Origin: Planctomycetota bacterium
GTDB taxonomy: Bacteria; Planctomycetota; Planctomycetia; Pirellulales; UBA1268
Direction: 5' to 3'
Assembly (NCBI GenBank): GCA_029978905.1
Contig: JAPOIM010000011.1
Span: 1 to 64,000 of the forward strand
DNA: 64,000 bases
In this document: positions 1 to 64,000 of the stretch, piece by piece
How the letters are laid out: every line of letters starts with the position of its first letter
Position numbering within the stretch: the stretch's first letter is position 1
Notes under the pieces: generated by a model
Databases searched by the model: none
What the model saw: only the letters and a program-made list of their open reading frames with translations
Told to the model about the DNA's origin: nothing
Translations under genes and position numbers: made by a program

Positions 1-762
1 AGGTGAGCCGAGGTCAAAGTCGTCGCCACCGCCGCCAAGGTCGAGCTCGTCTGTCGATCCGGATTCGGCGTCGAGCGAGTCGGCTGAGAGTTCGACGCCG
101 ACGAGATCGTCGCCGGCGAGGTCCACGTCGGAGATTCCTCCGCCGAGCTCAAGGTCGTCGCCGCCGGAGGCCACAGACGAGATGCCGCTGTCGCCGAGTT
201 CGATCCCCGAGATCTCAAGCGACCCCTCGCCCAGCTCCAGACCACTCTCCGCAGAAGCTGCAATCCCTGCACTGTCGCTGAGACTGCCACTGCCGCTGCC
301 GAGATCACCGAGCTCAAGATCGCCCAGGTCGAGGTCGTCGGTGCTCCCCTTCGCTGCGGGTGGCGGGGTGGCGTCTGTTCCCCCCACGGCACTCGATGCG
401 AGGATCGAATCCAAGTCGTCGCTCGTGCCGGCGAGCAGGGAGTCGCCTCCGCTCAACGCGAGATCGTCACCAATTTCAATCGCCTCTCCAGCAGCAAGCG
501 GTTCTGGCGTGAGGGACAAGGACAGGTCCGGCGTGCTGCCGAGGTCAATCGAGAGGTCGTCGTCGGCCCCCGCGGTCTGTTCCCACGAGCCGCCGTCGTC
601 GCTGTCTTGCTTCCGACGCTCGATCTCGTCGCTCTTGAACTTCAAGGTGGCGCCATCGCGAATCGGGAAGAGTTCTTTCCGATCGACCAGCTTTTGCACG
701 TCGTCAGTCGAGATCCCCAGCGCGGCTGCCGCCTCGTCGAGGGTGAGGAACTTTCCTGCCAT
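1..762 (-). CDS. MerR/excisionase-type HTH protein with acidic Leu-Gly-Asp repeats (C-terminus outside window)
   Basis: The frame is open from an ATG at 762 down to base 1 with no stop, so 254 residues are visible and the C-terminus is missing. The first ~50 residues (MAGKFLTLDEAAAALGIS..., later ELFPIRDG and KSDEIERRK) match the short helix-turn-helix of excisionase/MerR-like proteins. The rest is strongly acidic low-complexity sequence built from short units such as DDLDLGDLELGDLGSGSGS, with many Asp, Ser, Leu and Gly. Proteins with this layout are common in planctomycetes; their role is unknown to me. DNA binding is plausible from the N-terminus, while the tail is probably disordered or beta-rich and could mediate protein contacts. 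What follows the tail lies outside the window. Confidence 0.75.
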   Translation of the reverse strand, partial: MAGKFLTLDEAAAALGISTDDVQKLVDRKELFPIRDGATLKFKSDEIERRKQDSDDGGSWEQTAGADDDLSIDLGSTPDLSLSLTPEPLAAGEAIEIGDDLALSGGDSLLAGTSDDLDSILASSAVGGTDATPPPAAKGSTDDLDLGDLELGDLGSGSGSLSDSAGIAASAESGLELGEGSLEISGIELGDSGISSVASGGDDLELGGGISDVDLAGDDLVGVELSADSLDAESGSTDELDLGGGGDDFDLGSP

Positions 763-915
763 GTCTGCCACTCTCTCTAGGCGCTCGGAGAACCCATGAT
801 CGACATCGTGGAACGATCGACCTACAGGCGTATCGTCCCCGGCCAGACCACTATTTTACGCACGGGACGCACCGCCGGCCGCGAAGACTTTGCCGGTTAA
901 CGCGGTCAGGAAGAG

Positions 916-1362
916 TTAGCGAGGATTTTCGCCCGTTTCGAGCATGTTTTTCAGCGCCGACGGGCTCGGATCGCGGCCGTTGAAATCGTCCACCAGCAGG
1001 TCCCACGAGAGATTCCTGGTGCTCCGCAGGGTCAGCGTGCCGTTGGTGACATCGACGTGATACACGGCTGCATGGCGGGTTTCGCGGTCAATGGCCACGA
1101 GGAGCTGGTTTGGGTCGCCGTCCCGCTGGCTCATCCACACCCACATGCTCTCGGTATTCGGCGGAAGGTCGCTGCTGTGCGGCTGGCGTTGGCCTGCAGC
1201 CCAAGGTGGGAGCATGAGATGCGCACCGAGGAGCATGCCGAAGGCTCCTGCTAAGGCCCAGAACGTGGGATGCATCCGCAGAGCGGCGAGACCACTGCCG
1301 TGGGACATCGACGGAAATGAGGACCGCGGAGTGGGTGCTGTTGGTTTGGCGGCTGGCAGCAT
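916..1362 (-). CDS. small membrane-anchored hypothetical protein
   Basis: A 148-residue protein I do not recognise. The ATG at 1362 is preferred over one at 1401 because a GAGGA ribosome site lies 7 bases upstream. A single hydrophobic segment (about residues 31-48, FWALAGAFGMLLGAHL) is followed by a soluble region with an early Trp-rich part (MWVWMSQRDGD) and a C-terminal stretch RNLSWDLLVDDFNG. The likely topology is a short N-terminal cytoplasmic part, one transmembrane helix or uncleaved signal anchor, and a ~90-residue domain outside. It lies divergent to the QueC-like gene, with about 100 bases between the chosen starts. The central text (LLVAIDRETRHAAVYHVD) looks like a small beta-rich fold. 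No function can be assigned. Confidence 0.6.
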   Translation of the reverse strand: MLPAAKPTAPTPRSSFPSMSHGSGLAALRMHPTFWALAGAFGMLLGAHLMLPPWAAGQRQPHSSDLPPNTESMWVWMSQRDGDPNQLLVAIDRETRHAAVYHVDVTNGTLTLRSTRNLSWDLLVDDFNGRDPSPSALKNMLETGENPR

Positions 1363-1467
1363 GCGAGAATCCTCGGCAACAGGTCCAAAACACGAGAGCA
1401 TCGCGAGGACGGTACGGCCCGGCTGTCGTGCATGACAAGCCCGATCGCGAATTCAGGAGTCGCTTGC

Positions 1468-2184
1468 ATGCAGGTCGATGCCCGCCGCCAACTTGAGATT
1501 CCAGCCGGCCAGCGGGTGGCGGCACTTGTCAGTGGTGGGTTGGACAGTGCGGTGCTCGTCGCGTCGCTGGCGGCGCGGGGGCCTGTGGTGCCGATCTACG
1601 TCTCCTGCGGGCTCGCCTGGGAGCAGGCTGAGCGGGCCGCAGTGGGCGAGCTGCAGCGCCTTTTCTCCAAGGAGCAGGTGCTGCCCGTCGTCGAGTTCTC
1701 GATGCCTCTGGCGGATCTCTACGGAGACCACTGGAGCGTGCATGGGCGCGGTGTGCCAGACGCTGGCACGGATGATGCCGCCGTGGAAATGCTCGGGAGA
1801 AACGCCGTGCTCGCGATCAAACCGCTGCTGTGGTGCGCTCGTGAAGGCATCTCCTGTTTGGCGATCGCCACGCTCGCCGGCAATCCGTTTGCGGATGCCT
1901 CGCTTTCGTTTTTTCGCACCCTCGCGGGGGTGGTGTCGACGTCTGCGGGTGCCGAGGTGGCGTTGGTTGCGCCGTTTCGCAGTGTCACCAAGTCGGCGCT
2001 TGTGCAGTCTGCTGACGGTCGTGTGCTCGCTGCGTCAATGTCGTGTCTCGCGCCTTCGTGGGACGCGGAGGGCTGGTGGCACTGCGGCGCGTGCAATAAG
2101 TGTGCAGAACGCCAGCGAGGTTTTTTCGAGGCTGGCGTCGCGGACCCGACTCGGTATCGCTCGCAGGCCGACGCACCCTGCTGA
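1468..2184 (+). CDS. QueC-like 7-cyano-7-deazaguanine synthase family PP-loop protein
   Basis: A 238-residue PP-loop ATPase. The N-terminal loop VSGGLDSAVL binds the ATP pyrophosphate. GRNAVL in the middle and the C-terminal cluster SC...HCGACNKCAERQRGFF give four Cys arranged like the QueC zinc site. QueC converts 7-carboxy-7-deazaguanine to preQ0 with ATP and ammonia, in the queuosine pathway. The family call rests on these motifs, but the middle is divergent from textbook QueC and no queD, queE or folE lies nearby, so a related PP-loop amidation on another substrate is possible. The ATG at 1468 is chosen because AGGAG lies 8 bases upstream; an in-frame ATG at 1432 has no such site. Confidence 0.7.
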   Translation: MQVDARRQLEIPAGQRVAALVSGGLDSAVLVASLAARGPVVPIYVSCGLAWEQAERAAVGELQRLFSKEQVLPVVEFSMPLADLYGDHWSVHGRGVPDAGTDDAAVEMLGRNAVLAIKPLLWCAREGISCLAIATLAGNPFADASLSFFRTLAGVVSTSAGAEVALVAPFRSVTKSALVQSADGRVLAASMSCLAPSWDAEGWWHCGACNKCAERQRGFFEAGVADPTRYRSQADAPC

Positions 2185-2374
2185 TCTTGCGCAGTCGCCC
2201 TGTTTTCTCTCGCTGCAGGGCTCGTTTTCCCGCAAAGAGCGCTGTTTCGCCAGTTCGTCAGATTCGATTCAATCGGCCGGTGAAACCCTGACGATGGTAG
2301 GGGTGAAAGGAGTCGTCCCGGCCGGGTAAAGGTTGCCGGTCGGGAGAACCACGGCTGCCCGCGAGGTAAAGACA

Positions 2375-3688
2375 GTGTCAACGATCAATGCGCTGGCTGC
2401 GGTCGTGATTCGATCGCCCATCCTGTGGGGAGCCGCCGCGGCTTTCTGCTTCTACTCCCTCATTCATGGTGGGATGGTCGACAATCCGATGGTGGTTCGC
2501 TATCTCGCGGGCCACTGGGTCGAGTACGTCGAAGTTGGGATGTTTTTTGTCGGCATCGCTGCCCTGACGCTCCGTCTGCAGGAGGTGTTTGCGCAGCGGA
2601 GACGCGTCGCCGCGGAGCCTCTGGGTGCGATTCCACCTGGAGGGCAGACGCCCGAAGACGTCGACACGCTGCTGGAGGCCCTCGACGATCACGAGGCGGG
2701 CGAGCGGCTGACAACCAGGCTTCAGTCGGCGCTCGACTTCGTCCGCAGGACCGGTTCGGCCAACGAGCTTGAAGACCACCTGAAGTATCTCGCTGACGTG
2801 GAGGGGGCTCGTGCGTCGCAGAGCTATGGCCTCGTGCGGTTCGTGATTTGGGCCATTCCGATCATGGGGTTCCTGGGGACTGTGATCGGTATCACGGTGG
2901 CCATTGCCAACCTCTCGCCATCGCAGATGGAAAACATCACGGATGTCGTGGCTGGCCTGGGAACGGCCTTCGATACCACAGCCACCGCTCTCGGGTTGTC
3001 GATGGTGTTGATGTTCACGCACTTCGTTGTCGATCGGCAGGAGCAGTCGCTTTTGCAGCGGGTTGACGACGCCGCCTGGACGGCCTTGGCTGGTCGCTTT
3101 CAAACGCTCGACGCCGACAATGGCACGGCTTTTGCGATGGCTCGGCTCAGCGACGCCGTCGGGCGCTCATCGGCTCGCCTTTTGGAGTCGCAGGAGAAGG
3201 CCTGGCGCAGCCTGCAGACCAACACGCAGGAACAGCTCACGGCAGTCGCCGACGTTGCCGGCACGCGGATGGCCGAGTCGATCGCATCAGCGGTTGATGG
3301 CGTGCTCGCCGGTTGGGGGCGCTCGCTTCAGGAAGCGAATACCCGACTGCTGGCCGACCGCGAAGATCGCTGGGCATCTGCCGGTGATTCGATGGCTGCG
3401 GCGATGCAGCAGATCAGCGACCTGGTGGTCCGGATGGACGACCAGCAGCGGATCCTCGTTGAGCAAGGGGAGATCCTAGGGCGTGTTGTGGAGGCCACTC
3501 GAGACCTCGCGGCCTTGGAACGCACCCTGGCTCGAAACTTGGAAACCGCTGCAGCGAGCGCCCGTTTTGAAGAGACGCTCAACGCACTTGGGGCTGCTGT
3601 GCAGCTGCTCGCGTCGCGGACCACTCCTGCCGCCGAGCCGAGCCGCCTGGTGGCTCGGAGCGGTTCCCAATACGGAAAGGCCGCATGA
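2375..3688 (+). CDS. MotA/TolQ/ExbB-family proton channel subunit with long C-terminal tail
   Basis: A 437-residue membrane protein. Four hydrophobic segments are visible (about residues 13-32, 50-67, 155-178 and 195-218). The last two carry the MotA/ExbB hallmark: GFLGTVIGITVAI and, after a short loop, LGTAFDTTATALGLSM. In the family this pair lines the ion path and works with an ExbD/TolR/MotB subunit, turning proton flow into mechanical work. After the last helix comes an Ala/Glu/Gln-rich tail of ~215 residues, likely helical and cytoplasmic, which is longer than in ExbB or TolQ. The start is a GTG with GAGG 8 bases upstream; a TTG at 2333 is in frame but weaker. The stop overlaps the next start by 4 bases (ATGA), so the subunits are probably co-translated. 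Confidence 0.85.
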   Translation: MSTINALAAVVIRSPILWGAAAAFCFYSLIHGGMVDNPMVVRYLAGHWVEYVEVGMFFVGIAALTLRLQEVFAQRRRVAAEPLGAIPPGGQTPEDVDTLLEALDDHEAGERLTTRLQSALDFVRRTGSANELEDHLKYLADVEGARASQSYGLVRFVIWAIPIMGFLGTVIGITVAIANLSPSQMENITDVVAGLGTAFDTTATALGLSMVLMFTHFVVDRQEQSLLQRVDDAAWTALAGRFQTLDADNGTAFAMARLSDAVGRSSARLLESQEKAWRSLQTNTQEQLTAVADVAGTRMAESIASAVDGVLAGWGRSLQEANTRLLADREDRWASAGDSMAAAMQQISDLVVRMDDQQRILVEQGEILGRVVEATRDLAALERTLARNLETAAASARFEETLNALGAAVQLLASRTTPAAEPSRLVARSGSQYGKAA

Positions 3689-5727
3689 GTCGCGTACGCG
3701 CCAGCGACGGGCCTGGCATCTCGCTGTTTCCGTTCCTCGCGGTGCTCCTCTGCACGATGGGAGCCCTCTTGGTGCTGCTGGTGATTTTCAGTCGCTCAGC
3801 AGCAGGGACACGGGAAGCCGAAGAGGTCGCCATCCTCGAGGAGATGGCCGTCGAGCGGGAGAGCCTGCGGTGGCGAGTTGAGCAGCTGCAGGCCATGCGG
3901 CAGAAGACGCTCGACGACCTCAGCCAGGCGCGGATGGGGTTGGCGGGGATCGAAGACAACTCGCGCCAGCTGAGCGATGAGTTGGCAGCCCTCGAACGCG
4001 AGATCGCGGCGCTCGCAACCGCCAAGGATGCCGGGAGCGCGGCTCACGCAAAGCTGGAGGCGGAGCTCGAGCGGCGACTCGCAGAGGCCAGCGATGCGCT
4101 CGAGGCAGCCAAAGAAGCAGCGGCCGACCGGCCGCCGGCATATGCGATCGTGCCCTACGACGGGGAAAGTGGCACCCACAGGCGTCCCCTCTACATCGAG
4201 TGTTCGCTCGATGGCGTGTTTCTTCAGCCTGAAGGGATTCGTCTGCGGCCCTCCGATTTTGAAGGGCCGCCTGGCCCCGGCAACCCACTTGCCAGCGCCC
4301 TCCGCGCAGCACGCGAACATCTTGCCGAGCGCGGGCGGGCGTCCGCGTCGCCGGAAGAGCAGCCGTATCCCCTGCTGTTGGTACGACCGTCGGGCGTGAT
4401 GGCCTACTACGCTGCCAGAGAGGCGATCGCGTCGTGGGGAAGTGACTTCGGCTACCAACTGGTGGAGGAGCACTGGCAGCTCAAGTTCCCCTCCCCTGAC
4501 ACGCAGCTTGCCGATGTCGAGCGTCGCGCGATCGATGAAGCCCGCACCCGATTGGCGTGGCTCGAGCAGGTGCAGGGGGCACGCGTGGCGCGTCAGTCGT
4601 CGCCTCGCGTGCAGTACCGGGCGGCCCAGACCCGAGGCGGTGTGGTGGTCGACGGTGGCCCAAGTGTGCTGGGTGATCAGTCCCGCTTTGAGTGGCGCGA
4701 GCCGGGTGGCGACGGTGATGGCTCTGGGCAAGGACATGGGCAAGGGCAAGGCGTGTTCGGCTCGCCCGAAGGGCGTGGCTCTGCCGATGGCAGCGGTTTG
4801 GCGAGTGATGGGCCCGTGAATGGCCCCGGTGGCTACAACCCGGCGGCGACCGGAGGTGGCGACGCGGTGCTTGGTCGAGGAACAGGCACCTCTGGCGCTG
4901 GCTACGGCCCCGAGGGAGGCCAGGGCTCCGATCAAAGCCGGTACGCCGGCCCCTCCGCGTTTGCCTCCACTCCGTCCGCTCCAGGCGATGGCGTGTGGCC
5001 GGGCGGGCAGCCTGGTTCGCCCTCTGGCGGCTCCTTTCAGGGAGGCCAGGGTGGCGTCGGTGGAACCTCGGCGAGCGGCACGGGCCTCGGTGGCGAAGGC
5101 GAACGGGGGGACGGTGGCGACGCGGGTGGCGACGGCTCGCTCAGCAGTGCCGGAGCGTCCTCCATGGCCGGGGCTCCAGGGGCTGCCGGGGGGAGCAGCG
5201 GCGGTTCGTCGTCTTCGAATCAGGCTGGCTCTGGCGGAATGTCCTCATCCGCGATGGGGCAGCAAGGTGGTGGCGGCGTTGGTGTGAACTTCCAGTCAGG
5301 AGGTGGGGGCGATGTGGGGTCGCTCGCGTCGTCTCGAGGTGCCAACTGGGCCAGCATGGCAACCCGTGATCGCCCGGTGCCGCTCTCTCGGCCTGTCCAG
5401 ATTGAGTGTGATGCCGACGAACTCCGTGTGCTCGATAGCGGACGCCGCGTGGTGAAAAAGGTGCCCCTGGGGCCCCGCACGGCCGATGCCATCGATCCGC
5501 TGATCGGGGCAGTTCGCGAGCATGTCGACAGCTGGGGCCTGGCCGGCGACCGGATGTACTGGAACCCGCGCCTTGTCTTGTCGGCGACGCCGGATGGATC
5601 CGGTCGGCGTGAAGATTTGGAGGCCTTGCTCGCGGGGAGTGGGCTCGTGACTGTTCGCCGCGATGACGATGCGGTGGCGGGCCTTCCGCCGGAGAGCGAC
5701 ACGCTTGCGCCGGCGGTGGTTCGCTAG
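3685..5727 (+). CDS. ExbD-like membrane subunit with coiled coil, Gly-rich spacer and duplicated periplasmic domain; channel Asp replaced
   Basis: A 680-residue protein with one N-terminal membrane helix (residues 12-36, ISLFPFLAVLLCTMGAL...). Its position right after an ExbB-like gene and the SLFPFLAV motif resemble ExbD/TolR (typically TPFIDV), but the essential Asp is Ala19. A charged coiled coil follows (about 42-145). Next is domain A (about 150-290) with RPLYIECSLDGV and LLVRPSGVMAYY. A Gly/Ser/Gln-rich low-complexity stretch runs to ~residue 550. Domain B (about 565-665) opens with RPVQIECDADEL, echoing domain A. The fold of A and B as ExbD-like periplasmic modules is inferred. The Gly-rich stretch of over 200 residues may be a flexible arm spanning the periplasm. 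Confidence 0.7.
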   Translation: MSRVRASDGPGISLFPFLAVLLCTMGALLVLLVIFSRSAAGTREAEEVAILEEMAVERESLRWRVEQLQAMRQKTLDDLSQARMGLAGIEDNSRQLSDELAALEREIAALATAKDAGSAAHAKLEAELERRLAEASDALEAAKEAAADRPPAYAIVPYDGESGTHRRPLYIECSLDGVFLQPEGIRLRPSDFEGPPGPGNPLASALRAAREHLAERGRASASPEEQPYPLLLVRPSGVMAYYAAREAIASWGSDFGYQLVEEHWQLKFPSPDTQLADVERRAIDEARTRLAWLEQVQGARVARQSSPRVQYRAAQTRGGVVVDGGPSVLGDQSRFEWREPGGDGDGSGQGHGQGQGVFGSPEGRGSADGSGLASDGPVNGPGGYNPAATGGGDAVLGRGTGTSGAGYGPEGGQGSDQSRYAGPSAFASTPSAPGDGVWPGGQPGSPSGGSFQGGQGGVGGTSASGTGLGGEGERGDGGDAGGDGSLSSAGASSMAGAPGAAGGSSGGSSSSNQAGSGGMSSSAMGQQGGGGVGVNFQSGGGGDVGSLASSRGANWASMATRDRPVPLSRPVQIECDADELRVLDSGRRVVKKVPLGPRTADAIDPLIGAVREHVDSWGLAGDRMYWNPRLVLSATPDGSGRREDLEALLAGSGLVTVRRDDDAVAGLPPESDTLAPAVVR

Positions 5728-5787
5728 GGCCGCTGCCGTGGAAACGATGCGCGTGTTTCTTCTCGTCTCACTCCTGGAGTCCTCACG

Positions 5788-6783
5788 ATGCGGCGAGTAA
5801 CGGTTCGCGAAAACGCCGATGCCGGACAGGATTCTTTCCTCGATGTGGTGACAAACATCGTGGGCATCCTGATCATCCTCGTGATGGTGATCGGTGCCCG
5901 CGTGCACACGCTCTCCCTCTCCTCTGAGGCTTCCGCGTCACCAGCGGTGGCGGTGTCGCTGGAGGAGTTGGCGTCGCTGGCCCAGCAGGCCACCTCCGTG
6001 GAGCACGAACTCGCAGAGCTCGAATCGCAGCTCGTCACGCTCGTGGCTGCGGCCAACGACGCTGGGATGGGACGCATGCAGTTGGCAACGGCAGTGGCGG
6101 CTCTCGAGGTTGAACGGGATGCGCGTCGGGCGTCTGTGGATGAAGACACGGCGCTTGCTGCCAAACACCGTGCGCGGATGGAAGAGCTCAAAGCGGCGAT
6201 TGCCGAGGCCGATGCGGAGGCGAAGGCGCTAGCCTACGACGAGGCGGAAACCGAGGAGGTGCTCGCCTACCCGACGCCAATCGGACGCACCGTCAATGGT
6301 GACGAGATGCATTTTCAGCTGGCCGGCGGCCACATCGCCTACATCCCCCTCGAAGAACTCTTTGGCATGGCCCGCAACCGGGCGCAGCGTCACACCGGCT
6401 CTCTGACGCAGCTCACCAACCACATCGAATCAGTGGGGCCATCAAATGGCTTTTCACTCGACTATGTGATCGAAACCCAAGTTGACCGAGCGCGTGGGCA
6501 GATTCTCGTCCGCAGCCGAGAGTGGGTCGTGCGGCCTCAGCACCAGGCTCTCGGCGAAACGGTCGAGGTGGCATTGGCTCAGGGATCGGCGTTTCGTCGC
6601 AAACTTAGCCGGCTCACCCCCGCGACGACCGTCACGCTCTGGTGCTACCCCGACAGTTTTGAAGCATTTCGCGAAGTGCGCGCCGAACTCTATCGGCTCG
6701 GGATTGCCGCCGCAGGCCGCCCGCTGCCGGAGGGAGCACCGATTGGCGGGTCGGCCGATGGCAGCAAATCGGTTGCGCAGTAG
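5788..6783 (+). CDS. ExbD-like membrane subunit retaining the helix Asp
   Basis: A 331-residue protein with a single N-terminal helix (about residues 17-36) reading SFLDVVTNIVGILIILVMV, close to the ExbD/TolR helix, with Asp19 at the proton-carrying position. Residues 50-150 are Ala/Glu-rich and probably coiled coil (ELAELESQLVTLVAAAND). The C-terminal half (about 155-320) is a soluble domain outside the membrane; its end, TLWCYPDSFEAFREVRAEL, gives a strand-helix pattern like ExbD periplasmic domains. The gene is 60 bases after the Asp-less subunit and on the same strand, and is taken as the third member of the channel operon. The cargo or partner is unknown: no TonB, Pal or flagellar gene is in the window. 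Confidence 0.75.
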   Translation: MRRVTVRENADAGQDSFLDVVTNIVGILIILVMVIGARVHTLSLSSEASASPAVAVSLEELASLAQQATSVEHELAELESQLVTLVAAANDAGMGRMQLATAVAALEVERDARRASVDEDTALAAKHRARMEELKAAIAEADAEAKALAYDEAETEEVLAYPTPIGRTVNGDEMHFQLAGGHIAYIPLEELFGMARNRAQRHTGSLTQLTNHIESVGPSNGFSLDYVIETQVDRARGQILVRSREWVVRPQHQALGETVEVALAQGSAFRRKLSRLTPATTVTLWCYPDSFEAFREVRAELYRLGIAAAGRPLPEGAPIGGSADGSKSVAQ

Positions 6784-6803
6784 CCGTTGGATGTGGGTTG
6801 GCC

Positions 6804-8162
6804 TTACCTGCCGCAGACTTCGTCGATGCCAGCCAAAGCCGCATCGCACAGCTGATCAATCTCTGCTGGCGTGGTGCACAGTGGCGGCATGATCACCACC
6901 ACGTCCCCCAAGGGGCGAAGCAGCACGCCATGCTTGCGAGCCGCAAGGCAGGCCCGCATGCCCCGTGCCTCCGCAGGGTCATATCGCACGGGGCCCTCGC
7001 GGCTTTCGACGAGTTCGATGGCCGCCATCATGCCGCGGCCGCGCACGTCGGTCACGTGGGGATGGTCGACAAACTCCGCCATACGTTCGCTGAGCCTTGC
7101 CAGCGATGGCTGCATGGCCTCCAGCACGCGTTCGTCTTCGAATACCGCGAGTGACTCCAGCGCAACAGCCGCCGCCAACGGGTTGCCGCCGTACGTGTGG
7201 CCGTGGAAAAACGTTCGCCGCTCGGCGTGCGTGCCGAGGAAGGCATCCCACACCCGTTGCGTGGTGAGCGTGGCAGCCATGGGCATGTAGCCACCGGTAA
7301 GACCCTTGGCGAGGCAGAGGAAGTCGGGTGACACGTCTTCCTGTTCGCACGCAAACAGGGTGCCCGTGCGTCCAAACCCCATCGCCACCTCGTCGAGAAT
7401 CAGCAGCACGTCATGGGCCTGCGTCAGTTCCCGCATGCCTCGCAGGAACCCTGGAGGATGCACAAGGATCCCGCCAGCTGCTTGGACGATCGGCTCCATC
7501 ACCACCGCGGCGATCTCGTGGTGATGCTGCTCAAGGATGTTTGCCAAGCCGGAGAGGGACGCTCGGCAGGCCTCGTCGGGGGTGGTGCCGGGCGGCTGTC
7601 GGCAGACCGCCGGCGAGGGGATGCGGATTGCCTCAAACGTGAGTGGTCCGAAGATCGAGCCAAAGCGGGCCACGCCCCCGACCCCGATCGTTCCGAGCGT
7701 GTCGCCGTGGTACGCCTCACCAATCGAGAGGTACCGCTCACGCGATGGCTGGGCAGGCGTCGTCTGCCGCCAGAACTGAAAGGCCATCTTCAACGCCACC
7801 TCGATCGCCGTGGCTCCGTCGTCCGAGAAGAAGACCTTCTCAAGGCCGGCCGGCGCGACTTCGGTGAGCCGTTTCGCCAACTGCACCGTGACGGGATTGG
7901 AGAGCCCGAGGTTCGTGGAGTGGGCAACCTTCTCGAGCTGCTCGCGAACGGCCCGATCGAGACGCGGGTGATGATGGCCGTGAACGTTGCACCACATGCT
8001 CGCCGACCCATCGAGGTAGCGAGTGCCCTCGACATCGATCAGGGTCGCGCCCTCGCCGCGCTCGATGAGCAGCGGCTCGTATTCGGCCATCTGCGTGAAG
8101 GCATGCCAGACATGGGTCTGATCCCAGTCGGCGAGCGTGGAAAGATCGACAGACTTATTCAT
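6804..8162 (-). CDS. bioA: adenosylmethionine-8-amino-7-oxononanoate aminotransferase
   Basis: A 452-residue class III PLP aminotransferase of biotin synthesis, converting 8-amino-7-oxononanoate to 7,8-diaminopelargonate with S-adenosylmethionine as amino donor. The BioA-type N-terminus VWHAFTQMAEYEP, the loop SMWCNVHGHHHP, the DEVAMGFGRTG motif and the PLP lysine in LAKGLTGGYMPMA are all visible, and full length fits the family. ATG at 8162 is chosen over an upstream in-frame ATG at 8234 because it starts the conserved part and overlaps the stop of the preceding SAM hydrolase gene by 8 bases, implying translational coupling. No other bio gene is in the window. It is the last gene of the long minus-strand run. 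Confidence 0.93.
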   Translation of the reverse strand: MNKSVDLSTLADWDQTHVWHAFTQMAEYEPLLIERGEGATLIDVEGTRYLDGSASMWCNVHGHHHPRLDRAVREQLEKVAHSTNLGLSNPVTVQLAKRLTEVAPAGLEKVFFSDDGATAIEVALKMAFQFWRQTTPAQPSRERYLSIGEAYHGDTLGTIGVGGVARFGSIFGPLTFEAIRIPSPAVCRQPPGTTPDEACRASLSGLANILEQHHHEIAAVVMEPIVQAAGGILVHPPGFLRGMRELTQAHDVLLILDEVAMGFGRTGTLFACEQEDVSPDFLCLAKGLTGGYMPMAATLTTQRVWDAFLGTHAERRTFFHGHTYGGNPLAAAVALESLAVFEDERVLEAMQPSLARLSERMAEFVDHPHVTDVRGRGMMAAIELVESREGPVRYDPAEARGMRACLAARKHGVLLRPLGDVVVIMPPLCTTPAEIDQLCDAALAGIDEVCGR

Positions 8163-8922
8163 AGACAGTGACCGCAGTTCCAAGTTCACCACCGAGCAGC
8201 CGAGCGGCCGAGCCCTCGACGACGGCGATCTCAATCACTCCCTGCGAGCCGACGAGCGCCACTGCCGAGCCTGCAGGGGCATCGCCGTAGGTCCGCACAG
8301 GGCGGTCGATCCAGCGATCACCGAGGTGTAGCCCACCGGCCGCAAGCACGGCAGGCCACCAGGTGGCAGGGAGGTTTGTGAGCAGGTTGCCAAAGTGGTC
8401 GATGAAGCAGACTTCGCCGCGAATGCCATCCGGCCCTCGCGTGGGGGCGGCTTCTGGGAGTTGCACAACCGTCGCGAGAGGCTCCCCAAGGGAGTCTGGC
8501 GAATGGCCCTCGAGCAGTTGGCAAGCCGCGGCGGCCACCACGTCCCGCCCGTGAAAGGTGGCGGATGCCTCTGCCGGCACGGGGAGTATCTTCGCCGCAT
8601 CCAGCGATGAGGCTGCGAGTGCGTGCGTCAGCAGGCCGTTGTCTGGAACGAGAAACTGATGGCCGCCCAGCGAGGCCCAGAGCATGTGGCGGGCCGTGCC
8701 CACACCCGGATCAATCACGACCAGGTGCAGGGTGCCCGCTGGAAAGGCGAGGCACGCGTGGCGGAGAAACCAACTGGCTCCACGGATGTCGTGAGCGGGG
8801 AGGTCATGAGAGAGATCGACGATCGTGCAGGCGGCGGCAGCCTGCAGGAGCCTGGCCTTCATCTGAGCCACGTACACACTGCCCGTGCCGAAGTCGGTGG
8901 TCAGGGTGACGATCCGCTGCAT
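8155..8922 (-). CDS. SAM hydrolase (SAM hydroxide adenosyltransferase, DUF62 family)
   Basis: A 255-residue member of the fluorinase/chlorinase/SAM-hydrolase fold. Seen: TLTTDFGTGSVYVAQMK at the N-terminus, DLSHDLPAHDIRGA, VIDPGVGT, VPDNGLL, FHGRD and DHFGNLLTNLP. The hydrolytic triad known for this family is present as Asp40, Arg47 and His124, which favours hydrolysis of SAM to adenosine and methionine rather than halogenation. ATG at 8922 is chosen because conserved sequence begins there; an in-frame ATG at 9003 would overlap gatB. It lies 43 bases after gatB and overlaps bioA by 8 bases. The physiological reason for destroying SAM is not established for most members. Confidence 0.88.
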   Translation of the reverse strand: MQRIVTLTTDFGTGSVYVAQMKARLLQAAAACTIVDLSHDLPAHDIRGASWFLRHACLAFPAGTLHLVVIDPGVGTARHMLWASLGGHQFLVPDNGLLTHALAASSLDAAKILPVPAEASATFHGRDVVAAAACQLLEGHSPDSLGEPLATVVQLPEAAPTRGPDGIRGEVCFIDHFGNLLTNLPATWWPAVLAAGGLHLGDRWIDRPVRTYGDAPAGSAVALVGSQGVIEIAVVEGSAARLLGGELGTAVTVYE

Positions 8923-8965
8923 CGACGACTGCCTCAGTGGAGCCGGCCTGAGCCAGGTCCCGCCC

Positions 8966-10459
<1,494 letters not shown>

Positions 10460-10477
10460 GGCAGGCGACGGAGTTTC

Positions 10478-11962
10478 TCAGGCAGTGGTGGGGCGACGGC
10501 GGTGCCATTCGGTCAAACGCTGGAAGCGATCGGCAGCACGCAGCAGCAACGGTTCCGCGAGGGCAGGCCCCTGCAGCTGGTAGCCGACAGGGAGCCCTGA
10601 TCCGGTGAACCCGCATGGGAACGAAATGCCGCACACGCCAGCCAGGTTCGTCGTGACCGTGTAGAGGTCGAGCAGGTACATCGCCAGCGGGTCGTCAGTC
10701 TTTTCACCCAAGGGGAAGGCGGGCGTGGCCGACACGGGGCCGCCGATCAGGTCCACCTTGGAAAAGGCCTCCTGGTAGTCCTGGCGGATGAGCCGGCGGA
10801 CCTGGAGCGCCCGCTTGTAGTAGGCATCGTAGTAGCCTGCAGAGAGGGCGTAGGTGCCGAGCATCACGCGCCGTTTCACCTCGGGGCCAAACCCTTCAGC
10901 GCGACTGCGGCAGTACATTTCGACAAGCGGTGAGTCGAACGCATCGCTGCGGCACGGCTCCTTGGTGCGGTGCCCGTAGTGCACGCCGTCGTAGCGGGCG
11001 AGGTTGCTTGAGGCTTCGCAGGGGGCGATCAGGTAGTAGGTGGCGACGCCGTACTTTGCGTGCGGCAGGTCGATGTCGTGGATCGTCGCTCCGGCAGCTT
11101 CGAGGACGCGGAAGCCCTCTTCCACGGCCGCGGCCACTTCCGGGTCGAGCCCATCGCCAAAGTGAGCTGGCACCCGGCCGATCCTCACGCCTGCGAGCGG
11201 CTCTTCGAGCAGCTGCGTGTAAGCGGGCACGGCTTCGTTGAGCGAGGTGGAGTCGAGCGGGTCGTGGCCGGCGATCGTTTCCAGAACGAGGCCGCAGTCG
11301 GCAGCCGAGTGGCCCATCGGTCCGATCTGGTCGAGGCTGGAGGCGAAGGCCACGAGGCCACGGCGGCTGACGCGGCCGTAGGTTGGCTTCAGTCCCGTCA
11401 CCCCGCAGAGCCCTGCTGGCTGCCGGATCGAACCGCCGGTGTCGGAGCCGATCGAGGCGGTCACCATGCTCGCGGCGACGCAGGCTGCCGAGCCACCGCT
11501 GGATCCGCCAGTGGCTCGTGTCGGATCCCAGGGATTCCGGACCGGCCCGAAGGCCGAGTTTTCGTTGGACGCGCCCATTGCGAACTCGTCCATATTTGTC
11601 TTCCCGATGATCACCGCGTCGGCGGCTCGGAGCCGGGCGACGGTGTCGGCGTCGTAGGGAGGCCGGTAGCCCTCCAGCATGCGAGAAGCGCACGTCGTGG
11701 GCATGTCGCGGGTGCAGAGCGCATCTTTCACGCCCACCGGAAGGCCAGCAAGAGGTCCGAGTGGCTGGCCTGCGGCCCGCTTGGCGTCGACGGCCTCTGC
11801 GGCGGCGAGCGCCCCGTCGCGATCGACGTGCAAGAAAGCATTCGTGCCCGCATCGAGGGCGGCGATCCGGTCGAGGGCTGCCTGGGTGCAGGCCACGGCG
11901 GTGAGGTCGCCGTTGGCCACAGCAGCGACGAGTTCAACGGCAGAGAGTTCAGTGGGCTGCAT
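10478..11962 (-). CDS. gatA: Asp-tRNA(Asn)/Glu-tRNA(Gln) amidotransferase subunit A
   Basis: A 494-residue amidase-signature protein, the glutaminase subunit of GatCAB. The Ser-cisSer-Lys machinery is visible: Lys in LPVGVKDALCT, the Gly/Ser-rich run ATGGSSGGSAA, and the nucleophile region IGSDTGGSIRQPAGLCG. The C-terminal GYYDAYYKRALQVRRLI and VCGISFPCGF segments are typical. Length is normal. The gene starts 100 bases after gatC and ends 18 bases before gatB, giving the order gatC-gatA-gatB on the minus strand. Confidence 0.96.
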   Translation of the reverse strand: MQPTELSAVELVAAVANGDLTAVACTQAALDRIAALDAGTNAFLHVDRDGALAAAEAVDAKRAAGQPLGPLAGLPVGVKDALCTRDMPTTCASRMLEGYRPPYDADTVARLRAADAVIIGKTNMDEFAMGASNENSAFGPVRNPWDPTRATGGSSGGSAACVAASMVTASIGSDTGGSIRQPAGLCGVTGLKPTYGRVSRRGLVAFASSLDQIGPMGHSAADCGLVLETIAGHDPLDSTSLNEAVPAYTQLLEEPLAGVRIGRVPAHFGDGLDPEVAAAVEEGFRVLEAAGATIHDIDLPHAKYGVATYYLIAPCEASSNLARYDGVHYGHRTKEPCRSDAFDSPLVEMYCRSRAEGFGPEVKRRVMLGTYALSAGYYDAYYKRALQVRRLIRQDYQEAFSKVDLIGGPVSATPAFPLGEKTDDPLAMYLLDLYTVTTNLAGVCGISFPCGFTGSGLPVGYQLQGPALAEPLLLRAADRFQRLTEWHRRRPTTA

Positions 11963-12062
11963 GGGCGAACGGGGCTTGTGAACCTAGTGCGAAGCGGGAT
12001 GGCGAGCGTGGCTGATGCGACGCAGGAAAACCAGCGCGGGACACAACCGTAGCCCAGAAAAA

Positions 12063-12353
12063 TCAGTCTCCGAGCACGGCGGGCACCAGAAAGCACTCGC
12101 CATCTTGCTTCGGTGCCGTGGCAATCGCCAACTCAACCGGCAGCGAGGCCGCAGGCACGTCTTCCCGGAACACGTTGGTGGTTCCAAGAGGATGTGCGAG
12201 AGGCTCGATGGCCGACGTGTCGAGTTCGGCAAGCAGCGACACAAAGCCGACGATTTTTGAAAGCTCCCGGGTCATCTGCTCAAGTTCGTCCTCGCTGAGG
12301 GCGAGCCTCGCGAGGGCAGCGACCTTGGAGACGTCGTCGCGGGAAAGGCTCAT
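12063..12353 (-). CDS. gatC: Asp-tRNA(Asn)/Glu-tRNA(Gln) amidotransferase subunit C
   Basis: A 96-residue GatC, the small stabilising subunit that wraps GatA and GatB. The N-terminal DDVSKVAALARLALSEDEL, the middle IVGFVSLLAELDTS and the C-terminal REDVPAASLP...FLVPAVLGD are characteristic. ATG at 12353 gives normal family length; a longer frame reaching 12473 lies inside rpmB and is not used. The ATG overlaps the rpmB stop (ATGA), so GatC is probably translated by ribosomes finishing L28. Confidence 0.94.
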   Translation of the reverse strand: MSLSRDDVSKVAALARLALSEDELEQMTRELSKIVGFVSLLAELDTSAIEPLAHPLGTTNVFREDVPAASLPVELAIATAPKQDGECFLVPAVLGD

Positions 12354-12670
12354 GGCCGAGCGCGGGGACCGGACGGCACCGCCTCCTCCACAACCGCCGC
12401 GGACTTCTCTACGGAAGGCAGGCGGAATGGGGCCTGGCGAACCAGTTTGGTCACGCGACCGCTGCGGATGCACTGCGTGCAGACCAGCTTGGTCGTGCTC
12501 GTCCCGCGTCCTTCGGTCACACGGAGTCGCTGCAGGTTCGGCTTGAACTTGCGGCGAGTGATGCCGGTCACCTTCGTACCGACACCGCCCAGGTATTTTT
12601 GCTTACCGCGGATCGTAACCGAGTTTCCCATCGAGAAACCCTTGCCGCAGACTTCACACGATCGCGCCAC
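12350..12670 (-). CDS. rpmB: 50S ribosomal protein L28
   Basis: A 106-residue bL28. The start is read as a GTG at 12670, giving MARSCEVCGKGFSMGNSV; GAGGTG lies a few bases upstream, and an ATG at 12682 would add four residues not seen in the family. Two Cys pairs (CEVC and CTQC) suggest the zinc-binding form. KPNLQRLRV and CIRSGRVTK are typical. The C-terminal ~30 residues (SVEKSAAVVEEAVPSGP) extend beyond the usual L28 core. The stop overlaps the gatC start by 4 bases. Confidence 0.95.
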   Translation of the reverse strand: MARSCEVCGKGFSMGNSVTIRGKQKYLGGVGTKVTGITRRKFKPNLQRLRVTEGRGTSTTKLVCTQCIRSGRVTKLVRQAPFRLPSVEKSAAVVEEAVPSGPRARP

Positions 12671-12868
12671 ACTACACCTCACAACGACCGGCTTCAGCGC
12701 CGGACGGCTATCACCTTAGGATCCTCAGATCGCCGGCCATCCATGCCGACAACATGGCCCACCCGCGGCCGCATAGGCCCTGCAGGCGTTCCTTTCCAGA
12801 CCCGGAAGCATATCGCACCACGGCGTTTTCGCAAGGCGAAGCCTGCGCCCGCGTTTCTCCGCGGCTGG

Positions 12869-13684
12869 CTAGGGGGCGGGGGCCAGGAGTTGCAGGGCCG
12901 CGGCGTGCAGGAGGCCGTTGGAGGCCACCCCTTCCCCTGCATCAATCCGCTCCACTCCCTGCCAATCGGTAAATTGGCCCCCTGCCTCGACGATTACCGG
13001 CTCGACGGCGGCGGCGTCCCAGGCGTTCATGATGGGGTCCACCATCAATTCTGCCCGGCCCGTGGCCACCAGCAGGTAGCCGTAGCCGTCACCCCAGGTG
13101 CGGGCGAGGCCGCAGGCCTGGTCGAGCCGCTCGCGAGCGTCGTCACGCCCACGTTCCTGAAACGTGGTGGTGGCGGAGGTGCACCAGAGGGCCTCGCCGA
13201 GATGTGACCGGCTCGAAACCCTGGCGCGCGCAGGGAGGGTGCCGGCGGCGTGCCCTGCGGGCAGATGCCAGGCGCCGCTCCCTCGCGTGGCGTAGACCAA
13301 CTCGCCGAGCGGCGGAATCGCGATCACGCCAAGCACCCCGCGGCCTTCGCAGCGGCAGCCGACGAGGGTCGCGTAAAGGGGCACGCCCCGAATGAACGAC
13401 TTGGTGCCATCGATCGGGTCGACGATCCATTCGTATCCCGAGGTCCCCGCGGCGCTGCCCGACTCTTCGCCGAGGAAGCTGTCGTGCGGGAACGCATCGA
13501 GGAGTTGCTGCCGCAGGATGGCCTCGGCGGCCCGGTCGGCCTCGGTCACGGGCGACCGGTCCTGCTTCAGGTCGACAGCAAGCGACGGGTCGCAGAACCG
13601 CTTCAGGGTGGAGGAGGATGCCGCGGCCACCGCGGCGAGCGCGGTGTCGAGTCGGCTGGCGAGGTCGCGAGCGTGCATGGTCAT
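12869..13684 (-). CDS. hisN: inositol monophosphatase-family histidinol-phosphatase (HisN-type)
   Basis: A 271-residue metal-dependent phosphatase of the IMPase family. Metal-site motifs are present: GEESG, IVDPIDGTKSFIRG and, near the end, NAWDAAAVEPVIVEAGG. The sequence DPIDGTKSFIRGVPLYATLVG is the version usually seen in HisN enzymes that dephosphorylate histidinol phosphate; inositol monophosphatases more often read DGTTNF. A general sugar phosphatase role cannot be excluded, and no other his gene is nearby. The start at 13684 overlaps the lspA stop by 4 bases (ATGA), supporting coupling; a second ATG is at 13678. Confidence 0.82.
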   Translation of the reverse strand: MTMHARDLASRLDTALAAVAAASSSTLKRFCDPSLAVDLKQDRSPVTEADRAAEAILRQQLLDAFPHDSFLGEESGSAAGTSGYEWIVDPIDGTKSFIRGVPLYATLVGCRCEGRGVLGVIAIPPLGELVYATRGSGAWHLPAGHAAGTLPARARVSSRSHLGEALWCTSATTTFQERGRDDARERLDQACGLARTWGDGYGYLLVATGRAELMVDPIMNAWDAAAVEPVIVEAGGQFTDWQGVERIDAGEGVASNGLLHAAALQLLAPAP

Positions 13685-14274
13685 GCGGAGGGGGCCTCGG
13701 GGGCGTCGCCGCCACTCTCTCTTGTCTGGAACAGGGAGACCACGACCAGGATCGCGGCGCCGGTTACCAGGTAGGCGTCGGCAAGGTTGAAAATCGGCCA
13801 GTCAATCACGCCCTCGATCGCGAAATGGATCCAGTCGCGGACGGCGAGTACGGGGGTGCCGAAGCGGTCGGCAGGGGCGTGCCAGGTCAGGCCAGGCATC
13901 CCCAGTCGATCGTAGAGATTGCCGAGGATGCCACCGGTGATCAGCCCCAAGGCGGCCAGTGACCAGAGGTCGAGTGCCGATGCCTCACCGCGGGCGCGTT
14001 GTCGACCAATCCGAAAGACCATCACGCCAATGCCCGTCAGCGCCACGAAGGAGATGGCGGCAAACACGAGGCCAAGCCCCTGGCCCATTCCGAAAAGAGC
14101 GCCTTCGTTGAGGTTCGTCCGCAGGCTCAGCATCTCCGGCAGCAGCACGATCGCCGGCTGATCTCCCGGCATGCCGAGTTCTTGAAAGATCCACTCTTTC
14201 GAGAGCAGATCGGACGCAGTGGCAAGAACGGCAGCCGCAGCGAAGAGCAGCCATCCTGCGAGCGGGCCTCGCAT
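13681..14274 (-). CDS. lspA: lipoprotein signal peptidase (signal peptidase II)
   Basis: A 197-residue inner-membrane aspartyl protease that cleaves prolipoprotein signal peptides. Family blocks in order: ATASDLLSKEW, RTNLNEGALFGMG, GLITGGILGNLYDRL with the first catalytic Asp, and WPIFNLADAYLV with the second. Four hydrophobic segments are visible. ATG at 14274 is used because AAGGA lies just upstream and it precedes the first helix; the frame runs further upstream but without conserved sequence. The ~30-residue insert between GNLYDR and FNLAD (HAPADRFGTP...) is longer than in E. coli. The acidic/Pro C-terminal end is short and unconserved. Confidence 0.92.
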   Translation of the reverse strand: MRGPLAGWLLFAAAAVLATASDLLSKEWIFQELGMPGDQPAIVLLPEMLSLRTNLNEGALFGMGQGLGLVFAAISFVALTGIGVMVFRIGRQRARGEASALDLWSLAALGLITGGILGNLYDRLGMPGLTWHAPADRFGTPVLAVRDWIHFAIEGVIDWPIFNLADAYLVTGAAILVVVSLFQTRESGGDAPEAPSA

Positions 14275-14392
14275 GCGAATCCTTATGAAGGCGGGGTGGT
14301 CAGAGGGGTGGTGAGGGCGCGACAAGGCCCGCGATGCTGCGAAGCGTATCGCGAAGCGACCTTCGACGGCCAGAGGAACGATCCCCTCACCA

Positions 14393-14794
14393 CTACCGAG
14401 GGCGGCGGGGCATGTGGCTGGAACCACCCCCCTCACTCGCCTCAGCGCAGCGAATGCAGAGGTCCGCGAAAGGGATTGCGGCGAGCCGCTTTTTCGTGAT
14501 CACGCCCCCGCATTCCTCGCACGCACCGAAGGTGCGGAGGCGGATCCTTTCGAGTGCCCGCTCTACGGCCCCGAGAGTATCCTCCTCGCTCGCCATCAAA
14601 CTGAGCGTGAACTCCTGCTCGAAGGCATCGGAGCCCAGGTCGGCCATGTGAATCGGCATCGACGATGATCCGCTGCTATTGGCCGCCGCTGAGGTCCGTA
14701 GGGCCTCGTTGGCAAGGGCGGAAACGTCACCCCTGAGCCTTGCTCGCAGCTCCAAAAGGGCGAGTTTGAACGGCTTCGACTCTGCCGCAGTCAT
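14393..14794 (-). CDS. DksA/TraR-type C4 zinc-finger protein
   Basis: A 133-residue DksA/TraR-like protein. A helical N-terminal region (KLALLELRARLRGDVSAL) leads into the coiled-coil part, then DLGSDAFEQEFTLSLMASEE and the zinc module CEECGGVI...CIRCAE. Family members bind the secondary channel of RNA polymerase and modulate initiation, often with ppGpp. It could also be one of the smaller paralogues of unknown target. ATG at 14794 is chosen; a GTG 12 bases upstream at 14806 is possible. It heads the lspA-hisN group, ending 118 bases before the lspA start. Confidence 0.83.
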   Translation of the reverse strand: MTAAESKPFKLALLELRARLRGDVSALANEALRTSAAANSSGSSSMPIHMADLGSDAFEQEFTLSLMASEEDTLGAVERALERIRLRTFGACEECGGVITKKRLAAIPFADLCIRCAEASEGGGSSHMPRRPR

Positions 14795-15070
14795 GCGTTT
14801 CGTCACGGTTGCGCATCCTCAGTCTGAAAAGACCACCCCGAAGAAGGGCACCCTATCGCCGGGAGGCAGGCCTGTCAAACTGGCAGGCCCTCGGGCGACA
14901 CGCCGAAATGATGAAAAACCTTCCCCGTCTGCCCTACCCTCAAGGCCTGTCGGGTGCGACACTGGAAAAAGCGTGTCTGCGGGCGTGCCACGCACGGGGC
15001 GGTCCGCGGGTGCTGGCCCGTTGCGTTCCGGGCGTATGGCCCGATTTTGACGAGGATTTGGAGGAGTCGA

Positions 15071-16480
15071 GTGGCAGCGGCGTTGGAAACAGAGGTGGCC
15101 TTTCAGCGGTGTATCGACCCCGCCTGTGGCTCAACCTATGGGGTGGACGAGGTGCACACGTCCTGCCCGTCCTGCGGCAACCTGCTCGACATCGCCTACG
15201 ACTGGGATCGCAGCCGTCCGCCCTCATCCTTCGAGCATTTTGAAACCAAATGGATGCGACGGAGCGATCCGGTGGCCTTCAGCGGTGTCTGGCGGTTTCA
15301 CGAACTGCTGCCGTTTGCTCCCCGCGAGTCGATTGTGACGATCGGTGAGGGGCAGACGTTGCTGTCGGTGGCCGACAGCGTGGGGAGTTTTGTTGGGGTG
15401 AGGCCCGGCCGGCTGCACCTGCAGTATGAGGGGCTCAATCCGTCGGGCTCTTTCAAAGACAACGGCATGTCGGCCGCCTTCACGCATGCCCGCATGATCG
15501 GGGCCAAGCGGGCGGCCTGTGCCTCCACGGGTAACACCAGCGCGTCGCTAGCCGTCTACTGTGCGGTCACGCGGATGATGCGGGGCATCATCTTCATCGG
15601 TTCCGGCAAGATCTCCTACGGCAAGCTCTCGCAGGCGCTCGACTACGGCGCCCTCACGATCCAAATCGCGGGCGACTTCGACGACGCGATGGCGCGGGTC
15701 AAGGAGGTGGCGGGGAAGCTTGGGATCTACCTCGTTAACAGCGTGAACCCGTTCCGGCTGGAAGGTCAGAAGACGATCATGTTTCGGGTTCTCGAGGCCC
15801 TTGGCTGGGAAGTGCCCGACTGGATCGTGGTGCCCGGCGGCAACCTCGGCAACTCGTCGGCTTTTGGAAAGGCGTTCATCGAGCTGAAACAGCTTGGGTT
15901 GATCGACCGCCTGCCGAGGCTCGCCGTGATCAATGCGGCCGGTGCCAACACGCTCTACGAGCTCTACACGCGCCGCGGCCTGCGATGGGGGGGCGGCAAG
16001 GCCGACCTCGCGCCTGCCTGTCACTACTACGACGAACTCGACCGTCTCGATAAACGGGCCAACACGATCGCCTCGGCGATCGAAATCAACCGGCCAGTGA
16101 ATCTCAACAAGTGCCTGCGGGCTCTCGAGGCCTGCGATGGCGTGGTTCGTGAGGTGACGGAGCAAGAGATTCTCGACGCCAAGGCGCAGGTCGGGGCCGG
16201 TGGGCTTGGATGCGAGCCCGCAAGCGCCGCGAGCGTCGCGGGAGCGAAGCAGCTCGTCGCCGAAGGGGTGATTGGGAAAGACGAACGCGTGGTCTGCATC
16301 CTCACCGGGCACCAACTCAAAGACCCCAACGCGACCGTCGCCTACCACACCACCGACCAGGCCCTCTTTAATGAGGTGCTTGGCAGCCGGGGAGTGAGCC
16401 GGGCCAGCTTCGCCAACCGTGCCGTGAGCGTGGGCAACCGGATCGATGAGATCGTGCAGGCAATCGACCTCTATGGATGA
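15071..16480 (+). CDS. thrC: threonine synthase
   Basis: A 469-residue PLP enzyme converting O-phosphohomoserine to threonine. The N-terminus carries a small Cys module ([11 protein letters not shown]...CPSCG) typical of this ThrC type. The PLP Lys is in [12 protein letters not shown], followed by [14 protein letters not shown] and the phosphate loop [15 protein letters not shown]. Start is a GTG at 15071 with TTGGAGGAG ending 4 bases upstream; an in-frame ATG at 14954 would add 39 unconserved residues. The last codons overlap the following methyltransferase start by 8 bases. Confidence 0.94.
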
Positions 16481-17129
16481 TGCGACTCGGGGTGCCGTGT
16501 GCGGGCCAAAAGGTTCGCTCACCAGTGACTACTGGCAGGCCCGCTACGATGAAGGCACCACTGGCTGGGATCGAGGCGGACCCAGCCCTGCCCTGCTCAC
16601 CTGGCTGCGTGCCGGCGCGTTACGCCCATGCCGGATCCTGGTGCCCGGCTGCGGCCGCGGGCACGAGGTGCTGGCGCTGGCGGAGGCGGGTTTCGAGGTC
16701 ACCGGCATCGACTACGCCCCGGCTGCCGTGCAGGCGGTCCGCGACGCACTCGCCGCCCATGGTCTTTCTGCCACGATTCAGCAGGCCGATCTCTTCGACT
16801 ACCAACCCGAGCGGCCCTTTGACGCGATCTACGAACAGACCTGCCTCTGCGCCCTGACCCCTGCGCGATGGGGCTGCTACGAGAAGCGGCTGGCGAAATG
16901 GCTCGCTCCTGGGGGGCAGCTGTTCGCAGCCTTCATGCAGACTGCGAGCGAGACTGGGCCCCCGTTCGCCTGCCGGCCCGAGGCAATGAGGGAACTGTTC
17001 GCCGCCGAGCGTTGGGAGTGGCCTGCGACGCTTGAGCCCGTTGGCCATCCGCTGGGGCTGACCGAACTCTGCGGGATCCTGTGTCGCCGGGTGGAAGCGG
17101 ACGCCTCACTCGCGGTCGCCCGAGCCTGA
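16473..17129 (+). CDS. thiopurine S-methyltransferase-like SAM-dependent methyltransferase
   Basis: A 218-residue class I methyltransferase. The TPMT-like N-terminus [20 protein letters not shown] is followed by the SAM-binding loop [12 protein letters not shown], the acidic [10 protein letters not shown], and the signature [26 protein letters not shown] and GPPFAC complete the family pattern. Such enzymes methylate thiols, selenium or tellurium compounds, or halides; the substrate here is unknown. ATG at 16473 overlaps the thrC stop by 8 bases and is preferred over an upstream ATG at 16446 that lies deeper in thrC. Its 3' end overlaps that of putA on the other strand by 24 bases. Confidence 0.85.
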
Positions 17130-20100
17130 GGGCTCGACCAGCGGACGCCGGACGTCGTTGCTGCGGCGGCCAAGGTTGCCGTAGCGGTGATAGTCGAACG
17201 AGACGCTCTGCTCGCGGAGATACCACAGCAGTTCCACCCGCCCTGCTGCCACCACGGGAACATCGGCGATCCACGTGCCGCAGGCGGCGGCCTGGTTCCG
17301 GATGCTGCTGGGAACGCGGTCGCGGGCGGCATAGCGGATCCGCACATCCGGCTGCGGCACGAGGGCCGCGATCGCCTCATCTGGCTGCTCTGCCAGTTCC
17401 AGAGTGGTGGCCCACGACTGCGTCCATGCGTCGAGGTGTTGGAGCCACTCGGCCGGGCAGCCCGGTTCAAACGATGCGAGGACCCGCGCTCCCGTGACGC
17501 GGGCGGCCACCACGCGGGCGGCGATGTCGTACCAGCGGTCTGCGGGCGTGATGCGGACACAGATCGTGGCGAAGGGGACGTACCGTCTGAGGTTGTCTTG
17601 TCCGAGCAGGAGGACGTGGTCGTGCTCGTGGGCAAACTCCTCACGCCAGGCGGCGTCGTAACTCGCGATGGCGGCTTGCAGCAGAGCGTCGTCTGGGCGC
17701 TCGGCGTCCTCGAAATCCAGAAACGCCGCCACGTAGTTGGGCCCGCCAGTCTTGAGTCCCGGCCCAACCGCTGATTTGCCCCATCCACCAAAGGGCTGCC
17801 GCAGCACGATCGCTCCGGTCGTGCCCCGGTTGACGTAGAGGTTCCCGGCGCGGATGCCCTGCTTCCATTGGGCGATTTCGCGGTCATCGAGGCTGTGGAT
17901 CGCGCTCGTCAGTCCGTAGCCCGTGGCGTTGACGTAGGCGATCGCGTCCGCGAGGCGCTCGTACCGCATCACGGCCAGTAGCGGGCCAAAAAACTCCGTC
18001 TGGTGTGTCTGGCTGCCCGGTTGCACGCCGTACTTCACCCCGGGCGACCAGAGGTGTGGATTGTCACCACGCTGCTGAGGTTTGACGGCCCACCGTTCGC
18101 CCGGTTCGAGCGACGAGAGACCGGTGGCCAAAACGCCCGTCGGCGGGTGGATCAGGGGAGCCACCCGCGTGTGGAGCTGATCGGCAGGGCCAACGTGGAG
18201 GCTGGCCACGGCGTCGCACAGCATCCGTTCGAAGCCGGGGTCGTCGTAGACTTCCGCCTCCAGCAACAGCAGCGACGTGGCCGAACACTTTTGCCCCGCA
18301 TGACTGAAGGCCGCGTGCACCACATGCTTGATGGCCAGTTCGCGGTCGCTCATGGCCGACACGATCGTCGCGTTCTTACCGCCGGTCTCTGCGGAGAGCC
18401 GCAGCGTCGGCGTGGCTGCGAGCATGGCCAGGGCGGTGGCGGTGCCTCCGGTGAGGATCACTGCGGAGACATCGGGATGGGCCACAAGCCGAGCGCCTGG
18501 GCCCGCCCCCGTGCAGGGAAGGAACTGCAGCGTCCGCTGCGACACGCCAGCTCGCCAAAAGCATTGGCAGACCTCCCAGGCGGTGAGCACAGCGCTCGAC
18601 GCCGGCTTGAGAATTACGGTGTTGCCTGCGGCGAGCGCGGCAGCGATCCCGCCACATGGAATGGCGATGGGGAAGTTCCAGGGAGGCACCACCACCACCG
18701 TGCCGCAGCCCCGGACGCGAACGCCCGGTAGCTCAAAGAACGTGCGTGCGGCGGCTCGGTAGAACTCCACAAAATCGACCGCCTCCGAAACCTCAGGGTC
18801 GGCCTCGGTGAGCAGCTTGCCCCCTTCGAGCATCGCGACGCGAAGCAGGTCGCCGCGGGCTTTCCGGAGGTGCATCGCCACTCGTCCGAGCACCTCGCTG
18901 CGGGCATCGACCGACTGTGTTCGCCAGCCGTCGGGATCCGCGACACCGCAGGCAACGGCCTCGTCGACCTCGCGATCGCTGGCCACTGCCGAGGTGCCTA
19001 GCACGCTACCCGGCCGTGAGGGGTTCTTGCAGGTGCGGCGTTCGCTGCCCCCTGCTTCGCGTCCGGCGACCACGACGGGGACGACGCGGTTTGCATCCGC
19101 GTGGGCATCGCGGGCGACGAGTGCTGCAGCCCAGGCGGCATTGTGCGCGAGGCACCAGTCGGTGTCGGGTTCGTTGGCGAACTCCTGCCACGGCTGCTCC
19201 ACACGCGGCTCGCGGAAACACTCCGTGCGGCGATCCTGTGTTCGCTGTGGTGCGTGGGGGATGTCGATCGTGAACGAGTCTCGGAAGCCTTGCTCAAGCC
19301 TCTTCCAGTCGTCGCTGCCGACCTCCAGCCGAAAGGCATGCCCAAGGAAGTTTTCGGGGCCAGTGTTTTCATCCAGGCGACGGATCAGGTAGCCGATCGC
19401 ATTGAGGAAGTCATCCTTGCGGCAGGCGGGGGCGTAGAGGAGCAGCCGCTGGGTGTGCGCGAGCAGGGCGCGGCGCTGGTGGTTGGCCATTCCTTCGAGC
19501 ATTTCAAACTGCACGCGGTCGCCCGCTCCCCGCTCGGCGGCAAGTACCAGGCCGTAGGCAACATCGAACAGGTTGTGGGAGGCGACGCCGACGCGGAGGG
19601 AGCGGAGCTGCGCGGGAGCCAGGGCAAACTCGAGCATCCTTTTGTAGTTGGCGTCGGTTTCGCGCTTCGTGCGAAAGGGGGCCTGCGGCCAGCCGTGGAG
19701 GGCGGCATCGATCCGCTCCATTTCCATGTTGGCCCCTTTGACGATGCGGACCGTGACCGGTGCCCCTCCCGAGGTGACGCGGTTGGTGGCCCAGTCAGCA
19801 ATCCTCTTCAGCCAGGTCAGTGAGTCGGGGACATAGGCCTGCAGCGCGATGCCTGCGTGCACGTGGCTGAGCCCGGGGCGCTCGAGGGTTTGCATGAAGG
19901 CTTCGGCCGTGAGCGAGAGATCGCGATACTCCTCCATGTCGAGGTAGAGCAGTTTGGGCACCTCGCGGCCATCAACCTCGGTAAATGTTGCCGAGCCCGC
20001 CTCGCGGTAGAGCGTCTCGAGTCGGTCGCAGAGCCGTGCGAGGGTGTGGGCGCGGGCGATTGGCATGATCTGCGAGTCGATCGTGGAGATCTTGACCGAG

Positions 20101-20630
20101 AGCACCTCGATCTCTGGCGAGCGGAGGGCGGCGGCATACTGGCTCAGCCGCTGGGCCGCCTCTGCCTCGCCGAGCAAGGCCTCGCCAAGAAAGTTGAGAT
20201 TCATCCGCAGCCCTTGCTGGCGGCGTGCGGTGAGATGCGCATGCAGCAGGTCGGGCTCCGCGGGGAGCACAACGTTGGCGGTTTCATGCCGAAGATGCGA
20301 GGTGACCAGGGGCACCGTGACCGAAGGGAGCCAACTCCCGAAGGTCTGAAACCCGAGCAGCAGCGCCTGGTCGAGTGGGCTGAAGAAACGTGGGATCCCC
20401 TGCACATCGAGGATGTGGGTGAACTGATCCGCCGTCCTGGCAGCCGCGTGCGAGCGAAAGGACTGGTCGGTCAGTTCAACGAGCGTGGCCTTCTCGGCGG
20501 GGTTTCGCAGCATCCGGTCGAGTTCGGCCTGCTGCCGGCGTTCGCTCGGTGTCTGCAGCGTCACGGCTTCTCGCTGCAGTTCCGCAGCGAGGAGCACGGC
20601 GGCCTCGATCAACGACTGCGTGGCGTGCAT
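17106..20630 (-). CDS. putA: bifunctional proline dehydrogenase / L-glutamate gamma-semialdehyde dehydrogenase
   Basis: An 1174-residue PutA oxidising proline to glutamate in two steps. The N-terminal half is the FAD-dependent proline dehydrogenase barrel, with LLYLDMEEYRDL (~residue 230), RIVKGANMEMER (~305) and the substrate-binding RRLDENTGPENF (~420). The second half is the aldehyde dehydrogenase: VVPPWNFPIAIPCGG (~660), TGGTATALAML, ETGGKNATIV, the catalytic Cys in HAGQKCSAT (~800), and EFFGPLLAVM. No ribbon-helix-helix regulator domain is present, so this is a catalytic, non-autoregulating type. After the dehydrogenase a further ~170 residues remain, perhaps a degenerate dimerisation segment. 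An AAGG sits ~10 bases before the ATG. Confidence 0.94.
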   Translation of the reverse strand: MHATQSLIEAAVLLAAELQREAVTLQTPSERRQQAELDRMLRNPAEKATLVELTDQSFRSHAAARTADQFTHILDVQGIPRFFSPLDQALLLGFQTFGSWLPSVTVPLVTSHLRHETANVVLPAEPDLLHAHLTARRQQGLRMNLNFLGEALLGEAEAAQRLSQYAAALRSPEIEVLSVKISTIDSQIMPIARAHTLARLCDRLETLYREAGSATFTEVDGREVPKLLYLDMEEYRDLSLTAEAFMQTLERPGLSHVHAGIALQAYVPDSLTWLKRIADWATNRVTSGGAPVTVRIVKGANMEMERIDAALHGWPQAPFRTKRETDANYKRMLEFALAPAQLRSLRVGVASHNLFDVAYGLVLAAERGAGDRVQFEMLEGMANHQRRALLAHTQRLLLYAPACRKDDFLNAIGYLIRRLDENTGPENFLGHAFRLEVGSDDWKRLEQGFRDSFTIDIPHAPQRTQDRRTECFREPRVEQPWQEFANEPDTDWCLAHNAAWAAALVARDAHADANRVVPVVVAGREAGGSERRTCKNPSRPGSVLGTSAVASDREVDEAVACGVADPDGWRTQSVDARSEVLGRVAMHLRKARGDLLRVAMLEGGKLLTEADPEVSEAVDFVEFYRAAARTFFELPGVRVRGCGTVVVVPPWNFPIAIPCGGIAAALAAGNTVILKPASSAVLTAWEVCQCFWRAGVSQRTLQFLPCTGAGPGARLVAHPDVSAVILTGGTATALAMLAATPTLRLSAETGGKNATIVSAMSDRELAIKHVVHAAFSHAGQKCSATSLLLLEAEVYDDPGFERMLCDAVASLHVGPADQLHTRVAPLIHPPTGVLATGLSSLEPGERWAVKPQQRGDNPHLWSPGVKYGVQPGSQTHQTEFFGPLLAVMRYERLADAIAYVNATGYGLTSAIHSLDDREIAQWKQGIRAGNLYVNRGTTGAIVLRQPFGGWGKSAVGPGLKTGGPNYVAAFLDFEDAERPDDALLQAAIASYDAAWREEFAHEHDHVLLLGQDNLRRYVPFATICVRITPADRWYDIAARVVAARVTGARVLASFEPGCPAEWLQHLDAWTQSWATTLELAEQPDEAIAALVPQPDVRIRYAARDRVPSSIRNQAAACGTWIADVPVVAAGRVELLWYLREQSVSFDYHRYGNLGRRSNDVRRPLVEPSGSGDRE

Positions 20631-20836
20631 GGAGAGAGCCTTTTCGGAGTGCTTTCTCTATGATCGCACGGCTGCCGCTCGATGCCCCGGCACTCGCGCC
20701 GCGGGGGGCAAAATCGACAGGACACATGGTCGTGGGAGGACGCGGACACCACCGCTCGAAACCACCCCGATGCTGCTAGCCGTTCCCCCGCCCGGAACGC
20801 TACCTTTGGGCGGACAAGGCGGGAGGTTCGTGAGCG

Positions 20837-22414
20837 ATGGCTGGCGAGGATGTGAGCGGAGGAGACGACGAGGACGTGACGCGAAGCCGTCACGGGGATG
20901 AGGGGCACGAAACGTCAGGCTCGTTCGGGCTTGAGTCGCTCCTGGGCCACCTCGTTCCTGCTCCCGATCCGGTTCCTCCCGACTGGCTGCTGGGAGCCAC
21001 GATCGGTGGCACCGAAGTCGTGCGGTTGATTGCCACCGGCGGCATGGGGTGTGTCTACGAAGCGATTCAAGACCAGCCCAGGCGGAGTGTGGCCGTGAAG
21101 GTCATTCGCCCTGCCCTCCTGGGGCCGGCGACACCGGGGCTGCGATCGAAAGTGGTGGCACGCTTCCTGCAGGAAGCCCAGATCCTCTCCCAACTTCGGC
21201 ACCCAGGCATCACGCACGTCTACGCTGCCGGGACGGCTCCCGTCGATGGGGTCGAGTCGCCTATCTCGTGATGGAGTACATCCCAGAGGCTCGGCCGATC
21301 ACCGCCTATGCCCGCGAGCACGATCTTTCCCTGACGCCGCGGTTGCGGCTCTTCTTGCAGGTCTGCGAGGCGGTGGCGTATGCCCACGATCGCGGTGTGG
21401 TGCACCGCGACCTCAAGCCGAGCAATGTGCTTATTGATGACCTCGGTCGTCCCAAGTTGATTGACTTTGGGATCTCGCGGAGCATCCGCCCGGCGACGCT
21501 GGTGATGGAACCGCCGCGAGCGGGCGAGGCAGGTGAGGCAGCGGCAGTGCTGCTGCGTGTGTCGACTGGCCATGAGACCGACGGCGAGCGTCTGGTGGGC
21601 ACGCTGCCCTATCTCGCGCCGGAGCAACTTTCAGGGGGTGCCCAGGGTGGCGACGCAAGGAGCGACGTGTATGCCCTCGGGGTGATCCTCTATGAGTTGG
21701 TTACCGGCCGCCGCGTCGTTCTCAGACGTGGAGCACGGCGTGCCAGCGACCACAGCGCCTCGCATCACGCGGCGAGGCCTCGTGCTCGGTGGCGGTGGCA
21801 TCGCGGCGACGCTGGCCGCGGCGGTTGCAGTGCGTGGCCTGCCGGGGCACCGCGGATCGGGGCCCACGGTGGCCAAGCTGGACCCGCCGCCCGCGACGGA
21901 GTTTCGCTACGACGACATTCGCTCGGCATCTCCGTACTTAGTCGACGTCACCAACATGAAGGTCTACCGCGAGGAGTGGTGGGTCAAAATGGGCATGCCG
22001 GAGTTGACCTACTGGGGGCCGGAGCAGAACGACGTGGAGGGCACGCTGCTCTACCGTTTTCCTTTTGGCCGTCGTATGCCGCAGATCGCGCTCAGTGCAA
22101 CGTGCGCCTGCCACATTTTTGGTGAGGGCCAGGGAGGAGAAGGCCGTGGAGCCGCTGCGCTGGAGGTGTCTGCCGATGGGTTGGCCTGGACGACGCTCGC
22201 CGATGGCATTGAGCCGCGTCAGTGGGGAGTCTATATCGGCTTCGACGACAGTCTGCCGAGCCACCTGTTGGGGCATGCCGAACTCTGGCTGCGGGTGCGC
22301 TGTCTGACGCAAGACTGCCCCAACGACAGCTACTCCACGGCACAGTTCGGCAGGGCTGGTATCCACCAGGAGCCCGTCTTCGCGCTGACCGCCGAGGAGC
22401 CGCGACGCGTGTGA
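20837..22414 (+). pseudogene. Ser/Thr protein kinase gene with two frame breaks and a missing C-lobe end
   Basis: The first frame (from ATG 20837, GGGAGG upstream) encodes the kinase N-lobe: ATGGMGCVYEA and VAVKVIRP. It hits TGA at 21269. Kinase sequence resumes in another frame from the GGGG run at 21248-21251 (YLVMEYIPEA, HRDLKPSNVLID, DFGIS, APEQLSGG, DVYALGVILYELVTGR). One extra G there would join the frames. Near 21706-21718 the original frame takes over again with SFSDVEHG, a membrane helix (GLVLGGGGIAATLAAAVAV) and a ~190-residue extracellular domain ending at 22414. About 60-80 residues of the kinase C-lobe after the TGR motif are absent. This looks like a degrading planctomycete receptor-like kinase. 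A sequence error could explain the first break but not the missing C-lobe. Confidence 0.75.
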
Positions 22415-22567
22415 TGCCCGCTGCATGACCGCTGATGAAGCTCGCGAAGAGCCGTGGCCGGCCGCGAGAGCCGTTTCTTCCGGGGGCTGGCCGAGCACCG
22501 CGGCGGTTGAGTACCTTTTGGGCGGTCGGTGGTGAGTGAGGCCGACGCACTTCATGCGGAGGGGTGG

Positions 22568-23416
22568 ATGATGGCGACCCAAGCTGGTTCGCGAAGCATC
22601 TTGCGGCATTGGCACTGGGTTGCCGTGTTGGTGATCCTGCTCTTGGCGATGATCCCGGGAGCCGGGCTGTGGATCGCGGGTGTCTCCGCGTTTGTCGGAG
22701 TCGGGATGGCGTTGATCGGTGGGATCGCACCCTTCTTGCGGATCCTGTTCACCGATCCCGGCACGGTGGGGTTGATGCTCGTGTCTCGCAGCGCCCGCTT
22801 CGAGATGATGAACCAGCCCGACAGCCATCCCTACAAGCAACTTGTCCGCGGCGCGTTTGCGCCGACACGCGGTTTGTTTTGGCGGGGCGTGCTGTTGATT
22901 CTGACGTTCGTTCCTGCCGCCTTCCTGAACGTGAATGTGGGGCGACTCCTCCAGGGGCAAGGTGGCGCGGCACCGGCTCCCGTTGGCCCACCGGGAATCG
23001 TGGTCGACCAGATCCAGTTGCCCAACCGGGGGATGGCAGGACAGCCCCCTGGGGTACCAGGACCAGGCCAAGGTCCTGGCCAACAGCCGGGGCGACAGCC
23101 AGGTCCACCGCCGGGATTCCCGGGGCCTGGAGCACCCGGTCGCGGACAGCCCCCTGGCATGGCCAACGGGCCGACGTTGGTGGTCACCGTCGCGTACGCA
23201 GCCAGCAGCGTTGAGGGCTCACTGGTGGAGAAAGTGCAGGAGACACTCGGCGGGGTGGCGGGCGTGCAGGTCGACACGATCGTTGTCGACGAGCAGGCTC
23301 GGAAGATCACGTTCGAGGTCAAGGGACCACAAAACATGGCTTTCATCCTTCCAACCATCGGTCGCCTTGGCCTGCAAAACCTGCAGATGTCGGCGACAAA
23401 CAAGCCCGGGCAATGA
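22568..23416 (+). CDS. membrane protein with Pro/Gly-rich linker and small C-terminal domain
   Basis: A 282-residue protein I do not recognise. Three hydrophobic segments are visible: WVAVLVILLLAMIPGAGLW, a following AGVSAFVGVGMALIGG, and LFWRGVLLILTFVPAAFL. A Pro/Gly/Gln-rich linker (about residues 145-205, with repeats such as GQGPGQQPGRQPGPPPG) leads to a ~70-residue domain with a beta-alpha-beta-like pattern: LVVTVAYAASSVEG, LVEKVQETLGGV, DTIVVDEQARKITFEVKG. The pattern recalls heavy-metal-associated (ferredoxin-like) domains but has no CxxC. ATGs at 22568 and 22571 both follow GCGGAGGGG; a GTG at 22529 is less likely. Confidence 0.6.
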   Translation: MMATQAGSRSILRHWHWVAVLVILLLAMIPGAGLWIAGVSAFVGVGMALIGGIAPFLRILFTDPGTVGLMLVSRSARFEMMNQPDSHPYKQLVRGAFAPTRGLFWRGVLLILTFVPAAFLNVNVGRLLQGQGGAAPAPVGPPGIVVDQIQLPNRGMAGQPPGVPGPGQGPGQQPGRQPGPPPGFPGPGAPGRGQPPGMANGPTLVVTVAYAASSVEGSLVEKVQETLGGVAGVQVDTIVVDEQARKITFEVKGPQNMAFILPTIGRLGLQNLQMSATNKPGQ

Positions 23417-23623
23417 CCGCCCTCCGTGGCGGCTTCAGCTGCAGGGGAACGCGGTGGTGCCCTTCACGGCTGCGCGGGTAAGTCTGCGACGGCGGGCTGT
23501 GGGTGATCGTCTCCTCGCCGGTTTCCCTGTAGTCTGTGAGCAGGCTGATAAGGCGTTGGCGAGAGGGCGGTTCTCTTGCAACGTTGCGAGTTGGCACTGG
23601 TCTGTTTCATGGCTTGGAGCGTT

Positions 23624-24742
23624 ATGTCTGCATCATCGTCGATCTGTCGTTGGGGGATCTTGGGAACGGCCGGGATTTCGGCGAAGAACTGGCTGTCGAT
23701 CGCGAACGCGGAGAACGCCGAGCTGGTGGCCGTGGCCAGTCGTGATGCGGCCAAGGCGAGCAGTTTCATCGATGCCTGCCAGGCGAGTCGGCCCGTGGCC
23801 ACGCGGCCCGAGGCGCTCGGCTCCTACGACGAGCTCCTTGCACGAGACGACATCGACGCGGTCTACCTGCCGATTCCCACAGGGATTCGCACGGAGTGGG
23901 CGGTCAAGGCTGCGGAAGCAGGCAAGCACATCGTGATGGAGAAGCCCTGTGCTCCGAGCGTCGGGGAGCTGGAGCAGGTGATCGCCGCCTGTCAGAAGAG
24001 CGGCGTGCAGTTCATGGATGGCGTGATGTTTCGCCACAGCCGCCGGCTGGAAGCGATTCGCATGTTCCTCGGCGAGGATGAGGCGGGCATCGGGCCGATT
24101 CGGCGGATCGCGACGCAGTTTAGTTTCTGTGCGCCGGAGGAGTTTCGCACCGGCAACATCCGCATGAAGAGTGATCTGGAACCACTCGGAGCCCTCGGTG
24201 ACCTCGGCTGGTACACGATCTCGTTCTCGCTGTGGGCAATGTGGCCGCGGATGCCACATGCGGTCACGGGGCGGATGATCGTGTCTGATGCCGCGCCTGG
24301 CAGCGGCGCTCCTGTGCCGGTCGAGTTCTCAGGCGAACTCATCTGGCGCGGAGAGCAGGATGCGACGGCGAGCTTCTTCTGCTCGTTCCTGATTGAGCAT
24401 CAGCAGTGGGTACATGTCAGCGGTCCTCGCGGCAGCGTTCGGGTCGACGACTTCGTGCTCCCCTACATCGGCAATGAACTCTCCTTCACGGTCTCCAAGC
24501 CAAAGTTCGTTGTCGACGGCTGCGACTTCCGCATGGAGCGTCATGACCAGACCGTGACCCTTGAGGAATACGGCCACGGCCACGCCTCGGCCCAGGAAAC
24601 CAACCTCTTCCGCCACTTCTCGAAGCTCGTGCTCAGTGGCACTCGCGAGCCATACTGGCCCGAAGCAGCGCTCGCTGTGCAGCAGGTGATGATGGCCTGT
24701 GTGGCGTCGGCTGCCGATGGCGGCCGCGAGCGACTTCTCTAG
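23624..24742 (+). CDS. Gfo/Idh/MocA-family NAD(P)-dependent oxidoreductase
   Basis: A 372-residue oxidoreductase. The Rossmann N-terminus WGILGTAGISAKNWLSIA binds NAD(P). The family Lys is in the conserved HIVMEKPCA motif, with AVYLPIPTG before it. The C-terminal GFO/IDH domain includes EPLGALGDLGWYTISFS. Members oxidise or reduce sugars and related polyols; the substrate cannot be told. ATG 23624 has TTGGAG 4 bases upstream. The family is greatly expanded in planctomycetes. A hairpin 109 bases after the stop may terminate it. Confidence 0.88.
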   Translation: MSASSSICRWGILGTAGISAKNWLSIANAENAELVAVASRDAAKASSFIDACQASRPVATRPEALGSYDELLARDDIDAVYLPIPTGIRTEWAVKAAEAGKHIVMEKPCAPSVGELEQVIAACQKSGVQFMDGVMFRHSRRLEAIRMFLGEDEAGIGPIRRIATQFSFCAPEEFRTGNIRMKSDLEPLGALGDLGWYTISFSLWAMWPRMPHAVTGRMIVSDAAPGSGAPVPVEFSGELIWRGEQDATASFFCSFLIEHQQWVHVSGPRGSVRVDDFVLPYIGNELSFTVSKPKFVVDGCDFRMERHDQTVTLEEYGHGHASAQETNLFRHFSKLVLSGTREPYWPEAALAVQQVMMACVASAADGGRERLL

Positions 24743-24850
24743 GACGAATGGACGTTCGCTTGCGTGTGTTGCCCAAGGCCTGATGGCCTTGCCTGTGGCG
24801 TTCTCCGTGCCGTGGCAGTTGGGCGTCATAGTCAAAGCGATGTAGGCTGA

Positions 24851-24870
24851 CCGTGGCTACGGAGCCACGG
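24851..24870 (+). terminator. candidate hairpin terminator or leader hairpin
   Basis: A perfect 8-bp stem (CCGTGGCT / AGCCACGG) with a 4-base loop (ACGG), followed by TGGTTTTCGT. The stem is GC-rich and a short T run follows, as in an intrinsic terminator for the oxidoreductase gene ending at 24742. The T run is short and the hairpin lies only 47 bases before the next start at 24917, so it could instead be in that gene's leader. Confidence 0.4.
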
Positions 24871-24916
24871 TGGTTTTCGTCACCGAGCGGTTATGTGGGT
24901 TTCGGGGGGAGCGGCG

Positions 24917-27151
24917 ATGCGGGATTGGAACGCGTTGATTCGCCAAGCAGCGGTGCTGGTCACTGTGGTCGTGGCGGTGATGGGCGGCACGGTTTCCGCG
25001 GCAGCCGATCCTGAAGACGCCTCCGGGGCTGCGAATCTTCAGGTTGCGGCGACCGATGTGTTCCTCAGGCGGTGCATCGAGTGCCATGCCGGAGACGACG
25101 CCGAGGGGGGGCTGGATCTGACGACGGCGAAAGGGCTTGCGGTCGGTGGCGACAGTGGGCCGGTGCTGGCGGCCAGCGATGCGTCTGCAAGCCTGCTCTG
25201 GCAGCGCCTTGCTGCCGGCGAGATGCCGCCGGAGAAAAATGGCCATCCGCAGCGGCTGCCGGATGAAGAGGTGGCTGCGGTTGCGGCCTGGATCAACGTT
25301 GGAGCCCCCTGGCCAGAGGACCGCGTGCTCGATCTCCTGGAGCGAACCACCGACGCGCGGGCCGGTCGCGACTGGTGGAGCCTGCAACCACTGGCTGCGG
25401 CTGAGCCACCACCGGGCATCGCGCGAAACCCCATCGATCGATTCGTGGATGCAGCCCTTGCAGACGTTGGCCTCGCACCGGCTCCGGAGGCGGACCGACG
25501 CACGCTCCTGCGACGGCTCTCGATTGACCTGATCGGCCTACCTCCCTCCCCCGCCGAGATCGCGTCCTTTCTCCAAGACGACTCGCCCGATGCGTACGAG
25601 AAACAGGTGGACCGGCTGCTCGCGTCGCCCCACTTTGGTGAGCGTCAGGCGCGACGCTGGCTCGACCTGGTGAGGTTCGCAGAGACCAACGGCTACGAAC
25701 GCGACGCAGAAAAACCGGGTGCCTGGCGGTATCGCGACTGGGTTGTGGACGCGTTCAACCGCGACATGCCGTTCGACCGCTTCGTGACCTGCCAACTGGC
25801 CGGAGACGAAGTGCCTGATGCCGATCTGGCGAGCGTGACGGCCACCGGCTTCCTCCGTGTCGGCACGTGGGACGATGAGCCCAATGACGACCTTGAGTAT
25901 CGCTACGAACGGCTGGAAGACTTCGTGCACGTGACGAGCACGGCGTTTCTTGGGCTGACCTTTAAGTGCGCCCGCTGCCACGACCACAAGTTCGACGCGA
26001 TCCGGCAGGAAGACTATTACCGCATGGCGGCCGCGTTTTGGCCTGGGCCTGTCACGGCCCGCGACCGGGCGTTGATGGGGGGGCCGTCGGCTGACGAACT
26101 GGGGTACGACGTGCTGGGGTGGACCGACATCACGGCCTCGCCCGAGCCCCTCCACCTGCTCGCCAAAGGCGACCCGCATCGCCCTCTGGGTGAGGTCAGC
26201 CCCGGAACGTTTTCCTGCGTGCCGGCGAGCATGCGCACCTTCGAGGCGCCTCCCGAGGGCGCCAAGACCACCGGTCGCCGCCTGGCGATGGCCCGCTGGA
26301 TCACGGCGCCAGACAATCCCCTCACTCCGCGGGTGATCGTCAACCGGCTCTGGCAGCATCATTTCGGGGAAGGCCTCTGCGGCGACCCCGACAATCTTGG
26401 ATTCAATGGCCCGCCGCCCACGCACCCTGCCCTACTCGACTGGCTCGCCGCTGAGGTGATCGACGGGGGCTGGCACCTCAAGCGGCTGCACCGGCTGATG
26501 GTCACCAGCGAGGCCTACCGCCGCTCGTCGCTGCACCCCAACCCTGAGGCGGTGGCGGAGGCCGATCCCGACAACCGTCTCCTCGCGCATGCCAGGCGGC
26601 AGCGACTCGATGCCGAGAGCTTGCGGGATGCGATGCTTGCGGTCAGCGGCGAACTCGATCCACGGATCGGTGGGGAAAGTTTTCGGCAACCGATTTCGGA
26701 CGAAGCCCTTGAAGGGCTCTCGATGAAGAGTGGTGGTTACACGCCGTCGCCGCCTGAGGCGTGCTTGCGGAGAAGCCTCTACATGTTTTCCAAACGGGGC
26801 CTGATCGTGCCGATGATGACGACGTTTGACATGTGTGACACCACGATGCCAACCGGCAAACGCGATGTGTCGATCGTGCCGACCCAGGCGCTGACGCTGC
26901 TCAACAACGCCTGGGTGGCCCAGCGGGCTCAGGCGTTTGCAGCACGCGTGATGGGAGGCGGCGACGATGCGGCTCGACGCGTCGAACAGGCATGGCTGAT
27001 GGCGCTTGGGCGACGGCCGGGCGAGGCAGAGCGTGCAGCGGCGGCAGCGCATGTGGCGGCGGCTGAGGCCGATGGTGCCGCGGAGGCGGAGGCGTGGGCC
27101 TCGCTGTGCCTCGTGCTCTTCAACACCAATGAGTTTGTCTTTGTGGACTGA
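24917..27151 (+). CDS. DUF1549/DUF1553 protein with planctomycete cytochrome C domain
   Basis: A 744-residue secreted protein. An N-terminal signal (LIRQAAVLVTVVVAVMGG) precedes the PSCyt1 module with CIECHAGDD and the Met-containing segment GEMPPEKNG. DUF1549 follows (NPIDRFVDAALADVGL, RLSIDLIGLPPSP, FGERQARRWLDLVRFAE) with a second CxxCH (KCARCHDHKFD). DUF1553 closes it (RRLAMARWIT, NRLWQHHFGEGL, RRSLYMFSKR). Family function is not established; electron transfer or polysaccharide breakdown has been suggested from context. ATG 24917 has GGGGGAG about 6 bases upstream; 24893 is an alternative. It is the first gene of a pair with DUF1501. Confidence 0.88.
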   Translation: MRDWNALIRQAAVLVTVVVAVMGGTVSAAADPEDASGAANLQVAATDVFLRRCIECHAGDDAEGGLDLTTAKGLAVGGDSGPVLAASDASASLLWQRLAAGEMPPEKNGHPQRLPDEEVAAVAAWINVGAPWPEDRVLDLLERTTDARAGRDWWSLQPLAAAEPPPGIARNPIDRFVDAALADVGLAPAPEADRRTLLRRLSIDLIGLPPSPAEIASFLQDDSPDAYEKQVDRLLASPHFGERQARRWLDLVRFAETNGYERDAEKPGAWRYRDWVVDAFNRDMPFDRFVTCQLAGDEVPDADLASVTATGFLRVGTWDDEPNDDLEYRYERLEDFVHVTSTAFLGLTFKCARCHDHKFDAIRQEDYYRMAAAFWPGPVTARDRALMGGPSADELGYDVLGWTDITASPEPLHLLAKGDPHRPLGEVSPGTFSCVPASMRTFEAPPEGAKTTGRRLAMARWITAPDNPLTPRVIVNRLWQHHFGEGLCGDPDNLGFNGPPPTHPALLDWLAAEVIDGGWHLKRLHRLMVTSEAYRRSSLHPNPEAVAEADPDNRLLAHARRQRLDAESLRDAMLAVSGELDPRIGGESFRQPISDEALEGLSMKSGGYTPSPPEACLRRSLYMFSKRGLIVPMMTTFDMCDTTMPTGKRDVSIVPTQALTLLNNAWVAQRAQAFAARVMGGGDDAARRVEQAWLMALGRRPGEAERAAAAAHVAAAEADGAAEAEAWASLCLVLFNTNEFVFVD

Positions 27152-27218
27152 GGGCCGGCGGGGCAGCGGCGGAACGAGGCGGTCCATGGCGCACACGCGT
27201 GAAGCGAGGAAATCGGCT

Positions 27219-28667
27219 ATGCGGTATCCCTGCGGTCTCTCACGGCGCGAGGCGATCTGGGAGATGGGGGGCGGCTTCGCGGGCCTCGCGCTCGCGAGTC
27301 TCCTCGAGCGTGATGGCTTCTGGAATCAAGCGGGCGCCGGCGAGGTGCCTGCTGCTGCGAATCCCTTTGCTCCGCAGCCGCCTCACCTGCCGACGAAGGT
27401 GAAGAGTTGCATCTTCCTCTTGATGAACGGCGGGCCGAGCCAGGTCGACACGTTCGATCCCAAGCCTTCCCTGGAAAAATACGCAGGCCAGCCGCTGCCG
27501 CCCGACAAGGCGTTCATCAACTCAGGTGGCCGTCCCATGGGCCTCCTGACACCAAGTTGCCGGCCGTTTGAACGCTGCGGTGAGAGTGGCTTGCCGATCT
27601 CCGGATTCTTTCCTCACCTCAAGCGGCACGCCGACAAACTCGCCGTGATCCGCTCCTGCCACACCGATACCCATGCCCATGGCTCGGCGCTCGTGCAGAT
27701 GAACACGGGGAAGCCGATCATCGGCCGCCCGGCCCTCGGCAGTTGGGTGGTGTATGGGCTTGGCACCGAGAATCAGGACATGCCCGGCTATGTCGTGCTC
27801 CTCGACAAACGTGGTGGTCCGATCGGTGGCCAGCCCAACTGGTCGAGTGGGTTCATGCCGGCTGGCTATCAGGGCACCCTCTTTCGGCCGATCGGGAATC
27901 CGATTCTCGACCTCGCCGTTCCTGAGTCGTTGGGCCGCGAAGGACAGCGGCGACAGCTCGACCTCCTCGCCCGGCTCAACGATGAGCACCTGCGGTCGAG
28001 GCCGGGAGGGGAAGACCTTGCGGCGCGTGCGGCGAGTTACGAGCTCGCTTTCCGGATGCAGGCTGAGGCCCCCGAAGCGGTCGACCTCAACCAGGAGACT
28101 GCGGAAACGAAGGCGGCGTATGGCGTTGAGACCGAGCCGACGGCCGAGTTCGGGCGGAACTGCCTGATCGCACGTCGTCTGGTCGAACGCGGTGTTCGTT
28201 TTGTGCAGCTCTACTCTGGCGGTGGCCATCTGGAGGAAACCTGGGACGCGCACGAGAGCGTGGAAAAGAACCACGGCCGACACGCCGGGGAGACGGATCA
28301 GCCGATCGCGGCGCTGCTGACTGACCTCGAGCAGCGGGGGCTGCTGGAGTCGACGCTCGTGGTCTGGGGCGGTGAGTTTGGAAGGATGCCCTTTAGCGAG
28401 GGCACCGGTAAGCCGGGACGCAACCACAACCCCTATGGCTTCACGATGTGGATGGCGGGTGGTGGCGTGAAGGGAGGCACGGCATACGGTGCGACCGATG
28501 AGTTTGGCTTTGAGGCGGTGGAGAATCGTGTGCACGTGCACGACATCCACGCCACGATTCTGCACCTCATGGGCCTCGATCACACTCGGCTGACCTGGTT
28601 TCATCAAGGGCGAGACGAGCGGCTGACGGATGTGTACGGCAACGTGATCACCGAGATCCTCGCCTGA
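27219..28667 (+). CDS. DUF1501 family protein, Tat-type signal
   Basis: A 482-residue DUF1501 protein (sulfatase/alkaline-phosphatase-like fold). The N-terminus SRREAIWEMGGGFAGLALASLL is a Tat-like signal. Typical blocks: FLLMNGGPSQVDTFDPKP, AVIRSCHTDTHAHG, YSGGGH...WDAH, VVWGGEFGRMPFS and HDIHATILHLMGLDH. ATG 27219 with GAGGA 8 bases upstream is preferred; ATG 27186 would add 11 residues. The gene follows the DUF1549/DUF1553 gene by 67 bases, the standard planctomycete pair, and the two are presumed to act together at or outside the membrane. Confidence 0.88.
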   Translation: MRYPCGLSRREAIWEMGGGFAGLALASLLERDGFWNQAGAGEVPAAANPFAPQPPHLPTKVKSCIFLLMNGGPSQVDTFDPKPSLEKYAGQPLPPDKAFINSGGRPMGLLTPSCRPFERCGESGLPISGFFPHLKRHADKLAVIRSCHTDTHAHGSALVQMNTGKPIIGRPALGSWVVYGLGTENQDMPGYVVLLDKRGGPIGGQPNWSSGFMPAGYQGTLFRPIGNPILDLAVPESLGREGQRRQLDLLARLNDEHLRSRPGGEDLAARAASYELAFRMQAEAPEAVDLNQETAETKAAYGVETEPTAEFGRNCLIARRLVERGVRFVQLYSGGGHLEETWDAHESVEKNHGRHAGETDQPIAALLTDLEQRGLLESTLVVWGGEFGRMPFSEGTGKPGRNHNPYGFTMWMAGGGVKGGTAYGATDEFGFEAVENRVHVHDIHATILHLMGLDHTRLTWFHQGRDERLTDVYGNVITEILA

Positions 28668-28857
28668 CGCTGGATCGTGTGGCGGGGGTGTTGGTGGCAT
28701 CGGGCGGTGCGCGTTTTCCCTCCGCTCTTGCGGGAAGACTTGGAGAGCCCGCCTGCCTGTGAGAGACTGCGGGCTGGATTGGGGATGCCTCAGGTCGCAC
28801 ACGCTTCGTGTGTCGGGGCGAGCGGGAAGGCCACGTTTTGTGTGAGGAGAGAATCGG

Positions 28858-29886
28858 ATGACGCTGCGTCGTGTGCTTGCGGTGGGGTTTGTGCTGGGCG
28901 TGCTCGGCATGCTTGGAATGGGGGCGTCTCCTGCCGTTGCTGTGGAGCCTGTTCGCATGGGCTGCGGCATCATGACCTTCGATACCGTGCCTGGCTGGGG
29001 CCTGGATGCCCAGGGGGCCTCGCAGATTGGCCCCACGCATGGCAGCGTGGTCGTCGATAGCCAAGGCCTCGTCTACACGAGTTCCAATCTTGGCATCTTT
29101 GTCTTCTCACCCGATGGCACGCTCGTGCGGCGACACCTCGGTGACGATTACACCAGCCTGCACGACATGGAGATCCGCAGCGAAGACGGACGCGACTTCA
29201 TCTACGGTGCTCGAAATGCGGCGGGCGAAGGGATCAAGTTTGATGCCGAGACGGGTGGCGTTGTGCTTCGGCTCGGCATTCCGAGCAAGGAGGCGTGCGG
29301 CCTGGAGATTGCCAAGTGGGCGCCGACAGCCATTACGGTGGCTCCCAACGGTGAGATCTACCTGTCCGACGGCTACGCGAGCAATCACATCTTCCGTTTT
29401 TCCCCGGACGGCACCTACCTGTCGCACTTCGGCACGAAGGGCAACGGGATGAAGGAGTTCAATACCGCCCACGGCATGACGCTCGACACGCGTTATGACC
29501 CGCCGCGACTGCTGATCTGCGACCGCAACCATGAGCCCAAGGGGCGGCTGTTGCACTACGACCTCGACGGAAACTTCCTCGAGGAGGTGATCACGGGCCT
29601 TGGCATGCCGACCTCAGCCGCGGTCCAGGGCGACTACGTTTCCGTGCCCGACCTGCACGGCCGCGTCGTGATCCTCAATAAAAACAACACCATCATGGCG
29701 GTGCTTGGGCACAACCCAGACCCGGCACGTGGTGGAAGTTTCAACGTGCCACAGGCCGAGTGGATCGAGGGAATCTTCAGCGGCACCCACGGCTCCTTCT
29801 GGGATGCCGACGGCAATCTCTACGTCCAGGACTGGAACGTCTCTGGCCGCATCATGAAGTTGGTCCGCGTCGGCAGCGGCAGCTGA
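28858..29886 (+). CDS. secreted NHL-type beta-propeller protein
   Basis: A 342-residue protein with a signal peptide (VLAVGFVLGVLGMLGMGASPAVA). Repeats of propeller blades are seen: VVVDSQGLVYTSSNLGIFVF, ITVAPNGEIYLSDGY...IFRFSPDG, TLDTRYDPPRLLICDR, and WDADGNLYVQDWN. NHL and related six-bladed propellers bind ligands or act as lyases or lactonases; no catalytic set could be assigned. GAGGAG lies about 9 bases before the ATG. It follows the DUF1501 gene by 190 bases and may share its role. Confidence 0.75.
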   Translation: MTLRRVLAVGFVLGVLGMLGMGASPAVAVEPVRMGCGIMTFDTVPGWGLDAQGASQIGPTHGSVVVDSQGLVYTSSNLGIFVFSPDGTLVRRHLGDDYTSLHDMEIRSEDGRDFIYGARNAAGEGIKFDAETGGVVLRLGIPSKEACGLEIAKWAPTAITVAPNGEIYLSDGYASNHIFRFSPDGTYLSHFGTKGNGMKEFNTAHGMTLDTRYDPPRLLICDRNHEPKGRLLHYDLDGNFLEEVITGLGMPTSAAVQGDYVSVPDLHGRVVILNKNNTIMAVLGHNPDPARGGSFNVPQAEWIEGIFSGTHGSFWDADGNLYVQDWNVSGRIMKLVRVGSGS

Positions 29887-29898
29887 GACGCGAGTCCC

Positions 29899-30645
29899 TT
29901 ACGACCACTCGCTTTTCCGGGCGAAGCGTTCGCGGGCGGCATCGCCAAAGCGGCGGGAGGCATCACTCAGGCTGGCGAGCGTTGCCTCCCGGTTCTGCCC
30001 TGCGCTGCCACGTGCGGCGGTGATGATCGTGTTGCATTCGTTGGCGTCCATGAAGGTGGCGGCTTCAAGGAGTCGCGGCTCGTCTTCTGGCGGGATGGCG
30101 AGGAAGCCGTGCTTGTCGGCATGGATCAACTGCCCGGGCTCGATCCGCCGCCCGAACACGGTCACGGCCTCTCCCCACCGGAGCGGCACGACGTGGGCAT
30201 GCCCCACGCAGAGCCGTCGGGCAATCGCCTTGAAGCCCGCGTTCGTCATTTCGTCGAGGTCGCGAATGGCGCCGTCGGTGATCGTGCCCACGCAGCCGAG
30301 CGCCCGGTGAACGTTGGCATTCACCTCTCCCCAGAACGAGCCGACGGTACGGGGCTTATCGAGGTCTTGCACCACCACGATGGTCGGCCCACTCGCCGCA
30401 GCCACGTACGCGCGGTAGGCATCCCAGGCGTCTGCTCGCGCTTTGTGGGAAGCGTTCGAGGGTTCGATGACGAGGGTCACGGCCCTCCCGACCATAGGGC
30501 CCATCTGCGGCATGAAGTCGCGTGTTTCTTCCTCGTTCCACGCTGAGCAGGTGACGTCGTGCGACGTGATCTGCTCCCAGCCGTTGTAGACCGTCGGCGT
30601 ATTCCATCGCTTGAGTTTGAGCAGATCCGAGTGGGGTGCGGACAT
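29899..30645 (-). CDS. RraA/HMG-aldolase-like family protein
   Basis: A 248-residue protein of the RraA/demethylmenaquinone-methyltransferase-like fold. Seen: LLKLKRWNTPTVYNGWEQ at the start, VGRAVTL, VVVQDLDKP, GSFWGEVNANVHRALGCVG and the active-site type sequence TDGAIRDLDEM. In metal-dependent members (4-hydroxy-4-methyl-2-oxoglutarate aldolase) the G-E-x(n)-R-D motif binds Mg and pyruvate; GEVNANV and GAIRDLDE are present here. Substrate unknown. ATG at 30645 is chosen because the frame upstream overlaps the divergent dehydrogenase gene. Confidence 0.78.
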   Translation of the reverse strand: MSAPHSDLLKLKRWNTPTVYNGWEQITSHDVTCSAWNEEETRDFMPQMGPMVGRAVTLVIEPSNASHKARADAWDAYRAYVAAASGPTIVVVQDLDKPRTVGSFWGEVNANVHRALGCVGTITDGAIRDLDEMTNAGFKAIARRLCVGHAHVVPLRWGEAVTVFGRRIEPGQLIHADKHGFLAIPPEDEPRLLEAATFMDANECNTIITAARGSAGQNREATLASLSDASRRFGDAARERFARKSEWS

Positions 30646-30750
30646 TGTCGCCTCGCATGCTAAGGGGAATACCGCTGGGCTTGGAGCGGGTACCATCGTG
30701 GCAGTCGGTCGACGATTCGACCAGAGCAGCCCCTTGGGCAGGAGGAACGG

Positions 30751-31746
30751 ATGCATCGCGTCGTGATCACGGATTTTCTCAACGATGACCTCGCACCCGA
30801 GCGGAAGGGGCTCGCAGGCGTTGCGGAGGTCGAAGCGCTCGATGGCTATAGCGAGCGAGATCTCGTTGGCCGGATCGAAGATGCCGCAGCGATCATGATG
30901 TACCACAACCTTGCCGTCTCAAAGGAGACGATCGATCGCTTGCACTGCTGTCGCTTGATCGTGCGGTGCGGCGCGGGGATCGACAACGTCGATCATGTCT
31001 ACGCAGCATCGCGTGGCATCAAGGTTGCGAACGTGCCCGACTATGGGACCGAGGAAGTGGCTGATTCGGCGATCGGCATGATGCTTGCGCTCGTCCGCGG
31101 CGTGAATCTCTACAACGTCCGGATGCGCGAACAGCCGGACCCGTGGATGTATTCCGTGGCGGGGCCGATTTTTCGCTTGCGTGGTCGGCAGCTTGGGATC
31201 GTGGGGCTGGGGCGGATCGGCACGGCCGTCGCGCTCCGAGCCAAGGCGCTTGGCATGCAGGTGGGCTTCTACGATCCCTACAAGCCAGATGGCTACGACA
31301 AGGCACTGGGAGTCCGCCGGTACGAGTCGGTGGAAGAGTTGTTTGCTGCGAGTCACGTGCTGAGCCTGCACTGTCCGCTGACTGACGAAACGAAGCATGT
31401 GGTCAACGCGGAGTCGTTGCGACTCCTCCCGCGTGGGGCATTTGTGGTCAACACCGCACGTGGTGGTGTTGTGGACACGTCGGCGCTGCCCGACGCGCTC
31501 GCGAGCGGGCACCTCGGCGGGGCCGCAATCGATGTGCTCGTGGGTGAGCCTCCGGCGGCCGACGATCCGCTGCTGGTCGCCTGGCGCGATCGCTCGCATC
31601 CTGCCTATGAGCGGCTGATCGTCAATCCGCACGCGGCGTTTTACTCCGTCGAGGGGCTCCTCGACATGCGGACCAAGGGCACCGAAGCCTGCCGGCGGGC
31701 GCTGCTTGGGCTGTCCCTGCGAAACGTCGTGAACGGCGTCTGCTAA
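30751..31746 (+). CDS. CtBP-like D-2-hydroxyacid dehydrogenase
   Basis: A 331-residue NAD-dependent D-isomer 2-hydroxyacid dehydrogenase, of the branch resembling C-terminal binding proteins (DYGTEEVADSAIGMMLALVRG). The nucleotide loop is GIVGLGRIGTAVALRAKA; catalytic Arg lies in VVNTARGGVVDTSAL, Glu in DVLVGEPPAADDP, and the His region is NPHAAFYSVEGL. AGGAGGA sits 4 bases upstream of the ATG. It is divergent from the RraA-like gene with 105 bases between starts. Both families handle 2-oxo/2-hydroxy acids, so a shared pathway is possible but not shown. Confidence 0.87.
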   Translation: MHRVVITDFLNDDLAPERKGLAGVAEVEALDGYSERDLVGRIEDAAAIMMYHNLAVSKETIDRLHCCRLIVRCGAGIDNVDHVYAASRGIKVANVPDYGTEEVADSAIGMMLALVRGVNLYNVRMREQPDPWMYSVAGPIFRLRGRQLGIVGLGRIGTAVALRAKALGMQVGFYDPYKPDGYDKALGVRRYESVEELFAASHVLSLHCPLTDETKHVVNAESLRLLPRGAFVVNTARGGVVDTSALPDALASGHLGGAAIDVLVGEPPAADDPLLVAWRDRSHPAYERLIVNPHAAFYSVEGLLDMRTKGTEACRRALLGLSLRNVVNGVC

Positions 31747-31922
31747 AGCCCGAGGGAACGGGGGAGAATCCATTCACGCACGACACAGGCCACGATCAGA
31801 AAGCGGGCACCATGTCGGTGTGCGTGAGGTATCATCTTCATCTTCAGGGGGCCTCTGCATTCCAGTGATTGGAAGCCGGGGAGGAGACCCTCGCCTTCCA
31901 AAGAATCCAAAGGAGTTGTTGC

Positions 31923-32492
31923 ATGCGTTGTATTTTCGGGGCGGTTCTCGCCGTGGCGGTTGTGGCCACCTCTTCGCTCAGCCAGGCGGCTGACGTGTAT
32001 GACTATGACCTCGTGCACTCGTCGGTGAGCTTCAAGGCACGCTTTCTGGACATCAGTTGGATTCACGGGCGGTTTAACGACGTTTCCGGAACCTTCAGCC
32101 TCGACCGTGAAGATCCTTCCAAGTCGAGCTTCCAGCTCACGATCAACGTCGACAGCGTTGACACCGCGAATGAGAAGCGTGACGAGCACCTCCGGCAGCC
32201 CGACTACTTCGACACGAAGCAGTTTCCCACGATCGACTTTCAGAGCACGAAGGTCAAGGCAGTCGACGGTGGCTATGAGGTGACCGGTAACTTCACGATG
32301 CATGGCGTCACCAAGGAACTGACCTTCCCGTTCATGGGTGGCGAAGAAGTTGAGAAGATGGGCGCCAAGCGAGTGGGCTTCGCGACCGAGCTGCGACTGA
32401 AGCGAAGTGACTTCAACTTCGACCCGCAAGCGATCGGCAACATCGGTGATGAGGCTGTGATCATCATCGACTGCGCAGGCGTGAAGCAGTGA
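31923..32492 (+). CDS. YceI-family periplasmic lipid-binding-like protein
   Basis: A 189-residue protein with signal peptide (CIFGAVLAVAVVATSSLSQA). The YceI lipocalin-like barrel is recognisable: YDLVHSSVSFKARFLDISWIHGRF, GTFSLDREDPSKSS, NVDSVDTANEKRDEHLRQPDYFD, FPTIDFQSTKV, GNFTMHGVTKEL. Members bind polyisoprenoids or other amphiphiles. AAAGGAGTTG lies ahead of the ATG at 31923; ATG 31869 is an unlikely extension. Its stop overlaps the next gene's GTG start (GTGA). Confidence 0.9.
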   Translation: MRCIFGAVLAVAVVATSSLSQAADVYDYDLVHSSVSFKARFLDISWIHGRFNDVSGTFSLDREDPSKSSFQLTINVDSVDTANEKRDEHLRQPDYFDTKQFPTIDFQSTKVKAVDGGYEVTGNFTMHGVTKELTFPFMGGEEVEKMGAKRVGFATELRLKRSDFNFDPQAIGNIGDEAVIIIDCAGVKQ

Positions 32493-33217
32493 TCAGGTGG
32501 CTCGCGGCGGCGATCGCGGTGCTCGTGGTCGCCGCCGTTGGGCTCGTCGCGGTCGGGTTTGTGTTTGGCAACCCGGCCCTGCTCGTGCCGAGAGTGCCGC
32601 CGAGCAGCGGCATGGACCGCTTTCTGTTGGTGGTCTGGCCAACTGCGTGCCTGATCGAGGTCTTGAGTGCTGGGCTCCGAGCGCGGGCCTCGGCTGCGAC
32701 GGCTGCCGCGGTAGGGAGCGTGCTCCGCCTGGCAGCAGCATGGCAACTCGGCTGGGGCCTCCTGTGGGGCTCTGTGCACCTCCGCGGTGAGCCCGACTCG
32801 CTGTGGCTCGGCCTCTGGGCAGTCGGCGGGGCTGTTGTCTGGCAGGTGCTGCCCCGCGAGAAATCACAGCGTTGGGTGGCGACGGCCCTTGTCGTAGCGC
32901 TCGTGGCGACCGGCGGGCTGATCGTGTGGGGAGGCTGGCTCAAGGGCGGGCTCACGTCGCTGCCGCTCGCGTGTGCCGTGGGCCTGCTTGTGTGGCGGGT
33001 GAAAGAGCCGAGTTTCCGCGGCGTGGTGATTGGCTGCGGGGCAGCAGCCACGGTGGGGCTCGCAACGCTTGGGCACTTCTTCGGCCGCGTGTCGGGGCTG
33101 CAGGCGGCGCTCCTGGCGGCGAGCCTCGTCGGGGTGGCTGCAGCAGTTTCGTGGCCACGTGCGTCGCGGGCTGAGCGGGACGTGGAACGCCGAGGCGAGA
33201 GTGAGCCTTCGTCCTGA
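32489..33217 (+). CDS. hypothetical multi-pass membrane protein
   Basis: A 242-residue, Ala/Leu/Val/Trp-rich protein with about seven hydrophobic segments (for example LAAAIAVLVVAAVGLVAVGF, LWLGLWAVGGAVVWQVL, VATALVVALVATGGLIVWGG). No family motif is recognised. It starts with a GTG overlapping the yceI stop by 4 bases, so it is likely co-expressed with YceI. In other bacteria yceI often neighbours cytochrome b561-like membrane proteins, but conserved heme His residues are not evident here. It ends 5 bases before the convergent serine hydrolase gene. Confidence 0.65.
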   Translation: MIRWLAAAIAVLVVAAVGLVAVGFVFGNPALLVPRVPPSSGMDRFLLVVWPTACLIEVLSAGLRARASAATAAAVGSVLRLAAAWQLGWGLLWGSVHLRGEPDSLWLGLWAVGGAVVWQVLPREKSQRWVATALVVALVATGGLIVWGGWLKGGLTSLPLACAVGLLVWRVKEPSFRGVVIGCGAAATVGLATLGHFFGRVSGLQAALLAASLVGVAAAVSWPRASRAERDVERRGESEPSS

Positions 33218-33222
33218 CCTGC

Positions 33223-34530
33223 TCACTTGCCCTCGGGCCAGTGAACCACGGCGTCGGCGGCGCGGTGCAGGAGCGAATCAATCTTGCCCGCTGGGGCGTC
33301 GCCATCAGGCGTGGCGGACGTGTTGAAGAGAGCCGCCCAGCAAAGCCCATCGTGCCGCAGCACGAGCAGCGATGACGCTCCGTCAAAACGCCCGTTGTGC
33401 CAGCGGTTCGCGCCGCCAGACCCGTTCACCGGGCGAATCATCCAGCCCAAGCCGTAGTAGGCCGCTTTGCGATTCCCGTCGGCATCATGCCCGGCCGGCC
33501 CGGCAGGCACGGCGTCGATGGCCTCGATGCTCTCGGCCGAAAGAAACCGCGACTGCTCCCAGTGCGCGACTGCCGACCCAAACCGCACGAGATCTTCGGC
33601 GGAGGCGATCCAGCCGCCATGCGCGTCCATCGCTTCGAGGTACCAGGCTCCGTAGGGCCTCGGCACTTTCACGCCGGGGTGATCCCCGACCACGGAAAGC
33701 GCGAAGCGATCGCGGGGCAGGTAGTACCGCACCTCACCGTCGCTCCGCTCGTGCTCGAGTGTCTTGCCGATTCGCATCGTCGCGATGCCCAGCGGCGCGA
33801 GCACGTCGCGGCAAACGTGTTCTTCGTAGCCAACGCCTGTGGCCTGTTCGAGGAGGCGGCCCAGCAGGCAGTAGCCAAAGTTGGAGTAGGCGTGGCGCGT
33901 GCCTGGAGCGAAGTCGAGTGGCCAGCCCATCATGAAGCGGATGATGTCATCCGGTTCCGCGGGAGCGGCCGTCTCGAGGCTCGAAGCGATCGCCACGGAG
34001 TGAAACATGGGGTCGATGGAGATATCGCGGTCCCAGCCGGCCGTGTGCTGCAGGAGCTGACGGATTGTAATCTCACGAAGGCGAGGGTCCTCGGCCTGCC
34101 CCGCAGGCAGGTGTGGCGTGTACGGGAGCTGCTCAAACACAGGGGCGTCGAGGTGCAGTTTGCCTTGTTCGACAAGCCGCATGACAGCCATCGCGGTGAT
34201 CGGCTTTGACACACTGGCGATGCGAAAAAGCGCGTCGGGCTCAACCGGCTGCTGCCGCTCAACATCGGCGTAGCCAAACCCACGGGTGTAGACAACGCGC
34301 CCATCCTTCGCCACTGCCAAGGCGGCCCCGGGAATCGAGTGCTCCTTGAGAAACGACCGCATCAGTTCGTCAAAACTGGCAAGTTCGGGCGACGTGGCGC
34401 CTGTTTCAGGTAAGGCAACGTGCCCTGCTTCGTCAGCGGGCTGGTCGTCCGGCGTGGTGGCGGCGGAAGCCTGTTGAAACGCCATGGCCATCATGAGCAA
34501 GAGCAGGCACAGGTTGATGTGGGTGTCCAT
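33223..34530 (-). CDS. beta-lactamase-fold serine hydrolase (class C / esterase type)
   Basis: A 435-residue secreted protein with signal NLCLLLLMMAMAFQQASA. The catalytic SxxK is in FRIASVSKPITAMA, the YxN motif in HAYSNFGYCLLG, and HNGRFDG takes the place of KTG. The family includes class C beta-lactamases, D-aminopeptidases and esterases; HxG-type members are usually esterases or peptidases, so drug resistance should not be assumed. ATG at 34530 fits the signal peptide. It is divergent from the deacetylase-like gene (129 bases between starts). Confidence 0.87.
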   Translation of the reverse strand: MDTHINLCLLLLMMAMAFQQASAATTPDDQPADEAGHVALPETGATSPELASFDELMRSFLKEHSIPGAALAVAKDGRVVYTRGFGYADVERQQPVEPDALFRIASVSKPITAMAVMRLVEQGKLHLDAPVFEQLPYTPHLPAGQAEDPRLREITIRQLLQHTAGWDRDISIDPMFHSVAIASSLETAAPAEPDDIIRFMMGWPLDFAPGTRHAYSNFGYCLLGRLLEQATGVGYEEHVCRDVLAPLGIATMRIGKTLEHERSDGEVRYYLPRDRFALSVVGDHPGVKVPRPYGAWYLEAMDAHGGWIASAEDLVRFGSAVAHWEQSRFLSAESIEAIDAVPAGPAGHDADGNRKAAYYGLGWMIRPVNGSGGANRWHNGRFDGASSLLVLRHDGLCWAALFNTSATPDGDAPAGKIDSLLHRAADAVVHWPEGK

Positions 34531-34658
34531 TGGAAGCGCGTCCGCGTGATGCTGGTGTCGAGAAGGTTGCCTCTGGTATACCGGCTCCCAACGCTCAGGG
34601 GGAACCGTGGGGAGCGGGTGCGGGCACGGAAACGGCACCGAACGAGGAGGGACATCGG

Positions 34659-36098
34659 ATGCAGGTCTCGCGACGGCGGGCGGTGATGCATGCAGCGGGC
34701 GGCGTGGCTGCGTTGGCGGTCAAGGGAGGACCGCCTCGATCGGTGACAGCTCAGGAGCCGGGCGAACGGCCTCAGCAGGATGCGAGTGTGCGGGTGGTCA
34801 ACCCGCGATCGCGGGTGCCCGTCTCGCTGATCATTGACGACTCAACGTGCCTCGTGAACCTTGCCCACTTCGCGATTCCGCACTTCGCGGCAGTCTTTCC
34901 CGATCGCTACCAGCAGGATTGGCGGAAACTGCCTCGCGAGATTCCCGATGCGTTTGTGCGGGAGTTTGGCGAGTGGTGTCGCGACCATGGCGTGAAAGGC
35001 AAATACAGCGTGGTGCCCTACCCTGCCCTCGTCGGCTGGGTCGACCGGGAGATGCCTGGCTGGACGAAGCGCGAGCTGACCCAAAGCCTCGACCTGGTCC
35101 GCGACTTCATGGCGGTCGATTGGGATATCCATCCGGAAATGGTGACGCATACCTGGGCGATCAACACCAAGACCGGAAGGCCGTACGCCGAGCGCACCGA
35201 AGCCTTTCAGGAGAACTGGGGCTTCTCGGTGGGGAAGTCGGCGGATGAACTCACCGACTACCTCGCCTACGCGCTGCGGATTCTGAAAAACGCAGGGCTC
35301 CATTGCGAAGGGGTCACGACGCCAGGTGGCTTTGGGAGCCGCGTCATGCCGGCGCTCTCCACGGCAACGCTTGAAAGCTGCCGCGATGTGTATGGCGTGA
35401 GCCTTTCGCACTACTTCCGCAACCTCTACACCGACGGCCGGAGTGTGGCGCCGGTCGTAGAAAATGCCCGAGACCTTGATGGCGACGATCCGCAGGCAGT
35501 GGTTTCGGTGGTCGGCTGCACGGGCGACTGGTTTGGTGGTTGGGATGGCCTCGAGATCGGCTCCGCCGACCAGTTCATCACCGCCGATGGCGAGCAAGGC
35601 CGTCTCCCTGAGGTGATCGCGCGTGGTGAGCCCGCCATCATGGTCTGCCATTGGCCGGGCATCTACTGCAACGGCATGCGGGATGGTTTTCGCATCTTCC
35701 AGACGGTGGTGGAGCGGCTGCACGCTCGCTACGAGCATCTGCTCTGGATGAAGCCCAGCGAGATTGCCCGCTATGAGGCGGCGAAACAACTCACGAGCAT
35801 TCACCGCGCCGGCGAACAGATCACGCTCAAGGCACCCTTTGCCACCGGGCGGTTCACCCTTGAGCTGGCGATGCCAAAGGGAGCCGCTGTCCGTGGTGTC
35901 TCCGTGCATGTCGAGGGGACGGCGGGGACCGCACCCGTGCCCGCGGGTGATCTCCGCGAGGTGGAGGGGCCCTTGGCCCTTACCGAAGGCGCGTGGTGTC
36001 ACCACGGCGACAGGGTCACCGTCTGCATGGACCTTCCCCGCGGAACGTCAACGATTGAAGTCGTTCAAGAGCCGCGCGGGCAGCGTCACTCGGGCTGA
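34659..36098 (+). CDS. Tat-exported polysaccharide-deacetylase-like protein
   Basis: A 479-residue protein with Tat-type start (QVSRRRAVMHAAGGVAALAV). The core opens PVSLIIDDSTCLVNLAHFA, matching the D-D metal motif of NodB-type deacetylases. HTWAIN could supply the His pair and TTPGGFGS a later motif. A C-terminal ~100-residue beta-rich part (TGRFTLELAMP, VSVHVEGTAG) follows. The family call is tentative because the classical HxxxH is not clean. GAGGAGGG is 7 bases before ATG 34659. The last 13 bases overlap the convergent fusion gene. Confidence 0.55.
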   Translation: MQVSRRRAVMHAAGGVAALAVKGGPPRSVTAQEPGERPQQDASVRVVNPRSRVPVSLIIDDSTCLVNLAHFAIPHFAAVFPDRYQQDWRKLPREIPDAFVREFGEWCRDHGVKGKYSVVPYPALVGWVDREMPGWTKRELTQSLDLVRDFMAVDWDIHPEMVTHTWAINTKTGRPYAERTEAFQENWGFSVGKSADELTDYLAYALRILKNAGLHCEGVTTPGGFGSRVMPALSTATLESCRDVYGVSLSHYFRNLYTDGRSVAPVVENARDLDGDDPQAVVSVVGCTGDWFGGWDGLEIGSADQFITADGEQGRLPEVIARGEPAIMVCHWPGIYCNGMRDGFRIFQTVVERLHARYEHLLWMKPSEIARYEAAKQLTSIHRAGEQITLKAPFATGRFTLELAMPKGAAVRGVSVHVEGTAGTAPVPAGDLREVEGPLALTEGAWCHHGDRVTVCMDLPRGTSTIEVVQEPRGQRHSG

Positions 36099-38083
36099 TA
36101 CCCCTGCCACATCCAGACCAGGGTGTCGGCCAAGGTGTGTTCGAAGACCCGCTTGTCGCAGTGCCGGGAGGCCCGGCTGAACACGTAGCGGTAGTCGTAT
36201 CCCTTGGCTGCCAACGCCTCGGCAGTCCGCTCGTTGGCCATCACCCAGTTGTGGTAGGTCTCTTCGGGATCGTTGGCCCGGTTGTCGTTCTCGGCGACGT
36301 GCGTGAAGATTCGCAGCGGCTTTTTCTCGCTGTTTTCGATCAGTTTCATGCTGGAGTGATACTCCCAGGCGCCAAGCGGATAGGCGGCCTCCTCGGGGGC
36401 GTCGTCATCTTGCTGGTCGACGAACGTCCCGGAGTAGGTGATCAGCCGACGGAAGAGGTCGGGCCGGAACCAGCCTGCGGTCAGCGCTGCGGCACCGCCG
36501 GAGCTGCAGCCCATCACACCCTTCCCCCAGGGATCGTCTGTGAAGGCGAGGTGTGGGTAGGCTGCGCGAATCTCTGGGTTGGCCAGCACCGCGGGGAGCA
36601 CTTCGTCGTTGAGGAAGCGGGCGAAGCGGTCCGACATGGTGTCGTACTCAAGCCCACGCTCGCTCCCCTTGCTGTCATCGCCACCGTTCTCCACCGACAC
36701 CGCGATGAACGGCGGAAGTTTCCTCGCCGGATCCTGCGACACCGTCAGGTTGTCGAGGGCATGGCGAACCAGATCGAGGCGGCTTGGACCGTCGAGGGTC
36801 AGGAGCACGGGGGCCTTCGTTCCGTCGACATACGCGGCAGGCACGTAGACAAAAATCTTTCGCTCTTTGCGAACTTCCTTGCGAGGGTCGAGCGTGGTGT
36901 CTGTGCCCGGGAAGATCGCGCTGTCAGCAAGTTTCATCGAAAACTCGAAAAGGCGGCCCGCGGGATTGCCGCGATCGGTGAGGTCTGGATCGATGCGATA
37001 GTCGGGGCCGATCGTGTAGTTGCCATTGCCGGCGGTGTCGGCTGAGGCGGGGGCGTCTGCAGCAGGCACGACAGGCTGGCTGCAGAGGTTGACGAACGCT
37101 TCGACACCCCGGGTGATTTGCGTTGGATCGACGGTGAGGTAGCGATGAGGGCCGTCAGGAGCCGCCTCGAATCGCGTGCCCCCGTCGTCTTCCACAATCA
37201 CGCGACCTGGCTCGGAGACGCCGAAGTACTCATGGCTCGGTCGCACCACGGCCAGCACACTCGTGAGATCCCATGTTGGCCGGTTGTGGGGTGGCGGCTC
37301 GTAGGCGATGTAACTCGCGGCAAGGATGTGCTCAGGCTGCCAGGCGTAGTCCTCGAGAATGCTGCGGGCTGGGTACGGCATCGCGAGGCCAATCTCAAAG
37401 CCGCTGTAGAGGATTTCGGTGGGCCACTCGGTGGCGAGCTTCTTGGCCGCGGGAATGTCTTGCACGACGTTGTATTCCAGGTGCCGCTGGCCGTGAATCG
37501 GTTGGAACGCTCCTGCCATCACCGACAGCAGCCGCACTTTCTTGGCGGCAAGGTCGCGGCCGCTCAATGAGGAGATGGCATCGGGCGGGGAGTCGAGCAG
37601 CCGCACGAGGTTTGTGGAGAAGCCGACTTGAGCGATGACCACCGAGTGGTCGGGGCGGCTGGCAAGCACCTGCCGCAGCACGGTGACGGCGTCGGGAGCG
37701 TTCGCTCCTTCGAGATCGTGGGGGTAAAGGGGCGAGCCGGCGCCAGTCTGCTTGGTCGCCAGAGGCAGAAACTTCCCGGGCGCTGGAGTGGCACCGCCGT
37801 GGACGATCCCGATGGGGGTGTCACCTCGGCCGTAGAAGGTGTTTACCGCATCGGTGTAGGAAGCGGCGAGCGGACAGTCCTTGCTGACGGTCACTGCGAG
37901 GAGATTGCATTCGCCACGGCTGGCGAGGGCGTGAATCATGCCGAGCGCGAGCACGTCGTCGACGTCGTTGCCGATGTCGGTGTCGAAGATCAGGTCGACC
38001 GGGGGCTCTCCGGCGGCGACAGGTCGGCTGGTCGCCGCAGTGAGCGAGCAGGTGAGCAGCAGGATCAACAGGTGACAACGCAT
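36086..38083 (-). CDS. nucleoside hydrolase-esterase fusion, secreted
   Basis: A 665-residue protein with signal peptide (HLLILLLTCSLTAATSRPVAAG). Residues ~30-345 form an inosine-uridine nucleoside hydrolase module, with the Ca-binding DLIFDTDIGNDVDDVLAL, then MAGAFQ and PTEILYSGFEIG. From ~380 to the end lies an alpha/beta-hydrolase of the enterochelin-esterase type: IFVYVPAAYVDG, ISVENGGDD-like text, the nucleophile MGCSSGGAAAL (~525) and a likely catalytic His in SRASRHCDKRVF. Each half is near full domain length. ATG 38083 starts the signal; the open frame upstream is a shadow. The predicted place of action is the periplasm or outside. Confidence 0.85.
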   Translation of the reverse strand: MRCHLLILLLTCSLTAATSRPVAAGEPPVDLIFDTDIGNDVDDVLALGMIHALASRGECNLLAVTVSKDCPLAASYTDAVNTFYGRGDTPIGIVHGGATPAPGKFLPLATKQTGAGSPLYPHDLEGANAPDAVTVLRQVLASRPDHSVVIAQVGFSTNLVRLLDSPPDAISSLSGRDLAAKKVRLLSVMAGAFQPIHGQRHLEYNVVQDIPAAKKLATEWPTEILYSGFEIGLAMPYPARSILEDYAWQPEHILAASYIAYEPPPHNRPTWDLTSVLAVVRPSHEYFGVSEPGRVIVEDDGGTRFEAAPDGPHRYLTVDPTQITRGVEAFVNLCSQPVVPAADAPASADTAGNGNYTIGPDYRIDPDLTDRGNPAGRLFEFSMKLADSAIFPGTDTTLDPRKEVRKERKIFVYVPAAYVDGTKAPVLLTLDGPSRLDLVRHALDNLTVSQDPARKLPPFIAVSVENGGDDSKGSERGLEYDTMSDRFARFLNDEVLPAVLANPEIRAAYPHLAFTDDPWGKGVMGCSSGGAAALTAGWFRPDLFRRLITYSGTFVDQQDDDAPEEAAYPLGAWEYHSSMKLIENSEKKPLRIFTHVAENDNRANDPEETYHNWVMANERTAEALAAKGYDYRYVFSRASRHCDKRVFEHTLADTLVWMWQGYQPE

Positions 38084-38207
38084 AGAAACTCTCTCGAGAA
38101 CGACCAAAGATGGCAACGCGACCCAAACGAACCAACGTCCTATCATGCCCGATGCCGGGGCCGTATGACAGCACAGGGCAAAGCGAGGCAGGCCAGGCCT
38201 CGTGACG

Positions 38208-39551
38208 CTAACTAACCCAGTCGGAAAGGACACCACGGCTGTCGGCAAAGTGGTCCCACGGCAGGCCCAGCAGCTGCGCCTGGGTGAGCCAGAGATTCGC
38301 CAGCGGCGTGCCCTCGGGCATGTTGAAGTGATGGCCGGTCGCCACGTGGGCTCCGCCTCCCGCGACGATGATCGGGAGGTCGTTGTACTGATGCGTCGAG
38401 CCATCGCCGAGGCCGGAGCCGTAGGTGAAGAGGGTGTTGTCGAGAAGCGTGGTGCCCTCGCCGTCGGGGATCGCGTCCATGCGTGCCACCAGGTAGGCGA
38501 ACTGCTCCATGTGAAACAGATCGATCTTGAGCAGGTCGTCAATCACCTTGGTCTGATCGTGCGACATCTGGTGATGGCTTCGCGGCTTCTCAAAAAGCCC
38601 CTCGTAGAGGAAGGGAGTGTCCCAACGCTCAGGGCCGACCATGAAGGTGGCCACATGCGTGAGTCCAGACTGGAGGGCCACCACCATCAGGTCGCCCATC
38701 AGCCGGATGTACTCGCCGCGAGGCAGGTACGCCTCAGCGGGCTCGTCAAGCGCGACCGTCGTGAGTTCCGCTTTCATCGCTTCGAGGCGGTCCATCTGCA
38801 CCTCCAGGGCACGGATGGCGTCGAAATATTCCGAGAGCTTGTGACGATCGGAGAGTGCGAGCTGTTTTTGAAACGTACGGGCGTCTTCGAGCACGAGGCT
38901 GGTGATGTCTCGAAAGCGGTCAGACTCAGACGTCGAGAAAAGCCGGCGGTACATCGTTCGCGGATCGCGAATCGAGGGGGCGAGGTGCCCGGTGCCATAC
39001 CAGGAGATGTTGTCGAAGTAGATCGACTCTTTGTTGTCTTGGTGGCTGTTGCAGCTGAACTCCAGGGTTGGGAAGGGCGTGGCCTGACCGATCCCATCTG
39101 CCACGAGGTGGTCGAGGGTGCGGTCGAGTGGCCAGGCTGTGCCTTCAATCGTGTAGGGCTTGGCACTGCTGAGGTAGCACGAGGCACACTGGGCGTGGAC
39201 ATCGGTGCCCTGCTGGAAGGTGCGGTCCATGCCCGTGATCAGCGTAATCTTCGCTTTGTGGGGATCGAGGGGCTGCATGGTGGGAGTGAGTGCAGTCAGC
39301 GGGCGCACGCGGTAGACGGGGTCTTGCGTGCCCAGCGAAGCCATCACATTCCCCAGGTTGCCTTCCGGGATCACGTGGTCTGCTTCCCCGGGGAAGAAAC
39401 CTCGGCGAACCACACCAATCGGCACGTAGAACTGGGCCATCCGCCGCAGACGCTTTGGCCCCGACGCGATGGCAGTGCTCTCGAGCCACGGGAGGGCGAG
39501 AGCCGATCCTCCAAGGCCGCGAAGAAAACGACGACGAGTGAGAGGCGTCAT
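38208..39551 (-). CDS. DUF1552 family protein, Tat-exported
   Basis: A 447-residue DUF1552 protein. It starts with a Tat signal (LTRRRFLRGLGGSALALPWLE). Family blocks: MAQFYVPIGVV, ITLITGMDRTF, CASCYLSSAKPY, VADGIGQATPFPTLEFSC, SSHHQMSH-like region (PRSHHQMSHDQTK) and YGSGLGDGSTHQYNDLPIIVAGG. Function is unknown, but DUF1552 genes almost always follow DUF1592/1588-type genes in planctomycetes, as here: the start overlaps the upstream stop by 4 bases (ATGA). Confidence 0.9.
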   Translation of the reverse strand: MTPLTRRRFLRGLGGSALALPWLESTAIASGPKRLRRMAQFYVPIGVVRRGFFPGEADHVIPEGNLGNVMASLGTQDPVYRVRPLTALTPTMQPLDPHKAKITLITGMDRTFQQGTDVHAQCASCYLSSAKPYTIEGTAWPLDRTLDHLVADGIGQATPFPTLEFSCNSHQDNKESIYFDNISWYGTGHLAPSIRDPRTMYRRLFSTSESDRFRDITSLVLEDARTFQKQLALSDRHKLSEYFDAIRALEVQMDRLEAMKAELTTVALDEPAEAYLPRGEYIRLMGDLMVVALQSGLTHVATFMVGPERWDTPFLYEGLFEKPRSHHQMSHDQTKVIDDLLKIDLFHMEQFAYLVARMDAIPDGEGTTLLDNTLFTYGSGLGDGSTHQYNDLPIIVAGGGAHVATGHHFNMPEGTPLANLWLTQAQLLGLPWDHFADSRGVLSDWVS

Positions 39552-41644
39552 GGGTGGTCTCCCGCATGTTGGGCAACCTGGGGTTGCGTGGCGTGAGGGC
39601 CGATGCGGAAGGGCTCGCTGAGCACCACCTCCCGCAGCAGGGTCTGCATTCGGTAGCCGTCGGCTTTGGTCCGGCGGGCGATGCGTCGAACGGCAGGTGC
39701 GTCCGACGGCGTGAGGTCGCGGGCGAGGCCATACGCCAACAGATGACCAGCCAACGCCTCGGTAAAGCGATCCTTTTCTTGAAGGATCGCCTGTTTGAAC
39801 TCGACGGGCGTGCGGAAGGCGGATGCATGAAAGAGCTCTCCTGCGGCATCCACGTCGCGGCCATTCTCATACTGGTCGCGCCAGGTTCCGATCGCATCGT
39901 AGTTCTCGAGGGCAAATCCCAGCGGATCGATCCGCTCATGGCAGCCACGGCAGTCTGACCGCTCGCGGTGCATCGCCAGCCGCTCGCGGAGCGTGCGTTG
40001 GGCATCGTCTCCCGTGAGGTGCTCCGGCAGCGGAGGGACGTCGGCCGGCGGCGGAGGTGGTGGGTTATTGAAGATCACGCTCGCCACCCACGCTCCGCGG
40101 GTGATGGGTTTGGTGCGATCTGGGCCAGAGGTCATCGTCATCACCGCAGCATTGGTGATCACGCCGCCCCCGCGACGATCGACGATTGGCACTCGATGAA
40201 ACGTCAACTCAGCTACCTCGCCGGGGCGGCCTGGCGGGCGGTGCTCTGCTGGGGTCGCGAGCTCCCCGTAGGCCTCCTCGAGGTGTCCGGAGCGATACGT
40301 GAATTCGGCATCGATCAGCTGCGTGATGGGGAGGTTCTCCACCAAAACCGTCTCAAACAGAAGCAGCGGCTCGAGCATCATGTGCATGCTGTCGCGGTAT
40401 TTTGAGAAGTAGAACTGCGGGTAGAGGTCGCGATTGGGAACCGAGGAGATGAGGCGATCCAGTTGCAGCCACTGTGCCGGGAAACTGTCGCAGAAACGCT
40501 TGAGCTTGCGGTTGGTGAGCATCCGCGTGACCTCGGCGTTCAAAATGTCGGGTAGGTGCAGATCTCCGGCAGCAGCATGGGCGAGGAGTTCGTCGTCCGG
40601 GAGGCTCCCCCAGAGAAAAAACGACAACCGGGAGGCGAGCGCGAAGCCATGGTGCTCCGCCGTTTCCACTTCGGAGAGGTCGCTTGCTGGTCGATCGTGG
40701 AGGTAGAGAAACCGAGGAGAGGCAAGCGCTGCGGCCGTCGCCGACTTCATACTGCTGGTGAAGTCATGGTCTTCTGCCAGGAGAGCGACTGCGTAGTTGG
40801 TGTAGCGATCGAGCGTGGGGGCATCGATCGGTTCGCGAAAGGCCTGGGAGAGAAAGGGAGTCAGCCGAGCCCGGATTTCGCAGGCGGGATCCTCTATTTC
40901 CTCGGGCGGCGCGAAGAGCGCATCCCACACGCCCACATTTTTGGACGTGAAGTCGGGGCTGCGGGTGATCGACTCGCCCAAAGTGACAAACGCTTCCATC
41001 AACAGGGGCGAGAGCGAGAGATGGTCGGCCTGGTTGTCAAAGCCATGTTCGGCGCGCAGGTCTTGAGGAAACGCAGCCACCCCGCCGAGTCGAGGTTCGA
41101 TCAGCTGTGACTTCCCGAGTGGTCGGTTGCCCACGTGCACCACGTCAGCCATCGTGCCGGTCTCGGGTTTGAAATAGCCTCGGTATCCCCGCATCAGCTT
41201 CTCAGGGAGGGTGAACACCGCACATTTGAGATCAAATAGATCGGTGACAGCGTTGTGGTACTGAAAGCGGGTCATCCGACGAAGGGGCGGCCCATCGCTT
41301 GCTGGGGTCGAGGCGATCGCGTCACGTTCAATCGCTCGCAGTGCTGAGAGCAACTGCGAGCGCTCTGCTGAGGTGGGCTGGGGGGCGTCGTCGGGAGGCA
41401 TCTCCCTGCGGTCGATCACACCGAGCAACTTCTGGAGGAGTTCGGGACGCGTGGACAGGCTTCCCGTCACGGTATCGGACAGGTCAACATCTGAGGCGTG
41501 GGCTTCGTCGCCAGTGTGACACTGGCTGCAGTGCGTGGTGAGCAGCCGCTGCAGAGGGATCTCCTCCTGAGCGGAAGCCTGACGGCATGCACACACCAAG
41601 AGCGCGACGAAAAACGCACGATGCCATCGGATGCGGTCAGCCAT
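39548..41644 (-). CDS. DUF1587-1595-1592-1588-1585 multidomain protein with cytochrome-type CxxCH motifs
   Basis: A 698-residue secreted protein. After a signal (RAFFVALLVCACRQASA) comes a PSCyt-type CSQCHTGDEA, then DUF1587 (RRMTRFQYHNAVTDLF), a DUF1595 region (FREPIDAPTLDRYTN), DUF1592 (LASRLSFFLWGSLPDDEL, LKRFCDSFPAQWLQLD), DUF1588 (GAWVASVIFNNPPPPPP, DCRGCHERIDPLGFALENYD) and DUF1585 at the end. Two CxxCH motifs could bind heme, but this has not been shown for the family. ATG 41644 precedes the signal; a longer frame reaches 41755. It is translationally coupled to DUF1552. Confidence 0.9.
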   Translation of the reverse strand: MADRIRWHRAFFVALLVCACRQASAQEEIPLQRLLTTHCSQCHTGDEAHASDVDLSDTVTGSLSTRPELLQKLLGVIDRREMPPDDAPQPTSAERSQLLSALRAIERDAIASTPASDGPPLRRMTRFQYHNAVTDLFDLKCAVFTLPEKLMRGYRGYFKPETGTMADVVHVGNRPLGKSQLIEPRLGGVAAFPQDLRAEHGFDNQADHLSLSPLLMEAFVTLGESITRSPDFTSKNVGVWDALFAPPEEIEDPACEIRARLTPFLSQAFREPIDAPTLDRYTNYAVALLAEDHDFTSSMKSATAAALASPRFLYLHDRPASDLSEVETAEHHGFALASRLSFFLWGSLPDDELLAHAAAGDLHLPDILNAEVTRMLTNRKLKRFCDSFPAQWLQLDRLISSVPNRDLYPQFYFSKYRDSMHMMLEPLLLFETVLVENLPITQLIDAEFTYRSGHLEEAYGELATPAEHRPPGRPGEVAELTFHRVPIVDRRGGGVITNAAVMTMTSGPDRTKPITRGAWVASVIFNNPPPPPPADVPPLPEHLTGDDAQRTLRERLAMHRERSDCRGCHERIDPLGFALENYDAIGTWRDQYENGRDVDAAGELFHASAFRTPVEFKQAILQEKDRFTEALAGHLLAYGLARDLTPSDAPAVRRIARRTKADGYRMQTLLREVVLSEPFRIGPHATQPQVAQHAGDHP

Positions 41645-41751
41645 GTTCTGCTCACGCCGGAGTGCGTGTGAGGTCGGACATTCTCCCCAAGACAAAAGAA
41701 TACGGTCCAGCCCCTGCCTCGTGCTATCCGCATGGCGGTGAAGACGCCGCG

Positions 41752-42687
41752 TCACTCGGCCTTGAGCATCGCGTCGATTTCGCTGCGCGTGGGAGCAGAT
41801 GTCTGTGCCCCCTGGCGAGTGACCGAGATGGCGGCCGCGGCATTGGCAAACGCAGCGGCGTCGTGCAGAGAGCGGCCCTCGGCAAGGGCGACGGCGAGCG
41901 TGCCGTTGAACACGTCTCCTGCGGCCACGGTATCGATGGCGGTGACCTGGTGCCCGGGGAGATGACGTGGGCCGATGGCTGTGGTGGGGGCAAACACCAA
42001 GCAGCCTCCGCGGCCCAGCGTGACGATCGCGAGGCCAACGCCAAGGTCAACAAGCCGCGCGGCCGCGCGTGCGGCGCTGTCTGCATCGATCACCGGTTGG
42101 CCGGTCAGCATCGACGCTTCGGTCTCGTTGGGAGTGATCAGGCGAACGTGAGCCAAGAGCTCGGTGTCGAGAGGCTGGGCTGGGGCTGGGTTGAGGATCA
42201 CCGGTCGCCCTGCCGAGGCGGCCACCTCGATCGCATACCGGACGGTTTCCAGCGGAATCTCAAGTTGGATGAGGACCACATCAGCCTGCCTGATGGCATC
42301 CGCGGCCGCGTCGATGTCTGCCGGGGCGAGGAGGCTGTTTGCTCCCGAAGCCACGGCGATGGCGTTCTCGCCGGCCGCATCGATCAGGATCAAGGCCACG
42401 CCCGACGCCACGCCTGCGGCCCGCGTGATGTGCGTGGTGTCGATTCCTTCGGCCTGGTAGCTGCGGAGGGCCGCATCGGCGAGGTCGTCGTCTCCGAGTT
42501 TCGCCAGAAATGTGACCTGGCCACCGGCGCGTGCGGCCGCCACGGCCTGATTGGCCCCCTTCCCTCCTCCGACCTGAGCGAACGTGCCTCCCAGCACGGT
42601 TTCACCCGGCTGTGGCAGGTGGGCGGTGCGCACAACGAGGTCGGTGTTGGCACTGCCAACGACGACGATCCGAGGTCGGTGGGGCAT
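41752..42687 (-). CDS. rbsK: ribokinase
   Basis: A 311-residue PfkB-family sugar kinase with the ribokinase pattern: IVVVGSANTDLVVRTAHLPQPGE, GGGKGANQAVAAARAG, ILNPAPAQPL, TPNETEA and the catalytic VTAIDTVAAGDVFNG (the usual GAGD motif reads AAGD here). It phosphorylates ribose to ribose-5-phosphate in the cytoplasm. ATG 42687 begins the conserved core; the upstream frame is not conserved. A nucleoside hydrolase fusion 3.7 kb away on the same strand could supply ribose, but this link is only positional. Confidence 0.9.
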   Translation of the reverse strand: MPHRPRIVVVGSANTDLVVRTAHLPQPGETVLGGTFAQVGGGKGANQAVAAARAGGQVTFLAKLGDDDLADAALRSYQAEGIDTTHITRAAGVASGVALILIDAAGENAIAVASGANSLLAPADIDAAADAIRQADVVLIQLEIPLETVRYAIEVAASAGRPVILNPAPAQPLDTELLAHVRLITPNETEASMLTGQPVIDADSAARAAARLVDLGVGLAIVTLGRGGCLVFAPTTAIGPRHLPGHQVTAIDTVAAGDVFNGTLAVALAEGRSLHDAAAFANAAAAISVTRQGAQTSAPTRSEIDAMLKAE

Positions 42688-42899
42688 CGTGGTGTGGGGC
42701 CTCCCAGGGCTCGCTGGTGGACAGCACCTGTGGTGGAAACGGGGACGATGTCTGTGGGAACACGCTACCATCTCCAGCGTGGGCCTGGTGGAAAGCGTGT
42801 TTGAAACGCCGTGGCCGCGACGGACTGCCGGCGGTTGCCGACGGGCGCCGGGACGGTAGGTTTGTCGCACCTGGCCTCGATTCCTCTGGAGCCCCGCCG

Positions 42900-43730
42900 A
42901 TGAACGCCCCTTCTTCGATTCGTCTCGTTGTTCACGGAGCCGCTGGCCGCATGGGCCGTCGCGTGGTGGCTGCCGCTGCCGCTGATGACCGGATCGATGT
43001 GGTGGCTGCAATCGACGCGGCCGGCAGCCCGTATCAGGGGGACGATGCCGGCGTGTTGGCGGGGCTTGGCCACCTCGGCGTGCCGGTGTCAACGGACTGG
43101 GACGGAGAGGTGGATGTGATCATCGACTTCTCGCTGCCTGGAGCCGTGAGCGGCATCGCGCGGCGGGCGGCAGAACGCCAGGTCCCCCTCGTGGTCGCCA
43201 CCACTGGGATGGATGCCAATGACCTCGCTGAAGTGGAGAAGGCCCGTCAGGTAGTCCCCGTGCTCGTTTCGCCGAGCATGTCGTTGGCGGTGAACGTGGC
43301 CATGGATTTGGTTGGCCGTGCAGGGAAGCTGCTGGGACGCGTGGGCGGCCGCACCGATGTGGAAATCATTGAGTGCCACCACCATCACAAGGAAGACGCT
43401 CCAAGCGGAACGGCCCTCAAGTTTGGCCAGATCGTTGGGGAAGCGATGCTCCACGACCACCCTCCGGGCACACCCCTCGTGACGCATGGTCGTGAAGGAC
43501 GCGTGGGAGCGAGGCCCGCGGGGGAGATTGGTTACCACGCCGTTCGCGCCGGAGACAATCCTGGCGAGCACACGATCCTCTTTGGCTTGGACGGTGAGAG
43601 CCTGTCTGTCAACGTGCGGGCCTCGAGCCGCGATTGCTATGCGCACGGGGCTGTGGCGGCCGCGGTGTTTCTCGTGGGGCAGAAGCCGGGCAGCTACTCG
43701 ATGCGAGACGTGCTCGGGATTGCCGACTGA
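42900..43730 (+). CDS. dapB: 4-hydroxy-tetrahydrodipicolinate reductase
   Basis: A 276-residue DapB of lysine/diaminopimelate synthesis. N-terminal NAD(P) loop LVVHGAAGRMGRRVV, IDFSLPGA, ATTGMD, SPSMSLAVNV, then the catalytic ECHHHHKEDAPSGTAL and the C-terminal ASSRDCYAHGAV (in place of the usual RxxFAxGA). Length is normal. ATG 42900 fits the conserved start. Its 3' end overlaps that of the MFS gene on the other strand by 37 bases. Confidence 0.94.
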   Translation: MNAPSSIRLVVHGAAGRMGRRVVAAAAADDRIDVVAAIDAAGSPYQGDDAGVLAGLGHLGVPVSTDWDGEVDVIIDFSLPGAVSGIARRAAERQVPLVVATTGMDANDLAEVEKARQVVPVLVSPSMSLAVNVAMDLVGRAGKLLGRVGGRTDVEIIECHHHHKEDAPSGTALKFGQIVGEAMLHDHPPGTPLVTHGREGRVGARPAGEIGYHAVRAGDNPGEHTILFGLDGESLSVNVRASSRDCYAHGAVAAAVFLVGQKPGSYSMRDVLGIAD

Positions 43731-44341
43731 GCCTCGGTCTCATCCGGTTCCTCGTCGATCGGAACGCGGGCGAGGAGCAGCCACCCCGCCACGAGCTGCA
43801 GGAAGAGCAGGAGCAGTCCGGCGCGGGGCCGGCCGCTGAGTTCGTGCACGAGCCCAAACCCCATGCTCGCAGCGAAGCCACCGAGTTTGCTTCCCACGTG
43901 AAAGAGCCCGAAGGCCACTGCTGGCAGGAGGGCCCCGGTGAAAATTGCAGCAAGATCGAAGCCCACTGCAGAGATAGCCACCAAGGTCACCGTCGTCGCT
44001 GGCCAGGTGGGCGGGGCGAGGCCGAGCCCGATGCAGGCCAGGCTGCCGGTCAAAACGCTGAAGGCCAAGGCTGCTCGATGGCGGCCGTACCGGTCGGCCC
44101 AGCCCGCCGCGATCGGCGTGAGCGTCGCCGACATCAGCATGGCAAGGCCAAGCGTCCACGCCCACACCGCGGCTGGCGAGACAGGCCATGGGTTGTGGGC
44201 CTTAAACACCGCCTTCACGTAGGCCACCATCACCGTGATCTGGATGGTGGAGTACGAACTCGCGCCCCAGTCGAGCAAGACCCACGACAAGCGACTGCGG
44301 GCAGAGGGGCCTTCGCAATAAGCTGGTACCGTCGCCCGCAT
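43694..44341 (-). CDS. internally shortened MFS transporter (UMF1-like remnant)
   Basis: A 215-residue frame covering only the two ends of a UMF1-type MFS permease. The N-terminal part has LSWVLLDWGASSYSTIQI (usually W-x-L-Y-D-W-A-N-S) and ADRYGRHRAALAF. At ~residue 140, TGALLPAV, normally found between helices 5 and 6, joins directly to AFGLFHVGSKLGGFAASMGFGLVHEL, which belongs near helices 10-11. Around 200 residues are missing in frame relative to the usual ~420-450. Transport activity is doubtful. It may be a deletion relic or, less likely, a half-size transporter that dimerises. Confidence 0.65.
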   Translation of the reverse strand: MRATVPAYCEGPSARSRLSWVLLDWGASSYSTIQITVMVAYVKAVFKAHNPWPVSPAAVWAWTLGLAMLMSATLTPIAAGWADRYGRHRAALAFSVLTGSLACIGLGLAPPTWPATTVTLVAISAVGFDLAAIFTGALLPAVAFGLFHVGSKLGGFAASMGFGLVHELSGRPRAGLLLLFLQLVAGWLLLARVPIDEEPDETEAQSAIPSTSRIE

Positions 44342-44407
44342 GAGAACCCTCGTGTGTGAGAGGACGGTTCGGAGGCGAGCGGCCAGAGTGTCGGCCCCTG
44401 GTCGTCG

Positions 44408-45520
44408 CTACACGTTAAACAGGAAGTGGCAGACGTCGCCGTCCTGCATCACATACGCTTTGCCTTCGACCCGCAGTCGACCGGCCTCGCGGATGGCCTT
44501 CTCGGTTTTGAACTCCGCGAGGTCCTTCACGGAATAGATTTCTGCTCGAATGAAGCCGCGTTCAAAGTCGGAGTGGATCACGCCAGCAGCCTGCGGCGCG
44601 GTGGCGCCTTCCGAGACTGTCCAGGCGCGGACTTCCTTCTCGCCTGCGGTGTAGAAACTCTGCAATCCCAGCAGGCGGTACGCACCCCGGGCCAGCGTGG
44701 CGAGGGCGGGTTCCTCAAGACCATAGGCTCCAAGCATCTCCCCACGCTCGGCTTCATCGAGACCTGCGAGTTCGCTCTCGATCTTCGCGCACACGGGCAC
44801 GACTTCCATCCCCTCAGTCGCGGCACGCTCCCGGACACGCGCCGCGAGCGGCCCCTCGCCGCGGAGATCGTTTTCGTCGACGTTCGCCACGTAGAGCACC
44901 CGCTTGGCGGAGATCATGCCGAGGCTCTTTGCAGCCCGTTGTTCTTCAGGGTCTGTCAGGCCGGCGATCACGCTGCGGGCGGGTTTTCCTTCCGCCAACA
45001 CAGGGGCCAGCTTTTCCAGCACACCGAGCCGTGCCTTTGCCTCCTTATCCCCTCCGCGGGCTGCCTTCTTAGCGCGATCCAAAGACTGCTCAACGGATTG
45101 CAGGTCGGCCAGGATCAGTTCCAGCTCGATCGTTTCGATGTCGCGGATCGGATCGACCGTGCCTTCGAAGTGTGTGATCTCCACATCCCCGCTGTTTTCG
45201 AAGCAGCGGACGACGTGCAGGATCGCATCGACTTCGCGGATGTGGCTGAGGAACTTGTTGCCCAGTCCCTCGCCGACGCTCGCTCCCTTGACGATTCCGG
45301 CGATGTCGACCACGCGGATTGAGGCGGGGATCGTTTTCTGCGTCGAGATGTAGCCACAGATTTCTGCGAGCCGGGGGTCAGGGACCGCCACCACACCCAC
45401 GTTGGGCTCGATCGTGGCAAACGGGTAGTTGGCTGCGAGGGCTCCCGCGTCGGTGAGCGCGTTAAACAGCGTCGATTTTCCCACGTTCGGCAGGCCAACG
45501 ATCCCAACTTCCATGCTCAA
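44408..45520 (-). CDS. ychF: ribosome-binding ATPase YchF (Obg-family)
   Basis: A 370-residue YchF/OLA1 protein. P-loop [18 protein letters not shown], switch region [43 protein letters not shown] split over the G3 zone, and the ATP-specific VANVDEND in place of NKxD. The C-terminal TGS-like domain ends [10 protein letters not shown]. It binds ribosomes and hydrolyses ATP; roles in translation and stress are reported in other bacteria. ATGs at 45520 and 45514 are both possible. Confidence 0.95.
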
Positions 45521-45707
45521 CTTCCTCCGGTCGTACGCGTCTCAAACGCGGGGGCTCGGCAACGATTCTGTGTGCCGGAGGCTACCGGGGCCGCGACGTT
45601 GTGACAACTCAGCTCCCCCTCGAGCCCGCAGCTGAAGCGGTCTGCGATATACTCCCGGCCCGCCCGGCCCCTCGTTTGTGGCCGGCCTGTCTGACTGGAG
45701 GTGATGT

Positions 45708-47396
45708 GTGACTGGTGATGCAGCGTCGCAGGCTGCCCGCGCGACCCCGTTTGATGCCCTGCCCCGCACCGAGCTGCCCGCCTGGCAGGCGCTGGCGGCA
45801 CACGCACATGGCCTTCGCGGGACGACGCTGCGGGACCTCTTTCAGGCCGATGCTGATCGCGGCACGCGGCTGACCGCCGAAGCTTGCGGTCTCTACTTCG
45901 ACTATGCCAAACAGCGGCTCACCGACGAGACGAAGCAACTCCTCGTGCAACTCGCCCGCTCGAGCGGGGTGGCCGAACGAGCGGAGGCGATGTTTCGCGG
46001 CGAGCGGATCAACGTGACGGAGCGCCGGGCGGTGCTGCATGTGGCCTTGCGGGCCCCCAAGTCGCATAAAATCTTTTTCGATGGCCACGACGTGGTGCCA
46101 GATGTGCATGCCGTGCTTGAGGCTATGGCGGTCTGTGCCGAACACGTCCGCGAGGGGCGTTGGCTCGGCCACACCGGCAAGCCGATTCGGGCTGTCGTGA
46201 ACATCGGTATCGGCGGCTCCGACTTGGGGCCGGTGATGGCGTGTCAGGCGCTGCGGCATGTGAGCGAGCGCTCCCTCACGTTGCGGTTCGTCTCGAACGT
46301 TGATGGCACCGACTTCTCAGAGGCCGTCAGCGATCTCAATCCCGAGGAAACACTCTTCATCGTCTCGTCCAAAACCTTCACGACGCAGGAGACGATGGCC
46401 AACGCCGGCTCCGCGCGTGCGTGGGTGCTCAAGGTATTTGGGGACGAGGCGGCAATCGCACGTCACTTTGTCGCTGTGTCGACCAACGCCGATGCCGTGG
46501 CTGCCTTCGGGATCGACACCGCCAACATGTTTGGCTTTTGGGACTGGGTCGGTGGCCGGTATTCGATGGACTCGGCGATCGGGCTTTCGACGATGATCGC
46601 GATCGGACCGGAAGCCTTCGGTGAACTGCTCGCTGGCTTCCACGCGATGGACGAACACTTTCGCTCTGCGCCCTTTGAGGAAAACCTGCCGGTGCTGATG
46701 GGGCTGCTGGCTGTCTGGAACACCACGTTTCTCGGCAGCCGCACGATCGCCGTCTTGCCGTACGACCAGTACCTCGCCCGCTTTCCGGCATACCTCCAGC
46801 AGCTCACGATGGAGTCGTGTGGGAAGCGGGTCACGCTGGCGGGCGATGCGATCGACCCGGGGACGGCCGGTGGCTACACGACCGGTCCCATCTACTGGGG
46901 CGAGCCAGGCACCAACGGCCAGCACTCCTTCTATCAACTGATTCACCAAGGGACGGAAGTCATCCCCTGCGACTTCATTGCCTTTGCAAAGTCGCTCAAT
47001 CCGCTTGGTCGGCATCACGATCTCTTGATGGCCAACGTGTTTGCCCAGGCCGAGGCCCTTGCCTTTGGCAAGTCGGCTGAGGAGCTCGTGGCGGAAGGCT
47101 GTGCAGACTGGCTGATCCCGCACCGGACATTCCCGGGAAATCGTCCGTCGAGCACGATTCTGGCGGAGCAACTCACGCCGCGGTTGCTGGGGAGCCTCGT
47201 GGCCCTCTACGAACACGCGGTCTTCGTGCAGGGAGCGATCTGGAACATCAACTGTTTCGACCAGTGGGGCGTGGAACTGGGCAAGCAGTTGGCGGGCAGA
47301 ATCGTGCCGGAACTGGAGTCGCAGGACGCCCCAGCCTTGTCGCACGACAGCTCCACCAACGCCCTGATCCGCCGTTACCGGCTCATGCGCGGCTGA
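45708..47396 (+). CDS. pgi: glucose-6-phosphate isomerase
   Basis: A 562-residue Pgi interconverting glucose-6-phosphate and fructose-6-phosphate. Signature sequences: [75 protein letters not shown] and [12 protein letters not shown]. Length is standard for the large bacterial form. Start is GTG 45708 with a strong GGAGGTGA just upstream. It is divergent from ychF (187 bases between starts) and its end overlaps the TolC-like gene on the opposite strand by 22 bases. Confidence 0.96.
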
Positions 47397-49147
47397 TCGC
47401 CCGACGGCTTGGGCAGCTGGAGTTCTAGGTCGGTGCGGGTGGGCTGTCCGCTGACACCGGCCCCTGCCGCTGGGAGCACCATCTCTGAAGGCACGGGGAA
47501 ACTCGGCATGCTCGGGCCCAGAGAGGTGTCGGCTGCTCGCAGGTCACTGTCTGCCGTCCAGTACGACTGACGGGCCGCGATCTCCATCAAGTCGGCGTCG
47601 AACTTGGCCTGTTCCCGCAGCGCGATTCGCAAGATGTCGCTGCGGCCGAGACGAAACTGCTCACGCTCTGCGTTTGCCACAGTGTCGGCGAGTTCGACCG
47701 CTTCGACGGTTTTGTCGTGAAAGGCGTACGCTCGTTCCAACTTGGAAAACGCATCCTGCACATCGGCTCGCACCGTGTCCTCGGTGTAGCGGAGCTGCTG
47801 ATCGATTTGGGCGAGTTTGGCATCGATCGACTGCAGCCGGCCTCGGGCCCCTCGCCTTTGGGCTGGCATCTGGAAGACGAGAGTTGCCGAGAGTACCTGG
47901 CGGTTCAGGCCTTCCGGGCCTGAGAGCGGACTCTTGCCATAGCCCAGGTCTTGGTTGCCCGCGATCTGCGCGTCGAGGCCTGGCAGGGTTTCGTTGGCGG
48001 CGAGCCTCCGTTCCACGATCAGCTTTTCTCGCTGGAGGGAGAGTTCGCGAAACTCGGGTCGCTGGGAGATGGCGCGGGAGAGGGCTTCGTTGTAGATCGA
48101 CGAGGAAGGTTCGATCGGTTCTGGCAATCGCCGCATCCGCCGCCGACTGACGAGCAAGGGGCGGCCGCCATCGTCGCGATAGAAGAGCGAGAGGTGGATC
48201 GTGGCTTGCTGCACCATGCGATCGGCCTTGACCGCCATCCCCTCACGCAGCGCGATGTTTTTCTTGTTGTCGATCCGCTCGATGTTGGCCGTCGCTCCGC
48301 GCTCCACGCGGAGGCCCAAGAACGCATCGCGGTCGCTGGCCAGTTTGACGAGCGACTCCGTGGCTTCACGATTCTCACCACTACCCGTCCAGAGCCAGTA
48401 CGCATGGGCTGCGGCGCGCATAAAGTCGAGGCGGCGGCGGATGATCGTGGGCTCGGCGAGGGCTTGGTTGAGTTGGGCCTGGGCGCGTCCGGCCCGCGCG
48501 GCATCGATGTCGCGGTTGCGGGCGAGCGGCACCGAAAGTCCGCCGCGAAACTCGCCCCCCGCAGCGGTTTTGTTGTGCAGCTTGTAGGTGGGGAAGTCGC
48601 CGAAGCCGGTTCGGTAGCCACCAAACATCGACACGCCCCCCTGCGTGAGCAGCTGCTCCACGCCGAAGTCGGAGATGTAGTTTTCGTACGTGCTCGGTGC
48701 CAGTGAACTGCCCATGCCAGTGACGTTGAGGTCAAACGCCCCCATGGCGCTGGTCATCTCACCGGCGGCGATGCCACGTTCCCCTTCGACCGCCATCAAC
48801 AACGGATAGTGCCGCTCGACACTTGCCAGCACTTCAGCAAGCGTCAGCGGCATCTGGCGGTCATCGACAAAACTGTCGGCCGGTTCGCCTCCCACGGAAG
48901 ACGGAGGGGGACGCACGGGAGGCACCTGCAGATCGTTGGCAGGTGGCGGGAGTTGCTCGGGAACGGGCTCGAGCGATCGCTGCGCGACGTGGAGATTGGC
49001 GTCGACTGCATACGCCGTGGTGAGCACGCTGGGGATGTGGCCCGGGGCGACCTCGTCGTGCTGACCGGCTGCGGACGGATCTGCGAAGAGCGCCCAAGGT
49101 TCCGCTCGGCTGGTGGTGGTCAGCGCTGCCAGGAGGCAGCACGCCAC
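47375..49147 (-). CDS. TolC-like outer-membrane efflux protein
   Basis: A ~590-residue outer membrane factor. After a hydrophobic start ([16 protein letters not shown]) and a Pro-rich spacer ([15 protein letters not shown]), the sequence shows the long paired alpha-helical OEP pattern: [55 protein letters not shown], and the second repeat around [28 protein letters not shown], ending before a Pro-rich tail. The start is uncertain: no ATG, GTG or TTG lies in frame between GTG 49147 and the coding end of the HlyD gene, and that GTG has a poor ribosome site. It is the third gene of the export operon. Confidence 0.82.
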
Positions 49148-49179
49148 GACCGTTCGGAACCACCGCTGTGGGAGGCTTG

Positions 49180-50544
49180 TTACTTGACCTTGATCTTGGG
49201 GGCTTTGGGGCCTTTGCCGCCCGCCGTGATGGGCGCGACTTCGGGAGGGAAGCCGTTGAGCCGTCGCCAGAGTTCGAAGCCCAGTGACACGCGACTGAGA
49301 AACACCCAGCCCACCGCGTGATTCCCCTGTCGGAGAAACTCCGGATCGGGCCACTGCTCTCCCGGCAGCATCTCGTCCGGTTCGATCAACACGCGAAACT
49401 GGCCCGAGTCGTCGCTCGCCGGATCGACCTGCCGCACCTTTCCGCCAAAGGTGCCAATCGCGAGTTCCGGGAAGGAAGAAAACTGAATCGCCGGCCAGCC
49501 CTCGAACTGCAGCCGCACGTGGGGCATCTCGCCCGTCCGTTCGGCGAACCCGAGCACGAGCGGCGCGTCGAGGCCGTTGAGCTGCAGCTCGACGACGCGG
49601 TCGTTGGTGTCGGGGACGATCGTGCACAGTTCTTCACCTTCTTTTACGTACTGACCACCTTGGCTGACATTCGCCGCGACGCGGTAGACGACTCCATCGC
49701 ATGGAGCGACCACGAGTCGGGCTTTAAACCGTTCGATGCGGTTGTCGATGTCTTGGAGTTCTCGTTCGATGGAGAACAGGTTTTGCTCACTCTTGCGGAG
49801 GTTGCTGCGAGCCACGGCGATGGCGGAAAGGCCTGCCGCATCGGCCTGCACCACGAGCGACTCCTCGGTCATCAGATTGGCCTCGGCCCGTTCAATTTCC
49901 GCGTGCGCCCGTTCGGTGTCGGTGGTTGCACGGTCGGCTCGCATGCGGGCTTCGTCGCGATTGAGTTTGCTCTCGAGACCGCCAAACGTGGGGTTGGTGA
50001 AGAGGTCTTCGAACATCGCCGAGCGGCTCTGCTCAAACGACTCCGCAAACTCCGCGTTGGCGAGCCCCTGCTGGGCAACCTCGATCGCTCGTTTGGCTGC
50101 GTCACGGTTGGCTTCGGCGGCTTTTATTGCAGCTTCTCGCGCAGAAACCTGGGCATCGGCTGCTGCTTGCTGTTCATGCACCTCCTGTTTGGCCGCGGCG
50201 AGTCGTTCGTGGAGAAACGTCCGCTGGGCCTCAAGCCTTGCCTCAAGCTCCGGATCGTTATCTTCGATATCGACCAACGGATCGTTCATCTTCACGCGAC
50301 TTCCCTCAAGCACGTGCCATGTCCGCACCTGGCCTGACACTCGGGCGGTGATCACCTGCATCCGCTCTACGGGGGAGTAGGCCACCACCGTGCCCCGCCC
50401 CATCACGGTCTGTTGCCAAGGCACGAAGGCGAGGACGAATGGGGTGGCAAGGAAGAATGCGAAGACGAGGCGAGAGAGGTTTCGTACGAGCCTGGGCGTG
50501 GCCGTGCGTTGCATCAACTCGGTAAAGGATGGTGAGTCGTTCAT
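49180..50544 (-). CDS. HlyD-family membrane fusion protein
   Basis: A 454-residue periplasmic adaptor. One N-terminal helix (LVFAFFLATPFVLAFVPW), then the biotinyl-lipoyl-like half VITARVSGQVRTWHVLEGSRVKMNDPL, a long coiled coil (about residues 95-275, rich in Ala, Glu, Arg and Gln), the second lipoyl half VVAPCDGVVYRVAANVSQGGQYVKEGEEL and a beta-barrel domain. It should bridge the ABC protein and the TolC-like channel. ATG 50544 overlaps the ABC stop (ATGA) and has GGTGA 7 bases upstream; ATG 50550 is the alternative. The Lys-rich end (KGPKAPKIKVK) is unusual. Confidence 0.88.
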   Translation of the reverse strand: MNDSPSFTELMQRTATPRLVRNLSRLVFAFFLATPFVLAFVPWQQTVMGRGTVVAYSPVERMQVITARVSGQVRTWHVLEGSRVKMNDPLVDIEDNDPELEARLEAQRTFLHERLAAAKQEVHEQQAAADAQVSAREAAIKAAEANRDAAKRAIEVAQQGLANAEFAESFEQSRSAMFEDLFTNPTFGGLESKLNRDEARMRADRATTDTERAHAEIERAEANLMTEESLVVQADAAGLSAIAVARSNLRKSEQNLFSIERELQDIDNRIERFKARLVVAPCDGVVYRVAANVSQGGQYVKEGEELCTIVPDTNDRVVELQLNGLDAPLVLGFAERTGEMPHVRLQFEGWPAIQFSSFPELAIGTFGGKVRQVDPASDDSGQFRVLIEPDEMLPGEQWPDPEFLRQGNHAVGWVFLSRVSLGFELWRRLNGFPPEVAPITAGGKGPKAPKIKVK

Positions 50545-52181
50545 GACCATTTCACCGTCCTGTCGCAGCGACGGGTGATGTCTTTGCGGGAGGTGACCAC
50601 CACGAGCGTCCAGAGGTGCGTCCGCTCGAAGAGGGATTCGATAAGTTCTGGGCAGTCGGCGACATCGAGGCCGTCGAGGAGGCCATCGATCAACAGCAGC
50701 CGAGGTTTCCCGGCGATGGCTCGGGCGATGGAGAGCCGCAGCAACTCGTTCGTCGAGAGGGGGAGGCCGTCGGACGCCAGCGGCGACGACACTCCTTTGG
50801 GAAGTCTGGCGACCTGTTCGGCGAGCCCGACCATCTCCAACGCTTCTCGCACATCCGCAGCGGTCAACTCACTCCGTCCCACTCGGACGTTTTCAGCCAC
50901 GGTGCCCGCAAAAGTTTCGGCCTGCCCGACGAGCGCGATCCTCAGCCGAGTCGCGGCCCGGTCGAGAGAACGGGCGTCGATCCCGTCAAATTCCAGGAGG
51001 CCGCCATGGGGCACGCGGAGAAGTGCGAGTGTTTCCAGTAAAAACGACTTTCCACAGCCCGGTTCTCCCACCACCGCGATCCGTTCTCCAGGCGATGCCT
51101 CGAGGGTCTTCGGCTCCGTGCCTGTCTGGTGGATTTCGGCACGCACCCGCATCGGCTCGGCAGACTCCGGGAGCAGTTCCCCGCCCGTGGGCTCAAGCGT
51201 GAGCTCTTCAATGACGGCGAGTTTGTCGAGCGACGCCTGCAGGTCGTAGAAGATTTCCAGGTATTTCCCGCTCTTCGAGAGGGCGGAGAGCACGAGGGTC
51301 ACGATCAGTTCGCCCGCCACCAGCTGGCCGAGGTTGAGCTGCTGATTGATCACGAGCCAACCACCGAGGCCCAACAGTACGGTGCTCGCGATCGCTTCGA
51401 GTAGGAGGGCGAAGAGGGTCTGTCGCCAGACGACGCGGAAGTGCTCCCGCCGGAGGTCGATGTAGTGCGTGGTGAGCTGGTTAGCGCGGTCGATCGCCAC
51501 GCTGCCCCCTCGCCCAAATCGGAACGTGTGTGGACACTTCGCGATCTCTTCGAGCCAGGCGGCGACATCAAACTTCGCGTAACTCTCGTCGATCGCGGTC
51601 GACACGCCGTTGAAGCCGAGCACGCCGAGGAGAAAGGCAATCAGGCCAATCAGCACCAGCCCGAAGGTGAGCAGGTAGGGGTGGTAGAAGGAGAGCACGG
51701 CCATGCCGACAATCGTGATCATCACCACGCTCGTGCCTTCGACGAGGAGTGTGGCGAGTGCCTTTTGCTCGGACGCCACCTCAAAGAACCGATTCACGAT
51801 GTCGGTCGGATTGCGGCCGTCAAACGACTCGATCTCGGCTTTCGCAAACCGCATCGCAAACGCGTTGGCGGTGCGGGCAAAAATGCGGCGCTGCATGTAT
51901 TCCATCGCGAGCACCTGCATCGCTCGCAGGAGAGCCGCAAAACAGAGAAACCCCAGCATCACCAGCGCCAAGACAATCACCGGCCAGAGCAGTACGCCAA
52001 ACGCCACCACATTGACCACCGCTTCGATCGCGGCCGGGGTCACGATCGAGAGCAGGCCCACCCCCAGGGCCAGGGCCAGGATCATGAACACATCTTGCCG
52101 CTCGAGAGCGAGAATCGCGCCGAGTCGAGCCCAGTGGCTTCGCCGCGACGAGTGCTCATCCTTGTGGGAAGATCGACCCAT
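50541..52181 (-). CDS. ABC exporter (TMD-NBD) with degenerate ATPase motifs
   Basis: A 546-residue half-transporter. Membrane segments at about 31-50, 60-80, 148-165, 170-190 and 255-275 form the exporter TMD. The NBD has an intact Walker A (GEPGCGKS, 372-379) and Q-loop (Gln420). The signature reads LSTNE (475-479) instead of LSGGQ. Walker B ends LLLIDG, so the catalytic Glu is Gly500, and the switch His is Ser531 (VVVTSRKD). A homodimer would therefore lack both consensus hydrolysis sites. It is first in an operon with HlyD- and TolC-like genes, resembling type I secretion or tripartite efflux. No N-terminal peptidase domain is present. Confidence 0.85.
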   Translation of the reverse strand: MGRSSHKDEHSSRRSHWARLGAILALERQDVFMILALALGVGLLSIVTPAAIEAVVNVVAFGVLLWPVIVLALVMLGFLCFAALLRAMQVLAMEYMQRRIFARTANAFAMRFAKAEIESFDGRNPTDIVNRFFEVASEQKALATLLVEGTSVVMITIVGMAVLSFYHPYLLTFGLVLIGLIAFLLGVLGFNGVSTAIDESYAKFDVAAWLEEIAKCPHTFRFGRGGSVAIDRANQLTTHYIDLRREHFRVVWRQTLFALLLEAIASTVLLGLGGWLVINQQLNLGQLVAGELIVTLVLSALSKSGKYLEIFYDLQASLDKLAVIEELTLEPTGGELLPESAEPMRVRAEIHQTGTEPKTLEASPGERIAVVGEPGCGKSFLLETLALLRVPHGGLLEFDGIDARSLDRAATRLRIALVGQAETFAGTVAENVRVGRSELTAADVREALEMVGLAEQVARLPKGVSSPLASDGLPLSTNELLRLSIARAIAGKPRLLLIDGLLDGLDVADCPELIESLFERTHLWTLVVVTSRKDITRRCDRTVKWS

Positions 52182-52259
52182 AATGCGGCTCGTGCGGGGG
52201 GGCGAAGGAACACCGGGGCGTTCGCACAGGGGAAAACGCGCTCAGGAAAATGTGGATGA

Positions 52260-52287
52260 TTGAGCGGACTTCGCCGCCCTGTACTAT
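52260..52287 (+). promoter_or_regulatory. candidate sigma70-type promoter for a leaderless pgl transcript
   Basis: TTGAGC (52260-52265), a 16-base spacer and TACTAT (52282-52287). Seven bases later comes the ATG at 52295, which is where transcription would start from such a promoter. No ribosome site is visible in between, so the mRNA may begin at or next to the start codon. Motif matches are partial (4/6 in each box). Confidence 0.4.
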
Positions 52288-52294
52288 AGACGAC

Positions 52295-53053
52295 ATGATG
52301 TATGCTCCCACTTTGCACGTTGTGGAAAACCCCGCAGAACTTGCCAGTTTTGCCGCTGATTTTGTGGTGGAGCGGGCCCGGACGGCGGTCGCTGAGCGTG
52401 GTTGCTTTGTCGTGGCGCTCGCTGGCGGGGGGACGCCCAAGCCGGTGTATGAGCAACTCGCACACGCCGAACGCGTTGCCGCCATCGACTGGGAGCGGGT
52501 GCATGTGTTCTTTGGGGATGAGCGGTGCGTGCCCCCTGCAGATGAGCAGAGCAACTTCCGCATGGCTCGCGAGGCCTTGCTGGAGCACGTTCCCCTGCCG
52601 GAGGTGAACATCCACCGCATGCTTGGGGAGGTGGATCCCGAGGTCGCGGCGGTCACCTGTGAGCAGCAGCTCAAACAGCTCTTCCGCTGCGAGCGGCCCG
52701 CGATCGACCTCGTCCTGCTCGGCATCGGGGGGGATGGTCACACCGCCTCACTCTTCCCCGGCACGGCGGCCGTGCGTGAGCGGGAGCGGCTCGTGGTGGC
52801 TCAGTATGTCGACAAGCTTGCTTCCTGGCGGGTGACCTTCACGCCAGTGCTGCTCGACGCGGCCCACGAGGTGCTCTTTCTTGCTGAGGGGGCCGGCAAA
52901 GCCAGCGTGATTCGCGAAATCCTTGAGGGGACCTACCGGCCCGACGTTTTGCCTTCCCAACGCGTGCAGCCGCGCGCAGGTCGCGTACACTGGCTCCTCG
53001 ACCGGGCGGCGGCGGGCGGGCTTCGCGAGACGTTGCCGCGTGTTGGCCGTTAG
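52295..53053 (+). CDS. pgl: 6-phosphogluconolactonase
   Basis: A 252-residue 6PGL of the DevB/SOL type, hydrolysing 6-phosphoglucono-lactone in the pentose phosphate pathway. Seen: FVVALAGGGTPKPVYEQL, VHVFFGDERCVPPADEQSNFRM, DLVLLGIGGDGHTASLFPGT and ITFTP-like VTFTPVLLDAAHEVLFL. ATGs at 52295 and 52298 both suit; an in-frame ATG at 52250 would add unconserved residues. The gene is divergent from the ABC operon. zwf and gnd are not in the window. Confidence 0.92.
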   Translation: MMYAPTLHVVENPAELASFAADFVVERARTAVAERGCFVVALAGGGTPKPVYEQLAHAERVAAIDWERVHVFFGDERCVPPADEQSNFRMAREALLEHVPLPEVNIHRMLGEVDPEVAAVTCEQQLKQLFRCERPAIDLVLLGIGGDGHTASLFPGTAAVRERERLVVAQYVDKLASWRVTFTPVLLDAAHEVLFLAEGAGKASVIREILEGTYRPDVLPSQRVQPRAGRVHWLLDRAAAGGLRETLPRVGR

Positions 53054-53099
53054 AAGATCGTCTGGGGTTGAGAACAACGCTGTTTTGGAGGCCACTGTC

Positions 53100-53630
53100 A
53101 TGGCATGGGTACGTCTGTCTGTTGTTGCGTGTGCCTTGGCTGTCGCTGGCTGCGTGGATCCGCCCGGTGATCCGAACGCCACGACGTCTTCGGCGCCGTC
53201 CACGTCGACGGGCTCTGACACGGGGGGGCCGATTCAGACCCGCAAAACGCTCAACCAAAAAACACAGAACGTGATGCGGATGGAGGAGGCTCTCGCCGCT
53301 GGCGGTGTGCTCGCCGAGAAGCCAGAAAACGATGGCGGGCTGGGCGTGGTGGCTGGAGCCTACCGCTCGAGCGTGGCGAAACTTGGCAACATCGCCGTGC
53401 AGCAGGCGATGCAGTTCTACAACGCCGAGCATGGCGAAATGCCCGCCAACTACGACGAGTTCATGAAGTGGATCATCAAGCCCGGCCAGCCCGATGGCAT
53501 CGAGTTGGCGATGCTCCCCTACTACCAGGAGTATTCCTACGACGAACAGTCGCGGCAGCTCGTGGTGATCGAGTTCCCCGCCAAGCGCGAGCAGCGGGAA
53601 CAGGAAACGACCGGAGCCTCGGGGCTGTAA
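53100..53630 (+). CDS. hypothetical lipoprotein
   Basis: A 176-residue protein starting at ATG 53100 (GGAG upstream). The signal LSVVACALAVAGC is a lipobox with Cys18, so it is likely lipid-anchored. A Ser/Thr-rich linker follows (NATTSSAPSTSTGSDTGG), then a soluble part with IAVQQAMQFYNAEHGEMPANYDEF, reminiscent of the small 'pilin-like' DUF domains that read 'YYAEHGEYP', and LPYYQEYSYDEQSRQLVVIE. Function unknown. It follows pgl by 46 bases. Confidence 0.72.
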   Translation: MAWVRLSVVACALAVAGCVDPPGDPNATTSSAPSTSTGSDTGGPIQTRKTLNQKTQNVMRMEEALAAGGVLAEKPENDGGLGVVAGAYRSSVAKLGNIAVQQAMQFYNAEHGEMPANYDEFMKWIIKPGQPDGIELAMLPYYQEYSYDEQSRQLVVIEFPAKREQREQETTGASGL

Positions 53631-53670
53631 GGCGCAGAGGGGGCTTTGCGGGGCTTCGCGTAGAAGGAAG

Positions 53671-53829
53671 TCAGCCCTCGGCATGCGCGGTGGGGCGGCG
53701 ACGCTGCTGGCAGGCTTTGGAGCAGTAGCGAACCTGCTCCCAACAGGCCGCCCATTTCTTGCGCCACGTAAACGGCCGTCCGCAGACCGCGCAGGTCTTC
53801 GACGGAAGGTGTGGCTTGCTGTGTGCCAT
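53671..53829 (-). CDS. DUF2256 zinc-ribbon mini-protein
   Basis: A 52-residue protein encoded by ATG 53829 to TGA 53671. The sequence has [19 protein letters not shown], then VRYCSKAC, which is the DUF2256 pattern (two Cys pairs and the WRKKW core) at full family length. It is likely a zinc-binding protein; function is unknown. In other bacteria DUF2256 genes often sit near cryptochrome/photolyase or Fe-S-type genes, none of which is here. It lies between a lipoprotein gene and the sulfatase, 44 bases after the sulfatase stop on the same strand. Confidence 0.85.
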
Positions 53830-53873
53830 GGCGCGAACTCTCTGCAAAACGGCACGCGTCGCGACGTGGCCGA

Positions 53874-55505
53874 TTACGGCTGGGCGGACGCCGCGATGGC
53901 TTCCTTCACCGTCTGCACACCGAGCAACTGGTCTTGGGCGAAGGGGCCGTCGGAGCCACCCTTGGGCCAGGTGGCAGGGTCGGCATAGAGACCGTCGTCT
54001 TCGTAGTGGGCCTGCAGCTGGGCGATTTCGTTTTTCAGGGCTGCAAACGCCGCCTGCACTTCCGGCTCACCCGCCCGGTCGTAGAGCAGGTTGTGCTGCT
54101 CCGTGGGGTCGCTGCGGAGGTCGAAGAGTTCCCACGCATCCTTCTTCCAGTAGTGAATCAGTTTGTGGGTGGCGGTGCGCACGCCGTAATGGGCGCGGGT
54201 GTTGTGGTGACCGGGATCGTGGTAGTAGCGGTAATAAACGCTCGTTCGCCAGTCGGTTGGCGTGCTGCCTGAGAGCAGCGGGCGGAGGCTGCGGCCCTGC
54301 ATCGAGGAGGGGATCGGCAGGCCGGCCAGGTCGAGGAACGTGGGGGCGAGATCGATGTTCGCCACAAACGCGTCGGGCGTGATTGCCTTGGTAATCCCGG
54401 GGCCACGCGCGAGCAGCGGCACCCTCAGGCCCGGCTCGTACATGAACCGCTTGTCGTACATGCCGAGGTCGCCGAGGTACCACCCGTTGTCGGCGGAGTA
54501 GATGACGATGGTTTCGTCGGCGATGCCAAGCCGATCGAGTTCGTCGAGGACCTTGCCAACGTTGTCGTCAACGCCCTGCACGCAGGCGAGGTAGTCTCGC
54601 ATGTACTGCTGATACTTCCACTTCACGAGCGCTTTGCCGGTGAGTTCCTCGCCGTCGACGACCAGGCTATCGGGCTTCACGCCAAGCCAGTCCCGCAGGT
54701 CTTTGCCTTGGAGGTTTGCCGGCGGATCGAGCTTCAGGTCGCGTCGGGTGAGGTCGCGGGCAACGGACTGCTCGTTTTCGGGGAGTGCGGCGGGGCGGGT
54801 CGCGTAGTCGTCCCAGAGGGTTTCCGGTTCGGGGATCACGGCATCTTTGAACTTGGCCTTGTTTCGCTCATCGGGCTCCCACGCGCGGTGCGGCGCTTTG
54901 TGGTGGAGCATCAAAAAGAAGGGCTTATCGTCCGGGCGGGTGCGAATGAACTCGACTCCGAGGTCGCCGATGATGTCGGTGCAGTGGCCCTCGATGGTGA
55001 GCTTCTTGCCTGGGGCGAGGAACTGAGGGTTCCAGTAGGCCCCCTGCCCTGGCAACACCACCCAGCGGTCGAAGCCCGTGGGGTCGCTGCCGAGATGCCA
55101 CTTGCCGATCATCCCGGTGTGGTAGCCGCCGGCCTGCAGATGCTTGGCGACCGTGTCGCGCGAGCCGTCAAACTGATTGAACACCGGCACACCATTCTTG
55201 TGGGAATACTGCCCGGTCAGGAGTGTGGCTCGGCTGGGGGTGCAGATCGAGTTGGTCACGAACGAGTTCGTGAACCGCGCCCCCTCCGTTGCCAACCGAT
55301 CAAGGTGCGGCGTGTGGTTGACACGTGAGCCGTAGGCCGAGATGGCGTGCTCGGCGTGGTCGTCGCTGAAGATGAACAGGATGTTGGGGTGCCGAGCCTC
55401 CGCGGCTCTTGCCGGTGCTGCTGTGGTGATCGCTCCCATGCTGATTGCAGCACAAAGCGTTGCCATCACCACCATCGAACGCAGCGAAGAAGTCAGCAGA
55501 CGCAT
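53874..55505 (-). CDS. secreted sulfatase (formylglycine type)
   Basis: A 543-residue type I sulfatase. Signal peptide ([23 protein letters not shown]), metal site [16 protein letters not shown], and the modified Cys in [15 protein letters not shown] (CxPSR, converted to formylglycine by a maturase not in this window). Further blocks: [39 protein letters not shown] and [12 protein letters not shown]. Substrate unknown; a sulfated polysaccharide is likely for planctomycetes. ATG 55505 has GGGGAG 10 bases upstream; the TTG at 55514 is too close to that site. Confidence 0.93.
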
Positions 55506-55601
55506 CAGGTTCAATCTCCCCGGAGAGCTGAAATCAGAAGGACGTGAAGTCTGGAGACGTGAGGGCAGACGCTGCCCGTGGGTACGTAACCTCGCGGTAG
55601 G

Positions 55602-56405
55602 CTACTCCTCGAGCACCATGATTTCGACCGACTTGAAGTCGACGGGGTGCCCCTCCGACTGCAGGGAAATCGTGCCGCCAGAAATCGCCAGATTGCCTCC
55701 GGCAGCCTCGATGAGGGGCTTCGCTGTCGCATCGTCTGGGTCGTACTGCGACTTCTCGTATTCCAAGACGGGCTCGCCGTTGACGAAGTGTCGCATCAGG
55801 CCGTTGCCATGCGCTTCGAGTTCAATCGTGACCCACTGGTCGCCGTGGTAGGTCTGGCTGGTGCTGTCTTTGCAGTGCGGCGTGTGGAGCAGTTCTCGCA
55901 TCACAACGTGGGTGCCGGGGGTGCAGAGATTGCCGGTGTGTCGGGTGTGCTCACCGTCGCCGCCGAGCATCTGCACTTCGATCGACACGGGAAACTCCTG
56001 GTCGACCGCCATCGACTCCGGCGACTGGCCATGTGCCATGATACCGCTGTTGCGGATGGCCCAGCCTGGGGCCCCAGGGCATTGCTCTCCGACGAAGCGA
56101 TACACGACACGCAGTTTGTAGGCGCGGAACGGCTGCTCAAAGAACAGATGGCCGAAGCGGTCTTCGAAGCGGTCGTAGGCGTCGTACCGCACCTGGATCA
56201 TGCCGTCGGCCACGCGGAACGTGTCGCCGAAGTTTTCGCCTGCCTTGTGGCCGCGGATCTTCGGGGTCCAGCCGGTGAGGTCCTTGCCGTTAAAAAGCGA
56301 CCGCCACTCTCCTTCTTCCGCCTGCACGCTCTGCGGCCGAGAGAGAGAGCCCAAGCCCATTACACAGCAGACCACCAGCGACGCCGCGAGAAACCTTCGA
56401 CTCAT
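55602..56405 (-). CDS. DUF1080 (3-keto-disaccharide hydrolase-like) secreted protein
   Basis: A 267-residue protein with signal (FLAASLVVCCVMGLGSLSRPQSVQA) and a DUF1080 jelly-roll: EWRSLFNGKDLTGWTPK, FRVADGMIQV, LRVVYRFVG, NSGIMAHG, VSIEVQMLGGD, WVTIELEAHGNGLMRHFVNGEPVLEY, and ISLQSEGHPVDFKSVEIMVLEE. The fold is lectin/glucanase-like; some members hydrolyse 3-keto-glycosides. GGAGGT lies upstream of ATG 56405. It precedes the sulfatase gene by 96 bases on the same strand, so both may serve glycan breakdown. Confidence 0.9.
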   Translation of the reverse strand: MSRRFLAASLVVCCVMGLGSLSRPQSVQAEEGEWRSLFNGKDLTGWTPKIRGHKAGENFGDTFRVADGMIQVRYDAYDRFEDRFGHLFFEQPFRAYKLRVVYRFVGEQCPGAPGWAIRNSGIMAHGQSPESMAVDQEFPVSIEVQMLGGDGEHTRHTGNLCTPGTHVVMRELLHTPHCKDSTSQTYHGDQWVTIELEAHGNGLMRHFVNGEPVLEYEKSQYDPDDATAKPLIEAAGGNLAISGGTISLQSEGHPVDFKSVEIMVLEE

Positions 56406-56500
56406 CGTATTCGCACCTCCAAAGTGAAGGCCTTTACGATACCTTTGCGGGCGGCTCGATGCGACTGTCTGCCTCGGCCGGCGGCTGTTTCCGTTCACGC

Positions 56501-57247
56501 ATGATGTTTGACCTTCCTCTCACGTCCTGGTTGCTGCTCCTGTTGGGAGGGTTCGCCGTTGGCGTCTCCAAGAGCGGGCTCGCAGGGGTGAGCCTGGTGC
56601 AGGTGTTGGCGTTTGCCGTGGTGTTTGGGGCGAAACAGTCGACGGGAGTGCTGCTGCCGCTGCTCGTGGTCGGCGATTGCTGTGCCGTCTGGTTGGTCGG
56701 CCGCGACGTGGTGTGGAGGTATGTGGCGAAGCTCCTGCCGCCTGCTCTGGTGGGGGTGGTGATCGGGTGGCTGCTGCTTGGGCGACTCGACGAGGCCGCC
56801 TTCCGCCCGTTCATCGGCGCGCTGGTGCTTGCCCTCTGCGGCGGGCAACTGCTGCGGATGTGGCGCGGTGATCTCCTCGCCAACGTGCCGCACAGCCGCG
56901 GATTTGCCTGGGGCACGGGGATCCTTTCCGGCGTCGCGACGATGCTCGCCAACGCTGCCGGGCCCATCGTGGCCCTCTATCTGCTCGCCGTCGCGCTTCC
57001 GAAGAACCGCCTGGTGGCGACGGGGGCCTGGTTTTTTCTGATCCTCAACCTTTCGAAGATCCCCTTCAGCGCGAGCCTCGGGCTGATCAGCCCGAAGTCG
57101 CTCTTGATCGATGCGATCCTGGCCCCATGCGTGGTCGCTGGCCTTGTCACCGGGCGGGCGGTTGTGCGAAAGATTCCCCAGAAGGCCTTCGACACGCTTC
57201 TGCTGGTGTTCACGGCAGTCGCCGCGCTGCGGCTGGTCTTCGGCTAG
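56501..57247 (+). CDS. TauE/SafE-family anion permease
   Basis: A 248-residue membrane protein with about seven or eight hydrophobic segments. The two TauE half-motifs are visible: GGFAVGVSKSGLAGVSLVQVL near the start and GILSGVATMLANAAGPIVALYLL in the second half. Members export sulfite, sulfoacetate or related anions. Divergent from the DUF1080-sulfatase pair (95 bases between starts). ATG 56501 or 56504 is chosen; 56459 would extend into the shared upstream region. Confidence 0.86.
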   Translation: MMFDLPLTSWLLLLLGGFAVGVSKSGLAGVSLVQVLAFAVVFGAKQSTGVLLPLLVVGDCCAVWLVGRDVVWRYVAKLLPPALVGVVIGWLLLGRLDEAAFRPFIGALVLALCGGQLLRMWRGDLLANVPHSRGFAWGTGILSGVATMLANAAGPIVALYLLAVALPKNRLVATGAWFFLILNLSKIPFSASLGLISPKSLLIDAILAPCVVAGLVTGRAVVRKIPQKAFDTLLLVFTAVAALRLVFG

Positions 57248-57341
57248 TTTCGGCTTGTCCGACGCACGGCTTGGGCCGACTGGCCGCTCCCGCTAGGCTC
57301 ACGTTTGATCTGCCGCTGTCTCCTTTCGGTATCTCTCCCCC

Positions 57342-59129
57342 ATGGCTGTCCTGCTTGAGATTAAGAACGCCTGCAAGCGTTACGCCGATCAGGTGCTCCT
57401 CGACGAGGCTTCGGCCACGATTACCGACGACGGACGGGTGGGCTTCATCGGCCGCAATGGGGCCGGCAAAAGCACTCTGCTGAAGGTCATTCTCGGCGAA
57501 GAGGAGCTCGACGCAGGGGAAATCGTGCGGCATCCGAGGCTGCGGCTCGGCCACCTTCGGCAGCACGATCCCTTCGAACCGGGAGAATCGGCGCTGAACT
57601 TCCTGATGCGCGACAGCGGGAAGCCCGACTGGAAGTGCGGCGAAGTTGCCGGTGACTTTGAAATCAAAGGCGAGATGCTCACCGGACCAGTGTCGGAACT
57701 TTCCGGTGGTTGGCAGACCCGCGTCAAACTGGCGGCGCTCCTGCTGCACGAGCCCAACCTGCTCCTGCTCGACGAGCCGACCAACTTCCTCGACCTGCGA
57801 ACGCAGATCCTGCTGGAACACTTCCTGCGAGGGTATCGCGAGGCCTGCCTTGTGGTGTCGCACGACCGAGCCTTCTTGGCGGCGACCTGTGACCAGACGC
57901 TCGACCTCGCGCACGGCAAGCTCACGCTGCACCCCGGGCCGGTCGACGAATACCTCGTCCACCAGCGGGAGCGGAAGCTGACGGCCGAGCGGACCAACGC
58001 CTCGATCCTGTCAAAGAAGCGAGACCTGGAAGACTTCATCGCCCGCAACCGGGCCCGTGCTTCCACCGCGTCCCAGGCGAAGTCGAAGGCCAAGCAGCTC
58101 GCAAAACTTGAGGAAGACCTTCAGGAGATCGCACTCGATCCACCCACTGCGGCCATCCGCTGCCCGGAGGTTGCGCCGCGTCGCGGAGCCGCCGTCCGCT
58201 GCCACGAGATGGCGATTGGCTACCCCGACCACACTGTCGCGAGCGACGTGGCGCTCGAGATCGTGCATGGCGCTCGAGCGGCGATTGTCGGAGACAACGG
58301 TCAAGGGAAGACCACCCTGCTCCGCACGCTCGTCGGTTCACTCACGCCGCTCAAGGGAGATGTGCGATGGGGGCATGGCTGTGAGGTCGGCACCTACGCG
58401 CAGCATGTCTACACAAGCCTCGACGAGCGGCAGACTGTGCTTGAGCACTTGGAGCGGGCAGCGGCTCCGATGGTCAAGCACCAGCACATTCTCGATTTGG
58501 CCGCGGCGATGCTCTTTCGGGAGACGGCCCTGCAAAAGCCGATCAAGGTGCTCTCTGGTGGCGAGCGGGCTCGGCTCTGTCTGGCAGGGCTGCTGCTGGG
58601 CAGTTCGAATGTGCTCGTGCTTGACGAGCCGGGCAATCATCTCGACGTGGAAACGCTCGAGGCACTGGCGAATGCACTTGTCGCCTACCAAGGCACGGTG
58701 ATTTTTACGAGCCACGATCGTTCGTTCATGGCGGCTGTCGCCAGCACCGTGATCGAAGTCAAAGATCACCGCGTCATCGATCACCACGGCGGCTACGGCG
58801 ACTATCTCGAAAAGGTCAATCAAGAGATCGACGCTGCCGAAGAGGCATCGGGACGGCATCGGCCGGCTCCGCCCCCTCGCGGAAAGGGTGGAAAGGCGAG
58901 CGGGAAAGAAGCCGCCCGGGCAGACCACGCCGCTCGCAAAGAGGTTGCCAATCTGGAGAAGTCGATCCAGCGGCTCGATGAAGAGCGACGTAAACGGAAG
59001 GCCGAACTGTTGGCGGCCACGGATCCTGCCGATGCCCTGCGGCTCCACGAGGAAGTGGTGAGCATCGAGACAAAGCTTTCCACCGCCGAAGAGCGGTGGC
59101 TGGAACTGCAGGAGAAGATCGACGGTTAG
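57342..59129 (+). CDS. ABC-F family ATPase (Uup-like)
   Basis: A 595-residue soluble protein with two ABC ATPase domains and no membrane part. Domain 1: GRNGAGKSTLLK, LSGGWQTRVKLA, LLLLDEPTNFLD, VVSHDRAFL. The linker RARASTASQAKSKAKQLAKLEE is the charged helical arm. Domain 2: GDNGQGKTTLL, LSGGERARLCLAG, VLVLDEPGNHLD. A C-terminal coiled coil (about 540-595) resembles Uup. ABC-F proteins act on stalled ribosomes or nucleic acids. Its stop overlaps the opposite gene by 3 bases. Confidence 0.9.
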   Translation: MAVLLEIKNACKRYADQVLLDEASATITDDGRVGFIGRNGAGKSTLLKVILGEEELDAGEIVRHPRLRLGHLRQHDPFEPGESALNFLMRDSGKPDWKCGEVAGDFEIKGEMLTGPVSELSGGWQTRVKLAALLLHEPNLLLLDEPTNFLDLRTQILLEHFLRGYREACLVVSHDRAFLAATCDQTLDLAHGKLTLHPGPVDEYLVHQRERKLTAERTNASILSKKRDLEDFIARNRARASTASQAKSKAKQLAKLEEDLQEIALDPPTAAIRCPEVAPRRGAAVRCHEMAIGYPDHTVASDVALEIVHGARAAIVGDNGQGKTTLLRTLVGSLTPLKGDVRWGHGCEVGTYAQHVYTSLDERQTVLEHLERAAAPMVKHQHILDLAAAMLFRETALQKPIKVLSGGERARLCLAGLLLGSSNVLVLDEPGNHLDVETLEALANALVAYQGTVIFTSHDRSFMAAVASTVIEVKDHRVIDHHGGYGDYLEKVNQEIDAAEEASGRHRPAPPPRGKGGKASGKEAARADHAARKEVANLEKSIQRLDEERRKRKAELLAATDPADALRLHEEVVSIETKLSTAEERWLELQEKIDG

Positions 59130-60418
59130 TCGAACCGGTAGAGATGGTTTTCCGTCCGCACGAGGATCGCTTTGTCGACCACGGCCGGTGAGGCGAAAAC
59201 CGTTTCTTCAAAGTCGCTCGTGCTGATTTCCCGGTAGGTCCGCTCGGGGGCAAACACGAACAAGCGGCCTTGCTCGCTGAAGGTGTAGATGCGGCCGTCA
59301 GCGTAGAGCGGTGAGGCGGAGAAGTCGCCCCCCAGCCGCTGCCGCCAGTGGAGCGTGCCCGTGACCGCATCGCGGCAGGACGCAATCCCGTTGTCGCTGA
59401 TCAGGTAGATCTCTTCTCCGACGACCAGTGGCGATGGGTTGTGAGGCACCTGTTCGTCGATCCGCCAAGCAACATGCGTCTCGGTGATGTCGCCACGGCC
59501 GTCTGGGCGAACGGCGAGCAGCTCCGCAGGGCCGTCGTAGCCCGTGCAGAGATAGACCAGGCCATGGGCGAACACCGGCCGCGGCACCACCGACCACTTG
59601 TTCGGATACCGCACCCGCCAAAGTTCCTCGCCCGAGTGCGGGTCGTAGCTGCAGGCCATGTGGCTCGCGGGGCTGATCACCTGCTGCTGCCCATCGGGCA
59701 GCGTGATCACCAGCGGCGTGCTGAACGACCACCGCGGTGCGGGCATCTCCGGGCGGAGGGTCTTCCAGGCGAGCTTCCCTGTGGAGCGGTCGAGCGCGGC
59801 GATAAACGGTGCGTCGACGCCGTCGCCATGCAGCAGCAGCAGGTCTTCGAAGAGAGCGAGTGAGCCGCCTGCTCCGTGCTGTGGGTTGTACCGCAGCTCT
59901 TCAGTGCTCCAGCGGAGGGTGCCATCGAGGCCGAGGCAGGCCGTGCCATCGGGGCCAAAGTGCACAAACAGGTGCGTGCCGTCGCTCACCGCCGTGGGGC
60001 TCGCGAAGGAGTTCTTGGTGTGGCTATGCACGTCTGCTTCGGTCGACTTGCGAAACACCTCCCGCTCCCACTGGAGCTCCCCGGTGGTTGCATCAAAGGC
60101 GAGGGCTCGCAGGGACTGTGTCGTGGGGGCGTCAGCGGGCTCGGGAACGGCGGTTGTCAGGATCACCTGGTTGCCAACGACGATCGGAGACGACCATCCC
60201 TTGCCCGCCACGGACACCTTCCAGGTTGACTCCGCGGGCGCGAGCGTGGCAGGCAGCGGTGAGGGGGATGCGTGGCCCTGCCCCGTTGGGCCTCGAAACT
60301 CTGGCCAGTCGGCGGCCGCCGGTGTGGCACTGAGCGACCCCGCGAGAGCGGCCATGACCAGGGAACGTGTCAGGTGGAGTTGAAGGAGGTGCCCCACGCG
60401 GTGCTGGCGGTGTTGCAT
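59126..60418 (-). CDS. secreted PQQ-type beta-propeller protein
   Basis: A 430-residue protein. Signal-like N-terminus (LTRSLVMAALAGSLSATPAAA), then WPEFRGPTGQG, a motif frequent at the start of planctomycete PQQ-like propellers. Tandem blades: SSPIVVGNQVILTTA, LRALAFDATTGELQWERE, TACLGLDGTLRW, AALDRSTGKLAWKTL, MACSYDPHSGEELWRV, SCRDAVTGTLHWRQ. Quinone-binding residues for alcohol dehydrogenase activity are not apparent, so a scaffold or BamB-like role is possible. ATG 60418 is preferred; others are upstream. Confidence 0.8.
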   Translation of the reverse strand: MQHRQHRVGHLLQLHLTRSLVMAALAGSLSATPAAADWPEFRGPTGQGHASPSPLPATLAPAESTWKVSVAGKGWSSPIVVGNQVILTTAVPEPADAPTTQSLRALAFDATTGELQWEREVFRKSTEADVHSHTKNSFASPTAVSDGTHLFVHFGPDGTACLGLDGTLRWSTEELRYNPQHGAGGSLALFEDLLLLHGDGVDAPFIAALDRSTGKLAWKTLRPEMPAPRWSFSTPLVITLPDGQQQVISPASHMACSYDPHSGEELWRVRYPNKWSVVPRPVFAHGLVYLCTGYDGPAELLAVRPDGRGDITETHVAWRIDEQVPHNPSPLVVGEEIYLISDNGIASCRDAVTGTLHWRQRLGGDFSASPLYADGRIYTFSEQGRLFVFAPERTYREISTSDFEETVFASPAVVDKAILVRTENHLYRFD

Positions 60419-60711
60419 AACCCAGGCCTTTGGTGACTCGTGTGAAGTGGGGCCCATGCCCAATCGGTGACAGGACGGACACGCATCCTGTGCCACGGCA
60501 ACGTGCGAGGTCAACGCTTCCGCTGTGGCAGTCTCCAGGGCCCGTCCGGATCGCCGTGCCGCGTGGCAAAAACCCCGCAGACGAACGAGCGCGTGGGGAG
60601 TACAATCCGCGACCGTTATTGCTGCGGCGGTTGGTCCGCACGCGCACATGGTGACGCTGCCGCCTCGAGTGAGCCCCCTGGGTGCGACGCGGCGATGTTT
60701 GAGGGCTTTGC

Positions 60712-62226
60712 ATGATGCTCTTCGCTGCGGGGGACGCGCCCGCGTTCACTCTCGATCCTGGGACGGTCACCCTCCTTGGCTGGGCACTCGCCGGCTACGT
60801 GGTGTTTCTTTTGGGCTTGAGCGTTTATGCGAGCCGAAAGATCAAGGACGAGTCTGACTACGTGGTGGCCGGGAGGAAACTTCCGCTGTTCCTGGCATGG
60901 GGCACGTTGATCGCCACCTGGTTTGGGGCGGCGACGATGTTTGCCGCGGCCGGCGCGGCCCGCGAGGAAGGGCTGCTGGGGGTTGTGCTCGATCCCTTCG
61001 CCTGCGCGGGCACGCTCGTGCTTGCTGGGATTTTCTTTGCCCGGCCGCTGTGGAAGATGGAACTCTACACCATGGCCGACTTCTACCGAGCCCGCTACGG
61101 GCCTTCGGCAGAAATCGTGGGCGCGTCGATCCAGGTGCCGAGCTACTTCTCCTGGGTGGCGCTGCAATACACGGCGCTCGCGAGCATTCTCGAACTTTAC
61201 TTTGAGGTGCCGTTTGTGACCGGTGTGTTCGTGGTGGCGACGGTCACGCTTGTCTACACGCTGATCGGAGGCATGTGGTCGGTCACGCTCACCGACACGG
61301 TGCAGATTCTTGTGGCGCTCACGGGGCTCGTGGTGCTGCTGGCCGCGGCGCTTGCAGATCCGCAGCTGGGCGATGGAGATCCGGTTCGCGGCTTCAGCGT
61401 GGTGATGAGCACCGTGGCTGAGACCCATCCGGACCACCTTCGCCTCGTGCCGAGCGACATGTCGGTAGCCGTGGTGCTCGCATGGCTCGGGGCGTGGGCG
61501 ACGGGGCTGTTTGGGAACATCCCTGGGCAAGACCTGCAGCAGCGGGTGTTTGCCGCCAAGAGCCCCAACACGGCGATGCAGGCATGCATCCTCGCAGGCG
61601 TGCTCTACCTCGTGTTCGGCTTGATCCCGGTCACGCTCGGCCTTGCGTCGCTGGTCACGCATCCCGACGGCGAGATCGATCCGGTCGCGTTTCTGGCGGG
61701 TGAGTATCTCTCGCCAACCATGCTCGTGGTGTTTGTCGTGGCCGTCGTGTCGATGGTGGTCTCCACGGCCACCAGTGCCGTGCTTGCGCCTGCCACCATC
61801 CTGGGACACAACCTGCTTGCCCGCGTGCCTGGGTTCGACCGCGCACCCCTGCTGCGGGATCGTCTCTGCGTGGTACTCGTGTCGCTAGGCGGCATCGCGC
61901 TTGCCCTGTGGGGGAAGTCGTTGATGGAACTGCTCGACGTGGCCCTCTCGATCCAGCTCACGGCACTCTTTGTGCCGGTCGTGATGGGCATTTATGGCAA
62001 GCCTCGCGGGCCGCGGCCGGCAGTGCTCTCGATGCTGATGGGCTTTTCAGCGTGGTTGTTGGCGTTCTCGGTCGAGCATATGGAGGGGCAGTTCCCCGAC
62101 GCCTTCTTCACCGCCTTCACCACCATCCCCTCTGATTTCTGGGGTCTGGGAGCCGCGGCCCTCGGCTACCTGATCGGCCAGGCCTCGACGCCACGGGTGG
62201 CTGCGTCGCAGGGGACACCAACCTAG
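60712..62226 (+). CDS. sodium/solute symporter (SSS family)
   Basis: A 504-residue integral membrane protein with about 13 helices. The SSS N-terminus LGWALAGYVVFLLGLSVYASRKIKDESDYVVAGRKLPL is split over helix 1 and the loop, with ATWFGAATMFAAAGAA next. QVPSYFSWVALQYTALASILE and GNIPGQDLQQRVFAAKSP are typical, the latter with the family's IPGQDLxQR motif. The solute (sugar, amino acid, carboxylate or nucleoside) is not readable from sequence. GAGGG precedes ATG 60712. Downstream is a small lipoprotein gene with 12 bases between. Confidence 0.9.
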   Translation: MMLFAAGDAPAFTLDPGTVTLLGWALAGYVVFLLGLSVYASRKIKDESDYVVAGRKLPLFLAWGTLIATWFGAATMFAAAGAAREEGLLGVVLDPFACAGTLVLAGIFFARPLWKMELYTMADFYRARYGPSAEIVGASIQVPSYFSWVALQYTALASILELYFEVPFVTGVFVVATVTLVYTLIGGMWSVTLTDTVQILVALTGLVVLLAAALADPQLGDGDPVRGFSVVMSTVAETHPDHLRLVPSDMSVAVVLAWLGAWATGLFGNIPGQDLQQRVFAAKSPNTAMQACILAGVLYLVFGLIPVTLGLASLVTHPDGEIDPVAFLAGEYLSPTMLVVFVVAVVSMVVSTATSAVLAPATILGHNLLARVPGFDRAPLLRDRLCVVLVSLGGIALALWGKSLMELLDVALSIQLTALFVPVVMGIYGKPRGPRPAVLSMLMGFSAWLLAFSVEHMEGQFPDAFFTAFTTIPSDFWGLGAAALGYLIGQASTPRVAASQGTPT

Positions 62227-62238
62227 GAGGGCATCAAT

Positions 62239-62574
62239 ATGTATCGCGCTCGTTTCTGGCAGGTTCTTCTTGTCGCTGCAGTCCTTGGCTGCGGCGCATC
62301 TGAAGAGGCCTTCCCACCTGTCGACGTTGAGGCGGCAAAGTCAATTCAGTCTGGGACTCCACTTGCTGATATCGAAGCGAAGCTTGGGGCATCGCATCCC
62401 GCGACGACGGTTCAAGAGAAGCAGCTTGACGGCGTCCTTGAAAAAATGCCCCCAGAGATTCGGGCGAACGCTGAGCGAGACCGATCTGTTGCGTGGGGCG
62501 ACAACACCGAGTTTCTGGTTGTGAAAGTCAACGATGCGGGGGTCGCGTGGGTGACGGCCTGGCGGTCTCGCTAA
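62239..62574 (+). CDS. small lipoprotein
   Basis: A 111-residue protein with an ideal ribosome site (AGGAGG) and lipobox signal FWQVLLVAAVLGC. The mature part has IQSGTPLADIEAKLG, resembling SmpA/BamE-type openings (a 'G-x-s-x-e-v-x-x-x-l-G' loop), and ends FLVVKVNDAGVAWVTAW. I do not assign it to a family. Close to the symporter gene (12 bases) and probably co-transcribed. Confidence 0.7.
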   Translation: MYRARFWQVLLVAAVLGCGASEEAFPPVDVEAAKSIQSGTPLADIEAKLGASHPATTVQEKQLDGVLEKMPPEIRANAERDRSVAWGDNTEFLVVKVNDAGVAWVTAWRSR

Positions 62575-62601
62575 CGCTGGTTTCCCTTTCTCGAGAGAGT
62601 C

Positions 62602-64000
62602 ATGTCTGCTCCCACAAATGTGCATCGTCGGCAGCTGATTTCAGCGGCTCTCGCCGGGGCGGTGGTGCCTGGTCAGTTGGCGTTCGCCGGGAATGATTCG
62701 GTGGATGGCTTTCGGGAGCCGTCGCAGACATTGCCTTTGGTGGCCGATGCGGATGTGGTGGTGTGTGGCGCCGGGCCCGCGGGTGTGTCGGCGGCCATCA
62801 CCGCGGCGAGGGCTGGGGCGAAGGTGCGGCTTTTTGAATGGCGCGGCTGTCTGGGAGGCGTGTGGACCGCAGGTTTGCTTGGTTACCTGCTCGACTTTCA
62901 GAAGCCTGGCTTTGCCAAGGAACTCAAGGAGCACCTGACGACGCGGGGCTATCGCCGAGGCGATGCCGAAACGGGCATCTGTTATGACCCGGAAGGCATG
63001 AAACTCCTCCTCGAAGAGCTCTGCAGCGAGGCGGGCGTGCAGTTTCAGTTGCACACCAAAGTGTCGGCGGCCTATCTCGAGGGGCGTCGCTTGACCACGC
63101 TCGTCACTGACTCCAAGTCGGGGCGGCAGGCGTGGCAGGCGCCGGTCTTCATCGACACCACCGGCGATGGTGATCTCGCGGCGCTCGCTGGCTGTGGGTT
63201 TGCGTTTGGCGAATCGGAAGCGTGCCCGTGCCAACCGATGTCGCTCAATGCCCTGCTCGTCTGCCAGGACGCAGAAGCGCTCTCAGACTTTGTGCGGTTC
63301 GCGGTGCACGCAGACGACGACCTCTCCAACAATGAGAAGAAGGACCGGTTTCGTGCCGAGATCGAGCGGACGGGGCATTTTCCTTCGTACAGCAAGCCGA
63401 CGCTCTGGCAGGTTCGTGATAATTTGCTGCTTGTGATGATGAATCATGAGTATGGCGTGGAGCCTTTTGACGCGGCTGCGGTGACGGCCGCCACCGTCCG
63501 AGCGCGGGCGGAACTGCACCGCATTGTCGAAGGGCTCAAGTCACTCGGCGGCCCCTGGGAAGGCTTGCAGATCGCAGCGACGGCCGAGCAAATCGGCGTC
63601 CGTGATGGCCGACGCATTCGCGGCCGGTATGTGGTCACCGCCGACGACGTGCGGGAGGGAGCGAGGCATGAGGATGCTGTCACGAGGGCGACCTTTGGGG
63701 TCGACGTGCACGCGGGCTCTGCCCAGCAAAACAAGGTTTCGGCCTACTCCAACTTCGGCATCAAAACCAAACCCTACGATATTCCGCTGCGCGCCTTGAT
63801 CGCCGCCGACGTGGATGGACTGATGACGGCTGGCCGCGCGATCAGCGGCGACTTCATCGCGCACGCAAGCTACCGGGTCACAGGCAACGCGGTGAGCATG
63901 GGGGAGGCGGCCGGCGTGGTGGCGGCGCTCGCTGCGGCGACGGGCAGACTGCCGCACGACGTGCCCTGGAGCGAAGCGGCAGCGAGGCTGCCGGAACTCG
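62602..64000 (+). CDS. FAD-dependent oxidoreductase (partial, C-terminus outside window)
   Basis: 466 residues are visible up to the window end. N-terminal Tat-like signal (HRRQLISAALAGAVVPGQLAFA), then the FAD-binding loop VVVCGAGPAGVSAAITAARAGA, FEWRGCLGGVWTAGLLGYLL, and FIDTTGDGDLAALAGC as the second dinucleotide-related motif. LMTAGRAISGDF and ASYRVTGNAVSMGEAAGV near the end are characteristic of the FAD-dependent oxidoreductase family abundant in planctomycetes. Substrate unknown. Confidence 0.88.
   Translation, partial: MSAPTNVHRRQLISAALAGAVVPGQLAFAGNDSVDGFREPSQTLPLVADADVVVCGAGPAGVSAAITAARAGAKVRLFEWRGCLGGVWTAGLLGYLLDFQKPGFAKELKEHLTTRGYRRGDAETGICYDPEGMKLLLEELCSEAGVQFQLHTKVSAAYLEGRRLTTLVTDSKSGRQAWQAPVFIDTTGDGDLAALAGCGFAFGESEACPCQPMSLNALLVCQDAEALSDFVRFAVHADDDLSNNEKKDRFRAEIERTGHFPSYSKPTLWQVRDNLLLVMMNHEYGVEPFDAAAVTAATVRARAELHRIVEGLKSLGGPWEGLQIAATAEQIGVRDGRRIRGRYVVTADDVREGARHEDAVTRATFGVDVHAGSAQQNKVSAYSNFGIKTKPYDIPLRALIAADVDGLMTAGRAISGDFIAHASYRVTGNAVSMGEAAGVVAALAAATGRLPHDVPWSEAAARLPEL

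Follow-up and report, generated by a model that had tools for sequence, protein, structure and literature searches.

Three consecutive genes of a planctomycete genome, here called P1, P2 and P3, probably encode an ion-driven 5:1:1 stator or rotary motor of the MotAB, ExbBD and TolQR kind, whose axle would be a heterodimer of two different proteins. The genes lie in the window, i.e., the whole stretch of 64,000 nucleotides that was analyzed. In motors of this kind, two axle helices sit within a MotA/ExbB pentamer and take up protons on their Asp, and current 5:2 models assume two identical axle helices, with their two Asp acting in turn. P3 carries this Asp, and P2 usually has Ala in its place, a split that is conserved far beyond chance. 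We infer a pentamer, a heterodimer, proton flow and an output of rotation or force for P1-P2-P3. If true, a 5:1:1 motor whose axle bears only one acid would have no pair of equivalent axle acids to step through, in contrast to models of MotAB.

The original prediction, made from this DNA alone, described one MotA/TolQ/ExbB protein followed by two single-helix proteins. These proved to be three intact ORFs in one orientation, and the start of P2 overlaps the stop of P1 by 4 nt (ATGA). Their coordinates and those of the main features are listed in Table 1.

Table 1. Features of the P1-P2-P3 locus, in window coordinates
Feature	Coordinates	Strand	Remarks
P1, MotA/TolQ/ExbB-like ring subunit, 437 aa	2375..3688	+	GTG start at 2375; Pfam PF01618 E 5.5e-12
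P1 TM3 pore signature T169 .. G172-I173 (GTVIGI)	2879..2893	+	GTVxHF in switched type; TolQ counterpart GTVWG
P1 TM4 D200-T201-T202 (AFDTT)	2972..2980	+	Asn200 in switched type; T202 aligned with pore Thr of TolQ (ALIATA)
P1 C-terminal tail, ~215 residues	3041..3685	+	Weak PADLOC ZorA2 profile match, residues 160-385
P2, ExbD-like axle protein, Ala19, 680 aa	3685..5727	+	ATG start at 3685
Codon of P2 Ala19, aligned with P3 Asp19	3739..3741	+	
P2 periplasmic domain 1, residues ~157-322	4153..4650	+	AF2 model; conserved in A2 and A4
P2 Gly-rich arm, predicted disordered, residues 326-541	4660..5307	+	pLDDT under 50
P2 C-terminal domain, residues ~548-660	5326..5664	+	AF2; hhalign to domain 1
P3, ExbD-like axle protein, Asp19, 331 aa	5788..6783	+	ATG start at 5788
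Codon of P3 Asp19	5842..5844	+	Invariant in 40-row alignment and in 60/60 loci
P3 coiled-coil shaft helix, ~100 residues (52-150)	5941..6237	+	AF2 pLDDT 88-98
P3 periplasmic alpha/beta domain, residues 164-331	6277..6780	+	AF2

P1 belongs to the MotA_ExbB family (PF01618), which it matched with 46 bits against a curated cut-off of 22.9, and it has the pore Thr of both TM3 and TM4. Residues P162, G165, G168, T169, A198, F199, T201, T202 and L206 are invariant among 58 homologues. When P1 is aligned with TolQ, T169 (TM3) and T202 (TM4) pair with the pore Thr of TolQ, and D200 pairs with an Ile; a Glu is found in TolQ three residues before the ring position of Asp200. The long tail of P1 is as originally described, and from the topology of the family we take it to be cytoplasmic and helical.

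Neither P2 nor P3 matched a Pfam or NCBIfam family above cut-off, and the ExbD/TolR family (PF02472) gave no match to either protein at E <= 1. A PF02472 search of the same genome identified three other genes and neither P2 nor P3. The AF2 model of P2 (mean pLDDT 67) has helices at residues 15-113 and 119-148, followed by a domain, a disordered stretch that corresponds to the Gly-rich arm of the original prediction, and a second domain. The two domains show remote similarity to each other (hhalign probability 82, E 1e-5). The model of P3 (mean pLDDT 83) consists of a helix (14-42), a long helix (52-150) and an alpha/beta domain. At 0.15 nm per residue, the approximately 100 helical residues of P3 would span some 15 nm. 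A Foldseek comparison of the P3 model with the PDB gave zero matches at E <= 1e-3, and the P3 profile found only generic coiled coils among PDB sequences. The C-terminus of P3 (window 6277-6783) has a near-invariant ending, 'IGGS.. GSKS.AQ', throughout the class, which suggests a conserved contact at the extreme end of the protein.

P2 and P3 are related to each other. Profile-profile comparison with hhalign, in which the TM helix and the coiled coil were aligned, gave probabilities of 97.5-97.9 and E values of ~6e-12 to 6e-13, and it reproduced the previously proposed alignment of FPFLAVL with DSFLDVV, in which Ala19 of P2 is paired with Asp19 of P3. The codons confirm both residues (Table 1). 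The similarity does not extend to the periplasmic domains: when the C-terminal domain of P3 was compared with the two domains of P2, no profile similarity was detected (hhalign probability 1-3).

We further analyzed whether the gene set and the Ala/Asp split occur in other planctomycetes, as the original prediction had proposed to check. The order P1-P2-P3 on one strand, i.e., one ring gene and two axle genes as in AglRQS, was preserved in 56 of the 60 loci retrieved. Residue 19 of P3 was Asp in all 60, and residue 19 of P2 was Ala in 50, Ser in six, Thr in one and Asp in three (thus Ala/Ser/Thr in 57); the six Ser-bearing proteins represent a shorter, second paralogue. P3 was detected in 84 of 99 near relatives, with all 45 genera represented. 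In the class as a whole, P3 profile matches were found in 353 of 398 genomes and 179 of 192 genera, and matches outside the class were weak. A P2 pattern in which residue 19 was left free identified 252 of the 398 genomes, with Ala or Ser in nearly all of the matches listed, and most of the genomes without a match differ in the flanking motif, where they have M, V or I. In family f78, for which one genome (G290) was checked, the P2 helix is different and likewise carries no acid. The P1-P2-P3 set is carried by almost all planctomycetes of the class, and the motor is probably proton-driven. A literature search, with subscription journals and preprints outside its coverage, found no paper describing the Ala/Asp split, and there is no mention of ExbB, ExbD, MotA or TonB in the main texts of the essential-gene papers on P. 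limnophila and V. spinosum.

In the mechanism that we propose, a P1 pentamer would enclose a single helix each of P2 and P3, the 5:1:1 ratio being taken by analogy. Asp19 of P3 would take and release the proton. Ala19 of P2 would lie at the same level and offer no acid, and the ring would provide Asp200 of P1, two residues before the pore residue Thr202. The long helices of P2 and P3 would wind into a coiled-coil shaft that crosses the periplasm, bearing the C-terminal domain of P3 and the two domains of P2, one of them on a flexible arm of 215 residues that could reach the wall or the outer membrane. The homology and joint encoding of P2 and P3 fit such a mixed axle.

An unlikely alternative, although the best of those considered here, is that one ring protein serves two homomeric motors: P1 would hold a P3 homodimer in an active motor and a P2 homodimer in an inactive or regulatory one. 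Given the long coiled coils of both proteins, P2 and P3 are each plausible homodimers, and the Myxococcus motor has been described as able, in theory, to assemble as AglRQ or as AglRS (PMC9389320). However, the joint presence and the order of the genes are near-invariant, the C-terminal domains of P2 and P3 differ, and a P2 homodimer that lacks the acid would have zero axle carboxylates.

The mixed axle draws further evidence from the minority of systems in which P2 is acidic. When P2 has Asp or Glu at position 19, P1 nearly always has H172-F173...N200 (GTVxHF, AFNTT) in place of G172-I173...D200. We refer to this ring as the H-F/N or switched type. Residue 200 of P1 was D in 61 of 61 G-I type proteins and N in 20 of 20 H-F type proteins. 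When two independent patterns were run against the same 398 genomes, 26 matched the H-F ring pattern, 24 the acidic-P2 pattern and 20 both (Fisher p 9e-25, relatedness ignored). The acidic-P2 pattern also hit G408, G417 and G456, apparently by chance or in unrelated sequences, and these matches were excluded from the P2 counts. Upon hand reading, an acid was present at P2-19 in 22 of 25 genomes in which no P1 other than an H-F/N ring is known, with G544 counted among the 25 in spite of an odd ring that is also present, and G547 left out because it has both ring types and an Ala P2. Of these 22 acidic proteins, 21 have Asp and one (G485) has Glu. The coupling, as read from the sequences, is not absolute: an H-F/N ring occurs with a non-acidic P2 in G425 and G385 (Ala) and in G095 (Ser), and an acidic P2 occurs with other rings in G570 (Asp, P1 with D200) and G557 (Asp, odd P1). 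In G413 and G610, P2 has Ser/Thr and P1 combines N200 with G172. Among all P2 and P3 columns, position 19 of P2 was the best separator of the two P1 types (0.86), compared with 0.67 for the next P2 column and 0.65 for the best P3 column.

These exceptions bear directly on the original prediction of a heteromeric stator, which is partly supported, namely by the gene order, by the Ala/Asp split and by P2-P3 homology. It had named two findings that would count against a conserved heteromeric channel. The first, homologues whose first axle protein keeps Asp, do exist (Asp or Glu in P2 of 22 of the 398 genomes, all of which also have the H-F/N ring, and of G557 and G570). As such exceptions accompany a changed P1 pore, they support rather than refute a functional contact between P2-19 and the pore, and this covariation would place the P2 helix inside it. 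The second, scattered genes, holds only for some of the switched genomes.

Three related observations concern unusual loci. In G496 (contig C385, locus L339), the P2 TM helix is P3-like (GSDSFLDVLANMVG), as if copied from P3. In L258 (G557) and L346 (G544), Asp-type P2 is linked to a ring in which the GT and AFDTT motifs are missing (GLLGLVLGF..), possibly a degenerating or re-purposed copy; G544 has a separate H-F/N ring elsewhere in its genome. Finally, L169 (G093, contig C24) represents a third two-axle system, with an AFDTT ring and axles SLFSFQDIITSVTG (first) and SLELLLDTICNTFGG (second), both of which have the Asp.

It is improbable, in our view, that the coupling is inherited rather than functional, such that acid-type P2 and H-F/N P1 would be old subtypes that travel together. 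The H-F/N P1 proteins do form one clade, with a support of 100 in a 12-row tree and again in a 20-row tree (all trees were quick searches with SH-aLRT as the support measure), and some switched genomes are closely related (e.g., genera g30, g29 and g292). Their partners, however, lie among Ala-type relatives of their own families, both in the P3 trees and in a P2 tree from which the TM helix had been removed. Switched G087 groups with Ala-type G071 in both the P2 and P3 trees, switched G485 groups with Ala-type G079 in the P3 tree, and G502 and G573 group with their own family. The acid trait required 8 changes in the first P3 tree, 5 of them forced by supported branches, and 8 in the P2 tree, 4 of them forced; in a larger P3 tree, it required 11 changes and the H-F/N trait 12. 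AU tests, with groups chosen after the trees had been seen, rejected a single P3 clade of the H-F/N rows (p 5e-103) and a P1 tree in which G502 and G573 were placed within their family (p 7e-9). In addition, P1 is on a different contig than P2-P3 in G060, G077, G087, G095, G485, G502 and G576. In supported independent pairs, both traits moved together or one was unchanged; on average they never moved in opposite directions, which occurred only in a few of 200 random pairings. Since there are only 4-5 such pairs, a sign test cannot reach 0.05. The combination of one P1 clade with P2 and P3 partners scattered among Ala-type relatives indicates that P1 type and P2-19 switched together several times. 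Our reading of the trees is that a ring gene of the other type may have replaced the resident gene several times, or that old paralogues may have been differentially kept, and that P2-19 followed.

Slightly less probable still is a position of P2 at the rim of a P1-P3 motor, as a force transducer similar to TolA or TonB, with its likeness to P3 reflecting ancestry only. Transducers, like P2, have a flexible arm and a C-terminal domain, and vWA transducers adjoin tolQ and tolR-like genes in the PVC group (PMC12204202). Against this, P2 can be aligned with P3, an axle protein, and P2-19 follows pore residues 172, 173 and 200 of P1, which would not be expected for a helix at the rim. The least probable reading is that Ala19 reflects decay, with the motor role of P2 lost and only a scaffold left: in ExbD and MotB, an Ala in place of this Asp is a simple loss-of-function state, but the TM segment of P2 (LFPFLAVLLCTMG) is among its best-conserved portions, the Ala state is kept through the class, and the acid appears in several lineages that have the other P1 type.

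The 5:1:1 assembly also permits a tentative account of the acids, to which we give less weight than to the assembly itself. The usual type seems to use D19 of P3 and five D200 of P1, and the switched type seems to use D19 of P3 and D19 of P2, with His172 in the ring. Possibly, then, the motor has one axle carboxylate (P3 Asp19) and five ring Asp200, and replacement of the ring shifts the second acid from ring to axle or back; with a His172-Phe173/Asn200 ring, P2 usually has Asp or Glu at position 19. As the ring supplies an acid in Ala-type systems, the original description of P2 as the non-carrying subunit, while correct with regard to Ala19, is too simple. In general, D200 does not preclude an acidic axle pair, because L169 has all three acids, and the location of the second acid on either ring or axle seems to be a pattern within the family and no law. 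The exchange of the ring, with the acid usually reappearing in P2, is a natural experiment on proton use, and the built-in Ala helix and the natural co-switches of ring and axle allow the two-Asp model to be tested directly.

Several known systems resemble P1-P2-P3 in part. One is AglRQS, the gliding motor of Myxococcus xanthus, which has one MotA/TolQ-like protein and two MotB/ExbD-like proteins (PMC9389320). The conserved Asp is reported for both of its axle proteins, AglQ and AglS, in contrast to the Ala/Ser/Thr of most P2 proteins; neither a Gly-rich arm nor a two-domain protein like P2 is described there, and heterodimer formation is stated as unknown (PMC9389320). ExbBD and TolQR share with P1-P2-P3 the ring family, the pore Thr positions and a single axle helix with Asp (P3), and differ in that the present system has two non-identical axle proteins (one with Ala), long coiled coils and no PF02472 match. 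GldLM, which functions in type IX secretion and gliding, likewise has a long periplasmic shaft and a long cytoplasmic tail (PMC9389320) but no clear sequence homology to MotAB, whereas P1 is clearly in PF01618. With regard to Zorya, a PADLOC scan of P1-P4 showed that ZorA profiles match P1, including its tail, weakly (E 9e-7), and found no match of P2, P3 or the upstream gene to ZorB, ZorC, ZorD or ZorE. P1-P2-P3 are core genes of a class and not a mobile defence island, and a Zorya assignment was rejected.

A 2025 study described loci of the PVC group in which tolQ-like, TPR and vWA genes adjoin two heterologous tolR-like genes (PMC12204202). This TPR-tolQ-tolR-tolR-vWA locus, from the same superphylum, also has one ring gene and two different ExbD/TolR-like genes; the window proteins differ from it in lacking a Pfam ExbD match and a recurrent vWA or TPR neighbour. 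A locus that looks like the reported type occurs elsewhere in the genome studied here (L220, contig C197, 16000-23180, at the contig end), with a TPR-type gene, an ExbB and two ExbD (MTPMIDM and MTPMIDI), both with Asp. Since the genome has this both-Asp locus in addition, the system in the window is separate from the PVC type.

Clustering of the neighbours over the loci, in search of a driven partner, yielded ordinary genes only (bioA-like, ResB-like, an HTH-TM protein, QueC-like and a small protein) and none that would reveal the load. No TPR or vWA gene was recurrent beside the operon, and tonB, tolA, tolB and pal were not apparent among the recurrent neighbours at the locus. The absence of special recurrent neighbours, together with the near-universality of the set in the class, suggests an envelope housekeeping task in these planctomycetes, whose cell envelope is poorly understood. 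In the window, a QueC-like gene (1432-2184) is located upstream of the operon and a bioA-like aminotransferase gene (6804-8234) downstream; both are also found near the operon in other families, which probably reflects synteny and not a functional tie. In 21 of 54 loci (within L060-L116; e.g., L073, 7766-9103, + strand), the upstream neighbour is divergent and encodes a protein with an HTH/excisionase-like start, a low-complexity middle and a C-terminal TM helix, and some of these genes adjoin a ResB-like gene.

The Ser-type paralogue extends beyond the class. A pattern combining LFPFLS and DSLLD matched 200 stretches of named genomes, and the best 80 of these were from Planctomycetota, Verrucomicrobiota, Kiritimatiellae, Lentisphaerae and Myxococcota/Deltaproteobacteria. 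Ser is part of the search pattern, so its presence there is no independent evidence. Residue 200 of the ring, which lies outside the pattern, was Asp in 76 of the 78 loci in which P1 was found, with one Asn and one unread, and the P3 of this paralogue had Asp wherever it was readable. The occurrence of a Ser-bearing relative in Verrucomicrobiota, Lentisphaerae and Myxococcota indicates that the asymmetric design is no local oddity. Akkermansia- and Prosthecobacter-named records are among these loci (L349-L428).
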